A stretch of 64,000 bases of DNA. Source: Limnovirga soli. GTDB lineage: Bacteria > Bacteroidota > Bacteroidia > Chitinophagales > Chitinophagaceae. The notes under the pieces are model-generated. The model saw nothing but the letters and a program-made list of their open reading frames with translations. It ran no database searches and was not told the origin of the DNA. This document shows, in pieces, positions 1-64,000 of the stretch. The DNA lies in NCBI RefSeq assembly GCF_013106755.1, contig NZ_WHPF01000006.1:62001-126000 (forward strand). Direction: 5' to 3'. The stretch's first letter is position 1. The number at the start of each line of letters is the position of its first letter. The translations under genes were made by a program, and so were the position numbers.

Positions 1-1
1 G

Positions 2-670
2 CTATGCGATTATACCAAAATACCCTGCGAAATTATTACTGGATATGGCAAAACTAATATAAACCGTACAGGAACACAATTTAGAAGTAATCATAAATGG
101 AATGCTGTTTTTTTGGATAGTGCCTGGCACTTATTGGATGCCACCTGGGCCAGCGGTTATATTAATTACCGCAACGAATTTGAAAGAGCCATAAACTATA
201 ATTATTTTCTTACACAACCAGCTCAATTTGCCGAAGACCATTACCCCGAAGAACAAAAATGGATGTTGCTGGATTCTTTTGCGATAATGAAAGAGTTTAA
301 TGCTACCCCTTTTAAAACAGGCGCTTTTAATAGAAATTATATTGCCGGTTTTACCCCCGTGAACGGCATTATAGAAACCCATGTGGGAGATAGTATTGTA
401 GTTAGCCTGCAAAATAACCGCACCAAAAAACTATTATGGGCTACAGATATTGCCAATATTGATTCATCTACCATTTTTATTTTGCAATGTTGCGGGGCTG
501 GCAAACCGGTGAATACCATTCAGGGTAATACCGTGAGTTATACTTATCATGTTACAAACGCCCATATGCAATGGCTGAATATTATTTATAATGATGAATT
601 GTTAATGCGCTATCGCATTAAAATAAATGAGGGCGCTGGTACAATACAAAAGCCAAATCAATCCCCATAA
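2..670 (+). CDS. Transglutaminase-like superfamily protein, 5' truncated
   Basis: The reading frame is open from the first bases of the window, so the true start lies upstream; 222 residues are visible. The visible N-terminal part reads as a transglutaminase/protease core: a segment around NHKWNAV (His at visible residue 31) is followed by LLDATW (Asp at about residue 46), which match the His and Asp of the Cys-His-Asp triad in this superfamily. The catalytic Cys would lie before the window. The C-terminal 130 residues are not recognised and resemble the beta-rich extension of kyphoscoliosis-peptidase-like proteins. The family includes peptidases and non-catalytic scaffolds, so the substrate cannot be stated. 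A 45 bp gap separates it from the Nudix gene. Confidence 0.6.
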   Translation, partial: LCDYTKIPCEIITGYGKTNINRTGTQFRSNHKWNAVFLDSAWHLLDATWASGYINYRNEFERAINYNYFLTQPAQFAEDHYPEEQKWMLLDSFAIMKEFNATPFKTGAFNRNYIAGFTPVNGIIETHVGDSIVVSLQNNRTKKLLWATDIANIDSSTIFILQCCGAGKPVNTIQGNTVSYTYHVTNAHMQWLNIIYNDELLMRYRIKINEGAGTIQKPNQSP

Positions 671-715
671 AAGACATTGTGCATTTTGATATAGAAAAAA
701 AATTAATTTACGGGT

Positions 716-1315
716 ATGAAAGAATATCCCAACCCCTGGAAAATAATTGACCAGCATATTGCCTATAACAATAACTGGATTACCGTAACCCATTTTAATG
801 TATTAAATCCATCTGGCGGCAAAGGCATTTATGGAAAAGTGCATTTTAAAAATATTGCCATTGGTATTGTACCTATTGATGAAGATGGCAATACTTACCT
901 GGTAGGGCAATACCGTTTTCCAATTGACCAGTATAGCTGGGAAATACCCGAAGGCGGCGGCCCATTGGAAGATGATCCACTCTACTCAGCACAAAGGGAA
1001 TTACATGAAGAAACCGGCTTACAAGCCAGCAACTGGTATAAAATTCTTGACCTGCATGTGTCAAATTCAGTAAGTGATGAAGCCTGTATTGTTTATGTAG
1101 CTACCGGGCTTACACAATTGGCTGCCATGCCCGAAGAAACCGAGGATATTACCGTAAAAAAAATACCATTTGATGAGGTATATCAAATGGTACAAAGAGG
1201 TGACATAACTGATGCCATTACTGTATCAGCTATACTGCAAACCAAGATTTTATTGTGCGAGAAAAAAATAACACTAAAATCTTTTAGCCAAAGCCTTGTT
1301 GCCGAAATCCAATAA
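716..1315 (+). CDS. NUDIX hydrolase, ADP-ribose pyrophosphatase-like
   Basis: A 199-residue protein with a Nudix box at about residues 79-101: a GGGPLEDD turn followed by RELHEETGL. The REUxEExGU half that binds the divalent metal is intact. The usual Glu seven residues after the first Gly is Asp here, next to a Glu, in the GGGPLxxDP form I associate with Bacteroidota ADP-ribose/nucleoside-diphosphate-sugar hydrolases. Such enzymes cleave nucleoside diphosphates linked to another group and clear ADP-ribose. The exact substrate is inferred. Its last 42 bp overlap the end of the convergent thioredoxin gene. Confidence 0.8.
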   Translation: MKEYPNPWKIIDQHIAYNNNWITVTHFNVLNPSGGKGIYGKVHFKNIAIGIVPIDEDGNTYLVGQYRFPIDQYSWEIPEGGGPLEDDPLYSAQRELHEETGLQASNWYKILDLHVSNSVSDEACIVYVATGLTQLAAMPEETEDITVKKIPFDEVYQMVQRGDITDAITVSAILQTKILLCEKKITLKSFSQSLVAEIQ

Positions 1316-1747
1316 CTGTGCATCATCAATATAACCAACAGAAATGGCTACGGGGTTACCATCACCATCTGCAACAATAAGTGTTGGATAACCTTCTATT
1401 GCAAATTTTCTGGCTAAATCGGGGCCAACAGATTTTTCGCCGTCAACTGTAATATTAATAAAGTTCTTATTAAAAAATGCCGCTACTTTGGGGTCGGAGA
1501 AAGTATTCTTTTTTAACATTTTGCAGGGTCCGCACCAGGTAGCATAAATATCCAGAAATATTAATTTTTTTTGTGCTTTGGCTTGTTGTAAAGCCTTGTT
1601 CCAATCCTGTTCAATAAATAGAATGCCCTTTTCAGCAACAGGTTTTATTTTGGGGTGTATATCCTTTTTGGCTGCAAATGCTGCCAATGTTATAACGGCC
1701 ACAATGCTTACGGCCAGCATGGTTACAAACAGTTTATTCAATTTCAT
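1274..1747 (-). CDS. Thioredoxin-family protein, membrane-anchored or exported
   Basis: The start chosen is the ATG of MKLNKLFV; an upstream in-frame TTG would add three residues. Residues 1-27 form a hydrophobic signal or anchor segment, so the thioredoxin domain should be periplasmic. The redox motif WCGPC lies at about residue 72, and the cis-Pro loop reads GYPTLIV. The arrangement (an ATWCGPCK motif preceded by KKLIFLDIY) resembles the DsbD-gamma-like/thioredoxin_7 group that reduces or isomerises envelope disulfides. The partner protein is unknown. It is convergent with and overlaps the Nudix gene by 42 bp. Confidence 0.85.
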   Translation of the reverse strand: MKLNKLFVTMLAVSIVAVITLAAFAAKKDIHPKIKPVAEKGILFIEQDWNKALQQAKAQKKLIFLDIYATWCGPCKMLKKNTFSDPKVAAFFNKNFINITVDGEKSVGPDLARKFAIEGYPTLIVADGDGNPVAISVGYIDDAQLLDFGNKALAKRF

Positions 1748-1901
1748 AGTAATCAATTTTTACTCAGGTACGAAATAACAATCTTTCCCTTACAATAATA
1801 ACTGATTTATTAATGCTTTAACGTTTAGCATGTTAAATTTTACTGGCATGTACATTGGCGCAGGTTCAATATATTTGAGGATTAAGTTTTAATATTTATA
1901 T

Positions 1902-2984
1902 ATGAGCCATCCCATTAAAACCGCCATTGTAGGTTTTGGCGCTGCAGGTAAGTTTATGCATGCTCCTTTTATTGTTACCCAACCTCAGCATTATGAAGTA
2001 ATTGCTGTGCTTGAACGCAATCTAAGCGAATCTGCCACGCTTTTCCCCAACGCCCTTATTGTGCGCTCCATAGAAGAATTACTGCAAATACAGGAGCTGG
2101 AACTGGTAATAATTACTACGCCTAACAATACCCATGTGCCTTATACCAAAGCGGCATTGATGGCAGGCAAACATGTGGTATTGGAAAAACCATTTACTAT
2201 ACATAGCAGCGAGGCATTGGAATTAATTGAACTCTCCAAACAAACCAATAAAACATTAAGCGTATTTCATAACAGGCGCTATGTAACTGATTTCCTTACC
2301 ATCAAAGAAATGTTGGGTAAACAATTGCTAGGGCCGGTACATAGTTTCGAAGCCCATTATCACCGTTACAGGGCCGAAGCCAAGCCCAATGCCTGGCGGG
2401 AAGAAAACACCCCAGGCAGTGGTATTTTATACGATTTAGGTTCGCATCTTATCGATCAGGCATTATACCTTTTTGGTATGCCAAAACATATTATGGCAGA
2501 TATTCGCCTGCAACGGCCACATGCCAAAACCGTTGACAATTTTGAGGTACAGCTGTACTATGATTTTTTAAAAGTAACCCTTAAAAGCGGCATGCTGGTA
2601 CGCGAACCCGGCCCGCGTTATATGATCCATGGCACTATTGGTTCCTTTATAAAAAGCGGTGAGGATCCACAGGAAGCCTATCAGCGGGCAGGCAAACTGC
2701 CTACACAAGTAGAAAACTGGGGCTACGAAAACGAAGCCAATTACGGGCTGCTGCATACTGTGATCAACAATCAGCTGGTAAAAGAAATATACCCTACCCT
2801 GCGGGGCGATTATGGGTATTATTACAGCAATCTGTACAAGACACTTCGCGAAGGCATGCCTCTACGCGAAAGACCAGAACATGGCTATAATACCATCAGA
2901 ATAATAGAACTGGCTATGCAAAGCAACGAGCAAAAAGCTACCATTCCCTGCACGGATTTACTGGATATTGCGTACCCGGATTAG
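1902..2984 (+). CDS. Gfo/Idh/MocA-family NAD(P)-dependent oxidoreductase
   Basis: A 360-residue protein of the usual family length. The N-terminal Rossmann fold carries the dinucleotide loop GFGAAGKFMHAPF at about residues 11-23; the family's EKP motif is in VVLEKPFTIHSSEA at about residue 95. The C-terminal half is the GFO_IDH_MocA C domain, with GSGILYDLGSHLIDQAL typical of the substrate-binding sheet. These enzymes oxidise or reduce sugars, inositols and related polyols. The substrate cannot be read from sequence, and no sugar operon surrounds it. A repeat copy in antisense orientation begins about 30 bp after the stop. Confidence 0.88.
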   Translation: MSHPIKTAIVGFGAAGKFMHAPFIVTQPQHYEVIAVLERNLSESATLFPNALIVRSIEELLQIQELELVIITTPNNTHVPYTKAALMAGKHVVLEKPFTIHSSEALELIELSKQTNKTLSVFHNRRYVTDFLTIKEMLGKQLLGPVHSFEAHYHRYRAEAKPNAWREENTPGSGILYDLGSHLIDQALYLFGMPKHIMADIRLQRPHAKTVDNFEVQLYYDFLKVTLKSGMLVREPGPRYMIHGTIGSFIKSGEDPQEAYQRAGKLPTQVENWGYENEANYGLLHTVINNQLVKEIYPTLRGDYGYYYSNLYKTLREGMPLRERPEHGYNTIRIIELAMQSNEQKATIPCTDLLDIAYPD

Positions 2985-3014
2985 TTTGTTTTTATTGTTG
3001 TGATCATCAGCAAA

Positions 3015-3073
3015 TCATCAGGCAGCTGCACTTGCCACGCTCGGTTCAGGGTTCCTCTTTCATGGCAGCAAAT
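3015..3073 (-). repeat. Intergenic repeat copy, AACCGAGCGTGGCAAG core
   Basis: The core is at 3031-3046 on the minus strand. The left end TTTGCTGCCATGAAAGAGG lies at the high-coordinate side. It is antisense to the Gfo/Idh gene whose stop it follows. Confidence 0.8.
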
Positions 3074-3143
3074 TTTGGCTGAGGGATAAAAGGCTTATAG
3101 GTTGAATTGGCTTACAGAATATAATCAGCATAGACCATTTTCC

Positions 3144-3195
3144 ATTGCTGCCCCATTGCCCTGAACGCACAAGTGTTCTACGCATTTAAAACACC
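3144..3195 (+). repeat. Degenerate intergenic repeat copy
   Basis: The left end TTGCTGCC and GAACGCACAAGTG are recognisable, but the GCGACGC centre has decayed (TTCTACGC). It points toward the end of the minus-strand DUF1566 gene and forms an inverted pair with the copy at 3015-3073. Confidence 0.55.
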
Positions 3196-3305
3196 TGATT
3201 TTTATGCAGGGCAAATCTTTTAGCCTAACAAAAAAGTTACGAAATAAAAAGGCAATAACCACAGTATAAAATGTAGCGAATAGAATAGCCGGGCAATATG
3301 TAAAA

Positions 3306-3899
3306 CTAAAAAGCCCTGATAGCCCGAACATAATACCAACCTTGCTTACTGGAATAAGGATCCTGAGTACCCCTAATAAAATCCTGGCTCCAGGCAGTGC
3401 CATAACCCTGTCCATAGGTTTCACTTGAACTCCAATAGGCACTCCTTACAAAACCTCCAACAATTTTGCGGTGCAGAAACAAGCCATTTAATTCATCTTT
3501 TGAGGGTAAAAACCAATCAGTAAAACCACCCCTGGTTGATTCAAGGCATAAAAGCGCTGCATATTGATCGGTGTTTCCCTGTACGGCTTTAATGGTTCTT
3601 GTATTGGCAAAGCCGGTTCCAATGGCAGTAGCACTGGCACCCGTAATTATGTTACTTACATCATTGTACCCGGTAAGGCCTAAATCAATTGTATCGCTAA
3701 TAAGCCCATGGATTTTTGACTTGTTGAGCATAAATATTACACCGCCACCAAAACGTTCGCCTATAAAATGGCTGGCTAAGAATGAATTTGTATTTTGAAC
3801 AGATAAATCGTTTGAAGTTTTTAGTGGTTGGCTATCTTGTTTTGTACATGCAATACATAATAACATTACAATGGCGAGAGCTGAAGTAATCTTTTTCAT
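3306..3899 (-). CDS. DUF1566/Lcl-domain lipoprotein
   Basis: A 197-residue protein whose first 20 residues are a lipoprotein signal ending in the lipobox LLCIAC, so it should be lipid-anchored. The mature part begins with a GGGVIFML segment and runs through FTDWFLPSKDELNGLF, SAYWSSSE and the terminal WYYVRAIRAF. These are hallmarks of the DUF1566 (Lcl C-terminal) fold, a C-type-lectin-like domain of uncertain ligand. It stands alone, and its function is unknown beyond the fold. Confidence 0.8.
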   Translation of the reverse strand: MKKITSALAIVMLLCIACTKQDSQPLKTSNDLSVQNTNSFLASHFIGERFGGGVIFMLNKSKIHGLISDTIDLGLTGYNDVSNIITGASATAIGTGFANTRTIKAVQGNTDQYAALLCLESTRGGFTDWFLPSKDELNGLFLHRKIVGGFVRSAYWSSSETYGQGYGTAWSQDFIRGTQDPYSSKQGWYYVRAIRAF

Positions 3900-4007
3900 G
3901 AGGTTTGTTTAAAGATGTTAATGTGCCATCTAAAATAGGTTATTCGCACACGGTATCACACATGATACTCATCATATAAATTATGGCCATTTGTAATTTT
4001 CAAAACC

Positions 4008-4080
4008 TTGCTGCTCATTGCCCCGAATGCACAAGAGTGCGACGCAAGTAAAGCTGCATTGCCTGCTAATGCCGGGCTAA
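4008..4080 (+). repeat. Intergenic repeat copy, ACAAGAGTGCGACGCAAG core
   Basis: The core is at 4031-4048. This is a full-length copy, with left end TTGCTGCTCATTGCC and right end TGCCGGGCTAAAA finishing about 5-10 bp from the ftsK stop. It is antisense to ftsK. Confidence 0.9.
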
Positions 4081-4088
4081 AAAACACA

Positions 4089-6692
4089 CTAAAACATATC
4101 GAGGATTTCCTGCAATTCGGTATCAGATTTTACCAGCACATCTCTTGCTTTACTGCCCAGGTTTTTGCCCACAATGCCTGCTGCTTCCAGCTGATCCATT
4201 AAACGACCTGCGCGGTTATAACCCAGTTTCATTTTACGTTGTATTAATGAGGTGCTGCCAATTTGATTGGCTACAATTAGCTTAGCGGCTTCTTCAAACA
4301 ATGGGTCGCGGTCTTCGCCATCAAAATTTTTATGATCGGGTTCTTTATCGTCTTCAAATAATGGCAGATAATATTGTTCAGGCAGGCTGGCCTGATAACC
4401 GATAAACTCTACAATACGGTCTACTTCGGGGGTATCTACAAAAGCACATTGCAAACGGGTAATTTCACCATTATAACTTACCAGCATATCGCCCTTACCA
4501 ATTAACTGTTCTGCGCCACCGGCATCAAGAATGGTACGGCTATCTATTTTAGACGACACTTTAAATGCTATTCGTGCCGGAAAATTGGCCTTAATAGTAC
4601 CCGTAATAATATTTACAGATGGCCTTTGGGTGGCAATAATTAAGTGTATGCCTACCGCACGGGCCAACTGTGCAAGACGGGCAATGGGTAACTCAATTTC
4701 TTTGCCGGCGGTCATAATCAAATCGGCAAACTCATCAATTACCAATACAATAAAGGGTAAAAACTGGTGGCCCTTTTGTGGGTTTAAACGGCGTTTTACA
4801 AATTTTTCGTTGTATTCTTTAATATTACGGCAACCGGCTTCTTTTAACAGATCGTACCGGTTATCCATTTCTATACACAATGCGTTTAGGGAGTTAATTA
4901 CCTTTTTGGTATCGGTAATAATCGGCTCATCCTCGCCCGGTAACTTGGCCAGAAAATGTTTTTCAATAACCCGGTATAAACTAAGTTCCACCTTTTTAGG
5001 GTCTACAAGTACCAGCTTTAATTGTGATGGGTGTTTCTTGTATAATAGCGATACCAGCAAAGCATTAATACCAACCGATTTACCTTGCCCCGTAGCACCT
5101 GCCATTAACAGGTGAGGCATGCTGGCCAGGTCTACAATAAAATTCTCATTATCAATTTTTTTACCAATGGCAATGGGCAACGAAAATGTATTGTTTTGAA
5201 ACTTATCTGATGCCAGCAGTGTTTTCATGCTTACCACGGTTTTGCGCACATTGGGTACTTCTATACCAATGGTACCTTTACCCGGTATAGGTGCAATAAT
5301 ACGTATGCCCAATGCAGCAAGGCTTAGCGCAATATCGTCTTCCAAATTTTTAATCCGGCTAATACGTACCCCGGGAGCAGGCACAATTTCGTATAAGGTA
5401 ACCGTTGGGCCAACAGTTGCGGCTATACGTTGTATGGCAATATCATAGTTTTTTAATGTTTCTATGATCTGGTTTTTATGCGTTTCCAATTCGGCAGGGT
5501 CATGTACTATTTTCTCGCTGCCATGGGTTTCCAGTAAATCAATGGAGGGGTATTTATAATCCCGCAAATCAAGAGTAGGTTCATAATCGCCCTGCGCTTT
5601 ATAATCCTTAGCTGCTACAGGTGTTTCTGCCGGCGGAATAAATATCTCAGAGGGCACATCTTCATCCGGTTTACCGGCATTTATCTCCAACTCCATATTT
5701 ACAGGCGCCACAGGTTTTCTGGTACGTGGTTGTTGTATAAATAAAGCTGCTTTTTCGGTTAATGGCTCATCAGGCATTGAAGGTGGAGGAACTGGTGCTT
5801 CATCGGCAGGAATATCCTTTTCAGTAAGCGAAAAATCATTCATGGGGTTTACCTGCAATGGCACAGTTTTAGGCATAATCACCATTACATTTTTTCCATC
5901 ATTTTTTAGCTTATTCCCCGGGCTGTTAATATCATCATCTTCCTCTTCTTCGGGTTCTTCTCTATTATATAAAGCCATTGATGGCTCATCTTCCTCTTCC
6001 ATATCTTCCATACCCAGCCCATCCCCCGTTGCCGGTACCTGCTTTGAAGATGATGGAGATTTAAAAACAGGTAGCACTGGCATTTTAAATACCGGGTTAA
6101 AACGCCAGATAACATAGGCCAAAACTGCCAATAATAATAATGCGGCAGTGCCCACGCTTCCAATCCATTTTACCAGCCAGGCTTCCATCAATTCACCAGC
6201 CGCACCGCCAAAAGAAAAAGCGGTATGTTGAAAGAAAAAAGAAAAACTTACACTCAGCACCAGCAAACCCGTAATTAAATACCGCAGGTTACGTACAATG
6301 CTAAATATTTTTTTATCAAACAATAGGTTTGCTCCAAGCACAAAAAAGAAAGTACAAAACAAATAGCTGGCCAGGCCAAAACCATTGCGTATAAATACAT
6401 GCGCAATATAGGCACCCAATACACCCAGCAAATTGCTAACGGCATTGTTATTATCAATCTTAAAAATATCGGTAAACCTAAAAACTTTATCCTGGTCTTG
6501 TTGCCAGGTAAAACAATACGAAGTAAAGGCAATAAATAAAAATGCAGCTACCAGCAGGCTTATAGCGCCGGCAATTTTTGTTGTACGTTCGTCTTTAACA
6601 ACCTCTTTTACGGTAACTTCCACCTCCTTGTCTGCTTTTAGCTCATCCGGACTGGGAGCTGGCGGTGCCTTTGTTTTTAATTTATTGGCCAT
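4089..6692 (-). CDS. ftsK: DNA translocase FtsK/SpoIIIE
   Basis: The ATG of MANKLKTK is taken as the start (867 residues); a frame extension to 6728 is possible but lacks family support. Four to five membrane helices occupy roughly residues 45-210 and anchor the motor at the division septum. An acidic, proline-rich linker follows to about residue 380. The ATPase has Walker A GATGQGKS at about residue 535 and Walker B LVIDEFADLIM. The C-terminal gamma winged-helix domain (SLIQRKMKLGYNRAGRLMDQLE), which reads polar KOPS-like DNA sites, is intact. The linker is short compared with Escherichia coli. FtsK pumps DNA and resolves chromosome dimers at division. Confidence 0.96.
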   Translation of the reverse strand: MANKLKTKAPPAPSPDELKADKEVEVTVKEVVKDERTTKIAGAISLLVAAFLFIAFTSYCFTWQQDQDKVFRFTDIFKIDNNNAVSNLLGVLGAYIAHVFIRNGFGLASYLFCTFFFVLGANLLFDKKIFSIVRNLRYLITGLLVLSVSFSFFFQHTAFSFGGAAGELMEAWLVKWIGSVGTAALLLLAVLAYVIWRFNPVFKMPVLPVFKSPSSSKQVPATGDGLGMEDMEEEDEPSMALYNREEPEEEEDDDINSPGNKLKNDGKNVMVIMPKTVPLQVNPMNDFSLTEKDIPADEAPVPPPSMPDEPLTEKAALFIQQPRTRKPVAPVNMELEINAGKPDEDVPSEIFIPPAETPVAAKDYKAQGDYEPTLDLRDYKYPSIDLLETHGSEKIVHDPAELETHKNQIIETLKNYDIAIQRIAATVGPTVTLYEIVPAPGVRISRIKNLEDDIALSLAALGIRIIAPIPGKGTIGIEVPNVRKTVVSMKTLLASDKFQNNTFSLPIAIGKKIDNENFIVDLASMPHLLMAGATGQGKSVGINALLVSLLYKKHPSQLKLVLVDPKKVELSLYRVIEKHFLAKLPGEDEPIITDTKKVINSLNALCIEMDNRYDLLKEAGCRNIKEYNEKFVKRRLNPQKGHQFLPFIVLVIDEFADLIMTAGKEIELPIARLAQLARAVGIHLIIATQRPSVNIITGTIKANFPARIAFKVSSKIDSRTILDAGGAEQLIGKGDMLVSYNGEITRLQCAFVDTPEVDRIVEFIGYQASLPEQYYLPLFEDDKEPDHKNFDGEDRDPLFEEAAKLIVANQIGSTSLIQRKMKLGYNRAGRLMDQLEAAGIVGKNLGSKARDVLVKSDTELQEILDMF

Positions 6693-6819
6693 AGAATAAT
6701 GCACAAATATAACGGACTTGCTGCTCACAATGGTATAAAGCCCCGGCGCAAAAGCTTACTAAAGTTTTCCACTTTATACTGATAAAGTAAAAACTTTACT
6801 GATAAAACGCCTATTATCA

Positions 6820-6900
6820 GGGCGTGCCCCTTACGGGTCGGGCTATACGCTGCAAGTCCTCGCTGCGCTGCGGGCTTTCCGCTGCTATCCCTCACGCAGA
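6820..6900 (+). repeat. GC-rich dispersed repeat, second family
   Basis: This runs from GGGCGTGCCCC through GGGTCGGGCTATACGCTGC to CCCTCACGCAG. It matches 28650-28737 closely apart from an internal insertion in that copy. It is strikingly GC-rich against its AT-rich flanks. I recall similar GGGCGTGCCCC...GGGTCGGGCT repeats in other Bacteroidota genomes, but cannot confirm this here. Confidence 0.85.
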
Positions 6901-6928
6901 AAACCCCCAGTTTAACTTGCTGTCAATA

Positions 6929-6959
6929 TTGTACAAATAAAACAGCCCCTTTATCTTTG
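6929..6959 (+). promoter_or_regulatory. Bacteroidota-type promoter for the GNAT operon
   Basis: TTG at 6929-6931 is followed after 20 bp by TATCTTTG at 6952-6959, fitting the Bacteroidota -33/-7 consensus. The -7 box ends only 4 bp before the ATG at 6964, so the predicted transcript would begin at or next to the start codon (leaderless). Confidence 0.6.
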
Positions 6960-6963
6960 ACAA

Positions 6964-7488
6964 ATGATACCAATTGCCAATATTACTGTCGCAACAAATT
7001 CTGATATACCCCAAATTGTTTCTTTGGTAAATAGCGCATTCAGGGGTGATACCTCCAAAAAAGGTTGGACAACTGAGGCCGATTTATTGATAGGCCCACA
7101 ACGTACAGACGAGGCCAGCGTTTTGGAAATGTTTTTAAAACCTGATGCTGTAATATTAAAACATACCGAGCCTGATGGCAGCATTAGTGGATGCGTATAC
7201 CTGGAAAAACAAGAAAACCGAATTTACCTGGGTATGTTAACCGTTTCACCCGAAATACAGGCTAAAGGCATTGGTAAATTATTAATGGAAGCGGCAGAAA
7301 CACATGCGCAGGCAATGGGTTGCAATGCAATTATAATGACGGTTATCTCGGTAAGAACAGAACTAATTGCCTGGTATGAGCGAAAGGGCTATTATGATAC
7401 CGGCATAAAAAAGCCATTTCCGGTAAATGAATTATTTGGCAAACCAACACAAAAATTGGAGTTTATCCAGTTACAAAAAGACATTTAA
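6964..7488 (+). CDS. GNAT-family N-acetyltransferase
   Basis: A 174-residue protein matching a single GNAT domain. The acetyl-CoA loop V.PEIQAKGIGKLLMEAAE sits at about residues 90-107 and follows the strand YLGMLTVSP. The C-terminal segment AWYERKGYYDTG is the usual beta6-alpha4 region. The substrate is not predictable. It is the first gene of a tight unit: the SET gene starts 3 bp after its stop, and a promoter lies immediately upstream. Confidence 0.87.
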   Translation: MIPIANITVATNSDIPQIVSLVNSAFRGDTSKKGWTTEADLLIGPQRTDEASVLEMFLKPDAVILKHTEPDGSISGCVYLEKQENRIYLGMLTVSPEIQAKGIGKLLMEAAETHAQAMGCNAIIMTVISVRTELIAWYERKGYYDTGIKKPFPVNELFGKPTQKLEFIQLQKDI

Positions 7489-7490
7489 GA

Positions 7491-7895
7491 ATGAACCTGA
7501 AATACACCATTTATAACCAACCCAGCACCATTGATGGTACAGGTGCTTTTGCCGGAGAACGCATTACAGGTAAAAAAAAGATTGGCAACCTTGGTGGCGA
7601 AATCATTTCTTTACGTGAAGCACGACGCAGAGCCAGCTTATCAAAACGCGTAGCCATGGTAGAATTTGGAGATGGGAGGGCATTGGATGCCAGTATAAAT
7701 GCCAATGAATTACGATATGTAAATCACTCATGCCGGCCTAATACATTTATGCGGGTTTGTTATAGCAGGGTAGAATTCTATGCCTTAAGAAATATAAAAA
7801 AGGGCGAAGAACTTACCTGCAACTATGGCCCTACGCACCACGATGGAAAATTAAAATGCAACTGTGGCATGCCAGGATGCATTGGCTATCTTTAA
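7491..7895 (+). CDS. SET-domain protein (putative protein lysine methyltransferase)
   Basis: A compact 134-residue SET domain. The SAM/substrate pseudoknot motif RYVNHSCRPN lies at about residues 76-85, followed by FYALRNIKKGEELTCNYG, the second half of the knot with its catalytic Tyr. A post-SET-like CNCGMPGC cysteine cluster ends the protein and could bind zinc with the Cys of NHSC. This is a eukaryote-like methyltransferase fold, known in scattered bacteria, that usually methylates protein lysines. The target is unknown. It is co-directional with and 3 bp from the GNAT gene, so translational coupling is likely. Confidence 0.85.
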   Translation: MNLKYTIYNQPSTIDGTGAFAGERITGKKKIGNLGGEIISLREARRRASLSKRVAMVEFGDGRALDASINANELRYVNHSCRPNTFMRVCYSRVEFYALRNIKKGEELTCNYGPTHHDGKLKCNCGMPGCIGYL

Positions 7896-7906
7896 CCCAA
7901 ATTATT

Positions 7907-8362
7907 ATGATAATTGACCAACTTTTTAATGCACACTCTTATTATAACCTGCACAAAGGCATAGCAGCAGCCTTACACTATTTACAAAATATCAATTTAC
8001 CTAAAATTGCACCGGGCAAATATGCTATTGATGGTGAAAAACTATTTGCCATTGTGCAGGAGTACGACACATTGGATATGGCAAATGAAAAAATGGAATC
8101 GCATAAAAAATACATTGATGTTCAGTATATGATTGCCGGTGAAGAACTTGTAGGCCATGCCCTTCTCATCAATCAAATACCTGTTCAAGCTTATGATGAA
8201 GCTGCAGATTATATGCTATTTGGTGAAGCACCTGCATTTTTTAGTAAGTTGCAGGCAGGCATGTTTATGATCTTTTTCCCAACGGATTTACATATGCCCT
8301 GTATCAAAAATGAAATAGCTTTACCTGTAAAAAAAATTGTAATAAAAGTAGCTGTTGAATAA
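7907..8362 (+). CDS. YhcH/YjgK/YiaL-family (DUF386) protein
   Basis: The start is placed at the ATG of MIIDQLFNAH, 11 bp after the SET stop, because the longer frame would run back through that gene. The 151-residue length and the segments YDTLDMANEKMESHKKYIDV, YMIAGEE and MFMIFFPTDLHMPCI match the YhcH/YiaL cupin family. Family members are linked to sialic acid or other sugar metabolism and often bind metal through His/Glu residues. It probably belongs to the same transcript as the GNAT and SET genes. Its role here is unproven. Confidence 0.83.
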   Translation: MIIDQLFNAHSYYNLHKGIAAALHYLQNINLPKIAPGKYAIDGEKLFAIVQEYDTLDMANEKMESHKKYIDVQYMIAGEELVGHALLINQIPVQAYDEAADYMLFGEAPAFFSKLQAGMFMIFFPTDLHMPCIKNEIALPVKKIVIKVAVE

Positions 8363-8420
8363 AATTCTAGCTCAAAAACAGATTACATATTTATTCAATT
8401 ACTTAGTTCTAATCTTCCAT

Positions 8421-9608
8421 TTAATTAATCCTTTCGGCAACAGGTGCCAAGGCTGGCAAATTATTTTGTGGTTTATCCAAATAAAAATATGCAGTAGCTG
8501 AATAATCATCACTGCGATAAAAATTTACCCAACCACTTGGAAAACCAGCATCCATTATTTCAGGATACTTTCCCTCAAAAAGCCTTACAAAACCAGTAGC
8601 ATCATTTGCTACCGTAATTGGTTGTAGGCGGGCACCTTTTTTTAAAAATCCACGCACCATTTCAAGATCGGCACCGCCAATTTGTTGAATGGAGGCTTTA
8701 AAGTTCTTATAAAAAAACACCTGATCAGGAATATGAAAGCGATAAAAACAATATTGTTGTTTGGCTTCATCAGCTATAGTACACCCTTGATAACGGTTAA
8801 TAAAAACCCCCTGCCCCCAACCGGTACCAATATAATCCTCTGTACCCGTACCGTTAATGGTGGGGTATTTTGTATCCTCATCAATAAACATTTTTACCTC
8901 TCCCTCTCCAAACCAGGATCCTCGGTAGCTGGTATCCGCATTTACACCAATATTGGCACCTAAATAACGTCCTTTACCTGTAATACCGGGTAAAACATCA
9001 AAACCGGCACCAATAGCTGATGATTTTTGCCGATGCCAATAAGCATGAAAATACAGCATATCTGCAGGCTGGGCGTTAGCACGTATAAAATCAATATCGT
9101 AGAACAATAACATTTCATCTACCGCACCTTCATTGGTAAGAACAACCCTGGCCTCATTTTTAAATGGCATGGGAATATAGCAATTAAAAGACCGGCCTTC
9201 GGGACTGCTGAATAAAGCCGATTCGAATATGGTGGTACGGCCCAGGCCAACACCAAAGAAATCACCAAAAGGCACGTCTACAGCGGGTTTGGTAGCATTA
9301 TCCCAAAATATTTGCAGGTGTAGCGACCGTAATTGTTGTGGCTCACGGTTACGTACTGTAAACCACATTCTTTGAATAGTACCAGCACCTTTAATATTTA
9401 GCAATGTTTTGCTTTTGCCAGCCGGCAAGCTTTCGAAAGCATTGCCTTTGGCAGATTGGTTACTAATACCCCCCTGCCCTTTTAAACCATTAAGGTTTTC
9501 GAAACTACTCATGTGAGAGGTGGGGTTACCCTTTGGCATAATATATAATTCCTGCGCCTTGGCTGTGCAAATAAAAAACAGGAATATGGCTAACAACATT
9601 ATTCTCAT
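8421..9608 (-). CDS. DUF2961 protein, GH172-like secreted glycosidase candidate
   Basis: A 395-residue protein with a signal peptide over the first 18 residues. The DUF2961 core includes SFENLNGLKGQGG, LLNIKGAGTIQRMWFT, DVPFGDFFGVG, WFGEGEVKMFIDED and GTGTEDYIGTGWGQG. DUF2961 proteins were placed in glycoside hydrolase family GH172, whose studied members act on alpha-fructofuranosides and D-arabinofuranosides through two glutamates. The conserved Glu residues in GEGE and GTED, about 20 apart, are the obvious candidates. No transporter or other saccharolytic gene is adjacent. Substrate assignment is inference. Confidence 0.8.
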   Translation of the reverse strand: MRIMLLAIFLFFICTAKAQELYIMPKGNPTSHMSSFENLNGLKGQGGISNQSAKGNAFESLPAGKSKTLLNIKGAGTIQRMWFTVRNREPQQLRSLHLQIFWDNATKPAVDVPFGDFFGVGLGRTTIFESALFSSPEGRSFNCYIPMPFKNEARVVLTNEGAVDEMLLFYDIDFIRANAQPADMLYFHAYWHRQKSSAIGAGFDVLPGITGKGRYLGANIGVNADTSYRGSWFGEGEVKMFIDEDTKYPTINGTGTEDYIGTGWGQGVFINRYQGCTIADEAKQQYCFYRFHIPDQVFFYKNFKASIQQIGGADLEMVRGFLKKGARLQPITVANDATGFVRLFEGKYPEIMDAGFPSGWVNFYRSDDYSATAYFYLDKPQNNLPALAPVAERIN

Positions 9609-9683
9609 AAAGCAGGCATTAATGTAAAAAAATAACCAGCTATAAAACTGGTTATTGAATATAGTAATTAATTGCTATTGTAT

Positions 9684-10178
9684 TTATCCTTCATCTGCAG
9701 TTGGGCCATACATGCCAGGAATAGGAATATCAAGTAAACGGAGATAAACTGATAATTGTGCCCTGTGGTGCACAATATGATTTAAAACAAAGGTGCGAAG
9801 AACAATTTTTTTAGGCAAGGTAAAATAGATGGTTTCGCCAGCTCGCATAGTCCAATTCTGATCAAGTACCTCATCTGTAGTACTGCCAAGAATAGTAACT
9901 GCATTGGCAAGGCTTTCTTCAAAAAAAGCAAGCAGCTGTTCACTGGTTTCTATATCGGGGGTTTTATATGAATTATTGGCAAAATCTAATTCGTCCTGAT
10001 TAATGGTTACGTGTACCCAATTGATCATATCGGCTACATGAATGGCCAGTTTACCCAGCGAAAAAGATTTTTCGTGTGGTTTCCAGTTAAATTTATCTGT
10101 TGGAACCTTTTCCAGCATTCTTTTGGTGCCGGCAGCTTCCTGCTTTAGTTCTGCAAGTAAAGATTGGTGTAATGACAT
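9684..10178 (-). CDS. DinB-family protein (putative metal-dependent hydrolase/transferase)
   Basis: A 164-residue four-helix-bundle protein. The metal-ligand histidines of the family appear as KLAIHVADMINWV (about residue 48) and the C-terminal FVLNHIVHHRAQLSVYLRLL. WNWKPHEKSFSLG-type wording (here FNWKPHEKSFSLG) is typical of the DinB/bacillithiol-transferase superfamily. Members include thiol S-transferases, and a YpdA-type bacillithiol reductase is present elsewhere in this window, but a direct link is speculative. Confidence 0.85.
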   Translation of the reverse strand: MSLHQSLLAELKQEAAGTKRMLEKVPTDKFNWKPHEKSFSLGKLAIHVADMINWVHVTINQDELDFANNSYKTPDIETSEQLLAFFEESLANAVTILGSTTDEVLDQNWTMRAGETIYFTLPKKIVLRTFVLNHIVHHRAQLSVYLRLLDIPIPGMYGPTADEG

Positions 10179-10282
10179 AAATATTTTTTATAAATATAAT
10201 AGTTATAACCAATCCATGGTAACAAATTTGATGAGCGTTTTTATAAAAAATGCCCGCATTTAATTAAACAAGAGAATTGTTT

Positions 10283-10345
10283 TGCTGAATAATGTACCTG
10301 CAGTACAAGTGAGTGACACAAGGAACGATGCCACCTGCTTTACAG
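10283..10345 (+). repeat. Intergenic repeat copy, ACAAGTGAGTGACACAA core
   Basis: The variant core is at 10305-10321, after a TTTGCTG left end. The same core recurs at 45418-45434. It lies on the 3' side of malQ, antisense to it. Confidence 0.65.
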
Positions 10346-10428
10346 CTAAGTACCACCCATTTGAAAAGCAATAAATTGTTATTATCCTTGCCATAGGAAA
10401 TAAAAAACCGACAGTATTTGAAGCCATT

Positions 10429-10463
10429 AAAAAGGCCCGGAAATTGTTCCGGGCCTTTTTTTA
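10429..10463. terminator. Bidirectional intrinsic terminator at the malQ end
   Basis: AAGGCCCGGAA and TTCCGGGCCTT form an 11 bp GC-rich stem with a 4 bp loop, flanked by A-run and T-run on opposite sides. The malQ stop codon lies at its edge. Confidence 0.85.
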
Positions 10464-13400
10464 AATTCTGCCAGAGGCATTTATGTTTTGCAATAAGTCA
10501 TCGTTAAAATCGGTTTGCTGCAAAAGATTTTCTAAAGTAAGATGCATGCGGTAACGCCAGTAATGTTTAGGGTTTGCAGGCACGTTTATTCTTTCATCAT
10601 GCGGATTAGCCCTGCGGATTTTGGCATTGATACCCAATATATCCTGCAACTGGAATACACTCCACATGGCGGGAGAAAAGAGATGCTGCAATACGATTGC
10701 TTTGTTTACCCAGGCATCGCAGAAATAAGGTTCGTTGCCCCATTGCCCCATGATGTTGTTATAGAAACGCTGGGTAATGCCACGGTCTTCTTCCCACCAG
10801 CCTCTAACAGTACTCATATCGTGTGTGGAAGGAGTTACCACACTTAGATAAGGTGCATCTGCCGGATGGAAAAACTCCGTTTTGGGATCTTTGGGCATAC
10901 GCTGAATTTCGAGGCTAAGTATACCCAGCTGTTGCATAACATCGGGCACACATGCGGGCACCATTCCAAGATCTTCGCCACAGATAAGCATATTGGTTGA
11001 ACGCTTAAGTGCTGGTAATTTTTGTAAAGCCTCCTGTTTCCAAAAATCATCCTGACGCGAAAAGAAATAATTTAAATACAGTTCTTTTAACTGGTATTGA
11101 GTACCGGCATCCAGTTGTTTAAATGAAGTGGTGCTATCCATAGCAATTCTAAAATGGAATTGCTGACCGGCTGAACCATCCGCCTCGAACATTATTACGT
11201 TTGCGAGCAAGCCAAAAAGTTCTTTTTTTAACCATTGGTTATGTTCGTTGTTTTCGAGTCGGCTAAAATATTGTTCTACTTTTTGCTGGGTATCAAAATC
11301 TGCTTTAAAATGGTAATTATCAAAACCATCGTAAACAAGGAAACTACTTTTAACATGGTTTGCCTGATCTCCAAAAAGATCATTTATCAGTTGTTCGGTA
11401 ACATAAGGACGGCAATACCGGTTATAGTTAAACCATATATTTCTCTCGTTAAACTCATTAATATGGATGGGAATAGAGGGCTCGAAATGCCCCATAATAC
11501 CTTCTACTGCATGTAAGGGTATACTCCAGATGCGGAAAAAACCGAGGATATGATCTATTCTAAATGCATCAAAATAGTAGCTCATTTGCTCGAAACGCAG
11601 TTTCCACCAGGTAAAGCCATCTTCTTTCATCCTTGCCCAGTTATAGGTTGGGAAACCCCAGTTTTGGCCTGTTACCGCAAAGTCATCGGGAGGGGCGCCT
11701 GCCTGAAAATGCATATGGTATAAATCAGGATGTTGCCAGGCATCAGCACCATACCTGTAAATTCCAATTGGAATATCACCTTTTACTATGATACCATTAT
11801 CATGTGCATATTGTGTAGCATCCTTTAATTGAAGATGCAGCAAATATTGTACAAAGAAGTGAATGGCAATTTCATCATGACTTTCTGCGTCGGGATGCAT
11901 TAGTGCTTCCACTGCAGCATCATTGTATTTCCTTAATGAGGTCCAGCGGTTAAAATCAGCGGTTCCATTCTTATCCCTTAAATAGCAAAATGCTGCATAT
12001 GGAACCAGCCAGTGTTTGTTTATTTGAAAATATTGGGCATAATCGTCGGATTCGAAAAGTTGCTTTTTTTGTAATGGGTATATTTGTTTTATATAGCCCC
12101 ATTTAAGTGTATTTACCGCTTCGTAATTAACAGTATCTAATTTATTAAGTGTTTGTTGTTGTGCACCAATGGGCTCTAGTAAATGCTTATTTTTTGTATC
12201 GGTTGCCTTTTCAAGATTCAAAAACATGGGATGCAGTGCAAAAGCTGAAATAGCAGCGTAGGGATAACTATCTGTCCAGGTATTGGTGGCAGTAGTATCG
12301 TTTACTGGCAAAATCTGAATAAGTTTTAAACCAACTTTTTTAGCCCAGTCTACCAATAAATGTAAATCAGTGAATTCGCCCACACCACAACTATTTTCAG
12401 ACCTAAGACTAAAAACGGGAATGGCCACACCGGCACCTTTCCAACCATTTATGGGTAAAACAGCAAATCCGTCATTTACGATGGTTGTTTTATTTTTATT
12501 AACAGCATCATATAAAACACGATTATTACCGGTTTCATATAGGATCATCTTTTGTTCATTCAAATCATAAACACCATATTTATATACTATAGGGAATTGT
12601 GTTTTTGAAATATCGAGCTGCACCGTAAAATAATCTTCATTTTCTGCACGATTTAATACTATTGCCTTGGCTTCTTCCCAATTACCCAATTCCTTTGTAT
12701 TACCAATCATACAAAGCGTTTGCCCCTTTTGTAATAATGGTGATTTTACTTTAAAAACATGCGATACCTTTTTAGCAGCTACTTGTTTTACAGGCGTATA
12801 ATTCTGCTTAAGTAATACGTTTTTAAAAGGTTCGGTATAAAATGTATTCTCTGCATATCCGGCATGATTCCAGCAATCTATAATAAGCACCTCTTCTGTT
12901 AAAAGACTGCTGGCATTAATGATTTTATCCTTTCCCCAGTCAATATTGATAGCGCCATCCTCATTTTTTAACCCATAGTTGTAGGTAATGCCTTCAGCAG
13001 GAATAATTTGAGGGTCCATTTCAATGGATAAAGCCCAAAATTCATCATTTAAAAAACTTAACGGCAAGGCTTTTCCGTAATCATTATCACCTAAAACGGG
13101 ATGGTTACCGGTAATAAATAGGCTTTGTCCGTACCTGGTTTTAAACCTTAACATGAAGGTTATCTTTACAAGTGAGGATTTCATTGTATTGGTATTTAAT
13201 GGCTTTGCAGATGTAGTAATGGCAGCCTTTTTTGGCGTAGCTGCAGCTTTTTTCCTTGCATCAGATGTTTTTTTTACAGCAGTCTTTTCAATATTTTTGT
13301 CTGTTGCAGGTACAACAGTTTCATCAGCTACTGCGGGTTTTCGTTTAGAAATACTTTTTGTTGTTGTTTTTTTTTCGGTAGCGCTAACCATTGGCAAAAT

Positions 13401-13484
13401 TTGCTCTTCAGATGAATTTGCCAATGCTACAGCCTTATCTCCTGCTGATTTCTTTTTCCCGTTTCCTGTTTTCATGTTGTGCAA
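10461..13484 (-). CDS. malQ: 4-alpha-glucanotransferase, DPE2-like, with two CBM20 domains
   Basis: A 1007-residue GH77 enzyme. Two starch-binding CBM20-like domains lie at about residues 104-215 (SLFITGNHPVLGDN) and 240-345 (LCMIGNTKELGNWEEA). The GH77 barrel follows, interrupted by a long insert as in plant DPE2. Catalytic landmarks are FRIDHILGFFRIW (nucleophile Asp), CGEDLGMVP (acid/base Glu) and PSTHDMSTVRGWW (stabilising Asp). It transfers glucan or maltose units during glycogen/maltose turnover in the cytoplasm. The first 100 residues are an odd Lys/Ala/Thr-rich tail before a second candidate ATG at 13184, which would give a normal DPE2-like protein. Confidence 0.92.
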   Translation of the reverse strand: MHNMKTGNGKKKSAGDKAVALANSSEEQILPMVSATEKKTTTKSISKRKPAVADETVVPATDKNIEKTAVKKTSDARKKAAATPKKAAITTSAKPLNTNTMKSSLVKITFMLRFKTRYGQSLFITGNHPVLGDNDYGKALPLSFLNDEFWALSIEMDPQIIPAEGITYNYGLKNEDGAINIDWGKDKIINASSLLTEEVLIIDCWNHAGYAENTFYTEPFKNVLLKQNYTPVKQVAAKKVSHVFKVKSPLLQKGQTLCMIGNTKELGNWEEAKAIVLNRAENEDYFTVQLDISKTQFPIVYKYGVYDLNEQKMILYETGNNRVLYDAVNKNKTTIVNDGFAVLPINGWKGAGVAIPVFSLRSENSCGVGEFTDLHLLVDWAKKVGLKLIQILPVNDTTATNTWTDSYPYAAISAFALHPMFLNLEKATDTKNKHLLEPIGAQQQTLNKLDTVNYEAVNTLKWGYIKQIYPLQKKQLFESDDYAQYFQINKHWLVPYAAFCYLRDKNGTADFNRWTSLRKYNDAAVEALMHPDAESHDEIAIHFFVQYLLHLQLKDATQYAHDNGIIVKGDIPIGIYRYGADAWQHPDLYHMHFQAGAPPDDFAVTGQNWGFPTYNWARMKEDGFTWWKLRFEQMSYYFDAFRIDHILGFFRIWSIPLHAVEGIMGHFEPSIPIHINEFNERNIWFNYNRYCRPYVTEQLINDLFGDQANHVKSSFLVYDGFDNYHFKADFDTQQKVEQYFSRLENNEHNQWLKKELFGLLANVIMFEADGSAGQQFHFRIAMDSTTSFKQLDAGTQYQLKELYLNYFFSRQDDFWKQEALQKLPALKRSTNMLICGEDLGMVPACVPDVMQQLGILSLEIQRMPKDPKTEFFHPADAPYLSVVTPSTHDMSTVRGWWEEDRGITQRFYNNIMGQWGNEPYFCDAWVNKAIVLQHLFSPAMWSVFQLQDILGINAKIRRANPHDERINVPANPKHYWRYRMHLTLENLLQQTDFNDDLLQNINASGRI

Positions 13485-13833
13485 TAGTTAGTTATATGGC
13501 AAAAAACGAATGCTTCGGGTTTGCTTGTCAAATAATTTATGTTTATAGAACTAACTGTGTCATACAATTACCCATCACCATAAATGCATGCCTGCTTAAT
13601 AAAGCAGCAGAAAGATTTGATATACCTACTCTAAAAAGGGTTAGGTATAACTTTTTTCATATAGCAATCCAGCATTTTCAAGTACAAATATAGAGGACTA
13701 AAATAAGTAATGTGTAATTAATACACAAATCTTTTCTAAGAAACTGGTAGAAAATATTTTAGAATAGTTTCAACCATAAAACAGAATTTCGCTAACCTTA
13801 GCATTATTAATAAAGTATTTAATACATTTTTGA
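13485..13833. other. Divergent intergenic gap, no gene seen
   Basis: This 349 bp lies between malQ (leftward) and the MFS gene (rightward). It is AT-rich and must hold both promoters, but I see no clean TAnnTTTG box and no repeat copy. Confidence 0.4.
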
Positions 13834-15048
13834 ATGAAAGATAAAAAGCAGGCAGCCATTGGGTTTATTTTTATAACCTTATTAATAGATTCAATTGGAT
13901 TTGGCATTATTATACCCGTTATACCCATGCTTATTCAGGAAATGGTGGGTGGAAACCTGAGTGTAGCAGCTGAATATGGGGGGTGGCTAACCTTCGCTTA
14001 TTCTTTTATGCAGTTTGTATTTGCACCGGTTATAGGCAACCTAAGCGATCAATATGGCAGAAGACCGGTATTACTTTTCTCTTTATTTGGATTTGGCATA
14101 GATTATTTATTTCTTTCTGTTGCGCCTACCATTGCCTGGCTATTTGTTGGGCGGATTATTGCCGGCATTACCGGGGCAAGTTTTAGCACCGCTTCTGCAT
14201 ATATTGCTGATATTAGTACACCGGAAAAAAGAACCCAAAATTTTGGAATGATTGGCGCTGCATTTGGACTTGGTTTTATTATTGGCCCCGGTCTTGGCGG
14301 ACAATTAGCACATTTGGGTGCAAGGGTGCCTTTTATTGCAGCGGCTGCTTTGGCATTGATAAACTGGCTTTATGGCTATTTTATTTTACCCGAATCGCTA
14401 TCAAAAGAAAACAGAAGACCCTTTGACATTAAAAGAGCCAACCCGTTGGGTTCTATTTTGCAGTTAAAAAAGTATCCGGCTTTCTCTGGCTTAATTGTTT
14501 CGCTCATATTGGTTTATATTTCTGCCCATGCCGTACAAAGTACCTGGACATATTATAACATGGAAAAATTTAACTGGACACCCCAGTTGGTTGGCTATTC
14601 CCTAACATTTGTAGGTATAATGATTGCCTTAGTACAGGGCGGACTGATAAGGATTATTATACCCAAACTGGGCCAGCACAAAAGCGTATATATTGGGCTT
14701 ATTTTATATAGTGTAGGCTTTTTACTATTTGGGTTTGCCACACAGGGTTGGATGATGTACATTTTTATGATTCCATATGCATTTGGTGGTATTGCCGGGC
14801 CTTCTATACAAGGCATTATTTCCAGTCATATTCCACCAAATGAGCAAGGGGAATTACAGGGTGCGCTTACCAGTTTAATGAGTGCCACTTCTATTATTGG
14901 CCCACCTATTATGACAACGCTATTCGCCTATTTTACCAGTACCAATGCACCTTTCATATTCCCTGGTGCACCATTTTTAACTGGTGCCATACTTACTTTT
15001 ATAAGTGCATTTATGGCATGGCGTAGCTTCAAAAAAACGGGGTTCTAA
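13834..15048 (+). CDS. MFS drug transporter, TetA-like
   Basis: A 404-residue protein with about 12 membrane helices. Helix 1 contains [13 protein letters not shown], and loop 2-3 holds the MFS signature [14 protein letters not shown]. Motif C is represented by [15 protein letters not shown] in helix 5. This [18 protein letters not shown] combination is characteristic of the TCR/Tet drug:H+ antiporter group. A chromosomal copy without a TetR-type regulator is more likely an intrinsic multidrug or metabolite pump than an acquired tetracycline determinant. Confidence 0.88.
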
Positions 15049-15086
15049 AACATTACCCCGTAAAGGTTTTAGTCAATTTTTGTTTA

Positions 15087-15157
15087 ACAGGCTGTAGATT
15101 TATATGGCATCGGCTCTTGCCACGCTCGGTTCAGGGTTCCCGCCTTGTGGCAGCAAT
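15087..15157 (-). repeat. Intergenic repeat copy, AACCGAGCGTGGCAAG core
   Basis: The core is at 15116-15131 on the minus strand, with left end ATTGCTGCCACAAGGCGGG. It follows the MFS stop and is antisense to it. It pairs as an inverted repeat with the next copy. Confidence 0.85.
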
Positions 15158-15188
15158 GAAAAATGCTAATGGAAAAACCACCCTATTT

Positions 15189-15262
15189 ATTGCCGAATAT
15201 GGTGCCTGACGTACAAGAGTGCGACGCAAGTAAAGCCCAAACTGTATTTGCAGTCAGGCTAA
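15189..15262 (+). repeat. Intergenic repeat copy, ACAAGAGTGCGACGCAAG core
   Basis: The core is at 15213-15230, and the right end (CAGGCTAATAAAA) finishes about 15 bp from the lpxD stop. It is antisense to lpxD and is the partner of the copy at 15087-15157. Confidence 0.9.
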
Positions 15263-15279
15263 TAAAAATTAAAAGACAT

Positions 15280-16296
15280 TTATTTACCCTGTTTTTCCAG
15301 TTGCTCTACCCTTTTGGCCAATGCTTCCAAATTACGAAATTGAATATATGCTTTGCGGTATTTGGAAATTTCAAAAGCGGGTGAGCCCATATATGTTTCG
15401 CCTGGTTTTGTTATACTTTTTGAAATTCCGGTTTGGGCCGTCATTGTAGTGCGGTCTGCAATTTGCAAATGGCCTACCATACCCACCTGCCCGCTAATCA
15501 TACAATTTTTACCAATTTTGGTAGACCCGCCCACCACACCCTGGGCAGCAAAATAGGTATGCTCGCCAATTTCTACATTGTGGGCAATATGAATCAAGTT
15601 ATCGAACTTAACCCCTTTACGTAAGATAGTTGAGCCCAATGTGGCCCGGTCAATAGCACAATTGGCACCTATTTCAACATCGTCTTCAATAATTACATTA
15701 CCAATTTGAGGTACTTTTTTATGGTCGTTCTCCGGGTTAAACCTAAAACCATCACTACCAATTACGGTACCAGCATGAATAATACAGTTCTTGCCAATTT
15801 GCGTTTCAGAATAAATTTTAACCCCTGCAAACAGGGTTGTGTTATCACCAATAACCGCATTATCGCCAATATACACCTGCGGATAAATTTTTACATTATT
15901 ACCAATTACCGCATTTTCGCCCACAAAACTAAATTCGCCGGCATAAATATTAGTACCCACTTTAGCCGATGGGGAAATAAATGATTGCGGAGAAATACCA
16001 GATTTGTTCAATTTAACCTGGTTATACATTTCGAGCAAAGTAGCAAAAGCAGCCGCAGCACTTTCTACCCTTATTAAGGTTGCCGATACCGGCCCGGTAA
16101 GTTCAAGTGTATTTTCTACTATTACAATTGAAGCCTGCGTTTGGTATAAATAAGCCGTATACTTGGGATTTGAAAGAAAGGAAATAGAGCCAGGTACACC
16201 TTCTTCAATTTTAGATAGTGTGGATATACTGGCATTGGCATCGCCTTCTATAGTACCGTTTAGTAAACCTGCAATTTGGCTGGCGGAGAATTTCAT
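15280..16296 (-). CDS. lpxD: UDP-3-O-acylglucosamine N-acyltransferase
   Basis: A 338-residue protein. The N-terminal uridine-binding domain ([25 protein letters not shown]) precedes a left-handed beta-helix of hexapeptide repeats at about residues 105-290, with a C-terminal helix ([17 protein letters not shown]) that packs the trimer. The catalytic His corresponds to the one in [11 protein letters not shown]. It adds the second hydroxyacyl chain in lipid A synthesis, the third committed step. No lpxC or lpxA neighbour is present, unlike the common Bacteroidota cluster. Confidence 0.95.
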
Positions 16297-16439
16297 TGAT
16301 ATGAATTGATTTTATATAGAATATTGGAAAGTAAAGATTTGTTTTAAAACAAATAATATTTGCAATCAGAAACTTTATACAAACCAACAAATATTTTTAT
16401 TTATTATAAAGTTCAGAAACAACGAATAAAGAGAGATAA

Positions 16440-17570
16440 TTAAACAATTGACTTCAATTTTTCTATAACCGTATCTATCTCTGCTTTCGTATTGTGTTTA
16501 CTAAATGAAAAACGAACGGTTACGGTATTTGTATTTCCATAAATGGCATGTATAACATGGCTGCCAATATCGGCGCCACTGGTACAAGCACTACCTCCAC
16601 TGGCACAAATATTATTAATATCCAGATTAAATAAAAGCATTTCACTTTTATCGGTCATAGGAAAACTTGCGCTTAAAACGGCATACAGGCTTTTGCCCAA
16701 CACATCACCATTAAAAGTTACACCGGGAATATTTTTCTCCAGTTGTTCTTTCATATAAAACTTTAGATCGCCAATATAATTGCTGTCGGATTCATAATGT
16801 TGTGTAGCCAGTTCAAGCGCTTTTGCAAATCCAATAATGCCATACAGATTTTCGGTACCTGCCCGCATATTTCTTTCCTGCGAACCTCCGTTAATAAAGG
16901 GCTTTATTTTTATTTGTTCATTTATATACAAAATACCTACGCCTTTAGGGCCATGAAATTTATGACCTGCCCCTGTTATAAAATGTACTGGTGTATTGCG
17001 TAAATCAAAAGGAAAATGGCCAACAGTTTGTACTGTGTCGCTATGAAAAACCGCATCATATTTTTTGCAAAGATTACCAACAGCATGAATATCGAGCATA
17101 TTCCCAATTTCATTATTGGCATGCATAAGTGTTACCAGGCATTTTTCAGTACTACCTGCCAACAATTGCTCCAGATGCGCCATATCAATTTGGCCATTTG
17201 GTAAAAGGTTTACATAACTTAAAAGTGCTTCTCCCTGCTTACTGAGGTATTCTACCGTATGCAAGGTAGCGTGGTGTTCAATTTTTGAGGATATAATATG
17301 TTTACAACCCAAATCTCTAACTGCAGCAGTAATCGCCGTATTACTACTTTCTGTGCCGCCACTGGTAAAAAAAATCTCTGCAGGATGTGCATTTAGCAGT
17401 TTCGCAACTGTTTTACGGGCATTCTCAATTGCCAGTCTTGTTTCTCTGCCATAGCTGTATATAGAAGATGGGTTACCAAAATAAGTGGTTAAATAGGGCA
17501 TCATCTCATTTAAAACCTCCGGATCTAATGATGTTGTTGCCGCATTATCTAAATAAATTCTATTGATCAT
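16440..17570 (-). CDS. Cysteine desulfurase (NifS/IscS-like)
   Basis: A 376-residue class V aminotransferase-fold enzyme. The PLP-binding lysine is in GAGHKFHGPKGVG at about residue 206. The persulfide-carrying Cys is in SGGSACTSGA at about residue 326, in the long flexible loop typical of class I (IscS/NifS) rather than SufS. It releases sulfur from cysteine for Fe-S clusters and thiolated tRNA. No iscU, sufB or regulator is adjacent. A promoter-like box lies at 17708-17715. Confidence 0.93.
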   Translation of the reverse strand: MINRIYLDNAATTSLDPEVLNEMMPYLTTYFGNPSSIYSYGRETRLAIENARKTVAKLLNAHPAEIFFTSGGTESSNTAITAAVRDLGCKHIISSKIEHHATLHTVEYLSKQGEALLSYVNLLPNGQIDMAHLEQLLAGSTEKCLVTLMHANNEIGNMLDIHAVGNLCKKYDAVFHSDTVQTVGHFPFDLRNTPVHFITGAGHKFHGPKGVGILYINEQIKIKPFINGGSQERNMRAGTENLYGIIGFAKALELATQHYESDSNYIGDLKFYMKEQLEKNIPGVTFNGDVLGKSLYAVLSASFPMTDKSEMLLFNLDINNICASGGSACTSGADIGSHVIHAIYGNTNTVTVRFSFSKHNTKAEIDTVIEKLKSIV

Positions 17571-17707
17571 AGATGCTTGTGTTATAACCTTATGTATGAA
17601 ATAAGGCCGGATAAAGAAGATTGCATTACCACAAATCCCTATTCAAAAATTCGAACTAAAACAATTTGCAGTTGAATAAATGCTACTGCCATAATCGTGG
17701 CAGGCCG

Positions 17708-17715
17708 CAAAAGTA
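17708..17715 (-). promoter_or_regulatory. -7 promoter box for the cysteine desulfurase gene
   Basis: On the minus strand this reads TACTTTTG followed by CGGCC, a strong fit to TAnnTTTG. It abuts the T-run of the hairpin at 17715-17741 and is about 140 bp upstream of the start codon. Confidence 0.55.
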
Positions 17716-17741
17716 AAAAATCTCTTTGAAAGAGATTTTTT
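17715..17741. terminator. Hairpin terminator after glmM
   Basis: AAAAATCTCTTT and AAAGAGATTTTT form a 12 bp stem with a very short loop and a T-run on each strand. It lies about 26 bp beyond the glmM stop and directly before the next promoter box. Confidence 0.7.
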
Positions 17742-17767
17742 GAGTTTTAATTTCCTGTAAAATAGCA

Positions 17768-19150
17768 TTACATACTTTCCCTAATATCGTGCATCAACCT
17801 ACGTGCAATATTATCAGATGTTGTTTCGAAACTGCTTTCAGCATAAATACGGATAATAGGTTCTGTATTGCTGGTACGTAAATGCACCCAGTCTTTATCA
17901 AATTCAATCTTTAAACCATCTTCTGTATTAATAGGCTGGTTTTTATATTTCTTTTGAATGTGACTAAAAATCTTCTTTATATCAACCCCGTTATCCAATT
18001 CTATTTTGTTTTTGCTCATAAAATAATCGGGGTATTGTCTTCTTAACTGCGAAACACTTTTTTTACTATTAGCCAATTGTGTAAGAAATAAAGCAATACC
18101 TATTAATGCATCCCTGCCATAATGCAAATCGGGTACAATAATTCCGCCATTGCCTTCTCCTCCAATTACTGCATTTACAGCTTTCATTTTGGTTACTACA
18201 TTTACCTCTCCAACAGCGCTGGGAAAATATTCCCCACCGTTTGCAACGGTAACATCCTTTAATGCACGGGTAGATGACATATTACTTACGGTATTGCCTT
18301 TGCGCTGCTGTAAAACAAAATCAGCAATTGCAACCAAAGTATATTCTTCACCAAATAAAGAACCATCTTCGGCAACAAAACATAGTCTGTCAACATCAGG
18401 ATCTACAGCAATACCTAAAGAAGCCTTTTGTTTATTTACCTCATTACATAACTGGTTAAGGTGTTGTGGTAATGGTTCAGGGTTATGGGCAAATTTTCCA
18501 TTTACTTCTTCATTCAGTACTGTAAAGTCTTTTACCCCAAGCGCTTTTAATAAAGCTGGCACTGCAGTGGCACCAGTACTGTTAATACCATCCACTACAA
18601 TTTTAAACTTACCTTTTTTAATGGCTACAACATCTACCAACGGGTAATTAATAATAGCTTCAATATGTTTATCTAAGGCCGTATCGTCAGTACTATACGT
18701 GCCCAATTTATCTACGCCTGCAAAACTAAATTTCTCGCCCTCGGCAATTGCTAATACTTCGGCTCCATCTGCTGCACTAAAAAATTCACCTTTGCTATTT
18801 AGTAATTTTAAAGCATTCCATTCTTTTGGATTATGACTTGCTGTTAAAATTATCCCACCTGCAGCTTCGTGAAATATAACAGCCATTTCAACGGTAGGTG
18901 TGGTGCTAAGGCCAAGATCAATAACGTCCATGCCAAGGCTTATTAAGGTACTTACAACTAGCCTTTGAACCATCTCTCCGCTTATACGACCATCGCGGCC
19001 AATAACAACTTTGTTATTTTGGTGTTTTTCTTTTAATAAAACAGTGCCATAAGCGGCAGTAAACTTAACAACATCTAAGGGACTTAGTGTTTCACCGGGT
19101 TTACCACCAATTGTGCCTCTAATACCTGAAATACTTTTGATTAGCGCCAT
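17768..19150 (-). CDS. glmM: Phosphoglucosamine mutase (alpha-D-phosphohexomutase family)
   Basis: A 460-residue phosphohexomutase. The phosphoserine loop is ILTASHNPKEWNALK at about residue 102, the metal loop DPDVDRLCF at about 250, the sugar loop GGEGNGGII at about 335, and the phosphate loop RTSNTEPIIRIYAE at about 430. It interconverts glucosamine-6-P and glucosamine-1-P for peptidoglycan and lipid A precursors. GEGNGG rather than GEMSGH leaves room for GlcNAc-P, GlcN-P or another sugar, so the glmM name is probable rather than proven. Confidence 0.88.
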   Translation of the reverse strand: MALIKSISGIRGTIGGKPGETLSPLDVVKFTAAYGTVLLKEKHQNNKVVIGRDGRISGEMVQRLVVSTLISLGMDVIDLGLSTTPTVEMAVIFHEAAGGIILTASHNPKEWNALKLLNSKGEFFSAADGAEVLAIAEGEKFSFAGVDKLGTYSTDDTALDKHIEAIINYPLVDVVAIKKGKFKIVVDGINSTGATAVPALLKALGVKDFTVLNEEVNGKFAHNPEPLPQHLNQLCNEVNKQKASLGIAVDPDVDRLCFVAEDGSLFGEEYTLVAIADFVLQQRKGNTVSNMSSTRALKDVTVANGGEYFPSAVGEVNVVTKMKAVNAVIGGEGNGGIIVPDLHYGRDALIGIALFLTQLANSKKSVSQLRRQYPDYFMSKNKIELDNGVDIKKIFSHIQKKYKNQPINTEDGLKIEFDKDWVHLRTSNTEPIIRIYAESSFETTSDNIARRLMHDIRESM

Positions 19151-19172
19151 CTCTCAACAATTTTGGTAACAG

Positions 19173-19180
19173 CAAACTTA
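19173..19180 (-). promoter_or_regulatory. -7 promoter box for glmM
   Basis: On the minus strand this reads TAAGTTTG, a perfect TAnnTTTG, 22 bp downstream of a TTG. It lies 22 bp before the glmM ATG. Confidence 0.55.
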
Positions 19181-19289
19181 ATTGAAAAAAATTACTTTTT
19201 ACCAACTCAACCGTTTGATGTGATAAAAGAAATTTCTTTATAATGCTTAACAGTTTGATATATTTAACTTTACCCTAATTTTATTAATT

Positions 19290-20033
19290 ATGGCAGCAAA
19301 AGAATGGTATAAAGACTGGTTCAGCTCTCCTTATTACGAGGTTTTATATTACAAAAGAAACGAGGCTGAGGCTGCCGCATTTATTGAAAGGCTGGTGAAT
19401 CATTTACAGCCTGCCAGTGGCTCACTTATGCTGGATGTAGCTTGTGGAAAAGGTAGACACAGCCGCGAACTGGCTGAAATGGGGTTCGATGTTACCGGGA
19501 TTGATATTGCGGTACCTGCCATTTCGGAGGCGCTGAAATATCAGGCAGAAAACCTGCATTTTTTTGTACACGACATGCGGCTGCCATTTTATATCAACTA
19601 CTTTAAATACGCGTTTAATTTTTTTACCAGCTTTGGTTACTTTAATACCCAAAGGGAACATGATAATGCCTTAAGAACGATTGCCCAAAGCCTGGAAACC
19701 GGTGGCATATTTGTAATTGATTATCTAAATGCCAGTTATGTTACAACACATTTAATACCTACCGAAAATGCCGCTGTTGAAGATGCCTTTTTTACGATTA
19801 AACGCTGGCAAACAAAGGAACATTTTTTTAAGGAAATAAAAATTGCTGTTCCCGGCACTGAAACAATGCCTGTTTATACCGAAAAAGTGGCCAAGTTTTC
19901 TTTACTGCAACTTACTGAAATGCTTTCCAAACAGCATTTAAAAGTACAGGAGGTATTCGGCAATTACCAATTAGGACAATATGATGAACCAAATTCGCCC
20001 AGGCTAATTATTATTGCAAAAAAAATGAAGTAA
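19290..20033 (+). CDS. Class I SAM-dependent methyltransferase
   Basis: A 247-residue protein with a Rossmann-type methyltransferase core. Motif I is LMLDVACGKGRHSREL at about residues 48-63, followed by the acidic strand end VTGIDIA and a motif IV region FVHDMRLPF. The C-terminal part has the beta-sheet extension of Methyltransf_25/11 members. The substrate is unknown. It is divergent from glmM and stands alone. Confidence 0.85.
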   Translation: MAAKEWYKDWFSSPYYEVLYYKRNEAEAAAFIERLVNHLQPASGSLMLDVACGKGRHSRELAEMGFDVTGIDIAVPAISEALKYQAENLHFFVHDMRLPFYINYFKYAFNFFTSFGYFNTQREHDNALRTIAQSLETGGIFVIDYLNASYVTTHLIPTENAAVEDAFFTIKRWQTKEHFFKEIKIAVPGTETMPVYTEKVAKFSLLQLTEMLSKQHLKVQEVFGNYQLGQYDEPNSPRLIIIAKKMK

Positions 20034-20080
20034 TTTTTTTGGGTTGAATATTTTTAAGGCGTTGCTATATTTTTCCCTTT

Positions 20081-20467
20081 TCAATTTTGCTTTTTAAGCG
20101 TCGTAATATACCCTTGTTTAACCCCTGCGACAGGCATATTTGATTCAAAACCTGCATCTGGTTTTAAAACCGGCATTTTATCTACTGAAGATGTATAGAT
20201 TTCAAATCCGTTTTTATTTTCCACAAACGTAAAGGTTCCTGTATTTCCAACAATGGGCATATTATCCATATTGTTATTTTGGGCTGGTTTTGGCTGAACT
20301 ATAGCTAGCGGAATTTTTTGTTGCATATTAATGGAAGGCAATTCTAATCCGGCAATTTTCTTATAATTTTTTTGCTTTTGAAGATAGTCAGCATAACTAT
20401 TGGTTACCTGCGCCTGTAGTTGAGTAAAACCACAACAAATAATCAGTACAATACTTATTTTTTTCAT
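20081..20467 (-). CDS. Small secreted protein of unknown function
   Basis: The start is placed at the ATG of MKKISIVLI, giving 128 residues with a clear signal peptide cut near LQAQ at residue 19. The mature protein is basic and polar, with no domain I recognise. Repeated short motifs NMPIVG/NMPVAG and KMPVLKP suggest a small beta-rich or linker-like protein. It is convergent with the methyltransferase gene. No function is proposed. Confidence 0.6.
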   Translation of the reverse strand: MKKISIVLIICCGFTQLQAQVTNSYADYLQKQKNYKKIAGLELPSINMQQKIPLAIVQPKPAQNNNMDNMPIVGNTGTFTFVENKNGFEIYTSSVDKMPVLKPDAGFESNMPVAGVKQGYITTLKKQN

Positions 20468-20538
20468 GGTAGCGTTTTTGTAAATATACATTTTTAAAAA
20501 TTTCTTTAAAAAAATGGGTATTAAAACCATGCCTTTAT

Positions 20539-20609
20539 AGCTGCATAGTATTGATAAAGTACAAGAGTGCGACGCAAGTACAGCTGCTACCTGATTTTTG
20601 CCAGGCTAC
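20539..20609 (+). repeat. Intergenic repeat copy, ACAAGAGTGCGACGCAAG core
   Basis: The core is at 20561-20578; the right end TTGCCAGGCTACAAA stops a few bases from the sulfatase stop. It is antisense to that gene. Confidence 0.9.
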
Positions 20610-20614
20610 AAATA

Positions 20615-22606
20615 CTATTTTTTATTGTTTAACAGTTGGTATCGTGCGGTTTCGTAAAACGCATCGGTTATGGCTTTATATTCTTTGCTTAACGAGTCGG
20701 TTAGCACAACTTTATTATTATCCACTACACTCATAATTTGAGCGGGGCTGCTATTGCCGGCGCCATAACTAAAATAATAATTGCCTTTTATTACACCAAT
20801 ACGTTTATTATTTGGATCTAATATAAAAACGGCATTATTGTTAACAGCTCCGGAAGTTATGCGGGCTGTATCAAGCAAATCGCGTCCCAAAGTACTGTTA
20901 CGGTAAGGGATTTTACAAATGCCCGCCACTGTTGGCAATAGGTCTATTTGAGATGCATAAAATCCATATTCTTTGGGTTGTAAAATACCAGGCGCATAAA
21001 ATAACAAGGGCACATGCTCGGCAGAAAGTTCGTTTGTCCAGGCGTTTGAGAACATATTGCCAACGTCGCCCTGTATACCATGATCGCCAATAAAAACAAA
21101 GAGTGTATTTTTAAAATAGGCTTCTTTACTGGCGGCTTCCATAAATTTTCTATAACCAAAATCGGTATATCGAAATGCATTGAATTCATCTACATCTTCA
21201 AATCCATATTTCTTTAAACTGTCTTTTGAGGCAGCTTGCTTTTTAAATTCATTCAGGTCTTCTTCGGGAATGGTATATGGCCTGTGATTATCTGAAGTTT
21301 GAATGATGGCAAAAAAAGGTTTTGTTTTTGCAGCCAGTATTTTATTGGCCCCAAGAAACAGGTTTTTATCGCTTACGCCCCATACATCTATTTTAGGTGC
21401 ATCATAATCATCCTGTTCGTAAATATGTACATCTTTAATATTATTGGTTAGCAGGCCACGAATGTTGGCCCAGCTGGTACTGCCACCGATAAAATACATT
21501 TTGTCGTGCCCGGTAAAATCGTTGATGATGGAATGCTGATCTACTGCTAAAGGATTGCGGCTGGAAGTGTTTATAAAATCAACATCAGGTATGCCGGTAA
21601 TAGTTGCCCAAATACCCCTGGCCGTACCATAGGAAGAGGTAAAACAACGGTTAAAGAAAATACCCTGTTTGCATAGTTCGTTAAAATAAGGCGTGGTATT
21701 TAATGGATTGCCATACATAGAACTTTTATAGGCACTAAATGATTCACAAATAACCACTACTACATTCAATGGTTTGGGTTGTGCTGTGTCAATTGGATGT
21801 ACAAAGCGATTATAGTTGAGGCTATTACTATCCGGCTTATCAACCCCAAGATAATTGCTCATCCATGAATATGCATTTTTTGTAGCATCCAGATCGTATG
21901 ACGATTTACGAAATTCTAAAGAACTAAAAAAAGATTGAAATGGGTTTAAGGCAACATTGGCGGCATAATCGTTTTCAAAGCTAAATGCATCGCTCCAACG
22001 CAACGGATATTGATTAAACCTGCCAAAAATTCCCAATGCCATTATTAGAAAAAATACAATGCTCCAGGTAATCCGGCTGACTTTGGTAGTAAGTTTTGGC
22101 CTTGATAACACAATATTATAGAGCATTCGTACCAGGCCAAGCATGGCACTTACCAATAAAATCATGGCTAAAATAATCCACCCAACATGGTAATTCTCCC
22201 AAACCAACCCAAGCGATGTTTTTGTATCCTGTAACAAGTTTAATAAACTAGCCCTTAGCCTTTGCGACAAATAGGCATAATTGGCAAAATCTACCACATA
22301 AAAAAAGGCAAAAGCAATAATTAAAATTGTCCAAATAATAAAGCTGGTGCGCCTGCCCCATTTTTTTTCAAAAGGGTGTAAAGCAGGAATTGTACCAATA
22401 ATAAATAGTAGTAATGAAGCAATACATACATCCCTGATATCAAACCTTAATCCAAGTAAAAAAACATCTGCAAATGGGGTATTATTGTTTGTTGGTATGG
22501 TAAAGCTTAGTACCAAAGCCATACGCATTAAACTCATCAGAAATAAAAAAATAATGCCGGTTAATACAATCCATTGAATGTATCTTGGTACTTTTAACTT
22601 ATTCAT
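20615..22606 (-). CDS. LtaS-like membrane sulfatase/phosphoglycerol transferase
   Basis: The ATG of MNKLKVPRY is used (663 residues). Five hydrophobic helices fill roughly residues 8-195, and the rest is an extracytoplasmic sulfatase/alkaline-phosphatase domain. Landmarks are NVVVVICESFSAY (metal Glu), SYGTARGIWATITG (nucleophile Thr), and FVFIGDHGIQG (metal Asp-His). The layout is that of LTA synthase, OpgB and related phosphoglycerol or phosphoethanolamine transferases. In a Gram-negative host the acceptor is more likely a periplasmic glycan or lipid than teichoic acid. Confidence 0.87.
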   Translation of the reverse strand: MNKLKVPRYIQWIVLTGIIFLFLMSLMRMALVLSFTIPTNNNTPFADVFLLGLRFDIRDVCIASLLLFIIGTIPALHPFEKKWGRRTSFIIWTILIIAFAFFYVVDFANYAYLSQRLRASLLNLLQDTKTSLGLVWENYHVGWIILAMILLVSAMLGLVRMLYNIVLSRPKLTTKVSRITWSIVFFLIMALGIFGRFNQYPLRWSDAFSFENDYAANVALNPFQSFFSSLEFRKSSYDLDATKNAYSWMSNYLGVDKPDSNSLNYNRFVHPIDTAQPKPLNVVVVICESFSAYKSSMYGNPLNTTPYFNELCKQGIFFNRCFTSSYGTARGIWATITGIPDVDFINTSSRNPLAVDQHSIINDFTGHDKMYFIGGSTSWANIRGLLTNNIKDVHIYEQDDYDAPKIDVWGVSDKNLFLGANKILAAKTKPFFAIIQTSDNHRPYTIPEEDLNEFKKQAASKDSLKKYGFEDVDEFNAFRYTDFGYRKFMEAASKEAYFKNTLFVFIGDHGIQGDVGNMFSNAWTNELSAEHVPLLFYAPGILQPKEYGFYASQIDLLPTVAGICKIPYRNSTLGRDLLDTARITSGAVNNNAVFILDPNNKRIGVIKGNYYFSYGAGNSSPAQIMSVVDNNKVVLTDSLSKEYKAITDAFYETARYQLLNNKK

Positions 22607-22663
22607 AAGCGGCAAATTTAATAATTAAATAACGTTAGTTACTGCTTACTTTAATTTTAGCCT

Positions 22664-23311
22664 ATGTTTTTGTTAGATGGTAGCGCGGGCTTCTTTTCTC
22701 AGTTACTGGCAACACTTAAAAGCTGGGATACTTGGCTATTTTTAAAAATAAACAATAGCTGGACAACCCCCTTTTTAGATACCAATTACCCGTGGTGGAG
22801 GGAGGCCAGCACCTGGATGCCTCTGTATTTTTTCCTGATTTTTCTGGTATTGTACAATTTTGGATGGAAGGTTTGGCCCTGGATTCTTTTATTTATTGCC
22901 ACTGTTGGGTTATCTGATCAAATTAGTAGCGGTATTATTAAAAACTGGGTGGCAAGACCCAGGCCCTGCGGCGATGATGTGCTGATGTACAAGGTAAGAT
23001 TACTACTTAACCATTGCCCGGGTAGCGGCAGTTTTACTTCATCGCATGCTACCAACCATTTTGCGATGGCTTGCTTTTTATATGTTACATTAAAACCTTT
23101 TTTTGGTAAATGGGGAGGAGTATTTTTTGTGTGGGCAGCCACCATTAGTTATGGACAGGTATATGTGGGAGTTCACTATCCTTTAGATATTATCTGCGGC
23201 GCCTTGTTGGGCCTTGGCATCGGTAAATTAACTGCAACAATCTTTATGCGTAAGGTTGGCTGGCCGCCTTTATTACCATTTGCAGCGGCTTTGCAAAACG
23301 ATGTAGATTAA
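22664..23311 (+). CDS. PAP2-family membrane phosphatase
   Basis: A 215-residue protein with about five to six membrane helices. The three acid-phosphatase motifs are KNWVARPRPC (motif 1), GSFTSSHATNHF (motif 2, catalytic His) and YGQVYVGVHYPLD (motif 3, with Gln where the classical family has Arg). Family members dephosphorylate undecaprenyl-PP, phosphatidylglycerol-P or lipid A. It is divergent from the LtaS-like gene. Confidence 0.9.
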   Translation: MFLLDGSAGFFSQLLATLKSWDTWLFLKINNSWTTPFLDTNYPWWREASTWMPLYFFLIFLVLYNFGWKVWPWILLFIATVGLSDQISSGIIKNWVARPRPCGDDVLMYKVRLLLNHCPGSGSFTSSHATNHFAMACFLYVTLKPFFGKWGGVFFVWAATISYGQVYVGVHYPLDIICGALLGLGIGKLTATIFMRKVGWPPLLPFAAALQNDVD

Positions 23312-23317
23312 ATGGCC

Positions 23318-24019
23318 TTATCCGCCGGTAGCCCCGTCTCTAACGCGAACTTTTTTCTTGCCAGAATTTTTTTTCTCATATAACTGAACCTCCGGTGGTT
23401 TTTTTAATGAAGCAGAATCACTCTTTATGTATTTAGGTTTTTCTGCCACCATGGTGCTACTTTTATAATAGGCCGCTTCTTTTTTTATATCCATCATTTG
23501 GTTAAGAATCCATTCCTCTGTTTTTATCAGGGCGCCAGTGGCAGCGTTATAAAAACTCCAGGTACCATGTTTTGCCGACTCTGGTTCTGATTTTATAATA
23601 CGTTTATATACCGTATCCGAATGTAAGTCTGGTACATCTATGGTATCATAGGCATTTGCAGGGTTAAATGCCCGCCAACTCTCAATTCTTTCAACACCCA
23701 TACTGTTATAAAAAGTACTAAGTCCGTTTTTTAATCCCCATTTATAATTTTCATTACTTAATATATCGCCAATTAAAGTATAGGTACTCCAGGCACCTTC
23801 TTTTTTATCGTTTATGTAAATACCCGTTTCCAAATAACCTGGTTCGCCTCTTAATGGAGGCTGTTCAATAAGCCATTGCCCCTGTTTCAGGTTATTCATA
23901 TCCACCCGGTTCAGCGTATCACCTTTAGCACCAAGCTTATACGATTTCCATTGTGCAAAAACCATATTTACACTTAGTAAACCCAGCACTAAAAACAACA
24001 AATATTTCTTTTGTAGCAT
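23318..24019 (-). CDS. Exported MORN-variant repeat protein
   Basis: The start is at the ATG of MLQKKYLLF (233 residues), with a signal peptide ending near FAQ. The mature part shows repeated W-x-Y/F-G-type units: KQGQWLIEQ, KKEGAWSTYT, KNGLSTFYN, KHGTWSFYN. These resemble the MORN_2/YwqK-like beta-hairpin repeats common in Bacteroidota exported proteins. The C-terminus is lysine-rich. It converges with the PAP2 gene, 6 bp between stops. Its function is unknown. Confidence 0.6.
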   Translation of the reverse strand: MLQKKYLLFLVLGLLSVNMVFAQWKSYKLGAKGDTLNRVDMNNLKQGQWLIEQPPLRGEPGYLETGIYINDKKEGAWSTYTLIGDILSNENYKWGLKNGLSTFYNSMGVERIESWRAFNPANAYDTIDVPDLHSDTVYKRIIKSEPESAKHGTWSFYNAATGALIKTEEWILNQMMDIKKEAAYYKSSTMVAEKPKYIKSDSASLKKPPEVQLYEKKNSGKKKVRVRDGATGG

Positions 24020-24032
24020 AATCAATTTTTAT

Positions 24033-24112
24033 TAGCCCAACCGCAGTGCAGGCATTAAGCATTCTTGCGTCGCACACTTGTACTGTGGTAATTCTTTGCA
24101 GCAAAACAGCCG
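24033..24112 (-). repeat. Intergenic repeat copy, ACAAGTGTGCGACGCAAG core
   Basis: The core is at 24064-24081. On the minus strand the left end is GGCTGTTTTGCTGC and the right end GTTGGGCTAATAAAA. It follows the aroQ stop in the sense orientation, an exception to the usual polarity. Confidence 0.85.
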
Positions 24113-24146
24113 GTATTCTATTAGTTAACCAACTAGCTAAACCTTT

Positions 24147-24572
24147 TTATTTCGCCTGATCAATAAACCATTGTATTGCTAATTTATAACCTGCCAACCC
24201 CAATCCACTAATGGTACCTTTACATTTTGCCGACACATGCGAAATTTTCCTAAAATCCTCCCTTGCATGTACATTGCTGATATGCACTTCAATAACAGGT
24301 GTGGTAATAGCCGCAATGGCATCGCCCAGTGCCACTGAAGTATGAGTATACCCACCAGGGTTAATAACAATACCGTCATAATCAAAACCACGCTGCTGTA
24401 AAGCATTTATCAACTCACCTTCTACATTGCTCTGGTAATAATCAAACGTAATATCCGGATACAAATTTTGTAACACCCCATAATACTGTTCAAATGTTTG
24501 AGAGCCATATACTGAAGGTTCCCGGGTACCCAGCAGATTTAAATTTGGACCATTGATAATTGCTATTTTCAT
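24147..24572 (-). CDS. aroQ: 3-dehydroquinate dehydratase, type II
   Basis: A 141-residue dodecamer-forming type II enzyme of standard length. NGPNLNLLGTREPSVYG carries the active-site Arg and Tyr of the mobile lid. QSNVEGELI, INPGGYTHTSVAL (substrate-binding Asn and catalytic-pair region) and EVHISNVHARE (catalytic His) are all intact. It dehydrates 3-dehydroquinate in the shikimate pathway. Confidence 0.96.
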   Translation of the reverse strand: MKIAIINGPNLNLLGTREPSVYGSQTFEQYYGVLQNLYPDITFDYYQSNVEGELINALQQRGFDYDGIVINPGGYTHTSVALGDAIAAITTPVIEVHISNVHAREDFRKISHVSAKCKGTISGLGLAGYKLAIQWFIDQAK

Positions 24573-24726
24573 GCGTATTGTTTAAAAAGCGTTGCGTGCC
24601 TGTTTAATTGTAAAAATACTAATAACACTGCATTAGATGCACTACATTGCGGTAGATGAAAAAATTATTAACTTTCACCCTTTAATCAAGGAATTACAAA
24701 ACTTAAAATCGCTGGCATTTAGCTAT

Positions 24727-25224
24727 ATGGATAATTTATATTACACGTATTACCAAAGCCCTGTTGGCATGCTTAAAATTGGCGGCACAGATAGCTATAT
24801 TGCAGAATTAACTTTTGTTGACAATCCCGATCAGGTAATACACGGCGAACCGGGGATTAGTGATGTAATACACCAGTGTACTGAAGAATTGATTGAATTT
24901 TTTAATGGCAAACGCAGACATTTTACCATTCCCGTTCATCAGGAAGGCACAGAATTTCAACAAAGGGTTTGGGCCGAATTGGTGCATATTGGCTTTGGTA
25001 AAACCATTAGCTATATGGATTTGGCCAAAAAACTGGGCGACCCTAAAGTAATTAGGGCTGCTGCCAGTACCAATGGCAAAAATAAAATTGCCATTATAGT
25101 GCCCTGCCACCGGGTTATAGGTACTGATAAATCTTTAACCGGTTATTCTGGTGGTTTGTGGAGGAAGAAATGGTTATTACAACACGAATTTAGAATTGCA
25201 CACGGCGTACAAACGCTTTTCTAA
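24727..25224 (+). CDS. ogt: Methylated-DNA-protein-cysteine methyltransferase
   Basis: The ATG of MDNLYYTYY is chosen because the upstream in-frame 30 residues have no counterpart in the family. The product is 165 residues. The suicide cysteine lies in IVPCHRVIG at about residue 128, and the DNA-binding helix precedes it (GKTISYMDLAKKLGDPKVIRA). It removes alkyl groups from O6-guanine irreversibly. Gene symbol ogt is by family; no Ada regulatory domain is present. Confidence 0.92.
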   Translation: MDNLYYTYYQSPVGMLKIGGTDSYIAELTFVDNPDQVIHGEPGISDVIHQCTEELIEFFNGKRRHFTIPVHQEGTEFQQRVWAELVHIGFGKTISYMDLAKKLGDPKVIRAAASTNGKNKIAIIVPCHRVIGTDKSLTGYSGGLWRKKWLLQHEFRIAHGVQTLF

Positions 25225-25251
25225 AAAATACTTTTAACTACTTATGCCTGG

Positions 25252-25330
25252 TTGTTTGCCGCCCAAAGAATCGGAACGATAAACCGAGCGTGGCAAGTAA
25301 AGCTTCATTTTTATGCTGGCCCCTGTAACC
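25252..25330 (+). repeat. Intergenic repeat copy, AACCGAGCGTGGCAAG core
   Basis: The core is at 25282-25297, with left end TTTGCCGCCC and right end CCCCTGTAACCAAAAA, 7 bp from the cdd stop. It is antisense to cdd. Confidence 0.88.
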
Positions 25331-25336
25331 AAAAAC

Positions 25337-25822
25337 CTATTTTAAATCCGCACTACCAAAGCCTAATGGCAGCAATGCAGCCGATTGATCTATCAGGTAA
25401 ACTTCACCCTCCATGCCGCTTAATAAAAGCCGAATGGGGAATTGTTGCCTTTCTTCATATTCATGTATGGTTTGCCGGCAAATACCGCAAGGCGCAGCCG
25501 GTTTATTGCTGATACTATTTAGGTTATTACAGGCTATGGCCATGGTATTAATACCTACACCCGGGTATTGAGAGGAGGCAGATGAAAGCAGCACCCGCTC
25601 GGCACAAATACCAACAGGATAACTTGCATTTTCCTGATTGCTGCCGGTTACAATTGCTTCGTTTTGCAAGTGGGCTGCTGCGCCTACATGAAATTTAGAA
25701 TAGGGTGCATATGCGTGATCGGTGGCAGCCCTCGCTTTATGCAGCAATAAGGCATCGTCCTCCTTTAGCTCATCAATTGAGGCAAAAACATGGTAATTAA
25801 AAATAAGTTGTTGCTGGTGCAT
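25337..25822 (-). CDS. cdd: Cytidine deaminase
   Basis: A 161-residue homotetrameric-type deaminase. The zinc site is formed by the Cys in PVGICAERV (with the proton-shuttling Glu in AE) and the PCGICRQ pair near residue 103. YAPYSKFHVGAA and GSNQENASYP match the substrate-binding segment. It converts cytidine and deoxycytidine to uridine forms in pyrimidine salvage. It lies about 90 bp downstream of the lepB stop, with a terminator between. Confidence 0.95.
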   Translation of the reverse strand: MHQQQLIFNYHVFASIDELKEDDALLLHKARAATDHAYAPYSKFHVGAAAHLQNEAIVTGSNQENASYPVGICAERVLLSSASSQYPGVGINTMAIACNNLNSISNKPAAPCGICRQTIHEYEERQQFPIRLLLSGMEGEVYLIDQSAALLPLGFGSADLK

Positions 25823-25854
25823 AGATTAGTTTTTAAAATAAACCCTATTAAGAT

Positions 25855-25888
25855 AAAAAGGTCCCCGCTACAGTAGTTGCGGGGACCC
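25855..25888 (-). terminator. Intrinsic terminator after lepB
   Basis: GGTCCCCGC and GCGGGGACC form a 9 bp perfect stem. On the minus strand the hairpin is followed by TTTTTATCTT, fitting Rho-independent termination of lepB. Confidence 0.85.
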
Positions 25889-25913
25889 CATTTATTTGGC
25901 AAATAAAGTTACA

Positions 25914-27413
25914 CTATTTAATACTACTGAACAAGCGATCCCAACGCGGACCATTATTCCAGCTAAACCAGATTAGGGATGCTTTACCTACCACATGTGT
26001 TTCGGGAACAAAACCCCAGAAACGGCTATCCTGGCTACGGTGACGGTTATCGCCCATCATCCAGTAATAATTATAGATGGGTGTATAGGTGTTGGTTTCT
26101 TTTCCGTTAATAATAAATTTACCTCCGTTATCTTCCAGCGTATTGTGTTCATACACGGTAATTAAACGTCGGTATAATTCAATATTATCTGCAGTAAGTG
26201 TAATGGCAACATCTTTTTGGGGAATGGTAATTGGCCCAAAAAAGTCTCTTGACCAATTGGCCGAAAGGTTGCTGTATGGGAATGTGTTTTCCTGGGTATA
26301 CAAGGCCGGCTTGCAGGTACCGCCAACCAGTTTTTCCACTTTTACTTTTTCTTCAGGTGTCATGTTTATAATTACACAACCACTATCGGGCATAATATCA
26401 CCTAAACCGGCACTGGTATTTATATCCAATTGATCATTTAAAAATTCGGCGGTAACAGGTTTACCATTAATGGGAACATTATAATCTATTTGAGAACCCG
26501 GAGGCACAAATGCAGGTTGATTATTAATATACAATACACCGGCTTTTACCTGTAACACATCTCCATAGATGGCTACGCAGCGCTTAATATAATTATCAGT
26601 TTTATCCATTGGGTGCACCAGAATATGACCAACATAATCTGCCATCAGGGCATCTCGGTTGCCATTATATCTTTCGCGCAGCATATCATAATAAGGTACA
26701 GCCGAACCAAAACCCTCCAAATTAATTATGGTATCCCCTGCCGGGAAATTAAACACCACCACATCGTTGCGTTTTATATCTGTATATCCTGGTAATCTGG
26801 TATAAGGAACTTGTATCCACTTTAAATACGAAGGGGTTGTGGGCATAGCGGGCAAGGTATTATGTACAAATGGAAAGCTGATGGGTGTTTGAGGCAATCT
26901 TGGCCCGTAGCTCATTTTATTTACAAACAGAAAGTCGTTAATCAACAAGGTCTTTTCCATACTTTCTGTAGGTATGGTATATGCTTCAAAAATAAAAGTC
27001 CTGATAATGGTAGCAGCTACAATAGCAAATACAGCAGCATCTACCCACTCACGGGAAGGAGATTTTTGGTACAGGCGTACTACTTCAGTACCACCCCAGC
27101 GTACTTCTTTTGAATATCCCAAATAAGGCAGGTAAACAAATGGCAAAAACACTGCAGCAGTGTGGTTTGCAACATTAAAACGACCAAAATGCATTACAAA
27201 AATTATTACAATCCAAATAGTAATAAACTGTCCGGCAATAGGTATTAATTGTAACCAAAACCAAAATTTGGGAATATTACAAACCTCAACAATACACCAT
27301 GTATTATAAAATGGAACAAAGGCTTTCCAGGGAGTTATTCCTGCTTTTTTAAACATGCCATAAATACCTAAATGCCAACCTATAGTGCCAAGAATAAATA
27401 TAATCCAACCCAT
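25914..27413 (-). CDS. lepB: Signal peptidase I with added N-terminal membrane domain
   Basis: A 499-residue protein, much longer than typical bacterial LepB. Residues 1-100 form an extra membrane module (about three helices, PFYNTWCIVEVCN and similar, DUF5684-like). The peptidase follows: the serine in YTIPTESMEKTL at about residue 153, the lysine in NYIKRCVAIYGD at about residue 275, and the conserved GDNRHRSQDSRFWGFVP near the C-terminus. A long insert lies between the lysine box and the GDNRxxSxDSR box. It cleaves Sec signal peptides at the inner membrane. Confidence 0.93.
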   Translation of the reverse strand: MGWIIFILGTIGWHLGIYGMFKKAGITPWKAFVPFYNTWCIVEVCNIPKFWFWLQLIPIAGQFITIWIVIIFVMHFGRFNVANHTAAVFLPFVYLPYLGYSKEVRWGGTEVVRLYQKSPSREWVDAAVFAIVAATIIRTFIFEAYTIPTESMEKTLLINDFLFVNKMSYGPRLPQTPISFPFVHNTLPAMPTTPSYLKWIQVPYTRLPGYTDIKRNDVVVFNFPAGDTIINLEGFGSAVPYYDMLRERYNGNRDALMADYVGHILVHPMDKTDNYIKRCVAIYGDVLQVKAGVLYINNQPAFVPPGSQIDYNVPINGKPVTAEFLNDQLDINTSAGLGDIMPDSGCVIINMTPEEKVKVEKLVGGTCKPALYTQENTFPYSNLSANWSRDFFGPITIPQKDVAITLTADNIELYRRLITVYEHNTLEDNGGKFIINGKETNTYTPIYNYYWMMGDNRHRSQDSRFWGFVPETHVVGKASLIWFSWNNGPRWDRLFSSIK

Positions 27414-27731
27414 TTTATTAAATTTAATGTGCGCAAAAATAACATTCTCTTAAAGGTTTCAAAATCAAACTGCACAAAGTTTTCATAATTATCTACGGCA
27501 ATTTAACCTAAAACTAAACTTATTAAGGTAAGTAGCAGGCTTTTCATAAATATTACAGCATGGCGTAAGATTTTTGAAGTTTGCCTGTATACTTAAATGA
27601 TTTTTGCAATAGAATAACATTTACTCTTTCTTTAAACAGGTCTATAATAAAATTTTGCCCATTGCAAAATCATAGCTTAATTTAATGCAGGCAAAAAATA
27701 TTTAGACCAAATACCTGAGTGTCGTAATTAA
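27414..27731. other. Divergent gap between lepB and the MerR gene
   Basis: This 318 bp is AT-rich. It must contain both promoters, and possibly a site for the MerR regulator, but I see no clear palindrome or repeat copy. Confidence 0.35.
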
Positions 27732-28616
27732 ATGGAAAAGTTTACTATTCACAATATTGAAAGCCTTTGTAATATAAAAGCCCATACCTTACGTGTTTGG
27801 GAGAAGAGGTATAATATTATGCAGCCCGATAGAAAAAAAAGTAAACACCGGCTGTACAGTAATAACGATCTCAAATTTCTCCTCAGGCTATCTTTTCTGT
27901 ACCATAAGGGCATAAAAATCTCAAAAATTGCTTCACTATCTCCTGAAGAATTTAAACAGCTTACTCAAAAAAGCAACGACACAACAGAGCAATATCTTTT
28001 ATTTATTAACGATCTCATCGATGCCTCTATTGATTTTAACGAAAACTCATTTGAGGCCATATTTGAAAATGCAATAAAACTGGTGGGTTTAGAAAACACC
28101 ATGCGCCATATCATTTACCCCTATTTCGAGAAGATAGGTTTATTATGGATGAATGATGCCGCCATTCCGGCACAGGAGCACTTTAGCAGCAACATAATAC
28201 GCAACAAACTAATTTTTGCTATAGATACTATCAAAAAAACAGCTCAATCTAAGGGGCCAACTATTTTATTATTCTCACCAGAAGAAGAGTTTCATGAAAT
28301 TCCTTTACTGTTTATCTGTTTTCTTTTGCTGCAAAACAACTGGAAGGTTACCTATTTTAGCACCAATGTAACCAGGCAAATGCTGGAATATTATTGTACC
28401 AACAAACCGGTAGATTTTATTTATATGCATCCCATAACCAACCTTACCCGATACAATATAAACCAATATACAAAACAACTTTTGCAGGCATTGCCTCATC
28501 AGCAACTACTCATAAGCGGTCCGCTGGTTAAGCATATTCATTATCAGCATAATAACCTTAAGCTTCTTCTTTCGGCTGAAGCACTTTCTTTATTCATAAA
28601 AACGGCATCGTTATAA
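27732..28616 (+). CDS. MerR-family regulator with CarH-like B12-binding-fold domain
   Basis: A 294-residue protein. The N-terminal winged helix (FTIHNIESLCNIKAHTLRVWEKRYNI, HRLYSNNDLKFL) is the LitR/CarA/CarH type of MerR domain. A helical bundle carries the W-x9-EH signature (LWMNDAAIPAQEHFSS), which caps adenosylcobalamin in CarH. A Rossmann-like B12-fold follows, but the usual DxHxxG cobalamin loop reads EFHEIP: the His remains while Asp and Gly are changed. Relatives repress carotenoid genes and are lifted by light or B12. Whether this one binds cobalamin is open. Confidence 0.82.
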   Translation: MEKFTIHNIESLCNIKAHTLRVWEKRYNIMQPDRKKSKHRLYSNNDLKFLLRLSFLYHKGIKISKIASLSPEEFKQLTQKSNDTTEQYLLFINDLIDASIDFNENSFEAIFENAIKLVGLENTMRHIIYPYFEKIGLLWMNDAAIPAQEHFSSNIIRNKLIFAIDTIKKTAQSKGPTILLFSPEEEFHEIPLLFICFLLLQNNWKVTYFSTNVTRQMLEYYCTNKPVDFIYMHPITNLTRYNINQYTKQLLQALPHQQLLISGPLVKHIHYQHNNLKLLLSAEALSLFIKTASL

Positions 28617-28630
28617 AACAATGCCGTTTA
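28602..28630. other. Hairpin at the end of the MerR gene
   Basis: AACGGCAT and ATGCCGTT form an 8 bp stem spanning the stop codon. It lacks a clear T-run, so terminator function is uncertain. Confidence 0.4.
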
Positions 28631-28649
28631 GGTAATGTATTAAAATTTT

Positions 28650-28737
28650 GGCGTGCCCCTTTGGGTCGGGCTATACGCTGCAAGTCCTCGCTACACTGCG
28701 TTTCGCTGCGGGCTTTCCGCTACTATCCCTCACGCAG
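28650..28737 (+). repeat. GC-rich dispersed repeat, second family
   Basis: This is the second copy of the 6820-6900 element, GGCGTGCCCC to CCTCACGCAG. It carries a small internal insertion (CTACACTGCGTTTCGCTGCG versus CTGCGCTGCG). Confidence 0.85.
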
Positions 28738-28759
28738 ATACCTGATTCATTTCTTAGTA

Positions 28760-29941
28760 TTACATCAGGTTTTCAATTACCATGGCGCTGGCGCCACCGC
28801 CACCATTACAAATTCCGGCAGCTCCATATTTTGCATTATTGGCTTTTAACACATTAATTAAAGTAACAATAATTCTTGCTCCACTGCAACCCAAAGGGTG
28901 CCCCAAACTTACTGCACCGCCATGTGCATTTACTTTTGAAGCATCCAATTGCATCCTTTTGGTATTTTCAATGCCAACAACAGCAAAGGCTTCGTTCAAT
29001 TCCCAAAAGTCAATTTCATCCATTTTAAGCCCAGCCTTTGCCACCGCCTTTGGTACTGCCAGCGAGGGTGCTGTAGTAAACCATTCCGGCTCTTGTTCTG
29101 CATCGGCGTAAGATAAAATACGGGCTATAGGTTTTAATTGCAGGGCTTCAGCCTTTTCTTTACTCATTAATACCAATGCAGCCGCTCCATCATTCATGGT
29201 ACTGGCATTTGCAGCCGTTACTGTACCGTCTTTTACAAAAGCAGGTTTTAAAGCTGGTATTTTATCAAATTTTACATTAAAAGGCTCCTCATCTTTTGCA
29301 AAAATTACCGGCACTCCGTTACGCTGAGGAATTTCAACAGGCACAATTTCATTAGCAAATTTACCTGCGTTAACAGCAGCCTGACTGCGTTTATAGCTTT
29401 CTATGGCAAACGCATCCTGGTTTTCACGGCTAATACCGCAGGTACTGGCACAAAGTTCTGCTGCATTACCCATGGCTTTGCCGTCATATACATCCGTTAA
29501 ACCATCTTTGGCCAATCCATCAAGCATGCTGGTATTACCATATTTGTTACCCCAACGCATTTGTTCTACATAAAATGGTACGTTGCTCATACTTTCCATA
29601 CCACCTGCAATTACAATATCGGCATCGCCCAGCAAAATGCTTTGAGTGGCCAATGCTATTGATTTCATGCCACTTGCACAAACCTTATTAACAGTGGTAC
29701 AATTTACACTATTTGGTAAGCCGGCAAATTTTGCTGCCTGCCTGGCCGGTGCTTGCCCCAGGTTGGCCTGAATTACACAGCCCATCAATACATCATCTAC
29801 TAATGTTGGGTTTATACCTGCTTTTTCCAAGGCACCTTTTATTGCAATGGCTCCCAAACGTGTGGCTGAGAAATCTTTTAAGCTCCCACCAAAACTTCCT
29901 ATGGGGGTACGTACTGCAGCCATTATATATACTTCCTTCAT
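28760..29941 (-). CDS. Acetyl-CoA C-acyltransferase (thiolase)
   Basis: A 393-residue thiolase of standard length. The acylated Cys is in KVCASGMKSI at about residue 88. The motif GGMESMSNVPFY follows. Catalytic His and the second Cys are in NEAFAVVGIEN, HGGAVSLGHPLGCSGAR and CNGGGGASAMVI. It either condenses two acetyl-CoA (biosynthetic) or cleaves 3-ketoacyl-CoA (beta-oxidation). The sequence style (GGAVSLGHPLGCSGARI) is nearer to acetyl-CoA acetyltransferases. It has no adjacent hydratase/dehydrogenase. Confidence 0.93.
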   Translation of the reverse strand: MKEVYIMAAVRTPIGSFGGSLKDFSATRLGAIAIKGALEKAGINPTLVDDVLMGCVIQANLGQAPARQAAKFAGLPNSVNCTTVNKVCASGMKSIALATQSILLGDADIVIAGGMESMSNVPFYVEQMRWGNKYGNTSMLDGLAKDGLTDVYDGKAMGNAAELCASTCGISRENQDAFAIESYKRSQAAVNAGKFANEIVPVEIPQRNGVPVIFAKDEEPFNVKFDKIPALKPAFVKDGTVTAANASTMNDGAAALVLMSKEKAEALQLKPIARILSYADAEQEPEWFTTAPSLAVPKAVAKAGLKMDEIDFWELNEAFAVVGIENTKRMQLDASKVNAHGGAVSLGHPLGCSGARIIVTLINVLKANNAKYGAAGICNGGGGASAMVIENLM

Positions 29942-30109
29942 ATCATCAGCATTTAAATATTCAGTTAATCATTCAAAGATAACAGTTGTTAGCAGAATCA
30001 GAAGCTTGAATGTCTTAGAAATTGACACTATAATTTGGATACCCAATATGGCCGCAACCTTCAATTACACTTTATTACTGTAAAACAATTCCAACAGGCC
30101 CAAATTAAC

Positions 30110-30185
30110 CTGCTGCCACAAGGCCGGAACCCTGAACCGAGCGTGGCAAGAGCGGATGCCATAAGATACCCTGCCTGTAACCAAA
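30110..30185 (+). repeat. Intergenic repeat copy, AACCGAGCGTGGCAAG core
   Basis: The core is at 30135-30150, with left end CTGCTGCCACAAGGCCGG and right end CCTGTAACCAAAAAA. It points at the radC stop and is antisense to it. Confidence 0.9.
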
Positions 30186-30203
30186 AAATATAAAGCACAA
30201 CAA

Positions 30204-30893
30204 TTACAAAATCCCTTCATCGGCAAAACTAAAATAGCCCTCTTCGCTAACAATAATATGGTCTAACACATTAATATCAAAATAACGGGCGGCCTCTTTT
30301 ATTTTATGGGTAAGATCTTCATCGGCCCTGCTGGGTTTAAGATTGCCGCTGGGATGATTGTGGCAAAGAATAAGGTTTACCGCATCGTTTTCCAATGCTT
30401 TTTTAAGAATAATTCTTGGATCAGCCACGGTACCGGTAATACCGCCCTCGCTTATAATTTCGTAGTGATTAATTTTATTGGCCCTGTTTAAATAAATTAC
30501 CGCAAAAACTTCGTGCTTTTTGTGTTGCAGTTTGGCTTTTAAAAAACGGGCAATATCAGCGCTTTGCAAAACCACCTGCTTTTTAGTAAATGAGGCTTCT
30601 TTTCTTATGCCTAATTCCAAAGCAGCTATAATGGTAACCGCTTTGGCCTCGCCAATACCTTTTACTTTAAGCTTTAGCATTTCTTTTACCGATAGCCGGG
30701 CCAGCTGATGTAAATCATTATTTACAGTGCCCAGTATTTCCTTGGCCACATCAACGGCTGTTTTTTCGGTGGTACCAATGTTAATAAGTATGGCTAAAAG
30801 CTCGGCATTGCTAAGGGCGTCTACCCCTTTTTGTATCAGCTTTTCCCTAGGCCTGTCGTCTTCTGCCCAGTGTTTAATAGTTGTGCTTTGCAT
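30204..30893 (-). CDS. radC: RadC-family JAB1/MPN domain protein
   Basis: A 229-residue protein with the RadC layout. A helix-hairpin-helix region (LKVKGIGEAKAVTI, about residues 65-80) precedes a JAB1/MPN domain at about 105-229. The metal-binding motif is LCHNHPSGNLKPSRADEDLT, and an upstream Glu lies in KKHEVFAVIYLNR. The family was named for DNA repair, but its biochemical role is not settled. It is divergent from prs with a 74 bp spacer. Confidence 0.93.
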   Translation of the reverse strand: MQSTTIKHWAEDDRPREKLIQKGVDALSNAELLAILINIGTTEKTAVDVAKEILGTVNNDLHQLARLSVKEMLKLKVKGIGEAKAVTIIAALELGIRKEASFTKKQVVLQSADIARFLKAKLQHKKHEVFAVIYLNRANKINHYEIISEGGITGTVADPRIILKKALENDAVNLILCHNHPSGNLKPSRADEDLTHKIKEAARYFDINVLDHIIVSEEGYFSFADEGIL

Positions 30894-30940
30894 GTTGACA
30901 ATTTATGAACATACAAATTACAAATTCATTTGCTAAATTC

Positions 30941-30948
30941 TATCTTCG
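30941..30948 (+). promoter_or_regulatory. -7 promoter box for prs (tentative)
   Basis: TATCTTCG is one mismatch from TAnnTTTG and lies 19 bp before the prs ATG. No good -33 element is at the expected spacing. Confidence 0.35.
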
Positions 30949-30967
30949 CGACTTATTTACAATAACT

Positions 30968-31921
30968 ATGGACCCTTCAGTAAAAATATTTGCCGGAAAC
31001 GGCTCGAACGCATTAGCAGAGAAAATTGCCCAGCGTTTTGGTGCAGCTTTAGGAAAAATCAACATACAGAAATTCAGTGATGGGGAATTTCAGCCCATTT
31101 TTCTGGAAAGTATACGTGGAGATTATGTTTTTTTGGTGCAAAGTACCTTTGCCCCTGCCGAAAACCTGATGGAATTATTGCTGATGATAGACGCGGCCAA
31201 ACGTGCCAGCGCCTATAAAATCATTGCCGTAATTCCTTATTATGGCTTTGCAAGGCAGGATAGAAAAGATAAACCCAGGGTGGCTATTGGCGCTAAATTA
31301 ATAGCTACTTTACTAGAGGCCGCAGGAGCTAACAGGGTGATAACCATGGATTTACATGCACCTCAAATTCAGGGTTTCTTTGATATTCCGGTAGACCATC
31401 TGGATAGTTCTGCTATTTTCATCCCTTACATTGAACAACTTAAGCTTGAAAACCTTACTTTTGCGGCCCCCGATGTAGGAAGTACCAACCGCGTTAGGGA
31501 AATTGCCAGCTATTTTAATGCCGATATGGTGATTTGTGATAAGCACCGTAAACGCGCCAATGAAATAGCCAGCATGGTGGTAATAGGCGATGTAAAAGAC
31601 AAGGATATTGTACTGATAGATGACATTTGTGATACCGGAGGTACATTGGCCAAAGCCGCAGGTTTATTAATGGAAAAGGGTGCAAGAAGTGTAAGGGCGC
31701 TGTGTACACATCCAATTTTAAGTGGTAAAGCATACGAAAACATTGAAAACAGTGTGTTAGACGAGTTAATAGTATGCGATACAATTCCGCTTAAAAAGGA
31801 GAGTCCAAAAATAAAAGTTATTTCAGTTGCAGATTTACTGGCCATTGCCATTAGAAATGCATACGAAAACAAAAGTATCACCAGCCTCTTTATTCATTCG
31901 CAGTTAAGGGGTAAACGATAA
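30968..31921 (+). CDS. prs: Ribose-phosphate pyrophosphokinase
   Basis: The ATG of MDPSVKIFAG is used (317 residues), the family's usual length; a longer frame to 30905 adds an unmatched 21-residue tail. FSDGEFQPIF, the flexible loop YGFARQDRKDKPR, the metal His in MDLHAPQIQGFFDIPVDHL, and the PRPP loop IVLIDDICDTGGTLAKAA are all present. It makes PRPP from ribose-5-P and ATP for nucleotides, His and Trp. It directly precedes rplY with a repeat copy in between. Confidence 0.97.
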   Translation: MDPSVKIFAGNGSNALAEKIAQRFGAALGKINIQKFSDGEFQPIFLESIRGDYVFLVQSTFAPAENLMELLLMIDAAKRASAYKIIAVIPYYGFARQDRKDKPRVAIGAKLIATLLEAAGANRVITMDLHAPQIQGFFDIPVDHLDSSAIFIPYIEQLKLENLTFAAPDVGSTNRVREIASYFNADMVICDKHRKRANEIASMVVIGDVKDKDIVLIDDICDTGGTLAKAAGLLMEKGARSVRALCTHPILSGKAYENIENSVLDELIVCDTIPLKKESPKIKVISVADLLAIAIRNAYENKSITSLFIHSQLRGKR

Positions 31922-31954
31922 AAGTTCTTTTTAATTAATAGTTAGGCTGTTGTT

Positions 31955-32030
31955 TAGCCAGGCAGGAGAATAAGTATGTAGCATCCGTTGCGTCGCACTC
32001 TTGTACGGTTAAATACTTTATGCAGCAGAA
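31955..32030 (-). repeat. Intergenic repeat copy, ACAAGAGTGCGACGCAAC core
   Basis: The core is at 31987-32004 with one change at its end. On the minus strand the left end is TTCTGCTGCATAA and the right end TGCCTGGCTAAAC. It follows prs and is antisense to it. Confidence 0.88.
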
Positions 32031-32092
32031 AATATATTGCTAAAGCACTTGGCTGATAGCTACACGCTTTTTTATAAACAAAACAAAAACAA

Positions 32093-32695
32093 ATGAAGAC
32101 AATTACAATCGAAGGACAACTGAGGACCGAAACCGGGAAAAAAGCCACCCGCCAACTTCGCCTTCAGGAAATGGTGCCAGGTGTAATTTACGGCGGCGAA
32201 AATGAAGTTAGCTTTTATGCTTCTGCAAAAGCTTTTAAATCATTGGTATACACTGGTGAATTCCAGATTGCTGAAGTAAGTGTAGATGGCAAAGTGTACA
32301 GAACCATTTTAAAAGACTTGCAATTTGACAAAGTAAGTGATGCGCTAAACCACGTTGATCTTATGGAGTTGGTAGAAGACAAAAAGGTTATTGCTACACT
32401 ACCATTAAAGTTCACCGGCGCATCAGCAGGTGTGAAAGCTGGTGGTAAACTGGTTTTAAAAATGAAAGCTATTAAGGTAAAAACCTTGCCTAAATATCTT
32501 AAAGAAACTATTGAGGTAGATATAACTAATCTTGAATTGAATGGCAACATTCGCGTACAGGATGTTATTGCACCAAATATGGAAGTAATGAACTCTCCAC
32601 GTATTTCTGTTGCGTCTGTTGTAATGACACGTCAGCTAAAACAGGAAGAAGCAGCAGCACCTGCAAAAGGCGCAGCAGCAGCCAAGAAAAAATAG
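32093..32695 (+). CDS. rplY: 50S ribosomal protein L25/general stress protein Ctc
   Basis: A 200-residue long-form L25 (Ctc type). The N-terminal 5S-rRNA-binding beta-barrel begins MKTITIEGQLRTETGKKATR and has VPGVIYGG. The C-terminal beta domain follows (TLPLKFTGASAGVKAGG, LPKYLKETIEVDI), ending in an Ala/Lys-rich tail (AAAPAKGAAAAKKK). The prs-rplY-pth order is conserved in many bacteria. A strong terminator follows. Confidence 0.95.
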   Translation: MKTITIEGQLRTETGKKATRQLRLQEMVPGVIYGGENEVSFYASAKAFKSLVYTGEFQIAEVSVDGKVYRTILKDLQFDKVSDALNHVDLMELVEDKKVIATLPLKFTGASAGVKAGGKLVLKMKAIKVKTLPKYLKETIEVDITNLELNGNIRVQDVIAPNMEVMNSPRISVASVVMTRQLKQEEAAAPAKGAAAAKKK

Positions 32696-32711
32696 TTTTT
32701 TATGTAATTAT

Positions 32712-32744
32712 AAAGCCCTGTACGTTTGTACGGGGCTTTTTTTT
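32712..32744 (+). terminator. Rho-independent terminator of rplY
   Basis: AAAGCCCTGTAC and GTACGGGGCTTT make a GC-rich stem with one wobble and a GTTT-type loop, followed by a run of eight Ts. Confidence 0.93.
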
Positions 32745-32785
32745 GAGTTGTTATTTAACTATTTACAAAACTACCAACCTTGTTT

Positions 32786-32857
32786 TTGCTGCACAGCATA
32801 CTGCAGTACAAGTGTGCGACGCAAGTAATGCTGCATTATACATAAATGCCGGGCTAA
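32786..32857 (+). repeat. Intergenic repeat copy, ACAAGTGTGCGACGCAAG core
   Basis: The core is at 32808-32825, with left end TTTTTGCTGC and right end ATGCCGGGCTAAAAG. It lies between the rplY terminator and pth, in sense orientation. Confidence 0.9.
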
Positions 32858-32906
32858 AAGCATTTATTAAAACAAATGGTTTAAAGTTGTTTAATATTTT
32901 TGAAGT

Positions 32907-33482
32907 ATGTCGAAATTTTTAATTGTTGGTTTGGGAAATATTGGCTCCGAATATGCTCACACCAGGCATAATATTGGATTTGATGTGGTGCAGGAGTTTG
33001 CGCTAAAACATGGCGGTCTTTTTATGAACAGCAGAATGGCAGATGTAGCTGAAGTAAAATGGAAGGGCAAGATATTTATTTGTATAAAACCCACAACTTA
33101 CATGAACCTTAGTGGCAAAGCATTCAGGTATTGGATGGATAAAGAAAAAGTGGCCATTGAAAATACACTAACCATTGTGGATGATTTGGCAATACCCTTA
33201 TCAAAATTAAGAATGCGCTCATCGGGCAGTAGCGGCGGTCACAATGGATTATCTGATATTGAACTAATGCTGGGTACAGATAAATATCCAAAACTACGAT
33301 TTGGTATAGGTAGTAATTTTCCAAAAGGTATGCAGGTAGAATATGTTTTGGGCAAATGGTTTCCAGAAGAAATTACAGTGGTAAAAAATAAAATAACCGC
33401 CAGCGTAGAAGCCATAGAAAATTTTGCCACCATAGGTATTGAACGTACCATGAACCTGATAAATAAAACAGAATTTACCTAA
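32907..33482 (+). CDS. pth: Peptidyl-tRNA hydrolase
   Basis: A 191-residue enzyme. FLIVGLGNIGSEYAHTRHNIGFD carries the catalytic His and Asn. KPTTYMNLSGKA, VDDLAIPLSKLRMRSSGSSGGHNGLSDI and FGIGS are all family hallmarks. It hydrolyses peptidyl-tRNA released from stalled ribosomes. A TATTTTTG box ends 4 bp before the ATG, but lacks a good -33 partner. Confidence 0.96.
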   Translation: MSKFLIVGLGNIGSEYAHTRHNIGFDVVQEFALKHGGLFMNSRMADVAEVKWKGKIFICIKPTTYMNLSGKAFRYWMDKEKVAIENTLTIVDDLAIPLSKLRMRSSGSSGGHNGLSDIELMLGTDKYPKLRFGIGSNFPKGMQVEYVLGKWFPEEITVVKNKITASVEAIENFATIGIERTMNLINKTEFT

Positions 33483-33586
33483 CAGGCATAATCACTTTTT
33501 TATATTGTAAGTATTAAGTATTTTTATTTCGTAAAGGAAATTTATAAACTGACAAAGGCCTTTTTACCCCTTGAAAATTGTTGCAT

Positions 33587-34198
33587 ATGAAAATTTTTTG
33601 CGTTGGTAGGAATTATGCTGAACATGCAAAAGAATTAAATAACGAAGTGCCAGATGAGCCTGTTATTTTTCTTAAACCTAAGAGTGCCTTATTACAGCCA
33701 GGTACGCATTTTTATTACCCTGAATTTACAAACGAACTACACTACGAGGCCGAACTGGTATTAAGGGTTTCTAAAAACGGGAAATATGTGCCAGACTATG
33801 CTGCAGCCAATTATTTTAATGCCATCACCGTAGGTATTGATTTTACTGCCCGCGATATACAACAGGAATTAAAGAAAAAAGGACTTCCATGGGAAAAAGC
33901 AAAAGCCTGGGATAATTCTGCCCTGGTAGGTGAATGGATAGAAACTACACCCGCCATGCTAAAAAACCCGATTCATTTTTCTATGAAATTAAACGGCGAA
34001 ACGGTGCAAACCGGAGATAGCAGACAAATGCTTTTTAATTTCGGAAAAATTATTGCCAATGTATCTCAATACTTCTCTTTGAATATTGGTGACCTTATTT
34101 TTACAGGAACCCCCGCCGGTGTTGGGGAATGTGTTGTTGGAGACGAAATGATTGGCTATTTTGAAAATAGAAAAGTGTTTTCATTGCTGGTGAAATAA
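33587..34198 (+). CDS. Fumarylacetoacetate hydrolase (FAH)-family protein
   Basis: The ATG of MKIFCVGRNYAEHA is used (203 residues); an upstream TTG adds three. FCVGRNYAEHAKEL, PVIFLKPKSAL, YEAELVLRV (metal Glu pair) and DFTARDIQQELKKKGLPW match FAH/FAHD1-like hydrolases. IFTGTPAGVG closes the site. These enzymes act on acylpyruvates or oxaloacetate. The short, single-domain form resembles FAHD1-type acylpyruvase/oxaloacetate decarboxylase; the substrate is inferred. Confidence 0.92.
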   Translation: MKIFCVGRNYAEHAKELNNEVPDEPVIFLKPKSALLQPGTHFYYPEFTNELHYEAELVLRVSKNGKYVPDYAAANYFNAITVGIDFTARDIQQELKKKGLPWEKAKAWDNSALVGEWIETTPAMLKNPIHFSMKLNGETVQTGDSRQMLFNFGKIIANVSQYFSLNIGDLIFTGTPAGVGECVVGDEMIGYFENRKVFSLLVK

Positions 34199-34245
34199 TC
34201 TCATCTTAACCTCTATTATTAGAATCTGAAGCTGATATTTGCTGT

Positions 34246-36312
34246 ATGGTTACTGTTACTTTACTTAAACAGGCGTACAGCCTGATGACTACTGCCCGCC
34301 AAATGGCTGAGTTATACGACAATAACCGCCCAATTTGTAAATACGTTCATTCTACTTCCAAAGGCCATGAAGCTATACAAATAGCCACGGGTTTACAATT
34401 GCTTCCCTGCGATTATGTTAGCCCCTATTACAGAGATGATAGTATTCTGCTATCAATTGGCTTTTCCCCATATGAGTTGATGTTACAATTACTGGCAAAA
34501 GCGGAAGACCCATTTTCCGGTGGGCGCTCTTATTATTGCCACCCCAGCAGCAGGGCAACAGACAAACCGGGTATTATTCACCAAAGCAGTGCAACCGGTA
34601 TGCAAGCCATTCCTACAACGGGATTGGCTCAGGGCATACAATATTTAGAAACCACTCATTCCAAAAAATTGCAAAAAGGCCCAAATGGAGAAAACCCTGT
34701 AGTAGTTTGCAGCCTTGGCGATAACAGCATGACAGAAGGCGAAGTAAGCGAAGCTTTACAATTTGCTGTTTTGAAACAATTACCCATCATTTACCTGGTA
34801 CAGGATAACCAATGGGGCATCAGTGTTTCTGCCGAAGAAGCCCGCAGCATGAGTGCTTTTGAATTTGCTGATGGGTTTAAAGGACTTCACAAATTACAGG
34901 TTGATGGCAGTGATTTTGCTGCTGCTTATACCACCATGCACGAAGCCATTGATTTTGTTAGAACCAATCGAAAGCCTGTTTTGGTACATGCATCAGTGCC
35001 ATTATTGGGCCACCATACCAGTGGTGTAAGAAAGGAGTTTTATCGCACCAAGGAAGATTTGGAAAAACATGGTTTGCAAGATCCTTTACCAAAACTAAAA
35101 ACGCTTTTATTACAATATGGGTGCACCGAATCTGAGATAGCAGCTTACGATGAGGCGGCCATTACGCTGGCGCAAACCTCTTTTAATAAAGCAATTGCTT
35201 CCCCTGATCCGCTCCCATCAACTGTTATGCAGCATGTATTTGCACCTGCCACCATCACCGAAGAAAAAGGTATCAGACAACCCGAAGGCAAGGAAAAAAT
35301 TATGATGGTGGATGCCGCATTATTTGCTATTGAAGAATTAATGCAGGACAACGATAGCTGTATATTGTACGGACAGGATGTTGGCCGCAGGTTGGGCGGC
35401 GTTTTTAGGGAAGCAGCCACATTAGCTGAAAAATTTGGCGACCACAGGGTTTTTAATACCGCCATACAGGAAGCCTATATTGCCGGCTCCACCGTAGGTT
35501 TATCGGCCCTGGGTTTAAAACCCATTGTAGAAGTTCAGTTTGCCGATTATGTTTACCCGGCATTAAACCAGCTGGTAACAGAAGTATCTAAATCCTGCTA
35601 CTTATCTAATGGCAAATTCCCGGTTAGTATGGTGCTAAGGGTGCCAATTGGCGCTTATGGCGGTGGCGGCCCTTACCATAGCGGCAGTATAGAATCTACC
35701 TTGCTTACATTTAAGGGTATTAAAGTATGTTATCCCTCAAACGCTGCCGATATGAAGGGACTAATGAAAGCTGCTTTTTATGATCCTAACCCGGTTATTA
35801 TGTTAGAGCACAAGGGTTTGTACTGGAGCAAAGTACCCGGTACAGAAGAAGCTAAAACCATTGAGCCCAACCGGGATTATATCATTCCTTTAGGGAAAGG
35901 CCGCATAGCACTAACTGCTGATGAACAACAAGTAAAAGGGGGCAATTCGGCCTGCATTATCACCTATGGCATGGGTGTGTATTGGGCAAAAGCAGCAGCA
36001 GCACAATTTGCAGGGCAAGTTGAAATTATTGATATAAGAACGCTATACCCCCTTGATGAGGATTTGATTTTTGCCACCGTGGAAAAGCACGGCAAATGCC
36101 TTGTTCTAACTGAGGAACAACAAACCCACTCTTTTGCCGAATCGCTGGCACATAGAATTAATTACCATTGTTTTCAAATGTTGGATGCACCTGTTGCAGT
36201 ATTGGGCGCTTTGGACCTGCCGGTGGTGCCCATAAACCTGGCTTTAGAAGCAGCCATGTTACCAACAGCCGATAAAGTAGCCAAACAATTAGCACAACTG
36301 CTTTCCATGTAA
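34246..36312 (+). CDS. Fused E1 alpha-beta 2-oxoacid dehydrogenase (branched-chain type)
   Basis: A 688-residue fusion. The alpha half (about residues 1-330) has the thiamine diphosphate segment SLGDNSMTEGEVSEAL...VQDNQWGIS. The canonical GDG is GDN here. The beta half (about 350-688) starts with LYGQDVGRRLGGVFREA, includes AIQEAYIAGSTVGLSA, and ends with the transketolase C-terminal domain. The fused layout is common for Bacteroidota branched-chain 2-oxoacid (bkd-type) or pyruvate-like E1. No E2 or E3 is adjacent, so they must be elsewhere. It decarboxylates 2-oxoacids. Confidence 0.9.
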   Translation: MVTVTLLKQAYSLMTTARQMAELYDNNRPICKYVHSTSKGHEAIQIATGLQLLPCDYVSPYYRDDSILLSIGFSPYELMLQLLAKAEDPFSGGRSYYCHPSSRATDKPGIIHQSSATGMQAIPTTGLAQGIQYLETTHSKKLQKGPNGENPVVVCSLGDNSMTEGEVSEALQFAVLKQLPIIYLVQDNQWGISVSAEEARSMSAFEFADGFKGLHKLQVDGSDFAAAYTTMHEAIDFVRTNRKPVLVHASVPLLGHHTSGVRKEFYRTKEDLEKHGLQDPLPKLKTLLLQYGCTESEIAAYDEAAITLAQTSFNKAIASPDPLPSTVMQHVFAPATITEEKGIRQPEGKEKIMMVDAALFAIEELMQDNDSCILYGQDVGRRLGGVFREAATLAEKFGDHRVFNTAIQEAYIAGSTVGLSALGLKPIVEVQFADYVYPALNQLVTEVSKSCYLSNGKFPVSMVLRVPIGAYGGGGPYHSGSIESTLLTFKGIKVCYPSNAADMKGLMKAAFYDPNPVIMLEHKGLYWSKVPGTEEAKTIEPNRDYIIPLGKGRIALTADEQQVKGGNSACIITYGMGVYWAKAAAAQFAGQVEIIDIRTLYPLDEDLIFATVEKHGKCLVLTEEQQTHSFAESLAHRINYHCFQMLDAPVAVLGALDLPVVPINLALEAAMLPTADKVAKQLAQLLSM

Positions 36313-36690
36313 AATGGATTTAAAATAATTATTAGACCGGCGCTTGTATTTCATAGCATCGCCGCTAGTGAGGTATTTGCTGTTTCGCCACGCAAATACC
36401 TCACTTGTGCGTTCTGAGTTTATGGCAGCAGGTTAAAATATCTTAGATAATTACATTCATTAAGGCGTAAAATGCAACGAAATTTCCTAATCACCATTTT
36501 TTAGGATAGCTCATTTCCCGTTTTGCAATAGATTACCTCTGCTTTATCCTTTGCGTAGGTAAATAAGTAAGCGGATGCTAATGGTCTGGCAACCAACAGT
36601 GGCGAAGTACTTAAAATGTATTTTACACAACCGATGATTTAACTTCTGTATGCCCCATTTGCGGCAATACCCCTGTTAGATGTTCCGGCT
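36313..36690. other. Gap with long perfect hairpin and possible gene remnant
   Basis: This 378 bp lies between convergent genes. It holds the 14 bp hairpin described below and a repeat-like left end. Further right is a short plus-strand stretch that would read CPICGNTPVRC, without an adequate start. I treat it as unproven. Confidence 0.45.
36355..36432 (-). repeat. Variant intergenic repeat with a hairpin in place of the core
   Basis: On the minus strand the left end CCTGCTGCCATAAACTCAG and GAACGCACAAGTG match the family. The GCGACGC core is replaced by a perfect 14 bp inverted repeat, AGTGAGGTATTTGC (36367-36380) and GCAAATACCTCACT (36392-36405), with an 11 bp loop. It is antisense to the E1 gene that it follows. 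Confidence 0.6.
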
Positions 36691-37404
36691 TTATGATAAT
36701 TCAAAATACTGAACAAATATTCCCAATAATATATGCCAAAATAAATAGTGACCTAGCCTCAATGTCATAGATGCCAAAAAGCCTGATTTCTTATAAAAAT
36801 ATGCCTGTAAACAATTCATTAAAAATCCTGTCAATAAAGAGTAAATAATCAAAATCCACCCTTCGCCAGGTACCTGCTCCAAAGGCTCACGCAATGAAGT
36901 CAACATTATCCCCGTCCATAAAAACGAATTATAAAATTTTCCCTTTGCATACAAATTTCCTATTAGCAGTATTAAGGTTAGAGGAATAAGTCTATAAAAC
37001 ACTTCTATTTCAAAAGCACCTGATGCATACAAAAACAAGGAATAAGGAAATGGTTGAAGAAATGGTGGGAGTGCCGAATAGGGTTCCGGATGCTGTATAA
37101 CTTTGAAAACCAAAATATCAAGTATCCCAAATAAAGCACCGATTAATACAGGAACCGCAAATCTTTGTTTATTTGAAATACTGGAGTCAAAAAAATTTGG
37201 AAGCTTTGCTTTTGTCTGTAAAAATAAAAAAGGGATGCCTAAAAAAAGAATAAGTAAATTTTGAAGATCCCATACCCGTAAGAATGAAAAATCACCCTTT
37301 ATAGAATTACCATAAATTAATCCTATAATGGCAACTAAAATAAATATTGAGTATATAATTAGATTTTCTTTTACTTCTTTTTTAGAATTAAGTCTTATTT
37401 CCAT
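36691..37404 (-). CDS. Integral membrane protein, possibly CPBP-protease-like
   Basis: A 237-residue protein with about seven to eight hydrophobic helices and no signal peptide. AFEIEVFYRLIPL has an E-x3-R resembling motif 1 of CAAX-processing (CPBP) proteases, but the paired Glu is Ile. RLGHYLFWHILLG could stand for the C-terminal His motif, with Trp where Asn is usual. The central His motif is not evident. It may be a degenerate or distant CPBP member. No partner gene is adjacent. Confidence 0.45.
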   Translation of the reverse strand: MEIRLNSKKEVKENLIIYSIFILVAIIGLIYGNSIKGDFSFLRVWDLQNLLILFLGIPFLFLQTKAKLPNFFDSSISNKQRFAVPVLIGALFGILDILVFKVIQHPEPYSALPPFLQPFPYSLFLYASGAFEIEVFYRLIPLTLILLIGNLYAKGKFYNSFLWTGIMLTSLREPLEQVPGEGWILIIYSLLTGFLMNCLQAYFYKKSGFLASMTLRLGHYLFWHILLGIFVQYFELS

Positions 37405-37551
37405 AATTTTTATCCACGAAGTTTGTTAGGTTTTTTGGTGTCTAATTGTTTGCTCTTGCTTGACCGCCAACTCAAATATATACGAAACTAGCAAATAAAT
37501 TCTTCGCCTATTCAATGGTATTAAGTCTACATAACCTACCCAACCATAAAA

Positions 37552-37620
37552 GCTGCATTACTTGTTGCCGTACAAGAGTGCGACGCAAGTAAAGCTGTAT
37601 GTTGGAATATTGCCGGGCTA
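37552..37620 (+). repeat. Intergenic repeat copy, ACAAGAGTGCGACGCAAG core
   Basis: The core is at 37572-37589; the right end TTGCCGGGCTACAAAA lies about 22 bp from the stop of the FGE gene. It is antisense to that gene. Confidence 0.92.
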
Positions 37621-37641
37621 CAAAATTCTATTGCCGTTAGC

Positions 37642-38778
37642 TTAGTTGGCATTTTTTACACACCTAAAGCCGGTATGTTCCATGCCTGTATCGGGACTGC
37701 TTTTCATGCGGCGGGCAACACGGTAACCACTGCAATACCCATCGTTACACAGAAAAGAGCCACCACGCACTACACGTTTGGGAGTGTAGGGTTCATCGGG
37801 GTCGTAGCTTTTTTCGGGGCCTTGTGGGTTTAGTACGCCGTTAACCACGGTTTTATAATAATCGTATTGGTACCAATCGGCACACCACTCCCACACATTG
37901 CCGGCCATATCGTATAAACCAAAGCCATTGGGCTTAAATGATTTTACCGGCGATGCCCCTTGAAAACCATCTCGGCCGGTATTTTTATAGGGGAACTGGC
38001 CTTGCCAGGAATTACATTTTACGGCACCTTTATCTACATTTTCGTTACCCCATTCGTAGATATCGTTTTCCATTCCGCCGCGGGAAGCAAATTCCCATTC
38101 AGCCTCCGTAGGCAGGCGTTTGCCGGCCCATTTGCAATAGGCCATGGCATCGTCCCAGGATATGTGCACCACAGGATAATTGTCTTTACCCTTTATACTG
38201 CTGCCGGGGCCTTGTGGGTGCTTCCAATCGGCACCGGGTTTCCACTCCCACCATTGAGAATAATCCTGCAAACTAACCGGTACCGGTGATTGTTTAAATA
38301 TTAGTGATGCGGCTACCAGTTTATCGTCGGGCGGTTTTGGCGTTCCGGGCGGCACCTGTTTTTTTATTTCTTCCCAATTGGGTTTTATTTCGGCGGTGGT
38401 AACATAATTGGTGGCTTTTACAAAAGCTGCAAACTGGGCATTGGTAACTTCGGTTGCATCCATATAAAAGCCGTTTACAGTAACGCGGTGTTTGGGAAAT
38501 TCATCTTCAGCAGCCTGTTGGTTGTCGCCCCCCATGCTAAATGTTCCACCGGGTATTAATACCATGCCGGTGGTGCCAATGCCGGTATCTGTATTTATTT
38601 TTTGGGTAGTGTCTGTTGTATTGCCAAAGCGAGAAGGCACGCCTGAATGGCAATCTACCCCTGTATCTTTTTTATTGCCTAATGAATCTGCAGTTGTATC
38701 AGTATGCTGGTTTGCATTGTTACAGGCGGCAAGTAAAAGGGTTATTGTAAAGGCAAAAAGCCAATGGTGCTTTGTCAT
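37642..38778 (-). CDS. Formylglycine-generating-enzyme (FGE)-family lipoprotein
   Basis: A 378-residue protein. The first 19 residues are a lipoprotein signal with lipobox LLLAAC. The sulfatase-modifying FGE domain spans about residues 70-378: GGTFSMGGDN, YMDATEVTNAQFAAFV, ISWDDAMAYCKWAGKRLPTE, AGNVWEWCADW. GGSFLCNDGYCSGYRVARR keeps the C-x4-C copper-site cysteines of true formylglycine-generating enzymes, and GFRCVKN closes the fold. It could convert Cys or Ser to formylglycine in exported sulfatases, or belong to the GldK/GldJ-like group. The cysteines favour catalysis. Confidence 0.9.
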   Translation of the reverse strand: MTKHHWLFAFTITLLLAACNNANQHTDTTADSLGNKKDTGVDCHSGVPSRFGNTTDTTQKINTDTGIGTTGMVLIPGGTFSMGGDNQQAAEDEFPKHRVTVNGFYMDATEVTNAQFAAFVKATNYVTTAEIKPNWEEIKKQVPPGTPKPPDDKLVAASLIFKQSPVPVSLQDYSQWWEWKPGADWKHPQGPGSSIKGKDNYPVVHISWDDAMAYCKWAGKRLPTEAEWEFASRGGMENDIYEWGNENVDKGAVKCNSWQGQFPYKNTGRDGFQGASPVKSFKPNGFGLYDMAGNVWEWCADWYQYDYYKTVVNGVLNPQGPEKSYDPDEPYTPKRVVRGGSFLCNDGYCSGYRVARRMKSSPDTGMEHTGFRCVKNAN

Positions 38779-38909
38779 AGATGATGCTTATAGAATCCAA
38801 AAATAATCAGTAATTGTGATGTGCATGCCAGCATAGGTATTAAAATATGCTAATTGGCCTAAATGCATACTATTAATAAAATTTTATATTGCAGTATAAT
38901 GTAAACTGT

Positions 38910-39242
38910 ATGACTATAACCTGGAACGACTTTGAAAAAATTGATATACGCACCGGCACCATTATAAACGTAACTGATTTTGCGAAGGCAAAAAAACCAG
39001 CTTACCAGCTTACCATAGATTTTGGGCCCTTGGGTATTAAAAAATCATCAGCACAAATTACCCACCATTATAGCCAGGCAGCTTTATTAAACAAACAGGT
39101 GGTGGCCATTGTAAATTTTCCGGTAAAACAAATAGCCAATTTTTTTAGCGAATGCCTGGTACTGGGCGTTTACGATACTGATAATAATGTTATTCTGCTG
39201 CAGCCAGACAGTACGGTAGCCAATGGACAGAAAATTGGATAA
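38910..39242 (+). CDS. csaA: CsaA-type tRNA-binding domain protein
   Basis: The ATG of MTITWNDFEKID is used (110 residues), as a longer frame adds an unmatched 7-residue tail. FEKIDIRTGTIINVTDFAKAKKPAYQLTIDFG and the ending GVYDTDNNVILLQPDS match the CsaA/tRNA-binding OB fold. SSAQITHHYS is the usual dimer region. CsaA is a proposed export-linked chaperone and tRNA-binding factor. Confidence 0.93.
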   Translation: MTITWNDFEKIDIRTGTIINVTDFAKAKKPAYQLTIDFGPLGIKKSSAQITHHYSQAALLNKQVVAIVNFPVKQIANFFSECLVLGVYDTDNNVILLQPDSTVANGQKIG

Positions 39243-39353
39243 TCGGCCCTTAAAAAATCTACTCCACTCCTTTTGTAAAGAATAAATAATGCATATCTCC
39301 GTTATGTACTGGTAGTGTTATGCAATAATGAAAAACCCCACAATAGCATAGTT

Positions 39354-40445
39354 ATGAAATATGGCTATCTTTTTTTAGGCATTATGTTGTGTATTAGTTG
39401 CCAAAAAAACAATACACCCACGCCTGATCCTATACCATTGCCCGCGGGCATGTATTTCCCCGCTATTGGCAGCAGCAACTGGCAAACCATAAGTGCTGAT
39501 TCTTTAGGTTGGCATACCGCGGCCTTGCCCGATTTATATAATTACCTGCAACAAAAACATAGCAAGGCATTTATTATACTTAAAAGCGGCAAAATTGTTA
39601 CCGAACAATATTTTGGCAGCTTTACACAGGATAGTCTATGGTATTGGGCATCGGCCGGAAAAACATTAACGGGTTTGCTGGTGGGTATTGCCCAGCAGGA
39701 AGGCTATTTGAACATTAATGAAACTACTAGCAAACACCTTGGTACGGGATGGACCAGCTTACCACCAGCCAAAGAACAACTTATTACCATACGCAACCAG
39801 CTAAACATGACCACCGGCTTAGATGACGGCGTTAGTAATAGCGATTGTACGGACCCGGATTGTTTGCAATACAAAGCCGATGCAGGCAGTCGTTGGGCTT
39901 ATCATAATGCACCTTATACCCTGCTGGGTAAGGTAGTGGCGCAGGCTACGGGCAGCAGTTTTAGTAATTATTTTCAGCAAAAAATAAGGGATAAAATTGG
40001 CATGAATGGTTTTTGGTTAACCGTTGATGGCTACAATAATGTGTATTATAGCAATGCCCGCTGTATGGCACGGTATGGCTTATTGCTTTTAAACAAAGGC
40101 ACATGGAATAACTCCACCGCTGTATTGGCAGATACGGCTTATTTTAACCAGCAGGTAAACAGTTCTCAAACTATTAATCCATCTTACGGGTATTTAACCT
40201 GGTTAAATGGCAAGGCTAAACATATGTTGCCTCAAACCCAATTTCTATTTAATGGCGCTATTATACCCAATGCACCTGCCGATATGTATTGTGCTTTGGG
40301 TAAAAACGATCAAAAAGTGTATGTGGTTCCTTCGCAAGAATTGGTGGTAATAAGAATGGGAGAAAGCGCTGATGAATCGCTTTTTTCTGTTACCGGTTTT
40401 GATAATGAACTTTGGCTACAGTTAAAAAATATTATTGGCTATTAA
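39354..40445 (+). CDS. Serine hydrolase (beta-lactamase class C family) lipoprotein
   Basis: The ATG of MKYGYLFLG is used (363 residues), with a lipoprotein signal ending in LCISC. The penicillin-recognising domain has the nucleophile motif SAGK in YWASAGKTLTG (S-x2-K) and the Tyr motif YHN in WAYHNAPYTLLG. The family includes esterases and peptidases; a beta-lactamase role is not implied. It is probably exported. Repeat copies in inverted orientation follow. Confidence 0.85.
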   Translation: MKYGYLFLGIMLCISCQKNNTPTPDPIPLPAGMYFPAIGSSNWQTISADSLGWHTAALPDLYNYLQQKHSKAFIILKSGKIVTEQYFGSFTQDSLWYWASAGKTLTGLLVGIAQQEGYLNINETTSKHLGTGWTSLPPAKEQLITIRNQLNMTTGLDDGVSNSDCTDPDCLQYKADAGSRWAYHNAPYTLLGKVVAQATGSSFSNYFQQKIRDKIGMNGFWLTVDGYNNVYYSNARCMARYGLLLLNKGTWNNSTAVLADTAYFNQQVNSSQTINPSYGYLTWLNGKAKHMLPQTQFLFNGAIIPNAPADMYCALGKNDQKVYVVPSQELVVIRMGESADESLFSVTGFDNELWLQLKNIIGY

Positions 40446-40464
40446 TGACTGGCCATTTCCGCAT

Positions 40465-40538
40465 CTGCTGCATTAAAATTCCGGCGTACAAGAGTGCGAC
40501 GCAAGTTCAGTTGCCATATTACTCATTTGCCTGGCCAA
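40465..40538 (+). repeat. Intergenic repeat copy, ACAAGAGTGCGACGCAAG core
   Basis: The core is at 40488-40505, with left end TCTGCTGCATT and a right end TTGCCTGGCCAA. It follows the serine hydrolase in the sense orientation. Confidence 0.88.
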
Positions 40539-40568
40539 TAAATGTATTTACTTTAAAGCCATTTTTTG

Positions 40569-40630
40569 TAACCCGGCTGTTGAATTTTTATTGGGCTTTA
40601 CTTGCGTCGCACTCTTGTGCGGTACCGCTA
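40569..40630 (-). repeat. Intergenic repeat copy, ACAAGAGTGCGACGCAAG core
   Basis: The core is at 40601-40618; the minus-strand right end is CAGCCGGGTTACAAAA. It is the inverted partner of the copy at 40465. Confidence 0.88.
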
Positions 40631-40782
40631 TAGGGAGCTTTTAAACCGCCTAAACAAAATTTATTACTTACTTATTAAACCTTGCAATTTGTGCAAAGTC
40701 AGAAATACGAAAAATAGCAATTTACTATAAAATAGCAGCAGGGTTTTAAAACGGGGTATCATTGCATAATAGCGTGGTACCC

Positions 40783-41112
40783 CTATTTTTTAAAGGCAAA
40801 ATATACAGCGCCCATTATAAAGCCAAAGCTAATAAGGTATTTAAGTTGAAATGGTTCTTTCAAATACCATACGGCAAACACACTAAAAATAACCAGCGTT
40901 ATTACTTCCTGCACAATTTTAAGTTGAAACCCATTCATGCCACTGGTATATCCAAGGCGATTGGCAGGTACCATCAGGCAGTATTCAAAAAAGGCTATGC
41001 CCCAACTAATAAGGATGGCTTTCCATATGGGTACAGTGGTATCTTTTAACTGTCCGTACCAGGCAAATGTCATAAAAACATTAGAAACGATTAGTAATGC
41101 AATTGTTTTCAT
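40783..41112 (-). CDS. DUF486/DMT-family membrane protein
   Basis: A 109-residue protein with about four membrane helices, all consistent with a small drug/metabolite-type (DUF486) protein: TIALLIVSNVFMTFAWYGQL, EYCLMVPANRLG and KEPFQLKYLISFGFIMGAVYFAF. The PANR/GLKxxQE block is the DUF486 signature as I know it. Transport function is unproven. Confidence 0.83.
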   Translation of the reverse strand: MKTIALLIVSNVFMTFAWYGQLKDTTVPIWKAILISWGIAFFEYCLMVPANRLGYTSGMNGFQLKIVQEVITLVIFSVFAVWYLKEPFQLKYLISFGFIMGAVYFAFKK

Positions 41113-41163
41113 ACGCTGTAATTAAACATATAAAAATAAAAAGGTATTAGCAGATGGTGATGT

Positions 41164-41601
41164 TTAGTCCTCGTATTTTCTTCTTTTTTGAGGTACATAC
41201 TCTGCCTGGGCCTTTACCGTTTCGGCCGAAGGGTTACTGGTAATTGATACGGCGGCAAAATAAAAAACAACCAATATTAGCAGGGAAAACAGGCTTTCTG
41301 TCCAGGTGATCCAATAGCCCCACCAGCTAAATACCGCAGCTTTTTCAGGTTGTGATGCCTCGTATATAACTGGTATTTTTTGTCCTTCAACATAGCTGCG
41401 GAATATATAATCAGCATTCGCCGAATGTGGGTTTCGGCCATCGCTAAACTGCACAGAAGGTACCAACGCTGCGCTACTACTATCTTTTACAAAATGAATA
41501 GTACCGATAGTTTGCTCACCATCAAAAAAATCGGGCTGTCGTGAAAACAGGATGTACAAACTATAACAGGTAACGTATAATACTATGGCTGACTTAAACA
41601 A
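41164..41601 (-). CDS. DUF3592-like small membrane protein
   Basis: A 145-residue protein. An in-frame stop lies just upstream, so the start must be the TTG at 41601 or later. Two membrane helices flank a beta-rich extracytoplasmic segment with GTIHFVKDSSS, VQFSDGR and GQKIPVIYEASQPEKAAV. This is the DUF3592 arrangement. No function is established. Confidence 0.65.
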   Translation of the reverse strand: MFKSAIVLYVTCYSLYILFSRQPDFFDGEQTIGTIHFVKDSSSAALVPSVQFSDGRNPHSANADYIFRSYVEGQKIPVIYEASQPEKAAVFSWWGYWITWTESLFSLLILVVFYFAAVSITSNPSAETVKAQAEYVPQKRRKYED

Positions 41602-41676
41602 GTGCGTAATTTAAATGGTATAAAAAAAGGATCAGTGCTTACACCCTGACCCTTATATTTCTTCTATGATTTGCAT

Positions 41677-44600
41677 TTAAGAACTTAAGCTTCTAAAATC
41701 TACAGGTACCAGCTTACTAACGCCTGCCTCCTGCATGGTAACACCATAAATAACATCTACTGTACTCATGGTCATTTTATTATGGGTTACAATAATAAAC
41801 TGCGAATTTTCGCTAAACTTCTTAATCATTTGGGTAAACTTACCTACGTTGGCATCATCCAATGGTGCATCTACCTCATCCAAAATACAGAATGGCGCAG
41901 GTTTAATTAAATAAATGGCAAATAGCAATGCAGTAGCAGTAAGTGTTTTTTCCCCACCACTTAACTGACTAATGCTCGATGGCCTTTTACCCTTAGGTTT
42001 GGCAATAATATCAATACCTGTTTCTGCTAAGTTATCCGGGTTTTCCAGCACCATATCTGCAGTATCTTCATCGGTAAACAGGGCTTTAAATACTTTTTGA
42101 AAGTTTTCCCTTACCTGATTAAAAGTATCCAAAAATTGCTGGTTGGCTGTAGCTTCAACTTCCTGAATGGTTTGTAAAAGACTTTCTTTGGCGTTTACCA
42201 GGTCGTTCTTTTGTTCCAGAATAAACTCATACCGCTTTTTCATTTCGGTATAGGCTTCAATGGCTGTTGGGTTTACCTCGCCAATATTCTCCAGCCTTTT
42301 GCGCATTCTTTCTGAGCTATTTTGCAATTCTTCCAAACTGGAATTGGTAGTTCTTGCCTGATCCAGAATTTCATCCAGCTCTATTTTAAACTCTACATGC
42401 AGGCGCTCTTTCATGCCAGCCAGCTGTAGTTTTAGTTCATTTAGTTTATCCTTTATTTCGCTAAGTAAATGTTCCGTCATTTCACGGCTTTTTACTTTTA
42501 AGCGCAGCTCACTTTCTTTTGCCTGTAAAAAGTTCCGCAGGTTATAATAAGCCTGATCTGCCTCATTTAACTTTTTTTCTTCTTCCTCTTTTTTATGCAT
42601 CAGGTCAAACAATAGGTCAATACTTGCAGCCAATGCCTCTTCACTATCCGTAATATTTTCGGCAGCTTCGGCCAGTTGTTTGGTATTTATTTCTATTTGA
42701 TTGTGCAGTTCATTAAGCTGATTTTCTTTAAAAATCAGTTCCTGCCTGATAGCCGTTATTTTGCTGGTTTGTCTTGTTAATTGCAGGTTAGTATCGTTAA
42801 AAGTTGCTGTGGACTGGCTATAGTCCTGTTCTGCCAGCTGGTAATCCTGTTCCAGCAATCGCATTTCCTGTGAGGTATTTTGCAGTTGTTCGTTTAAAAA
42901 AATAAGTGCTTCACGTGTTTCGGCAATTCCATCCTGCTCATCCTGCAGGCGTTCTTCAATATCCTGTAGGCGTTGGTGGGCATTTTGCTGTGCAGCCTGT
43001 AGGTTTTCAATCCTGTTTCTAACCGCAAATACCTGATTGGTTAACTGGTTAATTTCATTTTCGGTTTGCTTAATTACATTTTCTTTAAGCTGCTCGTTAT
43101 AACCAATAACCTCATTGTGCTTTTGCTTTATCTCTGCCTTCAGGGCATTAACAACAGCATCCTGCAACACAATTTCATCATGCAATTTTTCCAGGTTTTT
43201 GGCACGGCCAATTTTTTTTCCCTCAAATAAACCAACACTACCACCGGTTAGGGTATATTTTCCCTTTACATATTTTCCACTGCTTTCTAATACCACCGCA
43301 TCCTCACTTTGTGCAAAAGCGGCATCGTTTTCAGCAATGTACACATTACCCAACAGGTATTCTGCCAGTTTAGTATATTGTTCGTCTACCTCAATAATAC
43401 TCATTACAGGAATGGTATTCGCAGGTTGGCGGGTGTTTACTTTGCTGTCGTTCAACTTATCCAACATAAAAAAGTTGGCTTTTCCTTTTTTATTATCATC
43501 CAACAGATGAACAGCCTGTAATCCCTCTTCCAAATTATTTACTACATAATAATTCAGATATGGTTCCAACACGTTTTCTACAGCCGTGCGGTATTCCTCT
43601 TTTACATAAATAATATCTGATAAAATTGGTGCAGTATGGTTCCAATTTGGGTTTTTATGTAAAAATTTTACACTTTCCGGATAGCCTTCCATCGAATCAA
43701 TCAGGCTCTTTAGCAAATCGTATTCATTGCGGCGGGCATCCAGTTTACGGTTTTCATCAGCCAGTTGATTTCGCAATACTTCCAATTGAGACTGGGTTTC
43801 CAGTATTTGCTCCTTGGTGCGTTCATGCTGTTCCTGTAACTGTAATAAATCAGCCCGCTTATTATCCAGCGCTTCTTCTTTTTCCTGCAGTTCAATGGCC
43901 AATTGTTGTAACTGGCTATCCCTGTTCTGCTTTTCATCGGTTAATTGAGCTTGTGCCCTTTGCAGGTTTTGAATAGAGGTATCAGCTACTGCCACCTTTT
44001 TTTCTGCATCAAACTGGCCTCGTTGAATTTGCTGAAAAGTGCCCCGCAAACTATCCACACTGCTCCGTTTTTCATCAAATAAGCGGCGCTTTTCTTCTAC
44101 TTCAAATTTGGCAGCTTCCAGTTCGGACTGAATTTTTAATAAACGCTCTTCTTCATCTTTTACCTGTAACTGACTGTATTGAATAGAATCTTCAATGGTT
44201 CTTAATTGCCCCTCTGCCTTATTTAAAAAATCGTGCAGACTAGTTTCCTTTTCTTTTAAATAATGCAGCTTTTGAGTAGCCAGGTTCTTTTCATTCTCCC
44301 GGGTACGTACATCCTGTACCAATGCATTAAACTCGTGTTGCATCGATTGCAGCGCTCTTTCCTTCTCAATAAAACCAACTTTTTCCTGTTCCAGTGCAGC
44401 TTCTTCTGTAGCAATTTCCGCTTCCAGTAAAACTCTTTTATCGGTTTCGGCTTCCTGTTTTTCGTTTAAATCTCGGTAAGTAGTATTAAAACCATCCAAT
44501 GAAGCCTTGGCCAATTCAACTGAAATTTCTTTGTAATCCTTTTTTATTTCAAAGTATTTCTCGGCTTTTTTTGCCTGGTTTTCCAGCATTTTCAGCTGGT

Positions 44601-45198
44601 TATTTATCTCAAACAATAAGTCTTCAATACGATTAAGATCCTGTTCGGTGGCGTCTAATTTATTCTTGGCTTCTTTTTTTCTTGTTTTATAAATGGTAAT
44701 GCCAGCTGCTTGTTCCAGCATACGGCGGCGACTGTTTTCCTTATCCTTGATAATATCGTCTACCATGCCCAACTCAATAATGGCATAACTATCGGTTGAA
44801 ACTCCGGTATCAAGAAAAAGGTTATTGATATCTTTTAAACGGCATTGAACATCGTTAAGGCGATATTCACTTTCACCGTTTTTATAAAACCTACGCGTTA
44901 CAGTAACTGTACTAAACTCTGTTGGCAGCAGGTTACGGGTATTTTCAAAAGTAAGACTCACTTCAGCCAAACCACTGGCACTTCTGGTTTTACTGCCATT
45001 AAATACCAATGCCTCAAGATTTTCACTTCTTAAAGCAGATATCTTTTGCTCGCCAATTACCCAGCGAATAGAATCAATAATATTACTCTTACCGCAACCG
45101 TTGGGGCCAATAATACCGGTAATACCTTCGTCAAAATTCACGATGGTTTTATCAGCAAAACTTTTAAAGCCCTTAATTTCTAATGATTTTAATCTCAC
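41677..45198 (-). CDS. smc: Chromosome segregation protein SMC
   Basis: A 1173-residue protein with a GTG start. The N-terminal Walker A is GPNGCGKSNIIDSIRWVIGEQ. Two long coiled-coil arms surround a hinge at about residues 505-660 (TAPILSDIIYVKEEYR to KYTLTGGSVGLFEGKK). The C-terminal head has the ABC signature SQLSGGEKTLTATALLFAIY and Walker B FCILDEVDAPLDDAN. It forms the condensin ring that loops and segregates DNA. No scpA/scpB are nearby. Confidence 0.97.
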   Translation of the reverse strand: MRLKSLEIKGFKSFADKTIVNFDEGITGIIGPNGCGKSNIIDSIRWVIGEQKISALRSENLEALVFNGSKTRSASGLAEVSLTFENTRNLLPTEFSTVTVTRRFYKNGESEYRLNDVQCRLKDINNLFLDTGVSTDSYAIIELGMVDDIIKDKENSRRRMLEQAAGITIYKTRKKEAKNKLDATEQDLNRIEDLLFEINNQLKMLENQAKKAEKYFEIKKDYKEISVELAKASLDGFNTTYRDLNEKQEAETDKRVLLEAEIATEEAALEQEKVGFIEKERALQSMQHEFNALVQDVRTRENEKNLATQKLHYLKEKETSLHDFLNKAEGQLRTIEDSIQYSQLQVKDEEERLLKIQSELEAAKFEVEEKRRLFDEKRSSVDSLRGTFQQIQRGQFDAEKKVAVADTSIQNLQRAQAQLTDEKQNRDSQLQQLAIELQEKEEALDNKRADLLQLQEQHERTKEQILETQSQLEVLRNQLADENRKLDARRNEYDLLKSLIDSMEGYPESVKFLHKNPNWNHTAPILSDIIYVKEEYRTAVENVLEPYLNYYVVNNLEEGLQAVHLLDDNKKGKANFFMLDKLNDSKVNTRQPANTIPVMSIIEVDEQYTKLAEYLLGNVYIAENDAAFAQSEDAVVLESSGKYVKGKYTLTGGSVGLFEGKKIGRAKNLEKLHDEIVLQDAVVNALKAEIKQKHNEVIGYNEQLKENVIKQTENEINQLTNQVFAVRNRIENLQAAQQNAHQRLQDIEERLQDEQDGIAETREALIFLNEQLQNTSQEMRLLEQDYQLAEQDYSQSTATFNDTNLQLTRQTSKITAIRQELIFKENQLNELHNQIEINTKQLAEAAENITDSEEALAASIDLLFDLMHKKEEEEKKLNEADQAYYNLRNFLQAKESELRLKVKSREMTEHLLSEIKDKLNELKLQLAGMKERLHVEFKIELDEILDQARTTNSSLEELQNSSERMRKRLENIGEVNPTAIEAYTEMKKRYEFILEQKNDLVNAKESLLQTIQEVEATANQQFLDTFNQVRENFQKVFKALFTDEDTADMVLENPDNLAETGIDIIAKPKGKRPSSISQLSGGEKTLTATALLFAIYLIKPAPFCILDEVDAPLDDANVGKFTQMIKKFSENSQFIIVTHNKMTMSTVDVIYGVTMQEAGVSKLVPVDFRSLSS

Positions 45199-45220
45199 GT
45201 TTCACCCATTTTGTCAAATG

Positions 45221-45228
45221 CGAACTTA
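45221..45228 (-). promoter_or_regulatory. -7 promoter box for smc (tentative)
   Basis: On the minus strand this reads TAAGTTCG, one mismatch from TAnnTTTG, about 22 bp upstream of the GTG start. Confidence 0.35.
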
Positions 45229-45404
45229 GGCTAATTGCACTATAAAATAAAAGTTGAATAAGGGGTTGTGGAGAAGCTGTGCAGAATTTACTTAAAGCTT
45301 TAATACTTATCCACACTAAAAAAGAGAATAAAACCTTCTTTTACTTGTATATCAATTATTTATAAATTTTAATGCATATTTTTTGTTACAATCTATTGCG
45401 CCTC

Positions 45405-45458
45405 AATTTAGCTGTTGTTGTGTCACTCACTTGTACAATTTATCAATTAGCAGCAAAA
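45405..45458 (-). repeat. Intergenic repeat copy, ACAAGTGAGTGACACAA core
   Basis: The variant core is at 45418-45434, with left end TTTGCTGCTAATTG on the minus strand. It shares its core with the copy at 10305-10321. Confidence 0.65.
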
Positions 45459-45755
45459 TAATTATTGGTATAGATAATGCCTTTTCTATTCGAAGTAGTT
45501 TAACCAGGTAATCTATTCCGCATTGGTATATTTCTGACGCTTTAATTTGCTTACAAATTAAGTTAAATTAATTTTATAATATTGATTTACAGTTATTTAA
45601 ACAATATGATAGATGATTAATTAAATATAAATATTGCCTAATTAGTAATAAATACAGTCTGCCATAATTTGATTTTACAATTTTATTGATGATTGCTATA
45701 TCAGAACAGCCCGAACATCCTAATTTAGTAGTTGTTTGTACCTTATACATATTGA

Positions 45756-46406
45756 ATGCTACCAAAAGATTACTATACTATCCTGGGTGTTTTGCCTGAT
45801 GCTACTGATGCCGAGATAAAACAGTCTTACCGCAAACTTGCCATGAAATACCACCCCGATAAAAACCCGGAAGACAGTGTTTCAGAGGCAACATTTAAGG
45901 AGATTGCGGAGGCTTACGAGATATTATCCGATAGGGTAAAAAGAGAAGATTATCATTATAAAAGATTGTACACCTATAACTATAGCTTTAAAAAGTCGCC
46001 CACAATAACACCGGCATCTATATTAAAAGCAGCCTTTACACTAAAAAATATGGTGAAAAGCTCTGACCCCTACCGTATTAACAGGGATGCTTTATCCTTT
46101 CAGCTTGAACAGGTGTTGAGTGAAAAGCACCTGGAGGTACTGGAAAAGGAAAAGGCAACAGCCATCAACCTTGAAATAATTAATGTGGTTTTAGTGTCTG
46201 CAAAACTGTTAACGATAGATCTTTTAATAAACTTATTACCCAAGCTTACCAAACTGGCTAATGAAAACCAGGTCGCGTTGGACAAAATTGACATTTTGGT
46301 TAACCAAAAAAAGAAGGAAGCCAAATGGGAAAAAGTAAAGCCCTTTATTGCGGTTGGTGTTACTATAATTTTATGCATAATTATGTATATAATTGGTAAA
46401 CAATAA
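45756..46406 (+). CDS. DnaJ-domain protein with C-terminal membrane anchor
   Basis: A 216-residue protein. The J domain occupies residues 1-70: [32 protein letters not shown] includes the HPD motif that stimulates DnaK ATPase. The middle is helical and low-complexity. A membrane helix sits near the C-terminus ([18 protein letters not shown]), so the J domain probably faces the cytoplasm and recruits DnaK to the membrane. It lacks the Gly/Phe and zinc regions of canonical DnaJ. Confidence 0.87.
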
Positions 46407-46509
46407 TTTACAAAATTTATATACTAATTTAAAGAATATAAAATAACCTTTATTGAATTGCAGCAAATAAGGACAGACTTTCATTATCGGTACAAATAGC
46501 ACAGCCCAA

Positions 46510-46575
46510 TAGCATTACCAGCCGTACAAGAGTGCGACGCAAGAAAAGACCAATTTGGCTTCAACTGCCGGGCTA
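46510..46575 (+). repeat. Intergenic repeat copy, ACAAGAGTGCGACGCAAG core
   Basis: The core is at 46526-46543, with right end TGCCGGGCTAACAAAG about 10 bp from the esterase stop. It is antisense to that gene. Confidence 0.9.
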
Positions 46576-46584
46576 ACAAAGTTC

Positions 46585-47508
46585 TTACAAAAGCTTATTT
46601 GCTTTTAGCCAATTTAAGCAACGATCGAACCACTGATCGTTGGTGGTGGGATTGTGTAATCCAAAACCATGTCCGCCATTTTGATAAATATGCATCTCGG
46701 CTTGAATATTATGGCTAATGAGCGACTGATAATATAAAATACTATTTTCTGGCTTTACAGCACCGTCGTCTGAAGCATGCACCAGAAATGCTGGCGGGGT
46801 TTTATCTGTTATTTGGTCTTCGTTGCTAAAATAGGTAGTCATAGCCGCAGTGGGTTTATTGCCAATGAGGTTATTACGCGAACCCATATGCCCTACCTCT
46901 TCTTTAAAACTAATAACGGGGTAAATAAGCAGGGAGAAATCTGGCCTTAAATTGGCACCAGCCAGCTCTTTACGAACCGGATCGTTAAAATGCACACTGG
47001 CAGATGCTGCCAAATGCCCACCTGCAGAAAAACCCATAATACCCACTTTGTTTACATTGATATTGTACTGGGCAGCATGGGAACGTATAAAATACAAACC
47101 TTGCTGGGCGTCCATTAAAGGCACATAAGCTTTATTGGTCATACAGGCATCATCAGGCAAACGGTAATACAGCACAAAGGCCGTGATGCCATTATCATTA
47201 AATATTTTTGCAAACTCCGCACCTTCGTGACCAGCAGCCAATACGCCATAACCGCCGCCGGGACAAATTAAAACCGCCGTACCATTTTGTTTTTCTTTGG
47301 CAGGTTGATAAACGGTAATAGTTGGAGTAGTTACATGCTGCACTATCAACAAACCACTTTTGTTCCAGCTGGTATCAATAAACTCTTTTTGAACTGCATT
47401 ACAAGGTATTGCATTGGGTACGGCTCCATCATACAAAGAGAAAACCTGCTGGGCATGTATGGCTTGCATGAACATAAAATAGCTAATGGCTGTTATAAGT
47501 TTTTTCAT
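46585..47508 (-). CDS. Exported alpha/beta hydrolase, acetylxylan-esterase-like
   Basis: A 307-residue protein with a signal peptide (to about residue 19). The oxyanion segment ICPGGGYGVLAAGHEG is followed by the nucleophile elbow GFSAGGHLAAS, the acid FLVHASDDGAVKPENS, and the catalytic His in GGHGFGLHNP. BD-FAE/acetylxylan-esterase-like exported hydrolases in Bacteroidota deacetylate plant polysaccharides; this substrate is inferred. Confidence 0.88.
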   Translation of the reverse strand: MKKLITAISYFMFMQAIHAQQVFSLYDGAVPNAIPCNAVQKEFIDTSWNKSGLLIVQHVTTPTITVYQPAKEKQNGTAVLICPGGGYGVLAAGHEGAEFAKIFNDNGITAFVLYYRLPDDACMTNKAYVPLMDAQQGLYFIRSHAAQYNINVNKVGIMGFSAGGHLAASASVHFNDPVRKELAGANLRPDFSLLIYPVISFKEEVGHMGSRNNLIGNKPTAAMTTYFSNEDQITDKTPPAFLVHASDDGAVKPENSILYYQSLISHNIQAEMHIYQNGGHGFGLHNPTTNDQWFDRCLNWLKANKLL

Positions 47509-47649
47509 AATGGATTATAAAATAGAAAATGCTTTAAATATTTTCTAAGTTAGCGGATTAATACTGTACCTGGCAAAAATTATTTATAATCAATAACTAA
47601 TGCAATACGGTTAGCTATTTACATTGAAAAGGATTTTCAACATTAACAC

Positions 47650-48390
47650 ATGTACAGTACATTAACCATTGTTAGATACCCAAAACTGTTGGGAATTGCC
47701 GGCTTCATCTCTATGGCAATTTTTAGAGTGCCCTTGCTGTTTAATAAGCAATTAAGTTTTTGGAAACTGATGGGCTGCGGCAAAAACGGCACATTTGATA
47801 TTTACCCCGATTGGCGGCAATGGGCCATTTTAACAGTACATAATGCGATCCCAGAAAAACAGGTAATACCGGTTTATGGTGGCTTTATACACCAATGGTT
47901 TCATTTTTTTGGCTGTGAAATTTTCACTATAACCCTGGAAGCGATGGAAGGCCATGGTAGCTGGGATGGTAAACCCGTTTTTGGTGATTTAGCCAAACAA
48001 ACAGATTATAATGGATTGATTGCGGTATTAACGAGGGCAACTATCCGTTTAAACAAACTAAGTTCGTTTTGGAAAAATGTAAACAGTGTGGCGCAAAGAA
48101 TGGCAGATGCCCCGGGTTTTATAACATCCGTAGGCATTGGAGAAGTGCCCTGGATAAAACAAGCCACTTTTAGTGTATGGGAAAGTAAGGAACACATGAA
48201 GCAATTTGCCTATAAAATGCAGGAACATGCTGCAGTAATTAAAGCTACCAGAAAGGAAAATTGGTATAGTGAAGATATGTTTGTACGGTTTAAACCCATT
48301 GCAGTTTCTGGAACATTGAATGGCATTAATCCATTAGCAGGAAAGGTAGGAAGCAATAAACAGTACCATGGTCAATATCAGGGCCTGTGA
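47650..48390 (+). CDS. CrtA-like (spheroidene monooxygenase-type) protein
   Basis: A 246-residue protein of the DUF3291/CrtA-like ferredoxin fold. LTRATIRLNKLSSFWKNV, GFITSVGIGEVPWIKQATFSVWES and MKQFAYK match the monooxygenase-like signature of spheroidene monooxygenase and its relatives. CrtA adds oxygen to carotenoids in phototrophs. Here no other carotenoid gene is nearby, so the function may differ. It ends 13 bp inside the convergent GNAT stop. Confidence 0.72.
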   Translation: MYSTLTIVRYPKLLGIAGFISMAIFRVPLLFNKQLSFWKLMGCGKNGTFDIYPDWRQWAILTVHNAIPEKQVIPVYGGFIHQWFHFFGCEIFTITLEAMEGHGSWDGKPVFGDLAKQTDYNGLIAVLTRATIRLNKLSSFWKNVNSVAQRMADAPGFITSVGIGEVPWIKQATFSVWESKEHMKQFAYKMQEHAAVIKATRKENWYSEDMFVRFKPIAVSGTLNGINPLAGKVGSNKQYHGQYQGL

Positions 48391-48881
48391 AACTTAAAAC
48401 GAATTAATATTTTCGAACCCTCCATCATATTTCCTACCATTGTAAAACCAGATTTAAGCAAAACCTGTTGAGATGCCAGATTGGGTTGCTCAGTTACCGC
48501 ATATAAAATATCCTGAAAATGATGTTCAAAGAAAAAGGGTTTACCAAAATGAACCAGTTCTGATGCATAACCCATACCCCAAAACTGTGGCAATAGTGCA
48601 TATCCAATTTGTAATTTTTCTTTTTCCTGTTCAATAGGAATTAGCGCAAATGAACCGGCAAATGCATTGGTAGCCTTTTCTATTACGGCCCATCTGCCAA
48701 GATTAGGATGCGAAGCATAGAATGCAATATTCCATAACAATGATTTTTCCGCTTCTTCCCTATTTACAGCTGGTCTGATATATCTTACAACTTCTTCATT
48801 ACCATTAAGATCAAAAAAATGTTGCAGGTCGTTTTTGGTAAATTGACGAATAATTAAGCGGGGTGTTTCAAATATGATCAT
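48378..48881 (-). CDS. GNAT acetyltransferase, RimJ/RimL type
   Basis: A 167-residue GNAT. ETPRLIIRQFTKNDLQHFFDL is the typical RimJ/RimL N-terminus, and the loop LPQFWGMGYASELV is the acetyl-CoA site. It overlaps the upstream GNAT by 4 bp (ATGA) and is the last gene of the prfC-GNAT run. The substrate is unknown. Confidence 0.9.
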   Translation of the reverse strand: MIIFETPRLIIRQFTKNDLQHFFDLNGNEEVVRYIRPAVNREEAEKSLLWNIAFYASHPNLGRWAVIEKATNAFAGSFALIPIEQEKEKLQIGYALLPQFWGMGYASELVHFGKPFFFEHHFQDILYAVTEQPNLASQQVLLKSGFTMVGNMMEGSKILIRFKFHRP

Positions 48882-49420
48882 AATGGCAATAAGGTTTTCT
48901 CCATAATATACATACCGCGGAAATGCTTCAACATTTGAGGAAAGTCTAGCTGATAATTGCCGGTGATTACAAAGCCCATTTTATGATAAAAGCGTATGGC
49001 GGCAGCACTGCTATCCATCACTTTTAAAACGATGCCTGCCTTTCCCATTTCAGTTGCCAATTGAACAATAAAAACAAGAATATTACTACCTATTCCATTA
49101 CCTGAAGTATGGCCCATAAGGTAAATCCGCTCCAATTCAAGAGCATTATCAGTGTCGGCTGCAAATGAGGGATTGATATTTAATTTTACAAATCCAACAG
49201 GTATATCCAGGTGGCAAACCAGGTAAAATACTGCATTTGCATCGGCCAATTCACTTTGCAACCGGGCAATATTAAAGCAATTATTAATATACCATTCACC
49301 CCCATCATCCCATAAATGAAGGTAATGATCCTTATAGGCTTTGATTGCAATATTGCTTAGGAGTGGTGCATCTTCTTTAATAAGTAATTGTAGCGTAGTA
49401 TGGCCGGCTAATTGTATCAT
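48878..49420 (-). CDS. GNAT acetyltransferase
   Basis: The ATG of MIQLAGHTTL is used (180 residues); a longer frame overlaps the upstream gene. ELERIYLMGHTSGNGIGSNILVFIV is the acetyl-CoA loop, and AIRFYHKMGFVITGNY follows. The spacing gives 20 bp to the upstream gene and a 4 bp overlap downstream, so translation is probably coupled. Confidence 0.88.
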   Translation of the reverse strand: MIQLAGHTTLQLLIKEDAPLLSNIAIKAYKDHYLHLWDDGGEWYINNCFNIARLQSELADANAVFYLVCHLDIPVGFVKLNINPSFAADTDNALELERIYLMGHTSGNGIGSNILVFIVQLATEMGKAGIVLKVMDSSAAAIRFYHKMGFVITGNYQLDFPQMLKHFRGMYIMEKTLLPL

Positions 49421-49440
49421 GGAATTGGTATACAATGAAA

Positions 49441-49950
49441 TTATACAGGCAAGTGCCATTCTAACAAGTCGTCCTCAACAACACCATACAATACAAAACC
49501 ATTCTTTTGCAAAATACGTGCAGAAGCGGTATTATCCTTTTCCGTTCTTGCCATCAATAGTTGTATAACAGGCTGCTGTTTGCACCATTGAACCATTGCA
49601 GATACAGCTTCGGTCATAATACCCTTACCCTCATAGGCTGGCATGGTGCCATAGCCAATTTCTACCATTCCACTTGCTGTGGGCTCACCTTTAAACCCAA
49701 GTTCAGCAACTATTGTGTTGGAAGCTTTTTCCACTACCGGCCAAATAGTATAATAAACAAAATTGTCAGCTGTAGCCTGCTGCATTTTGGGAATTGTAAA
49801 ACCCTCAATCATGTCTTTAAGATCAGCAGAAACCACACGGTTATTTTCCGTATACCCCATACTGCTTTCATAGATATTTTCTGCCAGCAAATAATCCAGC
49901 AGCGGATAGGTTTCTAATGGAAAAATATGCAGTCGCTTTGTTGCTAACAT
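49441..49950 (-). CDS. GNAT acetyltransferase, RimJ/RimL type
   Basis: The ATG of MLATKRLHIF is used (169 residues), 19 bp from the prfC stop. GYGTMPAYEGKGIMTEAVSAMV is the acetyl-CoA loop, and ASARILQKNGFVLYG the terminal segment. It differs from its two neighbours in sequence, so the three are not a recent duplication. Confidence 0.9.
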   Translation of the reverse strand: MLATKRLHIFPLETYPLLDYLLAENIYESSMGYTENNRVVSADLKDMIEGFTIPKMQQATADNFVYYTIWPVVEKASNTIVAELGFKGEPTASGMVEIGYGTMPAYEGKGIMTEAVSAMVQWCKQQPVIQLLMARTEKDNTASARILQKNGFVLYGVVEDDLLEWHLPV

Positions 49951-49969
49951 CTTGTATAAAAATGACTTT

Positions 49970-51556
49970 TTATTTATGAATTTCACTGGTAAAATGAAAT
50001 TGAATATCCGGATTATTTTGAATTTCTGTATTTAAAAACCATTCACTTTGGGCCAGATAAACCGGGTTACCATCCTTATCTTCTGCTGAATTGGATTGTT
50101 TAAACCGCAGAAAATCTTCCAGCTTTTTATCATCGGTGCTGGTTAGCCAGCAAGCCTTGAAGAATGGTAATGTTCTAAACTCGCAGGCAGCGCTATATTC
50201 ATGCAGTAGTCTATATTGTATTACCTCAAACTGCAATTCACCCACACAACCAATAATTTTTTTATTGCCACCAAATTGGGTAAACAGCTGCGCAACCCCT
50301 TCATCTGTTAACTGGCGGATACCTTTTTCCAGTTGTTTTGTTTTCATCGGGTCTTTATTCACCAGTTCTTTAAAAATTTCTGGTGAAAAAGAAGGAATAC
50401 CCGTAAAATAGAAATCTTCGCCTTCTGTTAGTGTATCGCCTATTTTAAAATTACCGGTATCAAATAAACCTACAACATCTCCGGCATAGGCATCGTCAAT
50501 TACATCTTTGCTTCGAGCCAAAAATGAATATGGGTTACTGAAACGTAAATCTCTGTCTAAACGTACATGGTGAAAATATTTATTCCGCTCAAACCTGCCA
50601 CTGCACACCCTTAAAAAGGCAATACGGTCGCGGTGTTTGGGGTCTAAATTGGCATGTATTTTAAATATAAAACCACTGAACTTATCCTCACCAGCTTCTA
50701 CATTTCTGGAGCTCGTTTCGCGGTCGCGGGGTACAGGGGCAATATCAATAAATGTATCCAGCAATTCTTTTACGCCAAAATTATTGATGGCACTGCCAAA
50801 AAATACAGGAGCTACTTTGCCTGCCAAATAATCAGCAGGGTTTAATTTTCCATAAACACCTTCAATCAATTCAACATCTTCCCGCAAAATATTGGCATCG
50901 CTTTCCCCTACTTTAGCATCAAGCCTTGCGTCAGCTAAGTCTTCAATAGCCACGCTACCTTCTTCATTAGCCTTGGTATTGGCCGTAAATAGTAAAAGAC
51001 TTTTATCGTGCAGGTTGTATACCCCTTTAAAATCTTTACCACTGTTTATGGGCCAGGTTAAAGGGTGCAGACTTAATTTTAGTTCTTTTTCAATTTCTTC
51101 CAGTAAATCAAAGCGGTTTTTACCATCCCGGTCCATTTTATTGATAAACACAATTACCGGTGTATCCCGCATACGGCATACTTCCATTAAACGCCTTGTT
51201 TGATCTTCTACCCCATTTACACTGTCTATCACGAGTACAACACTATCCACGGCAGTTAATGTGCGGTAAGTATCTTCGGCAAAATCTTTGTGACCTGGTG
51301 TATCCAGCAGATTAATCAGGTTATCCTGGTACTCAAAAGTCATAACACTGGTGGCAACAGAAATTCCACGCTGCCGCTCAATTTCCATAAAATCACTGGT
51401 GGCATGCTTTTTTATCTTGTTGCTTTTTACCGCACCAGCCGTTTGTATAGCACCGCCAAATAACAGGAATTTCTCTGTTAATGTGGTTTTACCCGCATCG
51501 GGGTGACTAATAATAGCAAAGGTTTTGCGCCTGTTAATTTCTTTTTCGTATTTCAT
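49970..51556 (-). CDS. prfC: Peptide chain release factor 3
   Basis: A 528-residue translational GTPase. G1 is [21 protein letters not shown], the switch region [20 protein letters not shown]3 [14 protein letters not shown], and G4 [10 protein letters not shown]. The RF3-specific C-terminal domains are complete ([29 protein letters not shown]). It recycles RF1/RF2 after termination. Three GNAT genes follow in the same direction. Confidence 0.96.
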
Positions 51557-51619
51557 ATTTATTCACCGAACGTTAAAAATACCTGCTGCGGAACAAAAAG
51601 GCAACAGTTATTTGGGCGG

Positions 51620-51627
51620 CAAAGGTA
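51620..51627 (-). promoter_or_regulatory. -7 promoter box for prfC
   Basis: On the minus strand this reads TACCTTTG followed by CCGCCC, a perfect TAnnTTTG, about 64 bp upstream of the start codon. Confidence 0.5.
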
Positions 51628-51704
51628 AGGTTTGCAAATTGTTTAGCCGCAGGTGTATGTCTTTATTCGCCATTACCTGTTTTGAAGTAAAAAACGGTAT
51701 TGCC

Positions 51705-51772
51705 GGGGAATGAACCGAACCCCTGCAGTGTGCGACGCAAGTAAAGCCTCCTAAACAACTCATTGCCGGGCC
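51705..51772 (+). repeat. Partly eroded intergenic repeat copy
   Basis: AGTGTGCGACGCAAG is at 51727-51741, after a GAATGAACCGAACCC stretch that resembles the other core type. The right end is CATTGCCGGGCCC, next to the ypdA stop. Confidence 0.75.
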
Positions 51773-51779
51773 CATAACC

Positions 51780-52772
51780 TTAACTATGAATGGCTACAAG
51801 GTCTTTTTGCAAAGTGATAATATGGGCTACAATTTTATCAGCATGATCACGGGAATTTTCAATAAACCATTTGTGTGTATCCATTCCGCCGCAAACCACG
51901 CCAGCCAAATAAATCCCGGGCATATTTGTTTGCATGGTAGTATCATCATAAGTGGGGTGCAGGTAAGCATCATCACTCAGTTGTACGCCAAGGTGCTTTA
52001 ACAGGGTAAAATTGGGCGTATAACCAGTCATAGCAATTACAAAATCGTTTTCAATAGTAAGCGCACCATTGGGTGTTTGCAAACTTACAGTATGCGGCGT
52101 AATGGCAGTAATTGAAGACTCGTAATATACCTGTATGCTTCCCTCTTCTATGCGGTTAATAATATCAGGACGTACCCAGTATTTTACCCTTTCGCCAATT
52201 TGCTTGTCTTTAATAACCATGGTAACTGTAGCGCCTTTACGCCAAGTTTCCAGTGCAGCATCCACGGCAGAGTTTTGTGCACCTACCACCAATACTTTTT
52301 GAAAAGCATAATAATGCGGATCTTTATAATAATGATGCACCTTGTCTAAGGTTTCGCCGGGTATACCCATCAGGTTGGGTAAATCGTAAAACCCGGTGGC
52401 AATAACAATATTAGCCGCAGTAAATACTTGTTTGGTGGTGGTAATAATATATTCTTTAACTGCCGTTTGCTGCACCTGTGTTACTTCCTGAAATAAATGC
52501 ACATGTAATTGGTACATGGCTGTAACCCGACGGTAATACTCTACCGCCTCTTGCCTGTTGGGTTTATTGTGCAGGGTCATAAAAGGTACCCCGCCAATTT
52601 CAAGCCGCTCAGCAGTTGAAAAAAATGTCATGTTTACAGGGTAATTATACAGGCTGTTTACCAGGCAGCCCTTTTCAACAATAGCATAGCTTAACCCGGC
52701 ATTTTTTGCGGCAATTCCACAGGCTAAACCAATTGGGCCGGCACCAATTATAAGCATATCCAGTTTTTCCAT
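51780..52772 (-). CDS. ypdA: YpdA-type FAD/NAD(P)-dependent (bacillithiol disulfide) reductase
   Basis: A 330-residue flavoprotein. The FAD site is MLIIGAGPIGLACGIAAKNAG, followed by YPVNMTFFSTAERLEIGGVPF, a YpdA hallmark. The NAD(P) site is VLVVGAQNSAVDAALE. AGVVCGGMDTHKWFIEN ends the FAD domain. There is no CxxC, as expected for this family. YpdA keeps bacillithiol reduced in bacteria that make it. The bsh genes are not in this window. Confidence 0.93.
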   Translation of the reverse strand: MEKLDMLIIGAGPIGLACGIAAKNAGLSYAIVEKGCLVNSLYNYPVNMTFFSTAERLEIGGVPFMTLHNKPNRQEAVEYYRRVTAMYQLHVHLFQEVTQVQQTAVKEYIITTTKQVFTAANIVIATGFYDLPNLMGIPGETLDKVHHYYKDPHYYAFQKVLVVGAQNSAVDAALETWRKGATVTMVIKDKQIGERVKYWVRPDIINRIEEGSIQVYYESSITAITPHTVSLQTPNGALTIENDFVIAMTGYTPNFTLLKHLGVQLSDDAYLHPTYDDTTMQTNMPGIYLAGVVCGGMDTHKWFIENSRDHADKIVAHIITLQKDLVAIHS

Positions 52773-52839
52773 GGGCGCAAATTACAACCGAAATGGGGAT
52801 TCGCAGAAAACAGCTTGGCTTTTATGAGCCAAACTTTGG

Positions 52840-52895
52840 ATTAGGCATTTTACATCCTTGCGTCGCACTCTTTTACTGCAACAAAATGGCAGCTA
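52840..52895 (-). repeat. Intergenic repeat copy, AAAAGAGTGCGACGCAAG core
   Basis: The core is at 52857-52874 with a T-run instead of TTGT. It lies between divergent genes, away from any stop codon, another exception to the usual position. Confidence 0.82.
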
Positions 52896-52981
52896 TAAAT
52901 ACAATCAGTAATGGTATAACACTTAATTTTATTGTTTACAATAATTAAGTACAACATAATACCACCATATTTATCCTTACC

Positions 52982-53509
52982 ATGAATCATTATTTTATTA
53001 TCCCCGGCTTAGGCAATTCCGGCCCCGAACATTGGCAAACATATTTTGAAACAACCAGTGATAATTTTATCCGCATTCAACAAAAAGAGTGGGATGCCCC
53101 AGCCTGTTTAGATTGGGTAAATACCATTGAAGCCGCCTTGAAGGGATATGATTTATCCAAGGTAATTCTTATTGGCCATAGCCTGGGTTGCACCACCATT
53201 GCTCATTGGTATGCCCAATTTGGCAAAACCATTAAAGGCGCATTATTGGTTGCCCCCAGCGATATTGAAGCTACCATTTACAATTTCCCCGCAACAGGTT
53301 TTGCACCTATACCACTTGGCAAAATGGAATTTAAAACAATTGTAGTAGCCAGCACCAACGACCCATGGGTTTCGTTGGAAAGGGCTGCCTATTTTGCAGA
53401 GTGCTGGGGAAGTGATTTTATTAATATTGGCGAAGCAGGCCATATAAACGCTGAGGCAGGGTTTTATAAGTGGCAGCAAGGACTGGATGTTTTAAGTCAG
53501 CTGGATTAA
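52982..53509 (+). CDS. RBBP9/YdeN-like alpha/beta hydrolase
   Basis: A 175-residue protein. IIPGLGNSGPEHWQTYFE, LIGHSLGCTTIAHW (nucleophile Ser), STNDPWVS (acid) and GEAGHINAEAGF (catalytic His) show a full triad. The RBBP9/YdeN family are small serine hydrolases with little-known substrates. It is divergent from ypdA. Confidence 0.92.
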   Translation: MNHYFIIPGLGNSGPEHWQTYFETTSDNFIRIQQKEWDAPACLDWVNTIEAALKGYDLSKVILIGHSLGCTTIAHWYAQFGKTIKGALLVAPSDIEATIYNFPATGFAPIPLGKMEFKTIVVASTNDPWVSLERAAYFAECWGSDFINIGEAGHINAEAGFYKWQQGLDVLSQLD

Positions 53510-53526
53510 GTTTTTACACCAGTATT

Positions 53527-53599
53527 TTGCTGCAATAATAACAGAACGCACAAGAGTGCGACGCAAGTACAGCACGATGTATGCACTATTGCCGGGTTA
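53527..53599 (+). repeat. Intergenic repeat copy, ACAAGAGTGCGACGCAAG core
   Basis: The core is at 53550-53567. The right end GCCGGGTTAA includes the complement of the stop codon of the enolase-superfamily gene, so repeat and gene touch. Confidence 0.92.
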
Positions 53600-54670
53600 A
53601 AAAATATTTTTAACCACTCCTAAACCAGGTGTTGGGTTAATATGCATACAGCCATTTTTAAGTATAAAACCACCTGCAAAAAGTGTTTCGGCAATGTCGA
53701 AACTTCCATCTAAATCAAGATAGCGGGTGTTGGGGCTACTAAATGCCGCATGCAAGGCTGCTGTTATACTTACCAGGCTTTCATCATTACAACCCCAGAA
53801 CAAATGAATACCGGCTTGTTGCGCTGTTGCTGCAATGGCTTTTGCCGCCAATATGCCGCCACATTTCATTAATTTAATGTTATACACTCCATAAGGCTGT
53901 GGCGATTGTGCCAGCTGAATGGCAGATGCCTGATTAATCAGCGATTCATCCGCCACCAATTTGTTCCTTACTGCTAATGGTAACATCGCTAACTGGTGGT
54001 CGTTACTAACAGGCATGGGTTGCTCAATTAATTCAATGGGCAAATGGCTGGTGGCTTTTACAAATTGCTGCAACTGGCTTATTGTATAACCCTGATTTGC
54101 GTCTACACGTAAAACAACCGCCCCATGTAATGCCTCGGCTATTTTGCTTACCCTTTCAATATCTGCTTCAACTGAAATACCGGTTTTTAATTTTAGTATG
54201 GTAAAACCCGCTGCCACACAGGCTTTAGCCTCTTCCAACATTTCGGCTGTTTCTTTTATTCCAATAGTAACCGAGGTGGGTATCGACTTGTGCAATTGCC
54301 CGTAAAGTTGCACCACAGGTATATTGCTATACTGGGCAAAAGCATCGTGCAATGCTATATCAATTGCCGCCAGCGTTCCAGGCAACTGTGAAAAATAGCT
54401 GGCAGCATTTTGAATCAATTGATGATAGGCCTCAATATTTTGGCCAATCAGTGTTTGTACATAATCAGATTGCAGGTGTTGCAAGGTATCGGCAGGTGTT
54501 TCGCCAACCACATCTTCAAAAGGATTGGCCGCACCATACCCAACCATGCCATTTGCCAGTGTAATTTCTAAAAATACAATCCCCGTATCAGTAAATGTTT
54601 TATAGGCAATAGTGTATGGCTTTATTAAAGGCAATTGCAGCAAATAAGCTTGTACGGCTGTAATTTTCAT
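53597..54670 (-). CDS. dgcA: Enolase-superfamily epimerase/racemase, DgcA-like
   Basis: A 357-residue muconate-lactonizing/mandelate-racemase protein. The catalytic lysines are in ILKLKTGIS (K-x-K) at about residue 160 and NIKLMKCGG at about 260. Metal ligands are in LRVDANQGY, ELIEQP and VADESL. The alignment suggests a dipeptide epimerase, but its partner is a DUF1611 gene 6 bp away. In the D-glutamate route of other bacteria the pair DgcN-DgcA acetylates and racemises D-glutamate. The name is by neighbourhood and family, not by direct proof. Confidence 0.75.
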   Translation of the reverse strand: MKITAVQAYLLQLPLIKPYTIAYKTFTDTGIVFLEITLANGMVGYGAANPFEDVVGETPADTLQHLQSDYVQTLIGQNIEAYHQLIQNAASYFSQLPGTLAAIDIALHDAFAQYSNIPVVQLYGQLHKSIPTSVTIGIKETAEMLEEAKACVAAGFTILKLKTGISVEADIERVSKIAEALHGAVVLRVDANQGYTISQLQQFVKATSHLPIELIEQPMPVSNDHQLAMLPLAVRNKLVADESLINQASAIQLAQSPQPYGVYNIKLMKCGGILAAKAIAATAQQAGIHLFWGCNDESLVSITAALHAAFSSPNTRYLDLDGSFDIAETLFAGGFILKNGCMHINPTPGLGVVKNIF

Positions 54671-54676
54671 ACGGCT

Positions 54677-55735
54677 TTATATTATTGTTTGAATAAAGGG
54701 TATTAGTTTGTCAACCCCTTGTTGTAATGGCAATAAAACCGGAATACCAAGTTCTTTTTCATATTGTAGTTGAAAGGCTATTGCTTCCTCAGTAGTACAA
54801 TGCTCAGTATTTAATGCCAGTGCAATTACTTCCGCACCGTATTGCCGAATAAGTGCTATTTCGCTTGCCACAGACGGAATGGCACCCCATGCCGGTATAT
54901 GATCATAATGTTCGCGTTTGGGCGCATGCACCAATATCACCCGCCTGGCATTACCCGATACCAGCATTTCTGAACCACAAGGTCCGCTGGGGTTACGCAA
55001 TGCCGCCTGCCCTTCAATAAAAATAACGGCGGCATTTGTTTCGCGGTAACAACTTACAATGGCGTGTTCTAACTCGCCTGAAATAAAGTCGTTTAATGTT
55101 GAATCAAAAATAAACCCATAACGGCCGCCCTGCAACCAACCTGTTTGCCCGGTATAAATCATTTGGGCGTTAATATTATGCGCGGCACAAGCTTGTTGCA
55201 ATAATCGGCAGGTAGTTCGTTTACCCAATGCGCAATCGGTACCAATTACTGCAATTATCGGGGCTTTTACCGTAAATATATCGCCTGTCCAAAAATGCAA
55301 ATCCTTACGTTGTTTGGGTTTGCGAACATCAATTAATTCCACCCCATTGGCCAGGGCCTGCGCTGCCAGTGCAGGTTTTTCACTCAAATAATCATGTAAA
55401 CCATTTACAATATGCATTCCTGCTTTTATACAGGTTTCAATAATGGGAATAAATCTATCGGGTAAAATACCGCCTACTGTTGCAATACCAATGATGGCAT
55501 AGCTTATATCATTAATTTGAGCAAGTGCTTCCTGCACACTGGCGTATATGGGAATATTACGGTGTATGCCATCCAGTACTTCTCCGGCATCTTTGCCAGC
55601 ATGGCGTTCATCAATAACGGCAGCAATGGTGTAGCGGTCGGTAGCACGAATAAGCCCGTGGGCCGTTTTAGCGTCTGATTCATGCAAAATACCATCGGTT
55701 AACACAATGGCTTTAGGTAAAATATGGTTAATCAT
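54677..55735 (-). CDS. dgcN: DUF1611 protein, DgcN-like
   Basis: A 352-residue DUF1611 protein. A P-loop-like GTDCALGKRTT sits at about residue 168 in the C-terminal domain, after a Rossmann-like N-terminal domain (GIATVGGILPDRF). The studied relative DgcN is a D-glutamate N-acetyltransferase that works with an enolase-superfamily partner. The two genes here are 6 bp apart and co-directional, matching that partnership. A repeat copy lies just upstream. Confidence 0.75.
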   Translation of the reverse strand: MINHILPKAIVLTDGILHESDAKTAHGLIRATDRYTIAAVIDERHAGKDAGEVLDGIHRNIPIYASVQEALAQINDISYAIIGIATVGGILPDRFIPIIETCIKAGMHIVNGLHDYLSEKPALAAQALANGVELIDVRKPKQRKDLHFWTGDIFTVKAPIIAVIGTDCALGKRTTCRLLQQACAAHNINAQMIYTGQTGWLQGGRYGFIFDSTLNDFISGELEHAIVSCYRETNAAVIFIEGQAALRNPSGPCGSEMLVSGNARRVILVHAPKREHYDHIPAWGAIPSVASEIALIRQYGAEVIALALNTEHCTTEEAIAFQLQYEKELGIPVLLPLQQGVDKLIPFIQTII

Positions 55736-55747
55736 GATAAAGGTTTT

Positions 55748-55808
55748 TAGCCGGGCATGAAGATACGATTTGCAGCTTTACTTGCGTCGCACTCTTGTAC
55801 GGCAGAAT
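55748..55808 (-). repeat. Intergenic repeat copy, ACAAGAGTGCGACGCAAG core
   Basis: The core is at 55781-55798; the minus-strand right end is CATGCCCGGCTAAAAA. It lies upstream of dgcN and forms an inverted pair with the next copy. Confidence 0.9.
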
Positions 55809-55859
55809 TACTATTGGCAGTTGATTAAACACTATTTGCAAACGTATAAAAGCTCATTC

Positions 55860-55920
55860 ATTGCCATCAGCACAAGTGTGCGACGCAAGGGAAGATGCTA
55901 TAAATATATTGCCGGGCTCA
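55860..55920 (+). repeat. Intergenic repeat copy, ACAAGTGTGCGACGCAAG core
   Basis: The core is at 55872-55889, with right end ATTGCCGGGCTCAAAA. It lies 70 bp from the stop of the gliding-motility-type gene and is antisense to it. Confidence 0.9.
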
Positions 55921-55989
55921 AAAAAAAGATAATTGAATTACCGGAAAGCATGCTTCAAATAACCTGTACTATCCACTTCATAGTCGTCT

Positions 55990-58329
55990 TTATCGCAACA
56001 GGGTTAAGGATCCGCTAATTAATTTGCCTATATTTTTTCTATCAATAATATAATAATAAATACCTACCGGTACCGGCTGCCCTTTATAGCGGCCATCCCA
56101 GGGTGTGCTATATCCATCAGAATGGAAAACGGGTTGCCCATAGCGGTTAAATACCGACACCGTGCAGGCAGGATATAAATCCAGATAACGAATCAACCAG
56201 GTATCGTTAATACCATCTCCATTTGGGCTAAATGCATTGGGTACAACCGGGTTGGGTAATACTTTTACCAAAATGATATCATTGCTGCTGCAATTACCTA
56301 TACCCGTTGCCGTAAAAAAATACCGCGTATCTGCCACCGGGTTTACCGTGGGCTGCAATAATGTATTATCATCCATGTATTGGTAGGGTAACCATTTGTA
56401 TTGCAAATTTTCTCCGCTGGCTGTAGCTGGTATGGTTACACGTCCTCCCACCAGGATAGTTATATCCGGTCCGGCATTAATTTGTGGATTGGGAGAAACA
56501 ATAATGGTTTGGGTAGCCGAATCAACACAACCATCCAATGTGGTAAAACTATAAGTTATAGGAATACTTCCTACTCCGGATTGCTTTGAATTAAACAACC
56601 CACTGGCACTTACACCGGCTCCGGTATACATAAAACTTCCGGGGTTACCCGGTTGTGCAAAAGCCTGTGTAATCTGGCGCGGCAAGGTATCGTAACAAAT
56701 ACCGGGTATTGCGGTAAATTCCACCGCCGGACTGGCATGTATGGTAATGGTTTGTACCGCTTCATCAAAGCAGGTAATGCCCGAATAGGCAATATACCTG
56801 ATGGTATATTGTTTAAATAGTGGCTGTTGAAAATTAGAATAGGCATGATTGTACAACTTGCCCGGCTGTGGACTTTCATCAATGGTACTGTCTGCAGTGT
56901 TGCCGGTATCGTCCCAAAATATTACCACTTTGGTTATATTACCAAAATCAACCGTTGCATTATTCTTTATGGCCACCAATTGATTACTACATAACAGGGA
57001 TGCATTTTGCACCTGGAAAGCCGCATTAGGTACTGCCCCATTTACCGTAAATATTTTGGAGGTGCTATCCTTACACCCATAGGCCGAGGTAACGGTTAAG
57101 CCAACGGTATAATTTCCCTGTGCCGAATAGCTATGATCGGGGTTTTGAAGTACTGATGTGTTGGCATTACCTGTGCCTGCATTTGCATCGCCAAAGTTCC
57201 AGTTATAACTAAAGGGGTATTGCGTTAAATCGCCGGTATAGGAACTGTCTTTAAAATGTGCAATGGCATCGTTAAGACAAATTTCGGGATTGATAAAATT
57301 AACCTTTGGGTTGGGTTGTACTTTTATTACTACACTATCTGTTGATGCACAACCGGGTTTTGTGGCAAATGAAGTATTTACATAATATTTTTGGTATGCA
57401 GGGGTTAATCCATCATTACGCAGTGTTACTATTGGGTTGGAGATATTTGTATTATTAAGTCCATCTACAGGCAACCAATCATATGCATAATTAGGATTGG
57501 CAACAGTACCCAATTCAAATTGCTGTCCCACGCAGCCACTTAAACTATCTGTAGCTGCGGCAACAGAGGGTGGCATATCCGTATAAATAATCACATTTTT
57601 AATACTGTGGTTATCATTAGAACCGCCTGTGCTGGCTGTAAAACCCAGATACCCTTTAAAGTTAAATTGCTGAAAACCGGTTAAGTATAATTGATCGTTT
57701 ACCGATACGCTTATATTTCCGGCATCATAACTAACTTTTACATGGTTATACTTATTTGAGCGAAGAAAGGACAAACTGTTATCGGCATTATCTTTTGTAG
57801 GTTGCAAAAGACATTCGCCGGGTTCGCCATTTAAACCGGCGTATCCAATACCCCAACGTATTTCAATCTTAGGTACCAGGTCGTGATTTTGCGGAAATTG
57901 CAGGCAGTTGTTCCAGGTATCAAAACAAATTTTAAGTCCATTAGCGGTGCCGGGTATGCCCAACCCGCCACCAATTACATAACCGGAAGGAGGTACATCT
58001 AAAAAGCAAAATGCAATACCGTCTGCACCGGTGCCATCAAACATACGCATGTCAAATTCTGCCGTCCATTTACTACATAGCGATAAATTAATGGGTTGAT
58101 TATAAAATATAGCCCCGCTGCTGCTGTTTGTAGCAGCACATAATAATAGTTCACTAAAATCATTGCTGGTAATATTGGCTTTTTTAGCGGCGCCCTGCAG
58201 GTTCCAGCCATTGGTGTTTAGGGGGGCGCCTGTTAATTGCGCAAAAACATAGGTTTGCGCACTTACCAAAACAGGCAACAAAAAAAGAACCATCGTTCCT
58301 AAAAAAAGTTTCATCCAGCTACGCATCAT
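55990..58329 (-). CDS. Secreted adhesin-like protein with gliding-motility (type B) C-terminal domain
   Basis: A 779-residue protein with a signal peptide to about residue 24. An L-type-lectin-like domain follows at about 30-250 (DGIAFCFLDVPPSGYVIGGG). PKD-like units follow (SYNWNFGDANAGTG, YSAQGNYTVGLTVTSAYGC), with further Ig-like segments. The C-terminal CHU_C domain reads VVPNAFSPNGDGINDTW and VFNRYGQPVFHS, a type B sorting signal for type 9 secretion. It is probably exported and surface-linked, with sugar-binding as one inference. Confidence 0.9.
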   Translation of the reverse strand: MMRSWMKLFLGTMVLFLLPVLVSAQTYVFAQLTGAPLNTNGWNLQGAAKKANITSNDFSELLLCAATNSSSGAIFYNQPINLSLCSKWTAEFDMRMFDGTGADGIAFCFLDVPPSGYVIGGGLGIPGTANGLKICFDTWNNCLQFPQNHDLVPKIEIRWGIGYAGLNGEPGECLLQPTKDNADNSLSFLRSNKYNHVKVSYDAGNISVSVNDQLYLTGFQQFNFKGYLGFTASTGGSNDNHSIKNVIIYTDMPPSVAAATDSLSGCVGQQFELGTVANPNYAYDWLPVDGLNNTNISNPIVTLRNDGLTPAYQKYYVNTSFATKPGCASTDSVVIKVQPNPKVNFINPEICLNDAIAHFKDSSYTGDLTQYPFSYNWNFGDANAGTGNANTSVLQNPDHSYSAQGNYTVGLTVTSAYGCKDSTSKIFTVNGAVPNAAFQVQNASLLCSNQLVAIKNNATVDFGNITKVVIFWDDTGNTADSTIDESPQPGKLYNHAYSNFQQPLFKQYTIRYIAYSGITCFDEAVQTITIHASPAVEFTAIPGICYDTLPRQITQAFAQPGNPGSFMYTGAGVSASGLFNSKQSGVGSIPITYSFTTLDGCVDSATQTIIVSPNPQINAGPDITILVGGRVTIPATASGENLQYKWLPYQYMDDNTLLQPTVNPVADTRYFFTATGIGNCSSNDIILVKVLPNPVVPNAFSPNGDGINDTWLIRYLDLYPACTVSVFNRYGQPVFHSDGYSTPWDGRYKGQPVPVGIYYYIIDRKNIGKLISGSLTLLR

Positions 58330-58426
58330 AGAACCTGAAAATTATCAACTTTACACGAATAACCATTGCTTTGCCGATACTTTAATGCTGCCATAGCTAT
58401 TTTTAACAATAAAAGCCAGTATTTAC

Positions 58427-58501
58427 CCGGCACCTGAACAACCATTTTACTTTACTTGCGTCGCACTCTTGTACGTTTGGATTAATGGCCAGCAAACAGC
58501 C
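58427..58501 (-). repeat. Intergenic repeat copy, ACAAGAGTGCGACGCAAG core
   Basis: The core is at 58455-58472, with left end GGCTGTTTGCTGGCC on the minus strand. It lies upstream of two divergent genes, not at a stop codon. Confidence 0.9.
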
Positions 58502-58549
58502 AATCGCATAAAAAGTGTTTCTGCTAATGAGCATTCAACCTGCATTTTC

Positions 58550-58612
58550 CTGCAGATGCCATGAAAGAAGAACCCTGAACCGAGCGTGGCAAGTAAAGCT
58601 GCTGTATAATCT
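58550..58612 (+). repeat. Intergenic repeat copy, AACCGAGCGTGGCAAG core
   Basis: The core is at 58578-58593, preceded by GATGCCATGAAAGAAG. The same left part (GATGCCATGAAAGAAGAAC) occurs in the copy at 61650. Confidence 0.9.
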
Positions 58613-58972
58613 TTAGCCGATTTAATAAAAATTCTTTTACCCATTTTCTATACTTTATACAAATGCAAAAACAGATAAGTACCTGACAACGCCTTTAATG
58701 AATAAAACACCCCTTTTCTTGCAAAATCCATGGTTGCTGGTTTGTTAAAGTTTTGTTTTAGTTCCCCTAAGCGCTCCCATATTTTACCTGAACCCTAAAC
58801 CAAAAAAGTGCCTTTTTGAACATTTTTACCACTCGTACCAAGTATAATAACACTTAAAAAAATTAACAAAAAAATGGTACATATATAAACAATTTGTCAT
58901 CTACGAAAATATTAGTAGATAAGTGTAACATTTGCACAATTACATCGTTAGATACCAAATATTTTATATATC

Positions 58973-61465
58973 ATGAAACCAATTGCTGCTTTATCTACGT
59001 TCTTTTTGTTGTTTGCCATGTTAGGTAATGCGCAAACTAAAACCTATAAATCTATAGATGCAAAACGCACTGCCGCGCCTGTAAAAATTGACGGCATCCT
59101 AAATGAAGCAGCCTGGAAAGATGCTGCTCTATTAACAGACTATGTAGAGTTTAGGCCAAAAATTGGTGCCTTGGAAACACCAGCTACCAAAACTACCACC
59201 TACCTTATGTATAGCGATAATGGTATTTATTTTGGAGGTTTTTGCGGCGAAAGCACCAAAGACAGTATTGCCACAGAACTTAGTGGCCGCGATGGTTTTG
59301 GCACCAACGATTATATAGGGCTGATATTTGATACCTACAACGATAAATTAAATGGCTTTGAATATTTTGTTACACCGCTTGGTGAACAATGGGATGCAAA
59401 AATGAACCCGCCCAGCCAGGATGGCAATATGGAAGATTTTAGCTGGAATGCAGTATGGGAAAGCGGCACTGTTATTACTGACAGCGGATGGAGTTTTGAA
59501 ATGTTTATCCCTTTTTCGGCTATTAGGTTTGGCAAAAAAGAAGTACAGGATTGGGGCGTAAATATAACCCGCCGCCGCCGCAAAACAGAACAACAAAACA
59601 CTTGGAACCCGATAGACCCAAATGTAAATGGCTTTCTTACACAAGAAGGTGTATGGAAAGGCATTTCGAATATTAAACCACCATTAAGACTGCAATTCTC
59701 GCCCTATTTCTCCGTTTACGCCAATCATTTTCCGGTAAATAAAGCGGGTGAAAAAAACTGGACCAGCCAGGTAAATGGTGGGCTTGATGTAAAATATGGC
59801 ATTAACCAGGCTTTTACCCTGGATGCTACGCTAATACCCGATTTTGGTCAGGTACAAAGTGATAACCAGGTGCTAAACCTAACACCGTTTGAAGTAAAAT
59901 TTAATGAGAACAGGAATTTCTTTACAGAAGGTACCGAGCTTTTTAGCAAAGGCAATCTTTTTTACTCACGCAGAATTGGAGGCTCTCCTATTCACTTATA
60001 CGATGTATACAATCAGGCAGATAGTAATGAAACTATTATAAATAACCCAACTGAATCAAAGTTGGTGAATGCCACCAAAATATCGGGGCGTATGCAAAAC
60101 GGGCTGGGCATTGGCTTTTTAAATGCGGTAACCAAAGCCCAGTATGCCACTTTTGAAAATACTGCTACAAAAGGTGAAAGAAAAGTGCTTACTGATCCAT
60201 TAACCAACTACAATGTGCTGGTGCTTGATAAAACCATGAAATACAACTCCAGTATATCATTAATTAACACTAACGTGTGGCGCCAGGGCCCTGATTATGA
60301 TGCCAACGTAACGGCAGGTTTATTTGAACTAAATAACAAAAAAAATACCTGGAACCTTGGTGGCAAACTGGCTGCCAGCAACCGCTTTAATTATTTACCC
60401 GATAACAAAACGCAAACCGGTTTTAGCCACGAACTGCATTTTGGCAAAACCAGTGGCCGCTTTAATTTTAATGTTTCTCAGGAAAGAACTGATACAAAAT
60501 ACAGCAGCGATGATATGGGCTATTTTACCAATAATAATTTTTTAACCCATAGCGGCTGGGCTGGTTATAGCTGGACAGAACCCAAAAATTGGTACAATCG
60601 TATTTTCTTAAACTTTAATGGTAGTTATAGTGCCCTCTCTAAAAAAATAGCGCCTATTGAGGATAAATACCAATCTGCCCGTTTAAACACAAATATTAAT
60701 ATTCAAAGCAAAAAATTATGGTGGATAGGCAGCCATTTAGATTATAGTTTCAGGCAAAACGATTTCTACGAACCACGCAACGAAGGTTGGTATTTTAAAC
60801 GTGGGGCAAGTGTAGGCATTGGCTCCTGGTTTCAAAGTAACGACAGTAAAAAATATTCGTATTCTACCGAAGTTTTTATGCGTTCAAGTATTAATTTTTA
60901 TAACTCTTTTGCGTTGGATGTTACCGCTATGCACAGCATGCGTTTCAATAATAAATTATCATTATCGCAAAGCATTAGTTTGCAGCCAAGGTTTAACAAT
61001 ATGGGCTATACTTATGTAGAAGGCAGCAGCAATATAAATTTTGCCAAAAGAAAGGTAAATACCATTGAACATACCCTTAGCGCTAAGTATAATTTTACCA
61101 ATAAAATGGGTATTACTTTCAGGGCAAGGCATTACCTGAGTAACGTTAACAACAAAGAGTTTTATATTTTACAACAGGATGGCCAATTGCTGGCTAACAC
61201 TGGCTTTAAACCCGAAGTAAACCAGAGTGTTAACTTCTTTAATATAGATATGGTTTATACCTGGCAATTTGCGCCCGGCAGCTTTATAAATATTGTTTGG
61301 AAAGATGCCAGTCAGGTTTTTAGTAATAAAGTAGATAATCAATATTTTAAAAACCTGGGTAGTGCTATCGATCAGGATAACAACAATAATTTCTCCTTAA
61401 AAGTTATTTATTTTCTTGATTACCTAACACTAAAAAACCGTATTAACACCGCACATAAAAGTTAG
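58973..61465 (+). CDS. DUF5916 outer-membrane protein with CBM9-like domain
   Basis: An 830-residue protein. A signal peptide (to about residue 20) precedes a CBM9-like sugar-binding sandwich (KIDGILNEAAWKDAALLTDY, IYFGGFCGE, WSFEMFIPFSAIRFG). The remaining 600 residues are the DUF5916 beta-barrel-like domain (TLIPDFGQVQSDNQVLNLTPFEVKF), with many alternating aromatic strands. Such proteins are often near glycan genes; the adjacent GH3 gene is convergent and not co-transcribed. A strong terminator follows. Confidence 0.92.
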   Translation: MKPIAALSTFFLLFAMLGNAQTKTYKSIDAKRTAAPVKIDGILNEAAWKDAALLTDYVEFRPKIGALETPATKTTTYLMYSDNGIYFGGFCGESTKDSIATELSGRDGFGTNDYIGLIFDTYNDKLNGFEYFVTPLGEQWDAKMNPPSQDGNMEDFSWNAVWESGTVITDSGWSFEMFIPFSAIRFGKKEVQDWGVNITRRRRKTEQQNTWNPIDPNVNGFLTQEGVWKGISNIKPPLRLQFSPYFSVYANHFPVNKAGEKNWTSQVNGGLDVKYGINQAFTLDATLIPDFGQVQSDNQVLNLTPFEVKFNENRNFFTEGTELFSKGNLFYSRRIGGSPIHLYDVYNQADSNETIINNPTESKLVNATKISGRMQNGLGIGFLNAVTKAQYATFENTATKGERKVLTDPLTNYNVLVLDKTMKYNSSISLINTNVWRQGPDYDANVTAGLFELNNKKNTWNLGGKLAASNRFNYLPDNKTQTGFSHELHFGKTSGRFNFNVSQERTDTKYSSDDMGYFTNNNFLTHSGWAGYSWTEPKNWYNRIFLNFNGSYSALSKKIAPIEDKYQSARLNTNINIQSKKLWWIGSHLDYSFRQNDFYEPRNEGWYFKRGASVGIGSWFQSNDSKKYSYSTEVFMRSSINFYNSFALDVTAMHSMRFNNKLSLSQSISLQPRFNNMGYTYVEGSSNINFAKRKVNTIEHTLSAKYNFTNKMGITFRARHYLSNVNNKEFYILQQDGQLLANTGFKPEVNQSVNFFNIDMVYTWQFAPGSFINIVWKDASQVFSNKVDNQYFKNLGSAIDQDNNNNFSLKVIYFLDYLTLKNRINTAHKS

Positions 61466-61503
61466 TATATAAATAATACACCATCTACTTTTTATTTGCC
61501 CGG

Positions 61504-61527
61504 CCCCGCTGAAACAGCGGGGTTTTT
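61504..61527 (+). terminator. Rho-independent terminator of the DUF5916 gene
   Basis: CCCCGCTG and CAGCGGGG form a perfect 8 bp stem with an AAA loop and a five-T tail, 40 bp after the stop. Confidence 0.93.
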
Positions 61528-61532
61528 CATGT

Positions 61533-61587
61533 CGTCCTGCTTGCGTCGCACACTTGTACTTTCTGATTAAAGGGCAGCAAAACAGCC
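61533..61587 (-). repeat. Intergenic repeat copy, ACAAGTGTGCGACGCAAG core
   Basis: The core is at 61540-61557, with left end GGCTGTTTTGCTGCCC on the minus strand. It follows the DUF5916 terminator and is antisense to that gene. Confidence 0.92.
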
Positions 61588-61649
61588 ATTAACCAATGCA
61601 GCCAAAAACAATTTCAACATACCTCAAATTACAATCGTATTTCCGCATA

Positions 61650-61722
61650 AGATGCCATGAAAGAAGAACCATGAACCGAGCGTGGCAAATAAAGCCGCTC
61701 GTTGAACAAACGCCGGTAACAT
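61650..61722 (+). repeat. Intergenic repeat copy, AACCGAGCGTGGCAAA core
   Basis: The core is at 61675-61690, with right end GCCGGTAACATAAAA about 7 bp from the GH3 stop. It is antisense to GH3 and the inverted partner of the copy at 61533. Confidence 0.88.
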
Positions 61723-61728
61723 AAAAAA

Positions 61729-64000
61729 TTATGGTACTACAGTGAGCACTTTCTTTAGCCTTATATCACGTGATGAAGCGCCAATCATAATACTAAAATT
61801 ACCCGGCTCCACTACCGTTTGCATGTCTTTGTTTAACATACTTAATAATGCAGGATTTATGGTGAACGACACGGTAGTTGTTGCACCCGGCGCTAAATGT
61901 ATTCGTTGAAAACCCTTGAGTTCCATTACGGGTCTTGCAACAGAAGAAAGCATATCTTTTATGTAGAGTTGTACCACTTCGTCGCCTTCAAACTTGCCGG
62001 TGTTTGTTACGCTGCAAGTGGCTATTACCGCATCTTGTGTAGCGATAGTATCTTTTTCAAAATGTAAATTGGCATAGGTAAACTGTGTGTAACTTAGTCC
62101 ATACCCAAAAGGGAACAAAGGCAATCCGGATAAGTTATAATAATCATCTCCCCTGCCGGTACTTTTATGGTTATATACCAAGGGCAATTGCGCTTCATTT
62201 ACCGGGAAAGTAATGGGCAATCTGCCTGCTGGATTATACTTACCCAAAAGCACATCGGCCACCGCATAGCCCCCTTGTTCGCCGGGGTACCAAACATCAA
62301 TAACACCCTGTACTTTATCTAACCAGTTTTGCATGGTAATGGCACTGCCACCAACCAATACCACCACTACAGGTTTTCCTGTAGCAGCTATGGCTTTAAT
62401 CAACGCTTCCTGGTGACCGGGAAGGGAAAGCATCGCCCTATCCTGAAATTCACCTTCATGTATACCTACGGCTACAACAGCAATATCAGCCTGTTTTGCT
62501 GTATTTACCGCTTCCTGTATTTGTTGCTGCCAGTTATTATTTGCACCCACCGTCCATATAAGTTTAATATGGGCATTACCTACCGGTTCAAAAAATTCCA
62601 CGCGAATAGAATAGCTTTTACCTTTTTCAAAATAATAATCGGTAAGTAAAGTATGATAGCTGTTTTTTTGCCAGTTATCAATTAGCAGTTTTTCGTTTAT
62701 ATACAATCTAAAACCATCACTTCCATCAAGGCCAATTTTATAGGCGCCTGATACCGGAGATTGAATTTCACCTACCCAACGGGCAGAATAAAAATCCATT
62801 TTTATCGCAGGGCTAGGCGTAGATAATGTCCACGAAAAATCTACCTGATTATCTATCCGGGTAATAGCTGGCGTGCCACTTATATCAATATTATTAAAAT
62901 AGGTACCCAATAAACCCTGCTGTTGCTGGTAGTGCAAACAGTTGGCTGGTACAACCACCCAATCGTTACTTAACACGGTAGCCCCTTTTGCATACAATAT
63001 TTTTTTATTGGCCGCCCTTTGTTGTAAACCCTGCAGTATACTAATACTACCATTGCCTTTGCCACTATAACCGCCAAGCCGCGCAGTACCTGCATCTTCG
63101 CCAATAACTGCAATGGTTTTTATATTGCTTTTAAACGGCAATACCTGTTTACTGTTTTTCAATAACACAATTGATTCCTGCGCAGCTTTAAGGGCCAATG
63201 CTTTATGGGGTGCATTTTGGTTCAATGCTTTTATCAGTGTATCGGGAGTAAAGGGATTTTCAAACAAACCCAGTTCAAATTTGGCTTGCAGTACTCTTGC
63301 TACGGCTTCATTAATACGAGCGGTATCTGTTTCTCCATTTAAAAATGGAGGAATAAATAGTTTATGGTGCTGATAATCTGTTTGAAAAATAACATCAAGT
63401 CCATTATTGATGGCATTTTTTCCCGCTTCTGCATAATCTTTTGCAGTATTATGTAACACCACAGCACCGCCAACAGCATTGGCATCAGAAATTACAAAAC
63501 CTGTAAAGCCCCATTTCTTTTTAAGCTCATCTCTTAACAACCAGCTATTGGCAGAACAGGAAATACCATCCAGGGAATTATAGGCTGTCATTACTGAACG
63601 CGAACCGCCCCTTTCTATACAGGCTTTAAATGGTGCCAGGTATATTTCCTCCAATAAACGGTCGTTCCAGTGAATGGGATAACTATCCCGGCCCCCATCG
63701 CCAACATTGGCAATAAAATGTTTGGGTGTGGTAATAATATCCATTTTCTCAAATGCACTTACAAAAGCCACACCCATTTCACTGGTTAAAAAAGGGTCTT
63801 CGCCATAGGTTTCCTCCGTACGGCCCCACCGTACATCACTGGCAATATTTACTACCGGCGTTAAAATATCCCTTATTCCTCTGGCCCTGGTTTCTGTGGC
63901 AATGGCATTGGCTACATTGTGCATCAGCGTAGTATCCCAGGTGGCGGCGAGTGCAATTGCCTGTGGAAAGGCAGTAGCCCCATCCCTAACCAAACCATGC
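61729..64000 (-). CDS. Glycoside hydrolase family 3 beta-glucosidase, 5' end outside window
   Basis: The frame stays open to the window edge, and the edge codons continue an HGLVRDGATAFPQ motif, so the N-terminus lies beyond. About 756 residues are visible. The GH3 barrel has the catalytic nucleophile Asp in GFVISDANAVGG and the ligands in KHFIANVGDGGRDS. The alpha/beta sandwich is split by a PA14 domain (LLGTYFNNIDISG to IKLIWTVGA, about residues 360-500), as in many beta-glucosidases. A fibronectin-III-like domain ends the protein. It cleaves beta-linked glucose or xylose ends; it is probably exported. Confidence 0.93.
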   Translation of the reverse strand, partial: HGLVRDGATAFPQAIALAATWDTTLMHNVANAIATETRARGIRDILTPVVNIASDVRWGRTEETYGEDPFLTSEMGVAFVSAFEKMDIITTPKHFIANVGDGGRDSYPIHWNDRLLEEIYLAPFKACIERGGSRSVMTAYNSLDGISCSANSWLLRDELKKKWGFTGFVISDANAVGGAVVLHNTAKDYAEAGKNAINNGLDVIFQTDYQHHKLFIPPFLNGETDTARINEAVARVLQAKFELGLFENPFTPDTLIKALNQNAPHKALALKAAQESIVLLKNSKQVLPFKSNIKTIAVIGEDAGTARLGGYSGKGNGSISILQGLQQRAANKKILYAKGATVLSNDWVVVPANCLHYQQQQGLLGTYFNNIDISGTPAITRIDNQVDFSWTLSTPSPAIKMDFYSARWVGEIQSPVSGAYKIGLDGSDGFRLYINEKLLIDNWQKNSYHTLLTDYYFEKGKSYSIRVEFFEPVGNAHIKLIWTVGANNNWQQQIQEAVNTAKQADIAVVAVGIHEGEFQDRAMLSLPGHQEALIKAIAATGKPVVVVLVGGSAITMQNWLDKVQGVIDVWYPGEQGGYAVADVLLGKYNPAGRLPITFPVNEAQLPLVYNHKSTGRGDDYYNLSGLPLFPFGYGLSYTQFTYANLHFEKDTIATQDAVIATCSVTNTGKFEGDEVVQLYIKDMLSSVARPVMELKGFQRIHLAPGATTTVSFTINPALLSMLNKDMQTVVEPGNFSIMIGASSRDIRLKKVLTVVP

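Follow-up and report, generated by a model that had tools for sequence, protein, structure and literature searches.

Intergenic repeats with a conserved 18-bp core and nearly independent halves are strongly associated with gene ends in Limnovirga soli

The window (64,000 nucleotides of Limnovirga soli, assembly GCF_013106755.1, contig NZ_WHPF01000006.1, positions 62,001 to 126,000) shows an inverted pair of short repeats in a convergent gap. The left one is a B-type element on the minus strand (15080-15161, core 15116-15133, profile HMM E 6e-23) and the right one is an A-type element on the plus strand (15185-15266, core 15213-15230, HMM E 1.6e-16). An earlier note on this DNA had named 15 such copies, all of which are real and belong to a single repeat family, whose cores fall into two main types, A (ACAAGWGTGCGACGCAAS) and B (TGAACCGAGCGTGGCAAG). 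The element has about 85 bp: a left half that begins near GCTGC, an 18-bp core, and a right half that extends to near GCCGGGCTAAAAA. With three mismatches or fewer, the A core GTACAAGAGTGCGACGCAAG has 16 matches in the window and the B core GAACCCTGAACCGAGCGTGGCAAG has six, and neither has any in shuffled sequence. The family was further analyzed in the genome that contains the window (G000, 5.48 Mb in 77 contigs) and in two congeners (G001 and G002).

Additional B-type elements, supported by both core match and HMM, are found at 2995-3076 (minus, after gene 1902-2984), 25252-25333 (plus, convergent gap, copy 25282), 30105-30186 (plus), 58548-58629 (plus, divergent gap, copy 58576), and 61644-61725 (plus, convergent gap, copy 61675). 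A-type elements with the same support lie on the plus strand at 4003-4084, 20533-20614, 32780-32861 (copy 32808, sense, overlapping a doubtful 60-codon ORF), 37544-37625, 40460-40541 (copy 40488), and 55844-55925, and on the minus strand at 24028-24109 (copy 24064), 40565-40646 (copy 40601, partner of 40460-40541), 52821-52902 (copy 52857, divergent gap), 55745-55826 (copy 55781, sense, paired with 55844-55925), and 58419-58500 (copy 58455, divergent gap, paired with 58548-58629). Four other A-type elements were located by A core match: 31951-32032 (minus), whose counterparts at the orthologous G001 and G002 gaps point the other way; 46498-46579 (plus, convergent gap), where the orthologous gene end of G002 has a B core at equal distance; 53522-53603 (plus, convergent gap), which overlaps the stop of gene 53597-54670; and 61488-61585 (minus, convergent gap), with an ordinary hairpin-plus-T terminator, CCCCGCTGAAACAGCGGGGTTTTT, within its right half (61488-61540). 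At the G001 ortholog of this last site, the hairpin sits between gene and element instead. The A-type element at 10277-10358 (plus, HMM E 8.8e-5) has the core variant ACAAGTGAGTGACACAAG, and that at 51696-51777 (plus, relaxed core match and HMM) has a divergent core start. Two A-like copies show five core mismatches, one degenerate and missed by the HMM at E 0.05 (3141-3222, plus) and one weak (45381-45462, minus). Furthermore, the window contains a second, unrelated repeat, GTCGGGCTATACGCTGCAAGTCCTCGC..., at 6828-6900 and 28656-28738. Its two copies are 89-93% alike, and its exact 27-mer occurs three times in G000 and is absent from G001, G002 and genome G006.

According to the earlier note, the copies show a strong polarity, following stop codons and pointing back at the gene. 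In all 15 named copies the 3' end does lie toward a stop, with 29-100 nt from core end to stop. Eight of them (3031, 15116, 15213, 25282, 46526, 53550, 61540, and 61675) are uninformative, because in convergent gaps either orientation faces a stop, which leaves seven of 15 as informative. The copies beyond the 15 named include two in sense orientation, 24064 (a counter-example to the polarity) and 55781, both on the minus strand; three in divergent gaps (52857, 58455, and 58576); and the convergent pair 40488(+)/40601(-), a second counter-example in which the pair has the opposite arrangement. Copy 32808(+) is also sense, provided that the small overlapping ORF is spurious. Codirectional gaps of the window hold eight antisense and two sense copies (p=0.11), or 8:3 with 32808 counted (p=0.23).

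Exact copies of the A core ACAAGWGTGCGACGCAAG number 1143 in G000, 561 forward and 582 reverse, and those of the B core GAACCGAGCGTGGCAAG number 192. A profile HMM found 354 elements in 864 kb of this genome, a non-random sample of 16%, and 326 of them lie in gaps between two called genes. Called genes, which take up about 87% of the DNA, contain only 19; these 19 and nine more at stretch edges are dropped from the placement counts. At 90 bp each, the elements make up about 27% of the intergenic DNA of the sample, in which the stretches of contig C1 were picked around listed hits and hit-poor parts were left out, so that density is raised there. The stretches of contig C12 are contiguous and are reported apart from the total: their 380 kb hold 150 intergenic elements, a density that extrapolates to about two thousand elements per genome. 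Elements of the congeners were detected with a mismatch search, and gene calls in all censuses were our own hexamer-scored ORF calls. The core is highly conserved, with a majority base of at least 0.87 at 17 of the 18 positions and of 0.57 at the sixth in G000, and of 0.83, 0.71, 0.54, and 0.56 at positions 1, 2, 6, and 18 in G002. Core positions carry 1.6-1.7 bits of information on average, vs 0.33-0.48 for those of the left half and of the proximal part of the right half. The right half was also considered as a separate gene-end motif and rejected as such: 114 intergenic matches occur with a core and six without, and 28 more core-less matches lie in called genes.

The polarity seen in the window is weak in the larger sample, where the orientation test proposed in the earlier note gave a small antisense excess. 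Codirectional gaps in the 864 kb hold 107 antisense and 80 sense copies (p=0.057), and those with a single copy hold 70 and 43 (p=0.014). The same census gave 95:76 (p=0.17) with a mismatch search in place of the HMM, and the contiguous C12 stretch alone gave 49:38 (p=0.28). Among the congeners, the antisense to sense ratio was 52:54 in G002 and 55:38 in G001; the three genomes pooled give 214:172 (p=0.037), and 137:98 (p=0.013) in single-copy gaps. Over these three genomes, the orientation bias toward stops is mild at most, and a strict stop-codon polarity is unsupported, while the association with gene ends is strongly supported. A replication-strand rule was rejected, as orientation did not track GC skew when 41 stretches were compared (Spearman -0.03, p=0.86). 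One further genome, G036, shows 12 forward cores and one reverse where counts elsewhere are balanced, which may only reflect contig orientation.

A stronger regularity than the antisense bias is that the 3' end of the element faces the nearer gene edge, whether stop or start. This holds in 169 of the 235 single-copy codirectional gaps (78/113, 55/71, and 36/51 in the three genomes). Single copies of G000 that are nearer to a stop comprise 58 antisense and 23 sense, and those nearer to a start comprise 20 sense and 12 antisense. The distance from core end to stop peaks at 35-45 nt in G000, about the length of the right half, and the right end frequently lies no more than about 10 nt from it.

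Occupancy depends on the type of gap. Among gaps of at least 100 bp in the 864 kb of G000, elements occupy 67 of 74 convergent, 143 of 217 codirectional, and 36 of 84 divergent gaps (29/31, 66/100, and 18/39 in C12 alone). The corresponding counts are 20/24, 70/94, and 14/28 in G001 and 25/37, 87/135, and 19/34 in G002, which shows a weaker gradient. Convergent gaps had been proposed to carry one copy per gene, which is true of a minority: 48 of the 70 occupied convergent gaps of G000 hold one copy, 21 hold two (19 as <- -> and two as -> <-), and one holds three. Of the 121 two-copy gaps in the three genomes, 114 hold an inverted pair whose left halves face each other (63, 20, and 31 in G000, G002, and G001, respectively) and seven hold the opposite arrangement (4, 3, and 0); none contains a tandem pair. 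Four three-copy gaps show the pattern --+. The RNA fold of one dimer, of about 230 nt, was -94 kcal/mol. The idea that single copies are decayed dimers was rejected, with only seven of 123 left flanks scoring above 2 bits for an inverted partner.

When A copies from different loci are compared, the left 28 nt match by 75% or more in 41, 107, and 113 pairs in G000, G002, and G001, respectively. In all three genomes the right halves of these pairs are near background, with similarity falling at the end of the core, and pairs with similar right halves show no more than near-background similarity on the left. A match of 75% or more in both halves is seen in 2, 3, and 1 pairs of the same genomes, vs 0.11, 1.56, and 1.80 expected if the halves were independent, and one of 70% or more in 2, 11, and 5 pairs vs 0.74, 4.4, and 5.7. 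The halves are thus nearly but not fully independent, G000 and G002 showing small excesses and G001 none. When left-similar pairs were aligned with gaps, right-half identity was 0.60 in G002 (n=34) and 0.61 in G001 (n=16), vs 0.54 and 0.53. Six dimer pairs of G001 with centers at least 75% (up to 89%) alike have outer halves of 0.62 identity vs a background of 0.58, values that are distorted by free end gaps, and the samples of G000 and G002 had two and no such pairs. As the column-shuffled null for similar halves is too liberal, a register-matched null was used as a stricter check: the excess of similar halves persists at most thresholds, and G000 left halves at 0.80 and right halves at 0.85 only equal the maximum of this null. 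We read the halves as modules that were probably copied or recombined at the shared core. Part of their near-independence could also arise from differing constraint on left and right halves; the dimer centers, which are species-specific, argue for copying rather than differing constraint. In addition, hairpin-rich, species-specific sequence adjoins the left half of many elements in the congener loci L191-L230 (GGTCGACAGTCGACGGTC in G002 and CTTGCAGCGTGCAGCC in G001), and further left-side sequences of these loci, such as CCTCGCAATGACG, have what we take to be a resemblance to CGTC-type REPs.

The core itself has a short dyad. Its positions 10 and 14 change together (C-G in 433 copies, T-A in 88, and others in four), and position 8 varies with them, so that two lineages, rather than repeated compensation, may be involved. 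The dyad has only 3 bp, and the monomer lacks the palindrome or stem-loop of REPs. TGCCA/TGGCA pairing in type B is invariant and thus gives no covariation test. Two cores of G001 (L213 near 5274, minus, and L217 near 11969) hold a 16-nt palindrome, TCCCGAAGCTTCGGGA, which replaces three loop bases at the apex of the dyad. The dyad could act as a hairpin or as a symmetric protein site. Furthermore, many B copies of G002 (L191-L210) contain an inverted repeat, TGCCACGCT ... AGCGTGGCA, that extends over left half and core, so these elements could fold as a hairpin.

A wider core pattern was found in 30 of 99 sampled genomes: 30 of the 60 that belong to the same family and none of the 39 that belong to other families of the order. 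It counts 1499, 2087, and 1613 cores in the three congeneric genomes and 0 to 341 in genomes of other genera. Public contigs match in at least 71 stretches; the titles among the matches listed include Foetidibacter luteolus, Segetibacter and unclassified Chitinophagaceae, as well as one MAG titled Sphingobacteriia. Literature searches with the core sequences, and with Chitinophagaceae and repetitive extragenic palindromic as terms, listed no paper that names the repeat in its title or the opening of its abstract, among sources that mostly leave out subscription journals.

In the available text of PMC3733652, REPs and BIMEs are described as hundreds to thousands of short intergenic copies that frequently form inverted dimers, have a patchy distribution and prefer convergent and unidirectional gaps, and the CGTC type has no dedicated transposase. 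The elements of Limnovirga share with this description the high copy number, short length and intergenic position, the inverted dimers, the gap preference and the patchiness; they differ from it in a monomer of about 85 bp that is not a simple palindrome and in halves that are inherited nearly independently. The GTAG or CGTC end tag of the REP superfamilies (PMC3733652, as far as its text was available) was not identified by eye on the listed copies; by the same inspection, CGTC is present within the A core in reverse complement and does not form a tag at an end. As far as PMC3049150 describes them in its available text, the pneumococcal BOX, RUP, and SPRITE are also small interspersed repeats over-represented between convergent genes. 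By that description, BOX is likewise a composite of modules; however, it has a variable number of tandem boxB between fixed ends, whereas here two different halves join at one core.

The number, placement, pairing and core conservation of the elements, together with the near-independence of their halves, point to a REP/BIME-like family of interspersed mosaic DNA repeats that would be tolerated beyond stops, and to a polarity that would be mostly a by-product, a reading to which we give an even chance. Single copies and inverted dimers with left halves facing fill most of the larger gaps between genes, and the elements may persist mainly past stops, with promoters and coding sequence tolerating them less. 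The right half would abut a gene edge, while the left side would gain or swap partners, dimer centers and other repeats. Since the right end lies at the nearer gene edge, which is most often a stop, polarity would follow from the geometry of the element. Left halves with the core, or core-center-core hairpins, may be copied into existing elements or recombine with them at the core that all share, because the halves have separate ancestry. That the core acts as a recombination joint, at which the approximately two thousand elements of a genome were assembled combinatorially, with inverted-core cassettes swapped between gaps by an enzyme, seems rather improbable to us.

If the elements are mobile, the mobilizing enzyme might be sought among the RAYT-like (Y1_Tnp) enzymes of these genomes, acting on them as on REP-type elements; we regard this as unlikely. 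G000, G001, and G002 contain 1, 3, and 3 Y1_Tnp matches, one of those in G002 being weak and frame-broken. At each of the five loci examined in the genus (six genes: one locus in G000, three in G001, and a two-gene locus in G002), a minus element stands to the left and a plus element to the right, 301-2001 nt away, and at three of the loci both elements are within about 1 kb. The presence of Y1_Tnp genes in the genus and this location would be in keeping with REP-associated tyrosine transposase systems (PMC2817692, PMC3733652). However, of 273 control genes with lengths of 300-800 nt, 33 are flanked on either side by elements within 1 kb, 23 of these 33 in the same arrangement, so that the link between Y1_Tnp and element is suggestive only. 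In contrast to those systems, three of the five loci have other hairpin repeats nearer to the Y1_Tnp gene than the elements are, and the number of elements does not track Y1_Tnp presence across the bacterial family sampled. The only Y1_Tnp gene found in G000 (contig C76; L011 1396-1857, L238 2567-2911) is bordered on each side by a hairpin repeat of its own, CTCCGTAGGAGC, and stands between a minus A element at 899 nt and a plus A element at 301 nt. Three Y1_Tnp loci of two other genera have no element nearby: genome G006, with 128 cores, shows none in the 2-3 kb read around both of its genes, and G027, with 341 cores, shows none in 2.8 kb around its gene, at a contig end. In G026, which carries 162 cores, no Y1_Tnp match was obtained at E 0.001. 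Most simply, RAYT units would have come to rest in the gaps that also tolerate the elements.

The earlier note had also offered a role at 3' ends, in RNA stability, read-through or antisense start; widened here to termination, this idea would make the antisense copies functional signals. The strong preference for gene ends, the right ends often lying about 10 nt or less from the stop and the mild pooled antisense excess are in its favor, and so is conservation between species. An element lies within 260 nt of the ortholog's 3' end in 32 of 34 cases if the window gene has one and in 13 of 29 if it does not (p=1.6e-5, the two species not being independent), and orientation agrees at 24 of the 32 ends. 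Such conserved presence would also be shown by a functional element, and it counts against the REP/BIME-like reading. At the end of gene 46585 the core types are A, A, and B across the three species at the same distance and orientation. The end of gene 53597 in G002, first scored as empty, carries a decayed copy; this was the sole supposedly empty site, and neither an insertion event nor a target duplication was caught at the sites compared. Identity over 13 orthologous sites is 0.525 for right halves, marginally higher than the background of 0.491 (p=0.054), and 0.409 for left halves, the same as their background (0.409).

Against a role at 3' ends stand the balanced orientation in G002 and the flips of the element between species in the same gap. 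Termination, in particular, gains no support from hairpin-plus-T terminators, which occur at similar rates with and without an element: in 22 of 146 codirectional gene ends having one vs 19 of 111 lacking one, and in 37 of 140 convergent ends vs 4 of 20. A reverse-direction control in codirectional gaps gave 12/146 and 12/111, so the scan is only modestly above background. After gene 32093-32695, one hairpin terminator is common to the three species and the element beyond it differs in orientation. The elements do not replace hairpin terminators, and a terminator role is not supported. The related proposal that the copies insert by a rule based on terminator DNA finds no general support either, since many elements begin 0-10 nt after the stop, which leaves no room for a hairpin. 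No Rfam model matches the window at gathering score, and covariation supports no conserved RNA helix over the monomer on either strand of 47 B and 201 A copies, an alignment limited to A copies with at most one core mismatch, so that the coupled core variant lay outside it. No RNA role is needed to account for the elements, and we consider a 3'-end signal distinctly unlikely.

DNA uptake sequences are likewise numerous, with a conserved core and inverted pairs near gene ends, and uptake words are common in coding DNA. Sites for uptake or for nucleoid proteins, with the core under selection, would agree with the dyad-bearing conserved core, the high number and the inverted pairs, but elements of about 85 bp almost confined to gaps between genes are unlike uptake sequences and their near-absence from genes argues against uptake, so that we hold this very unlikely, although a protein site without uptake may lie at the core.

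For the REP/BIME-like family that we favor, the fact that the two halves are nearly independent offers a way to test how REP-like mosaics arise and whether this requires a RAYT. Gene ends, terminators, and antisense transcripts in this group must be read with these repeats in mind.
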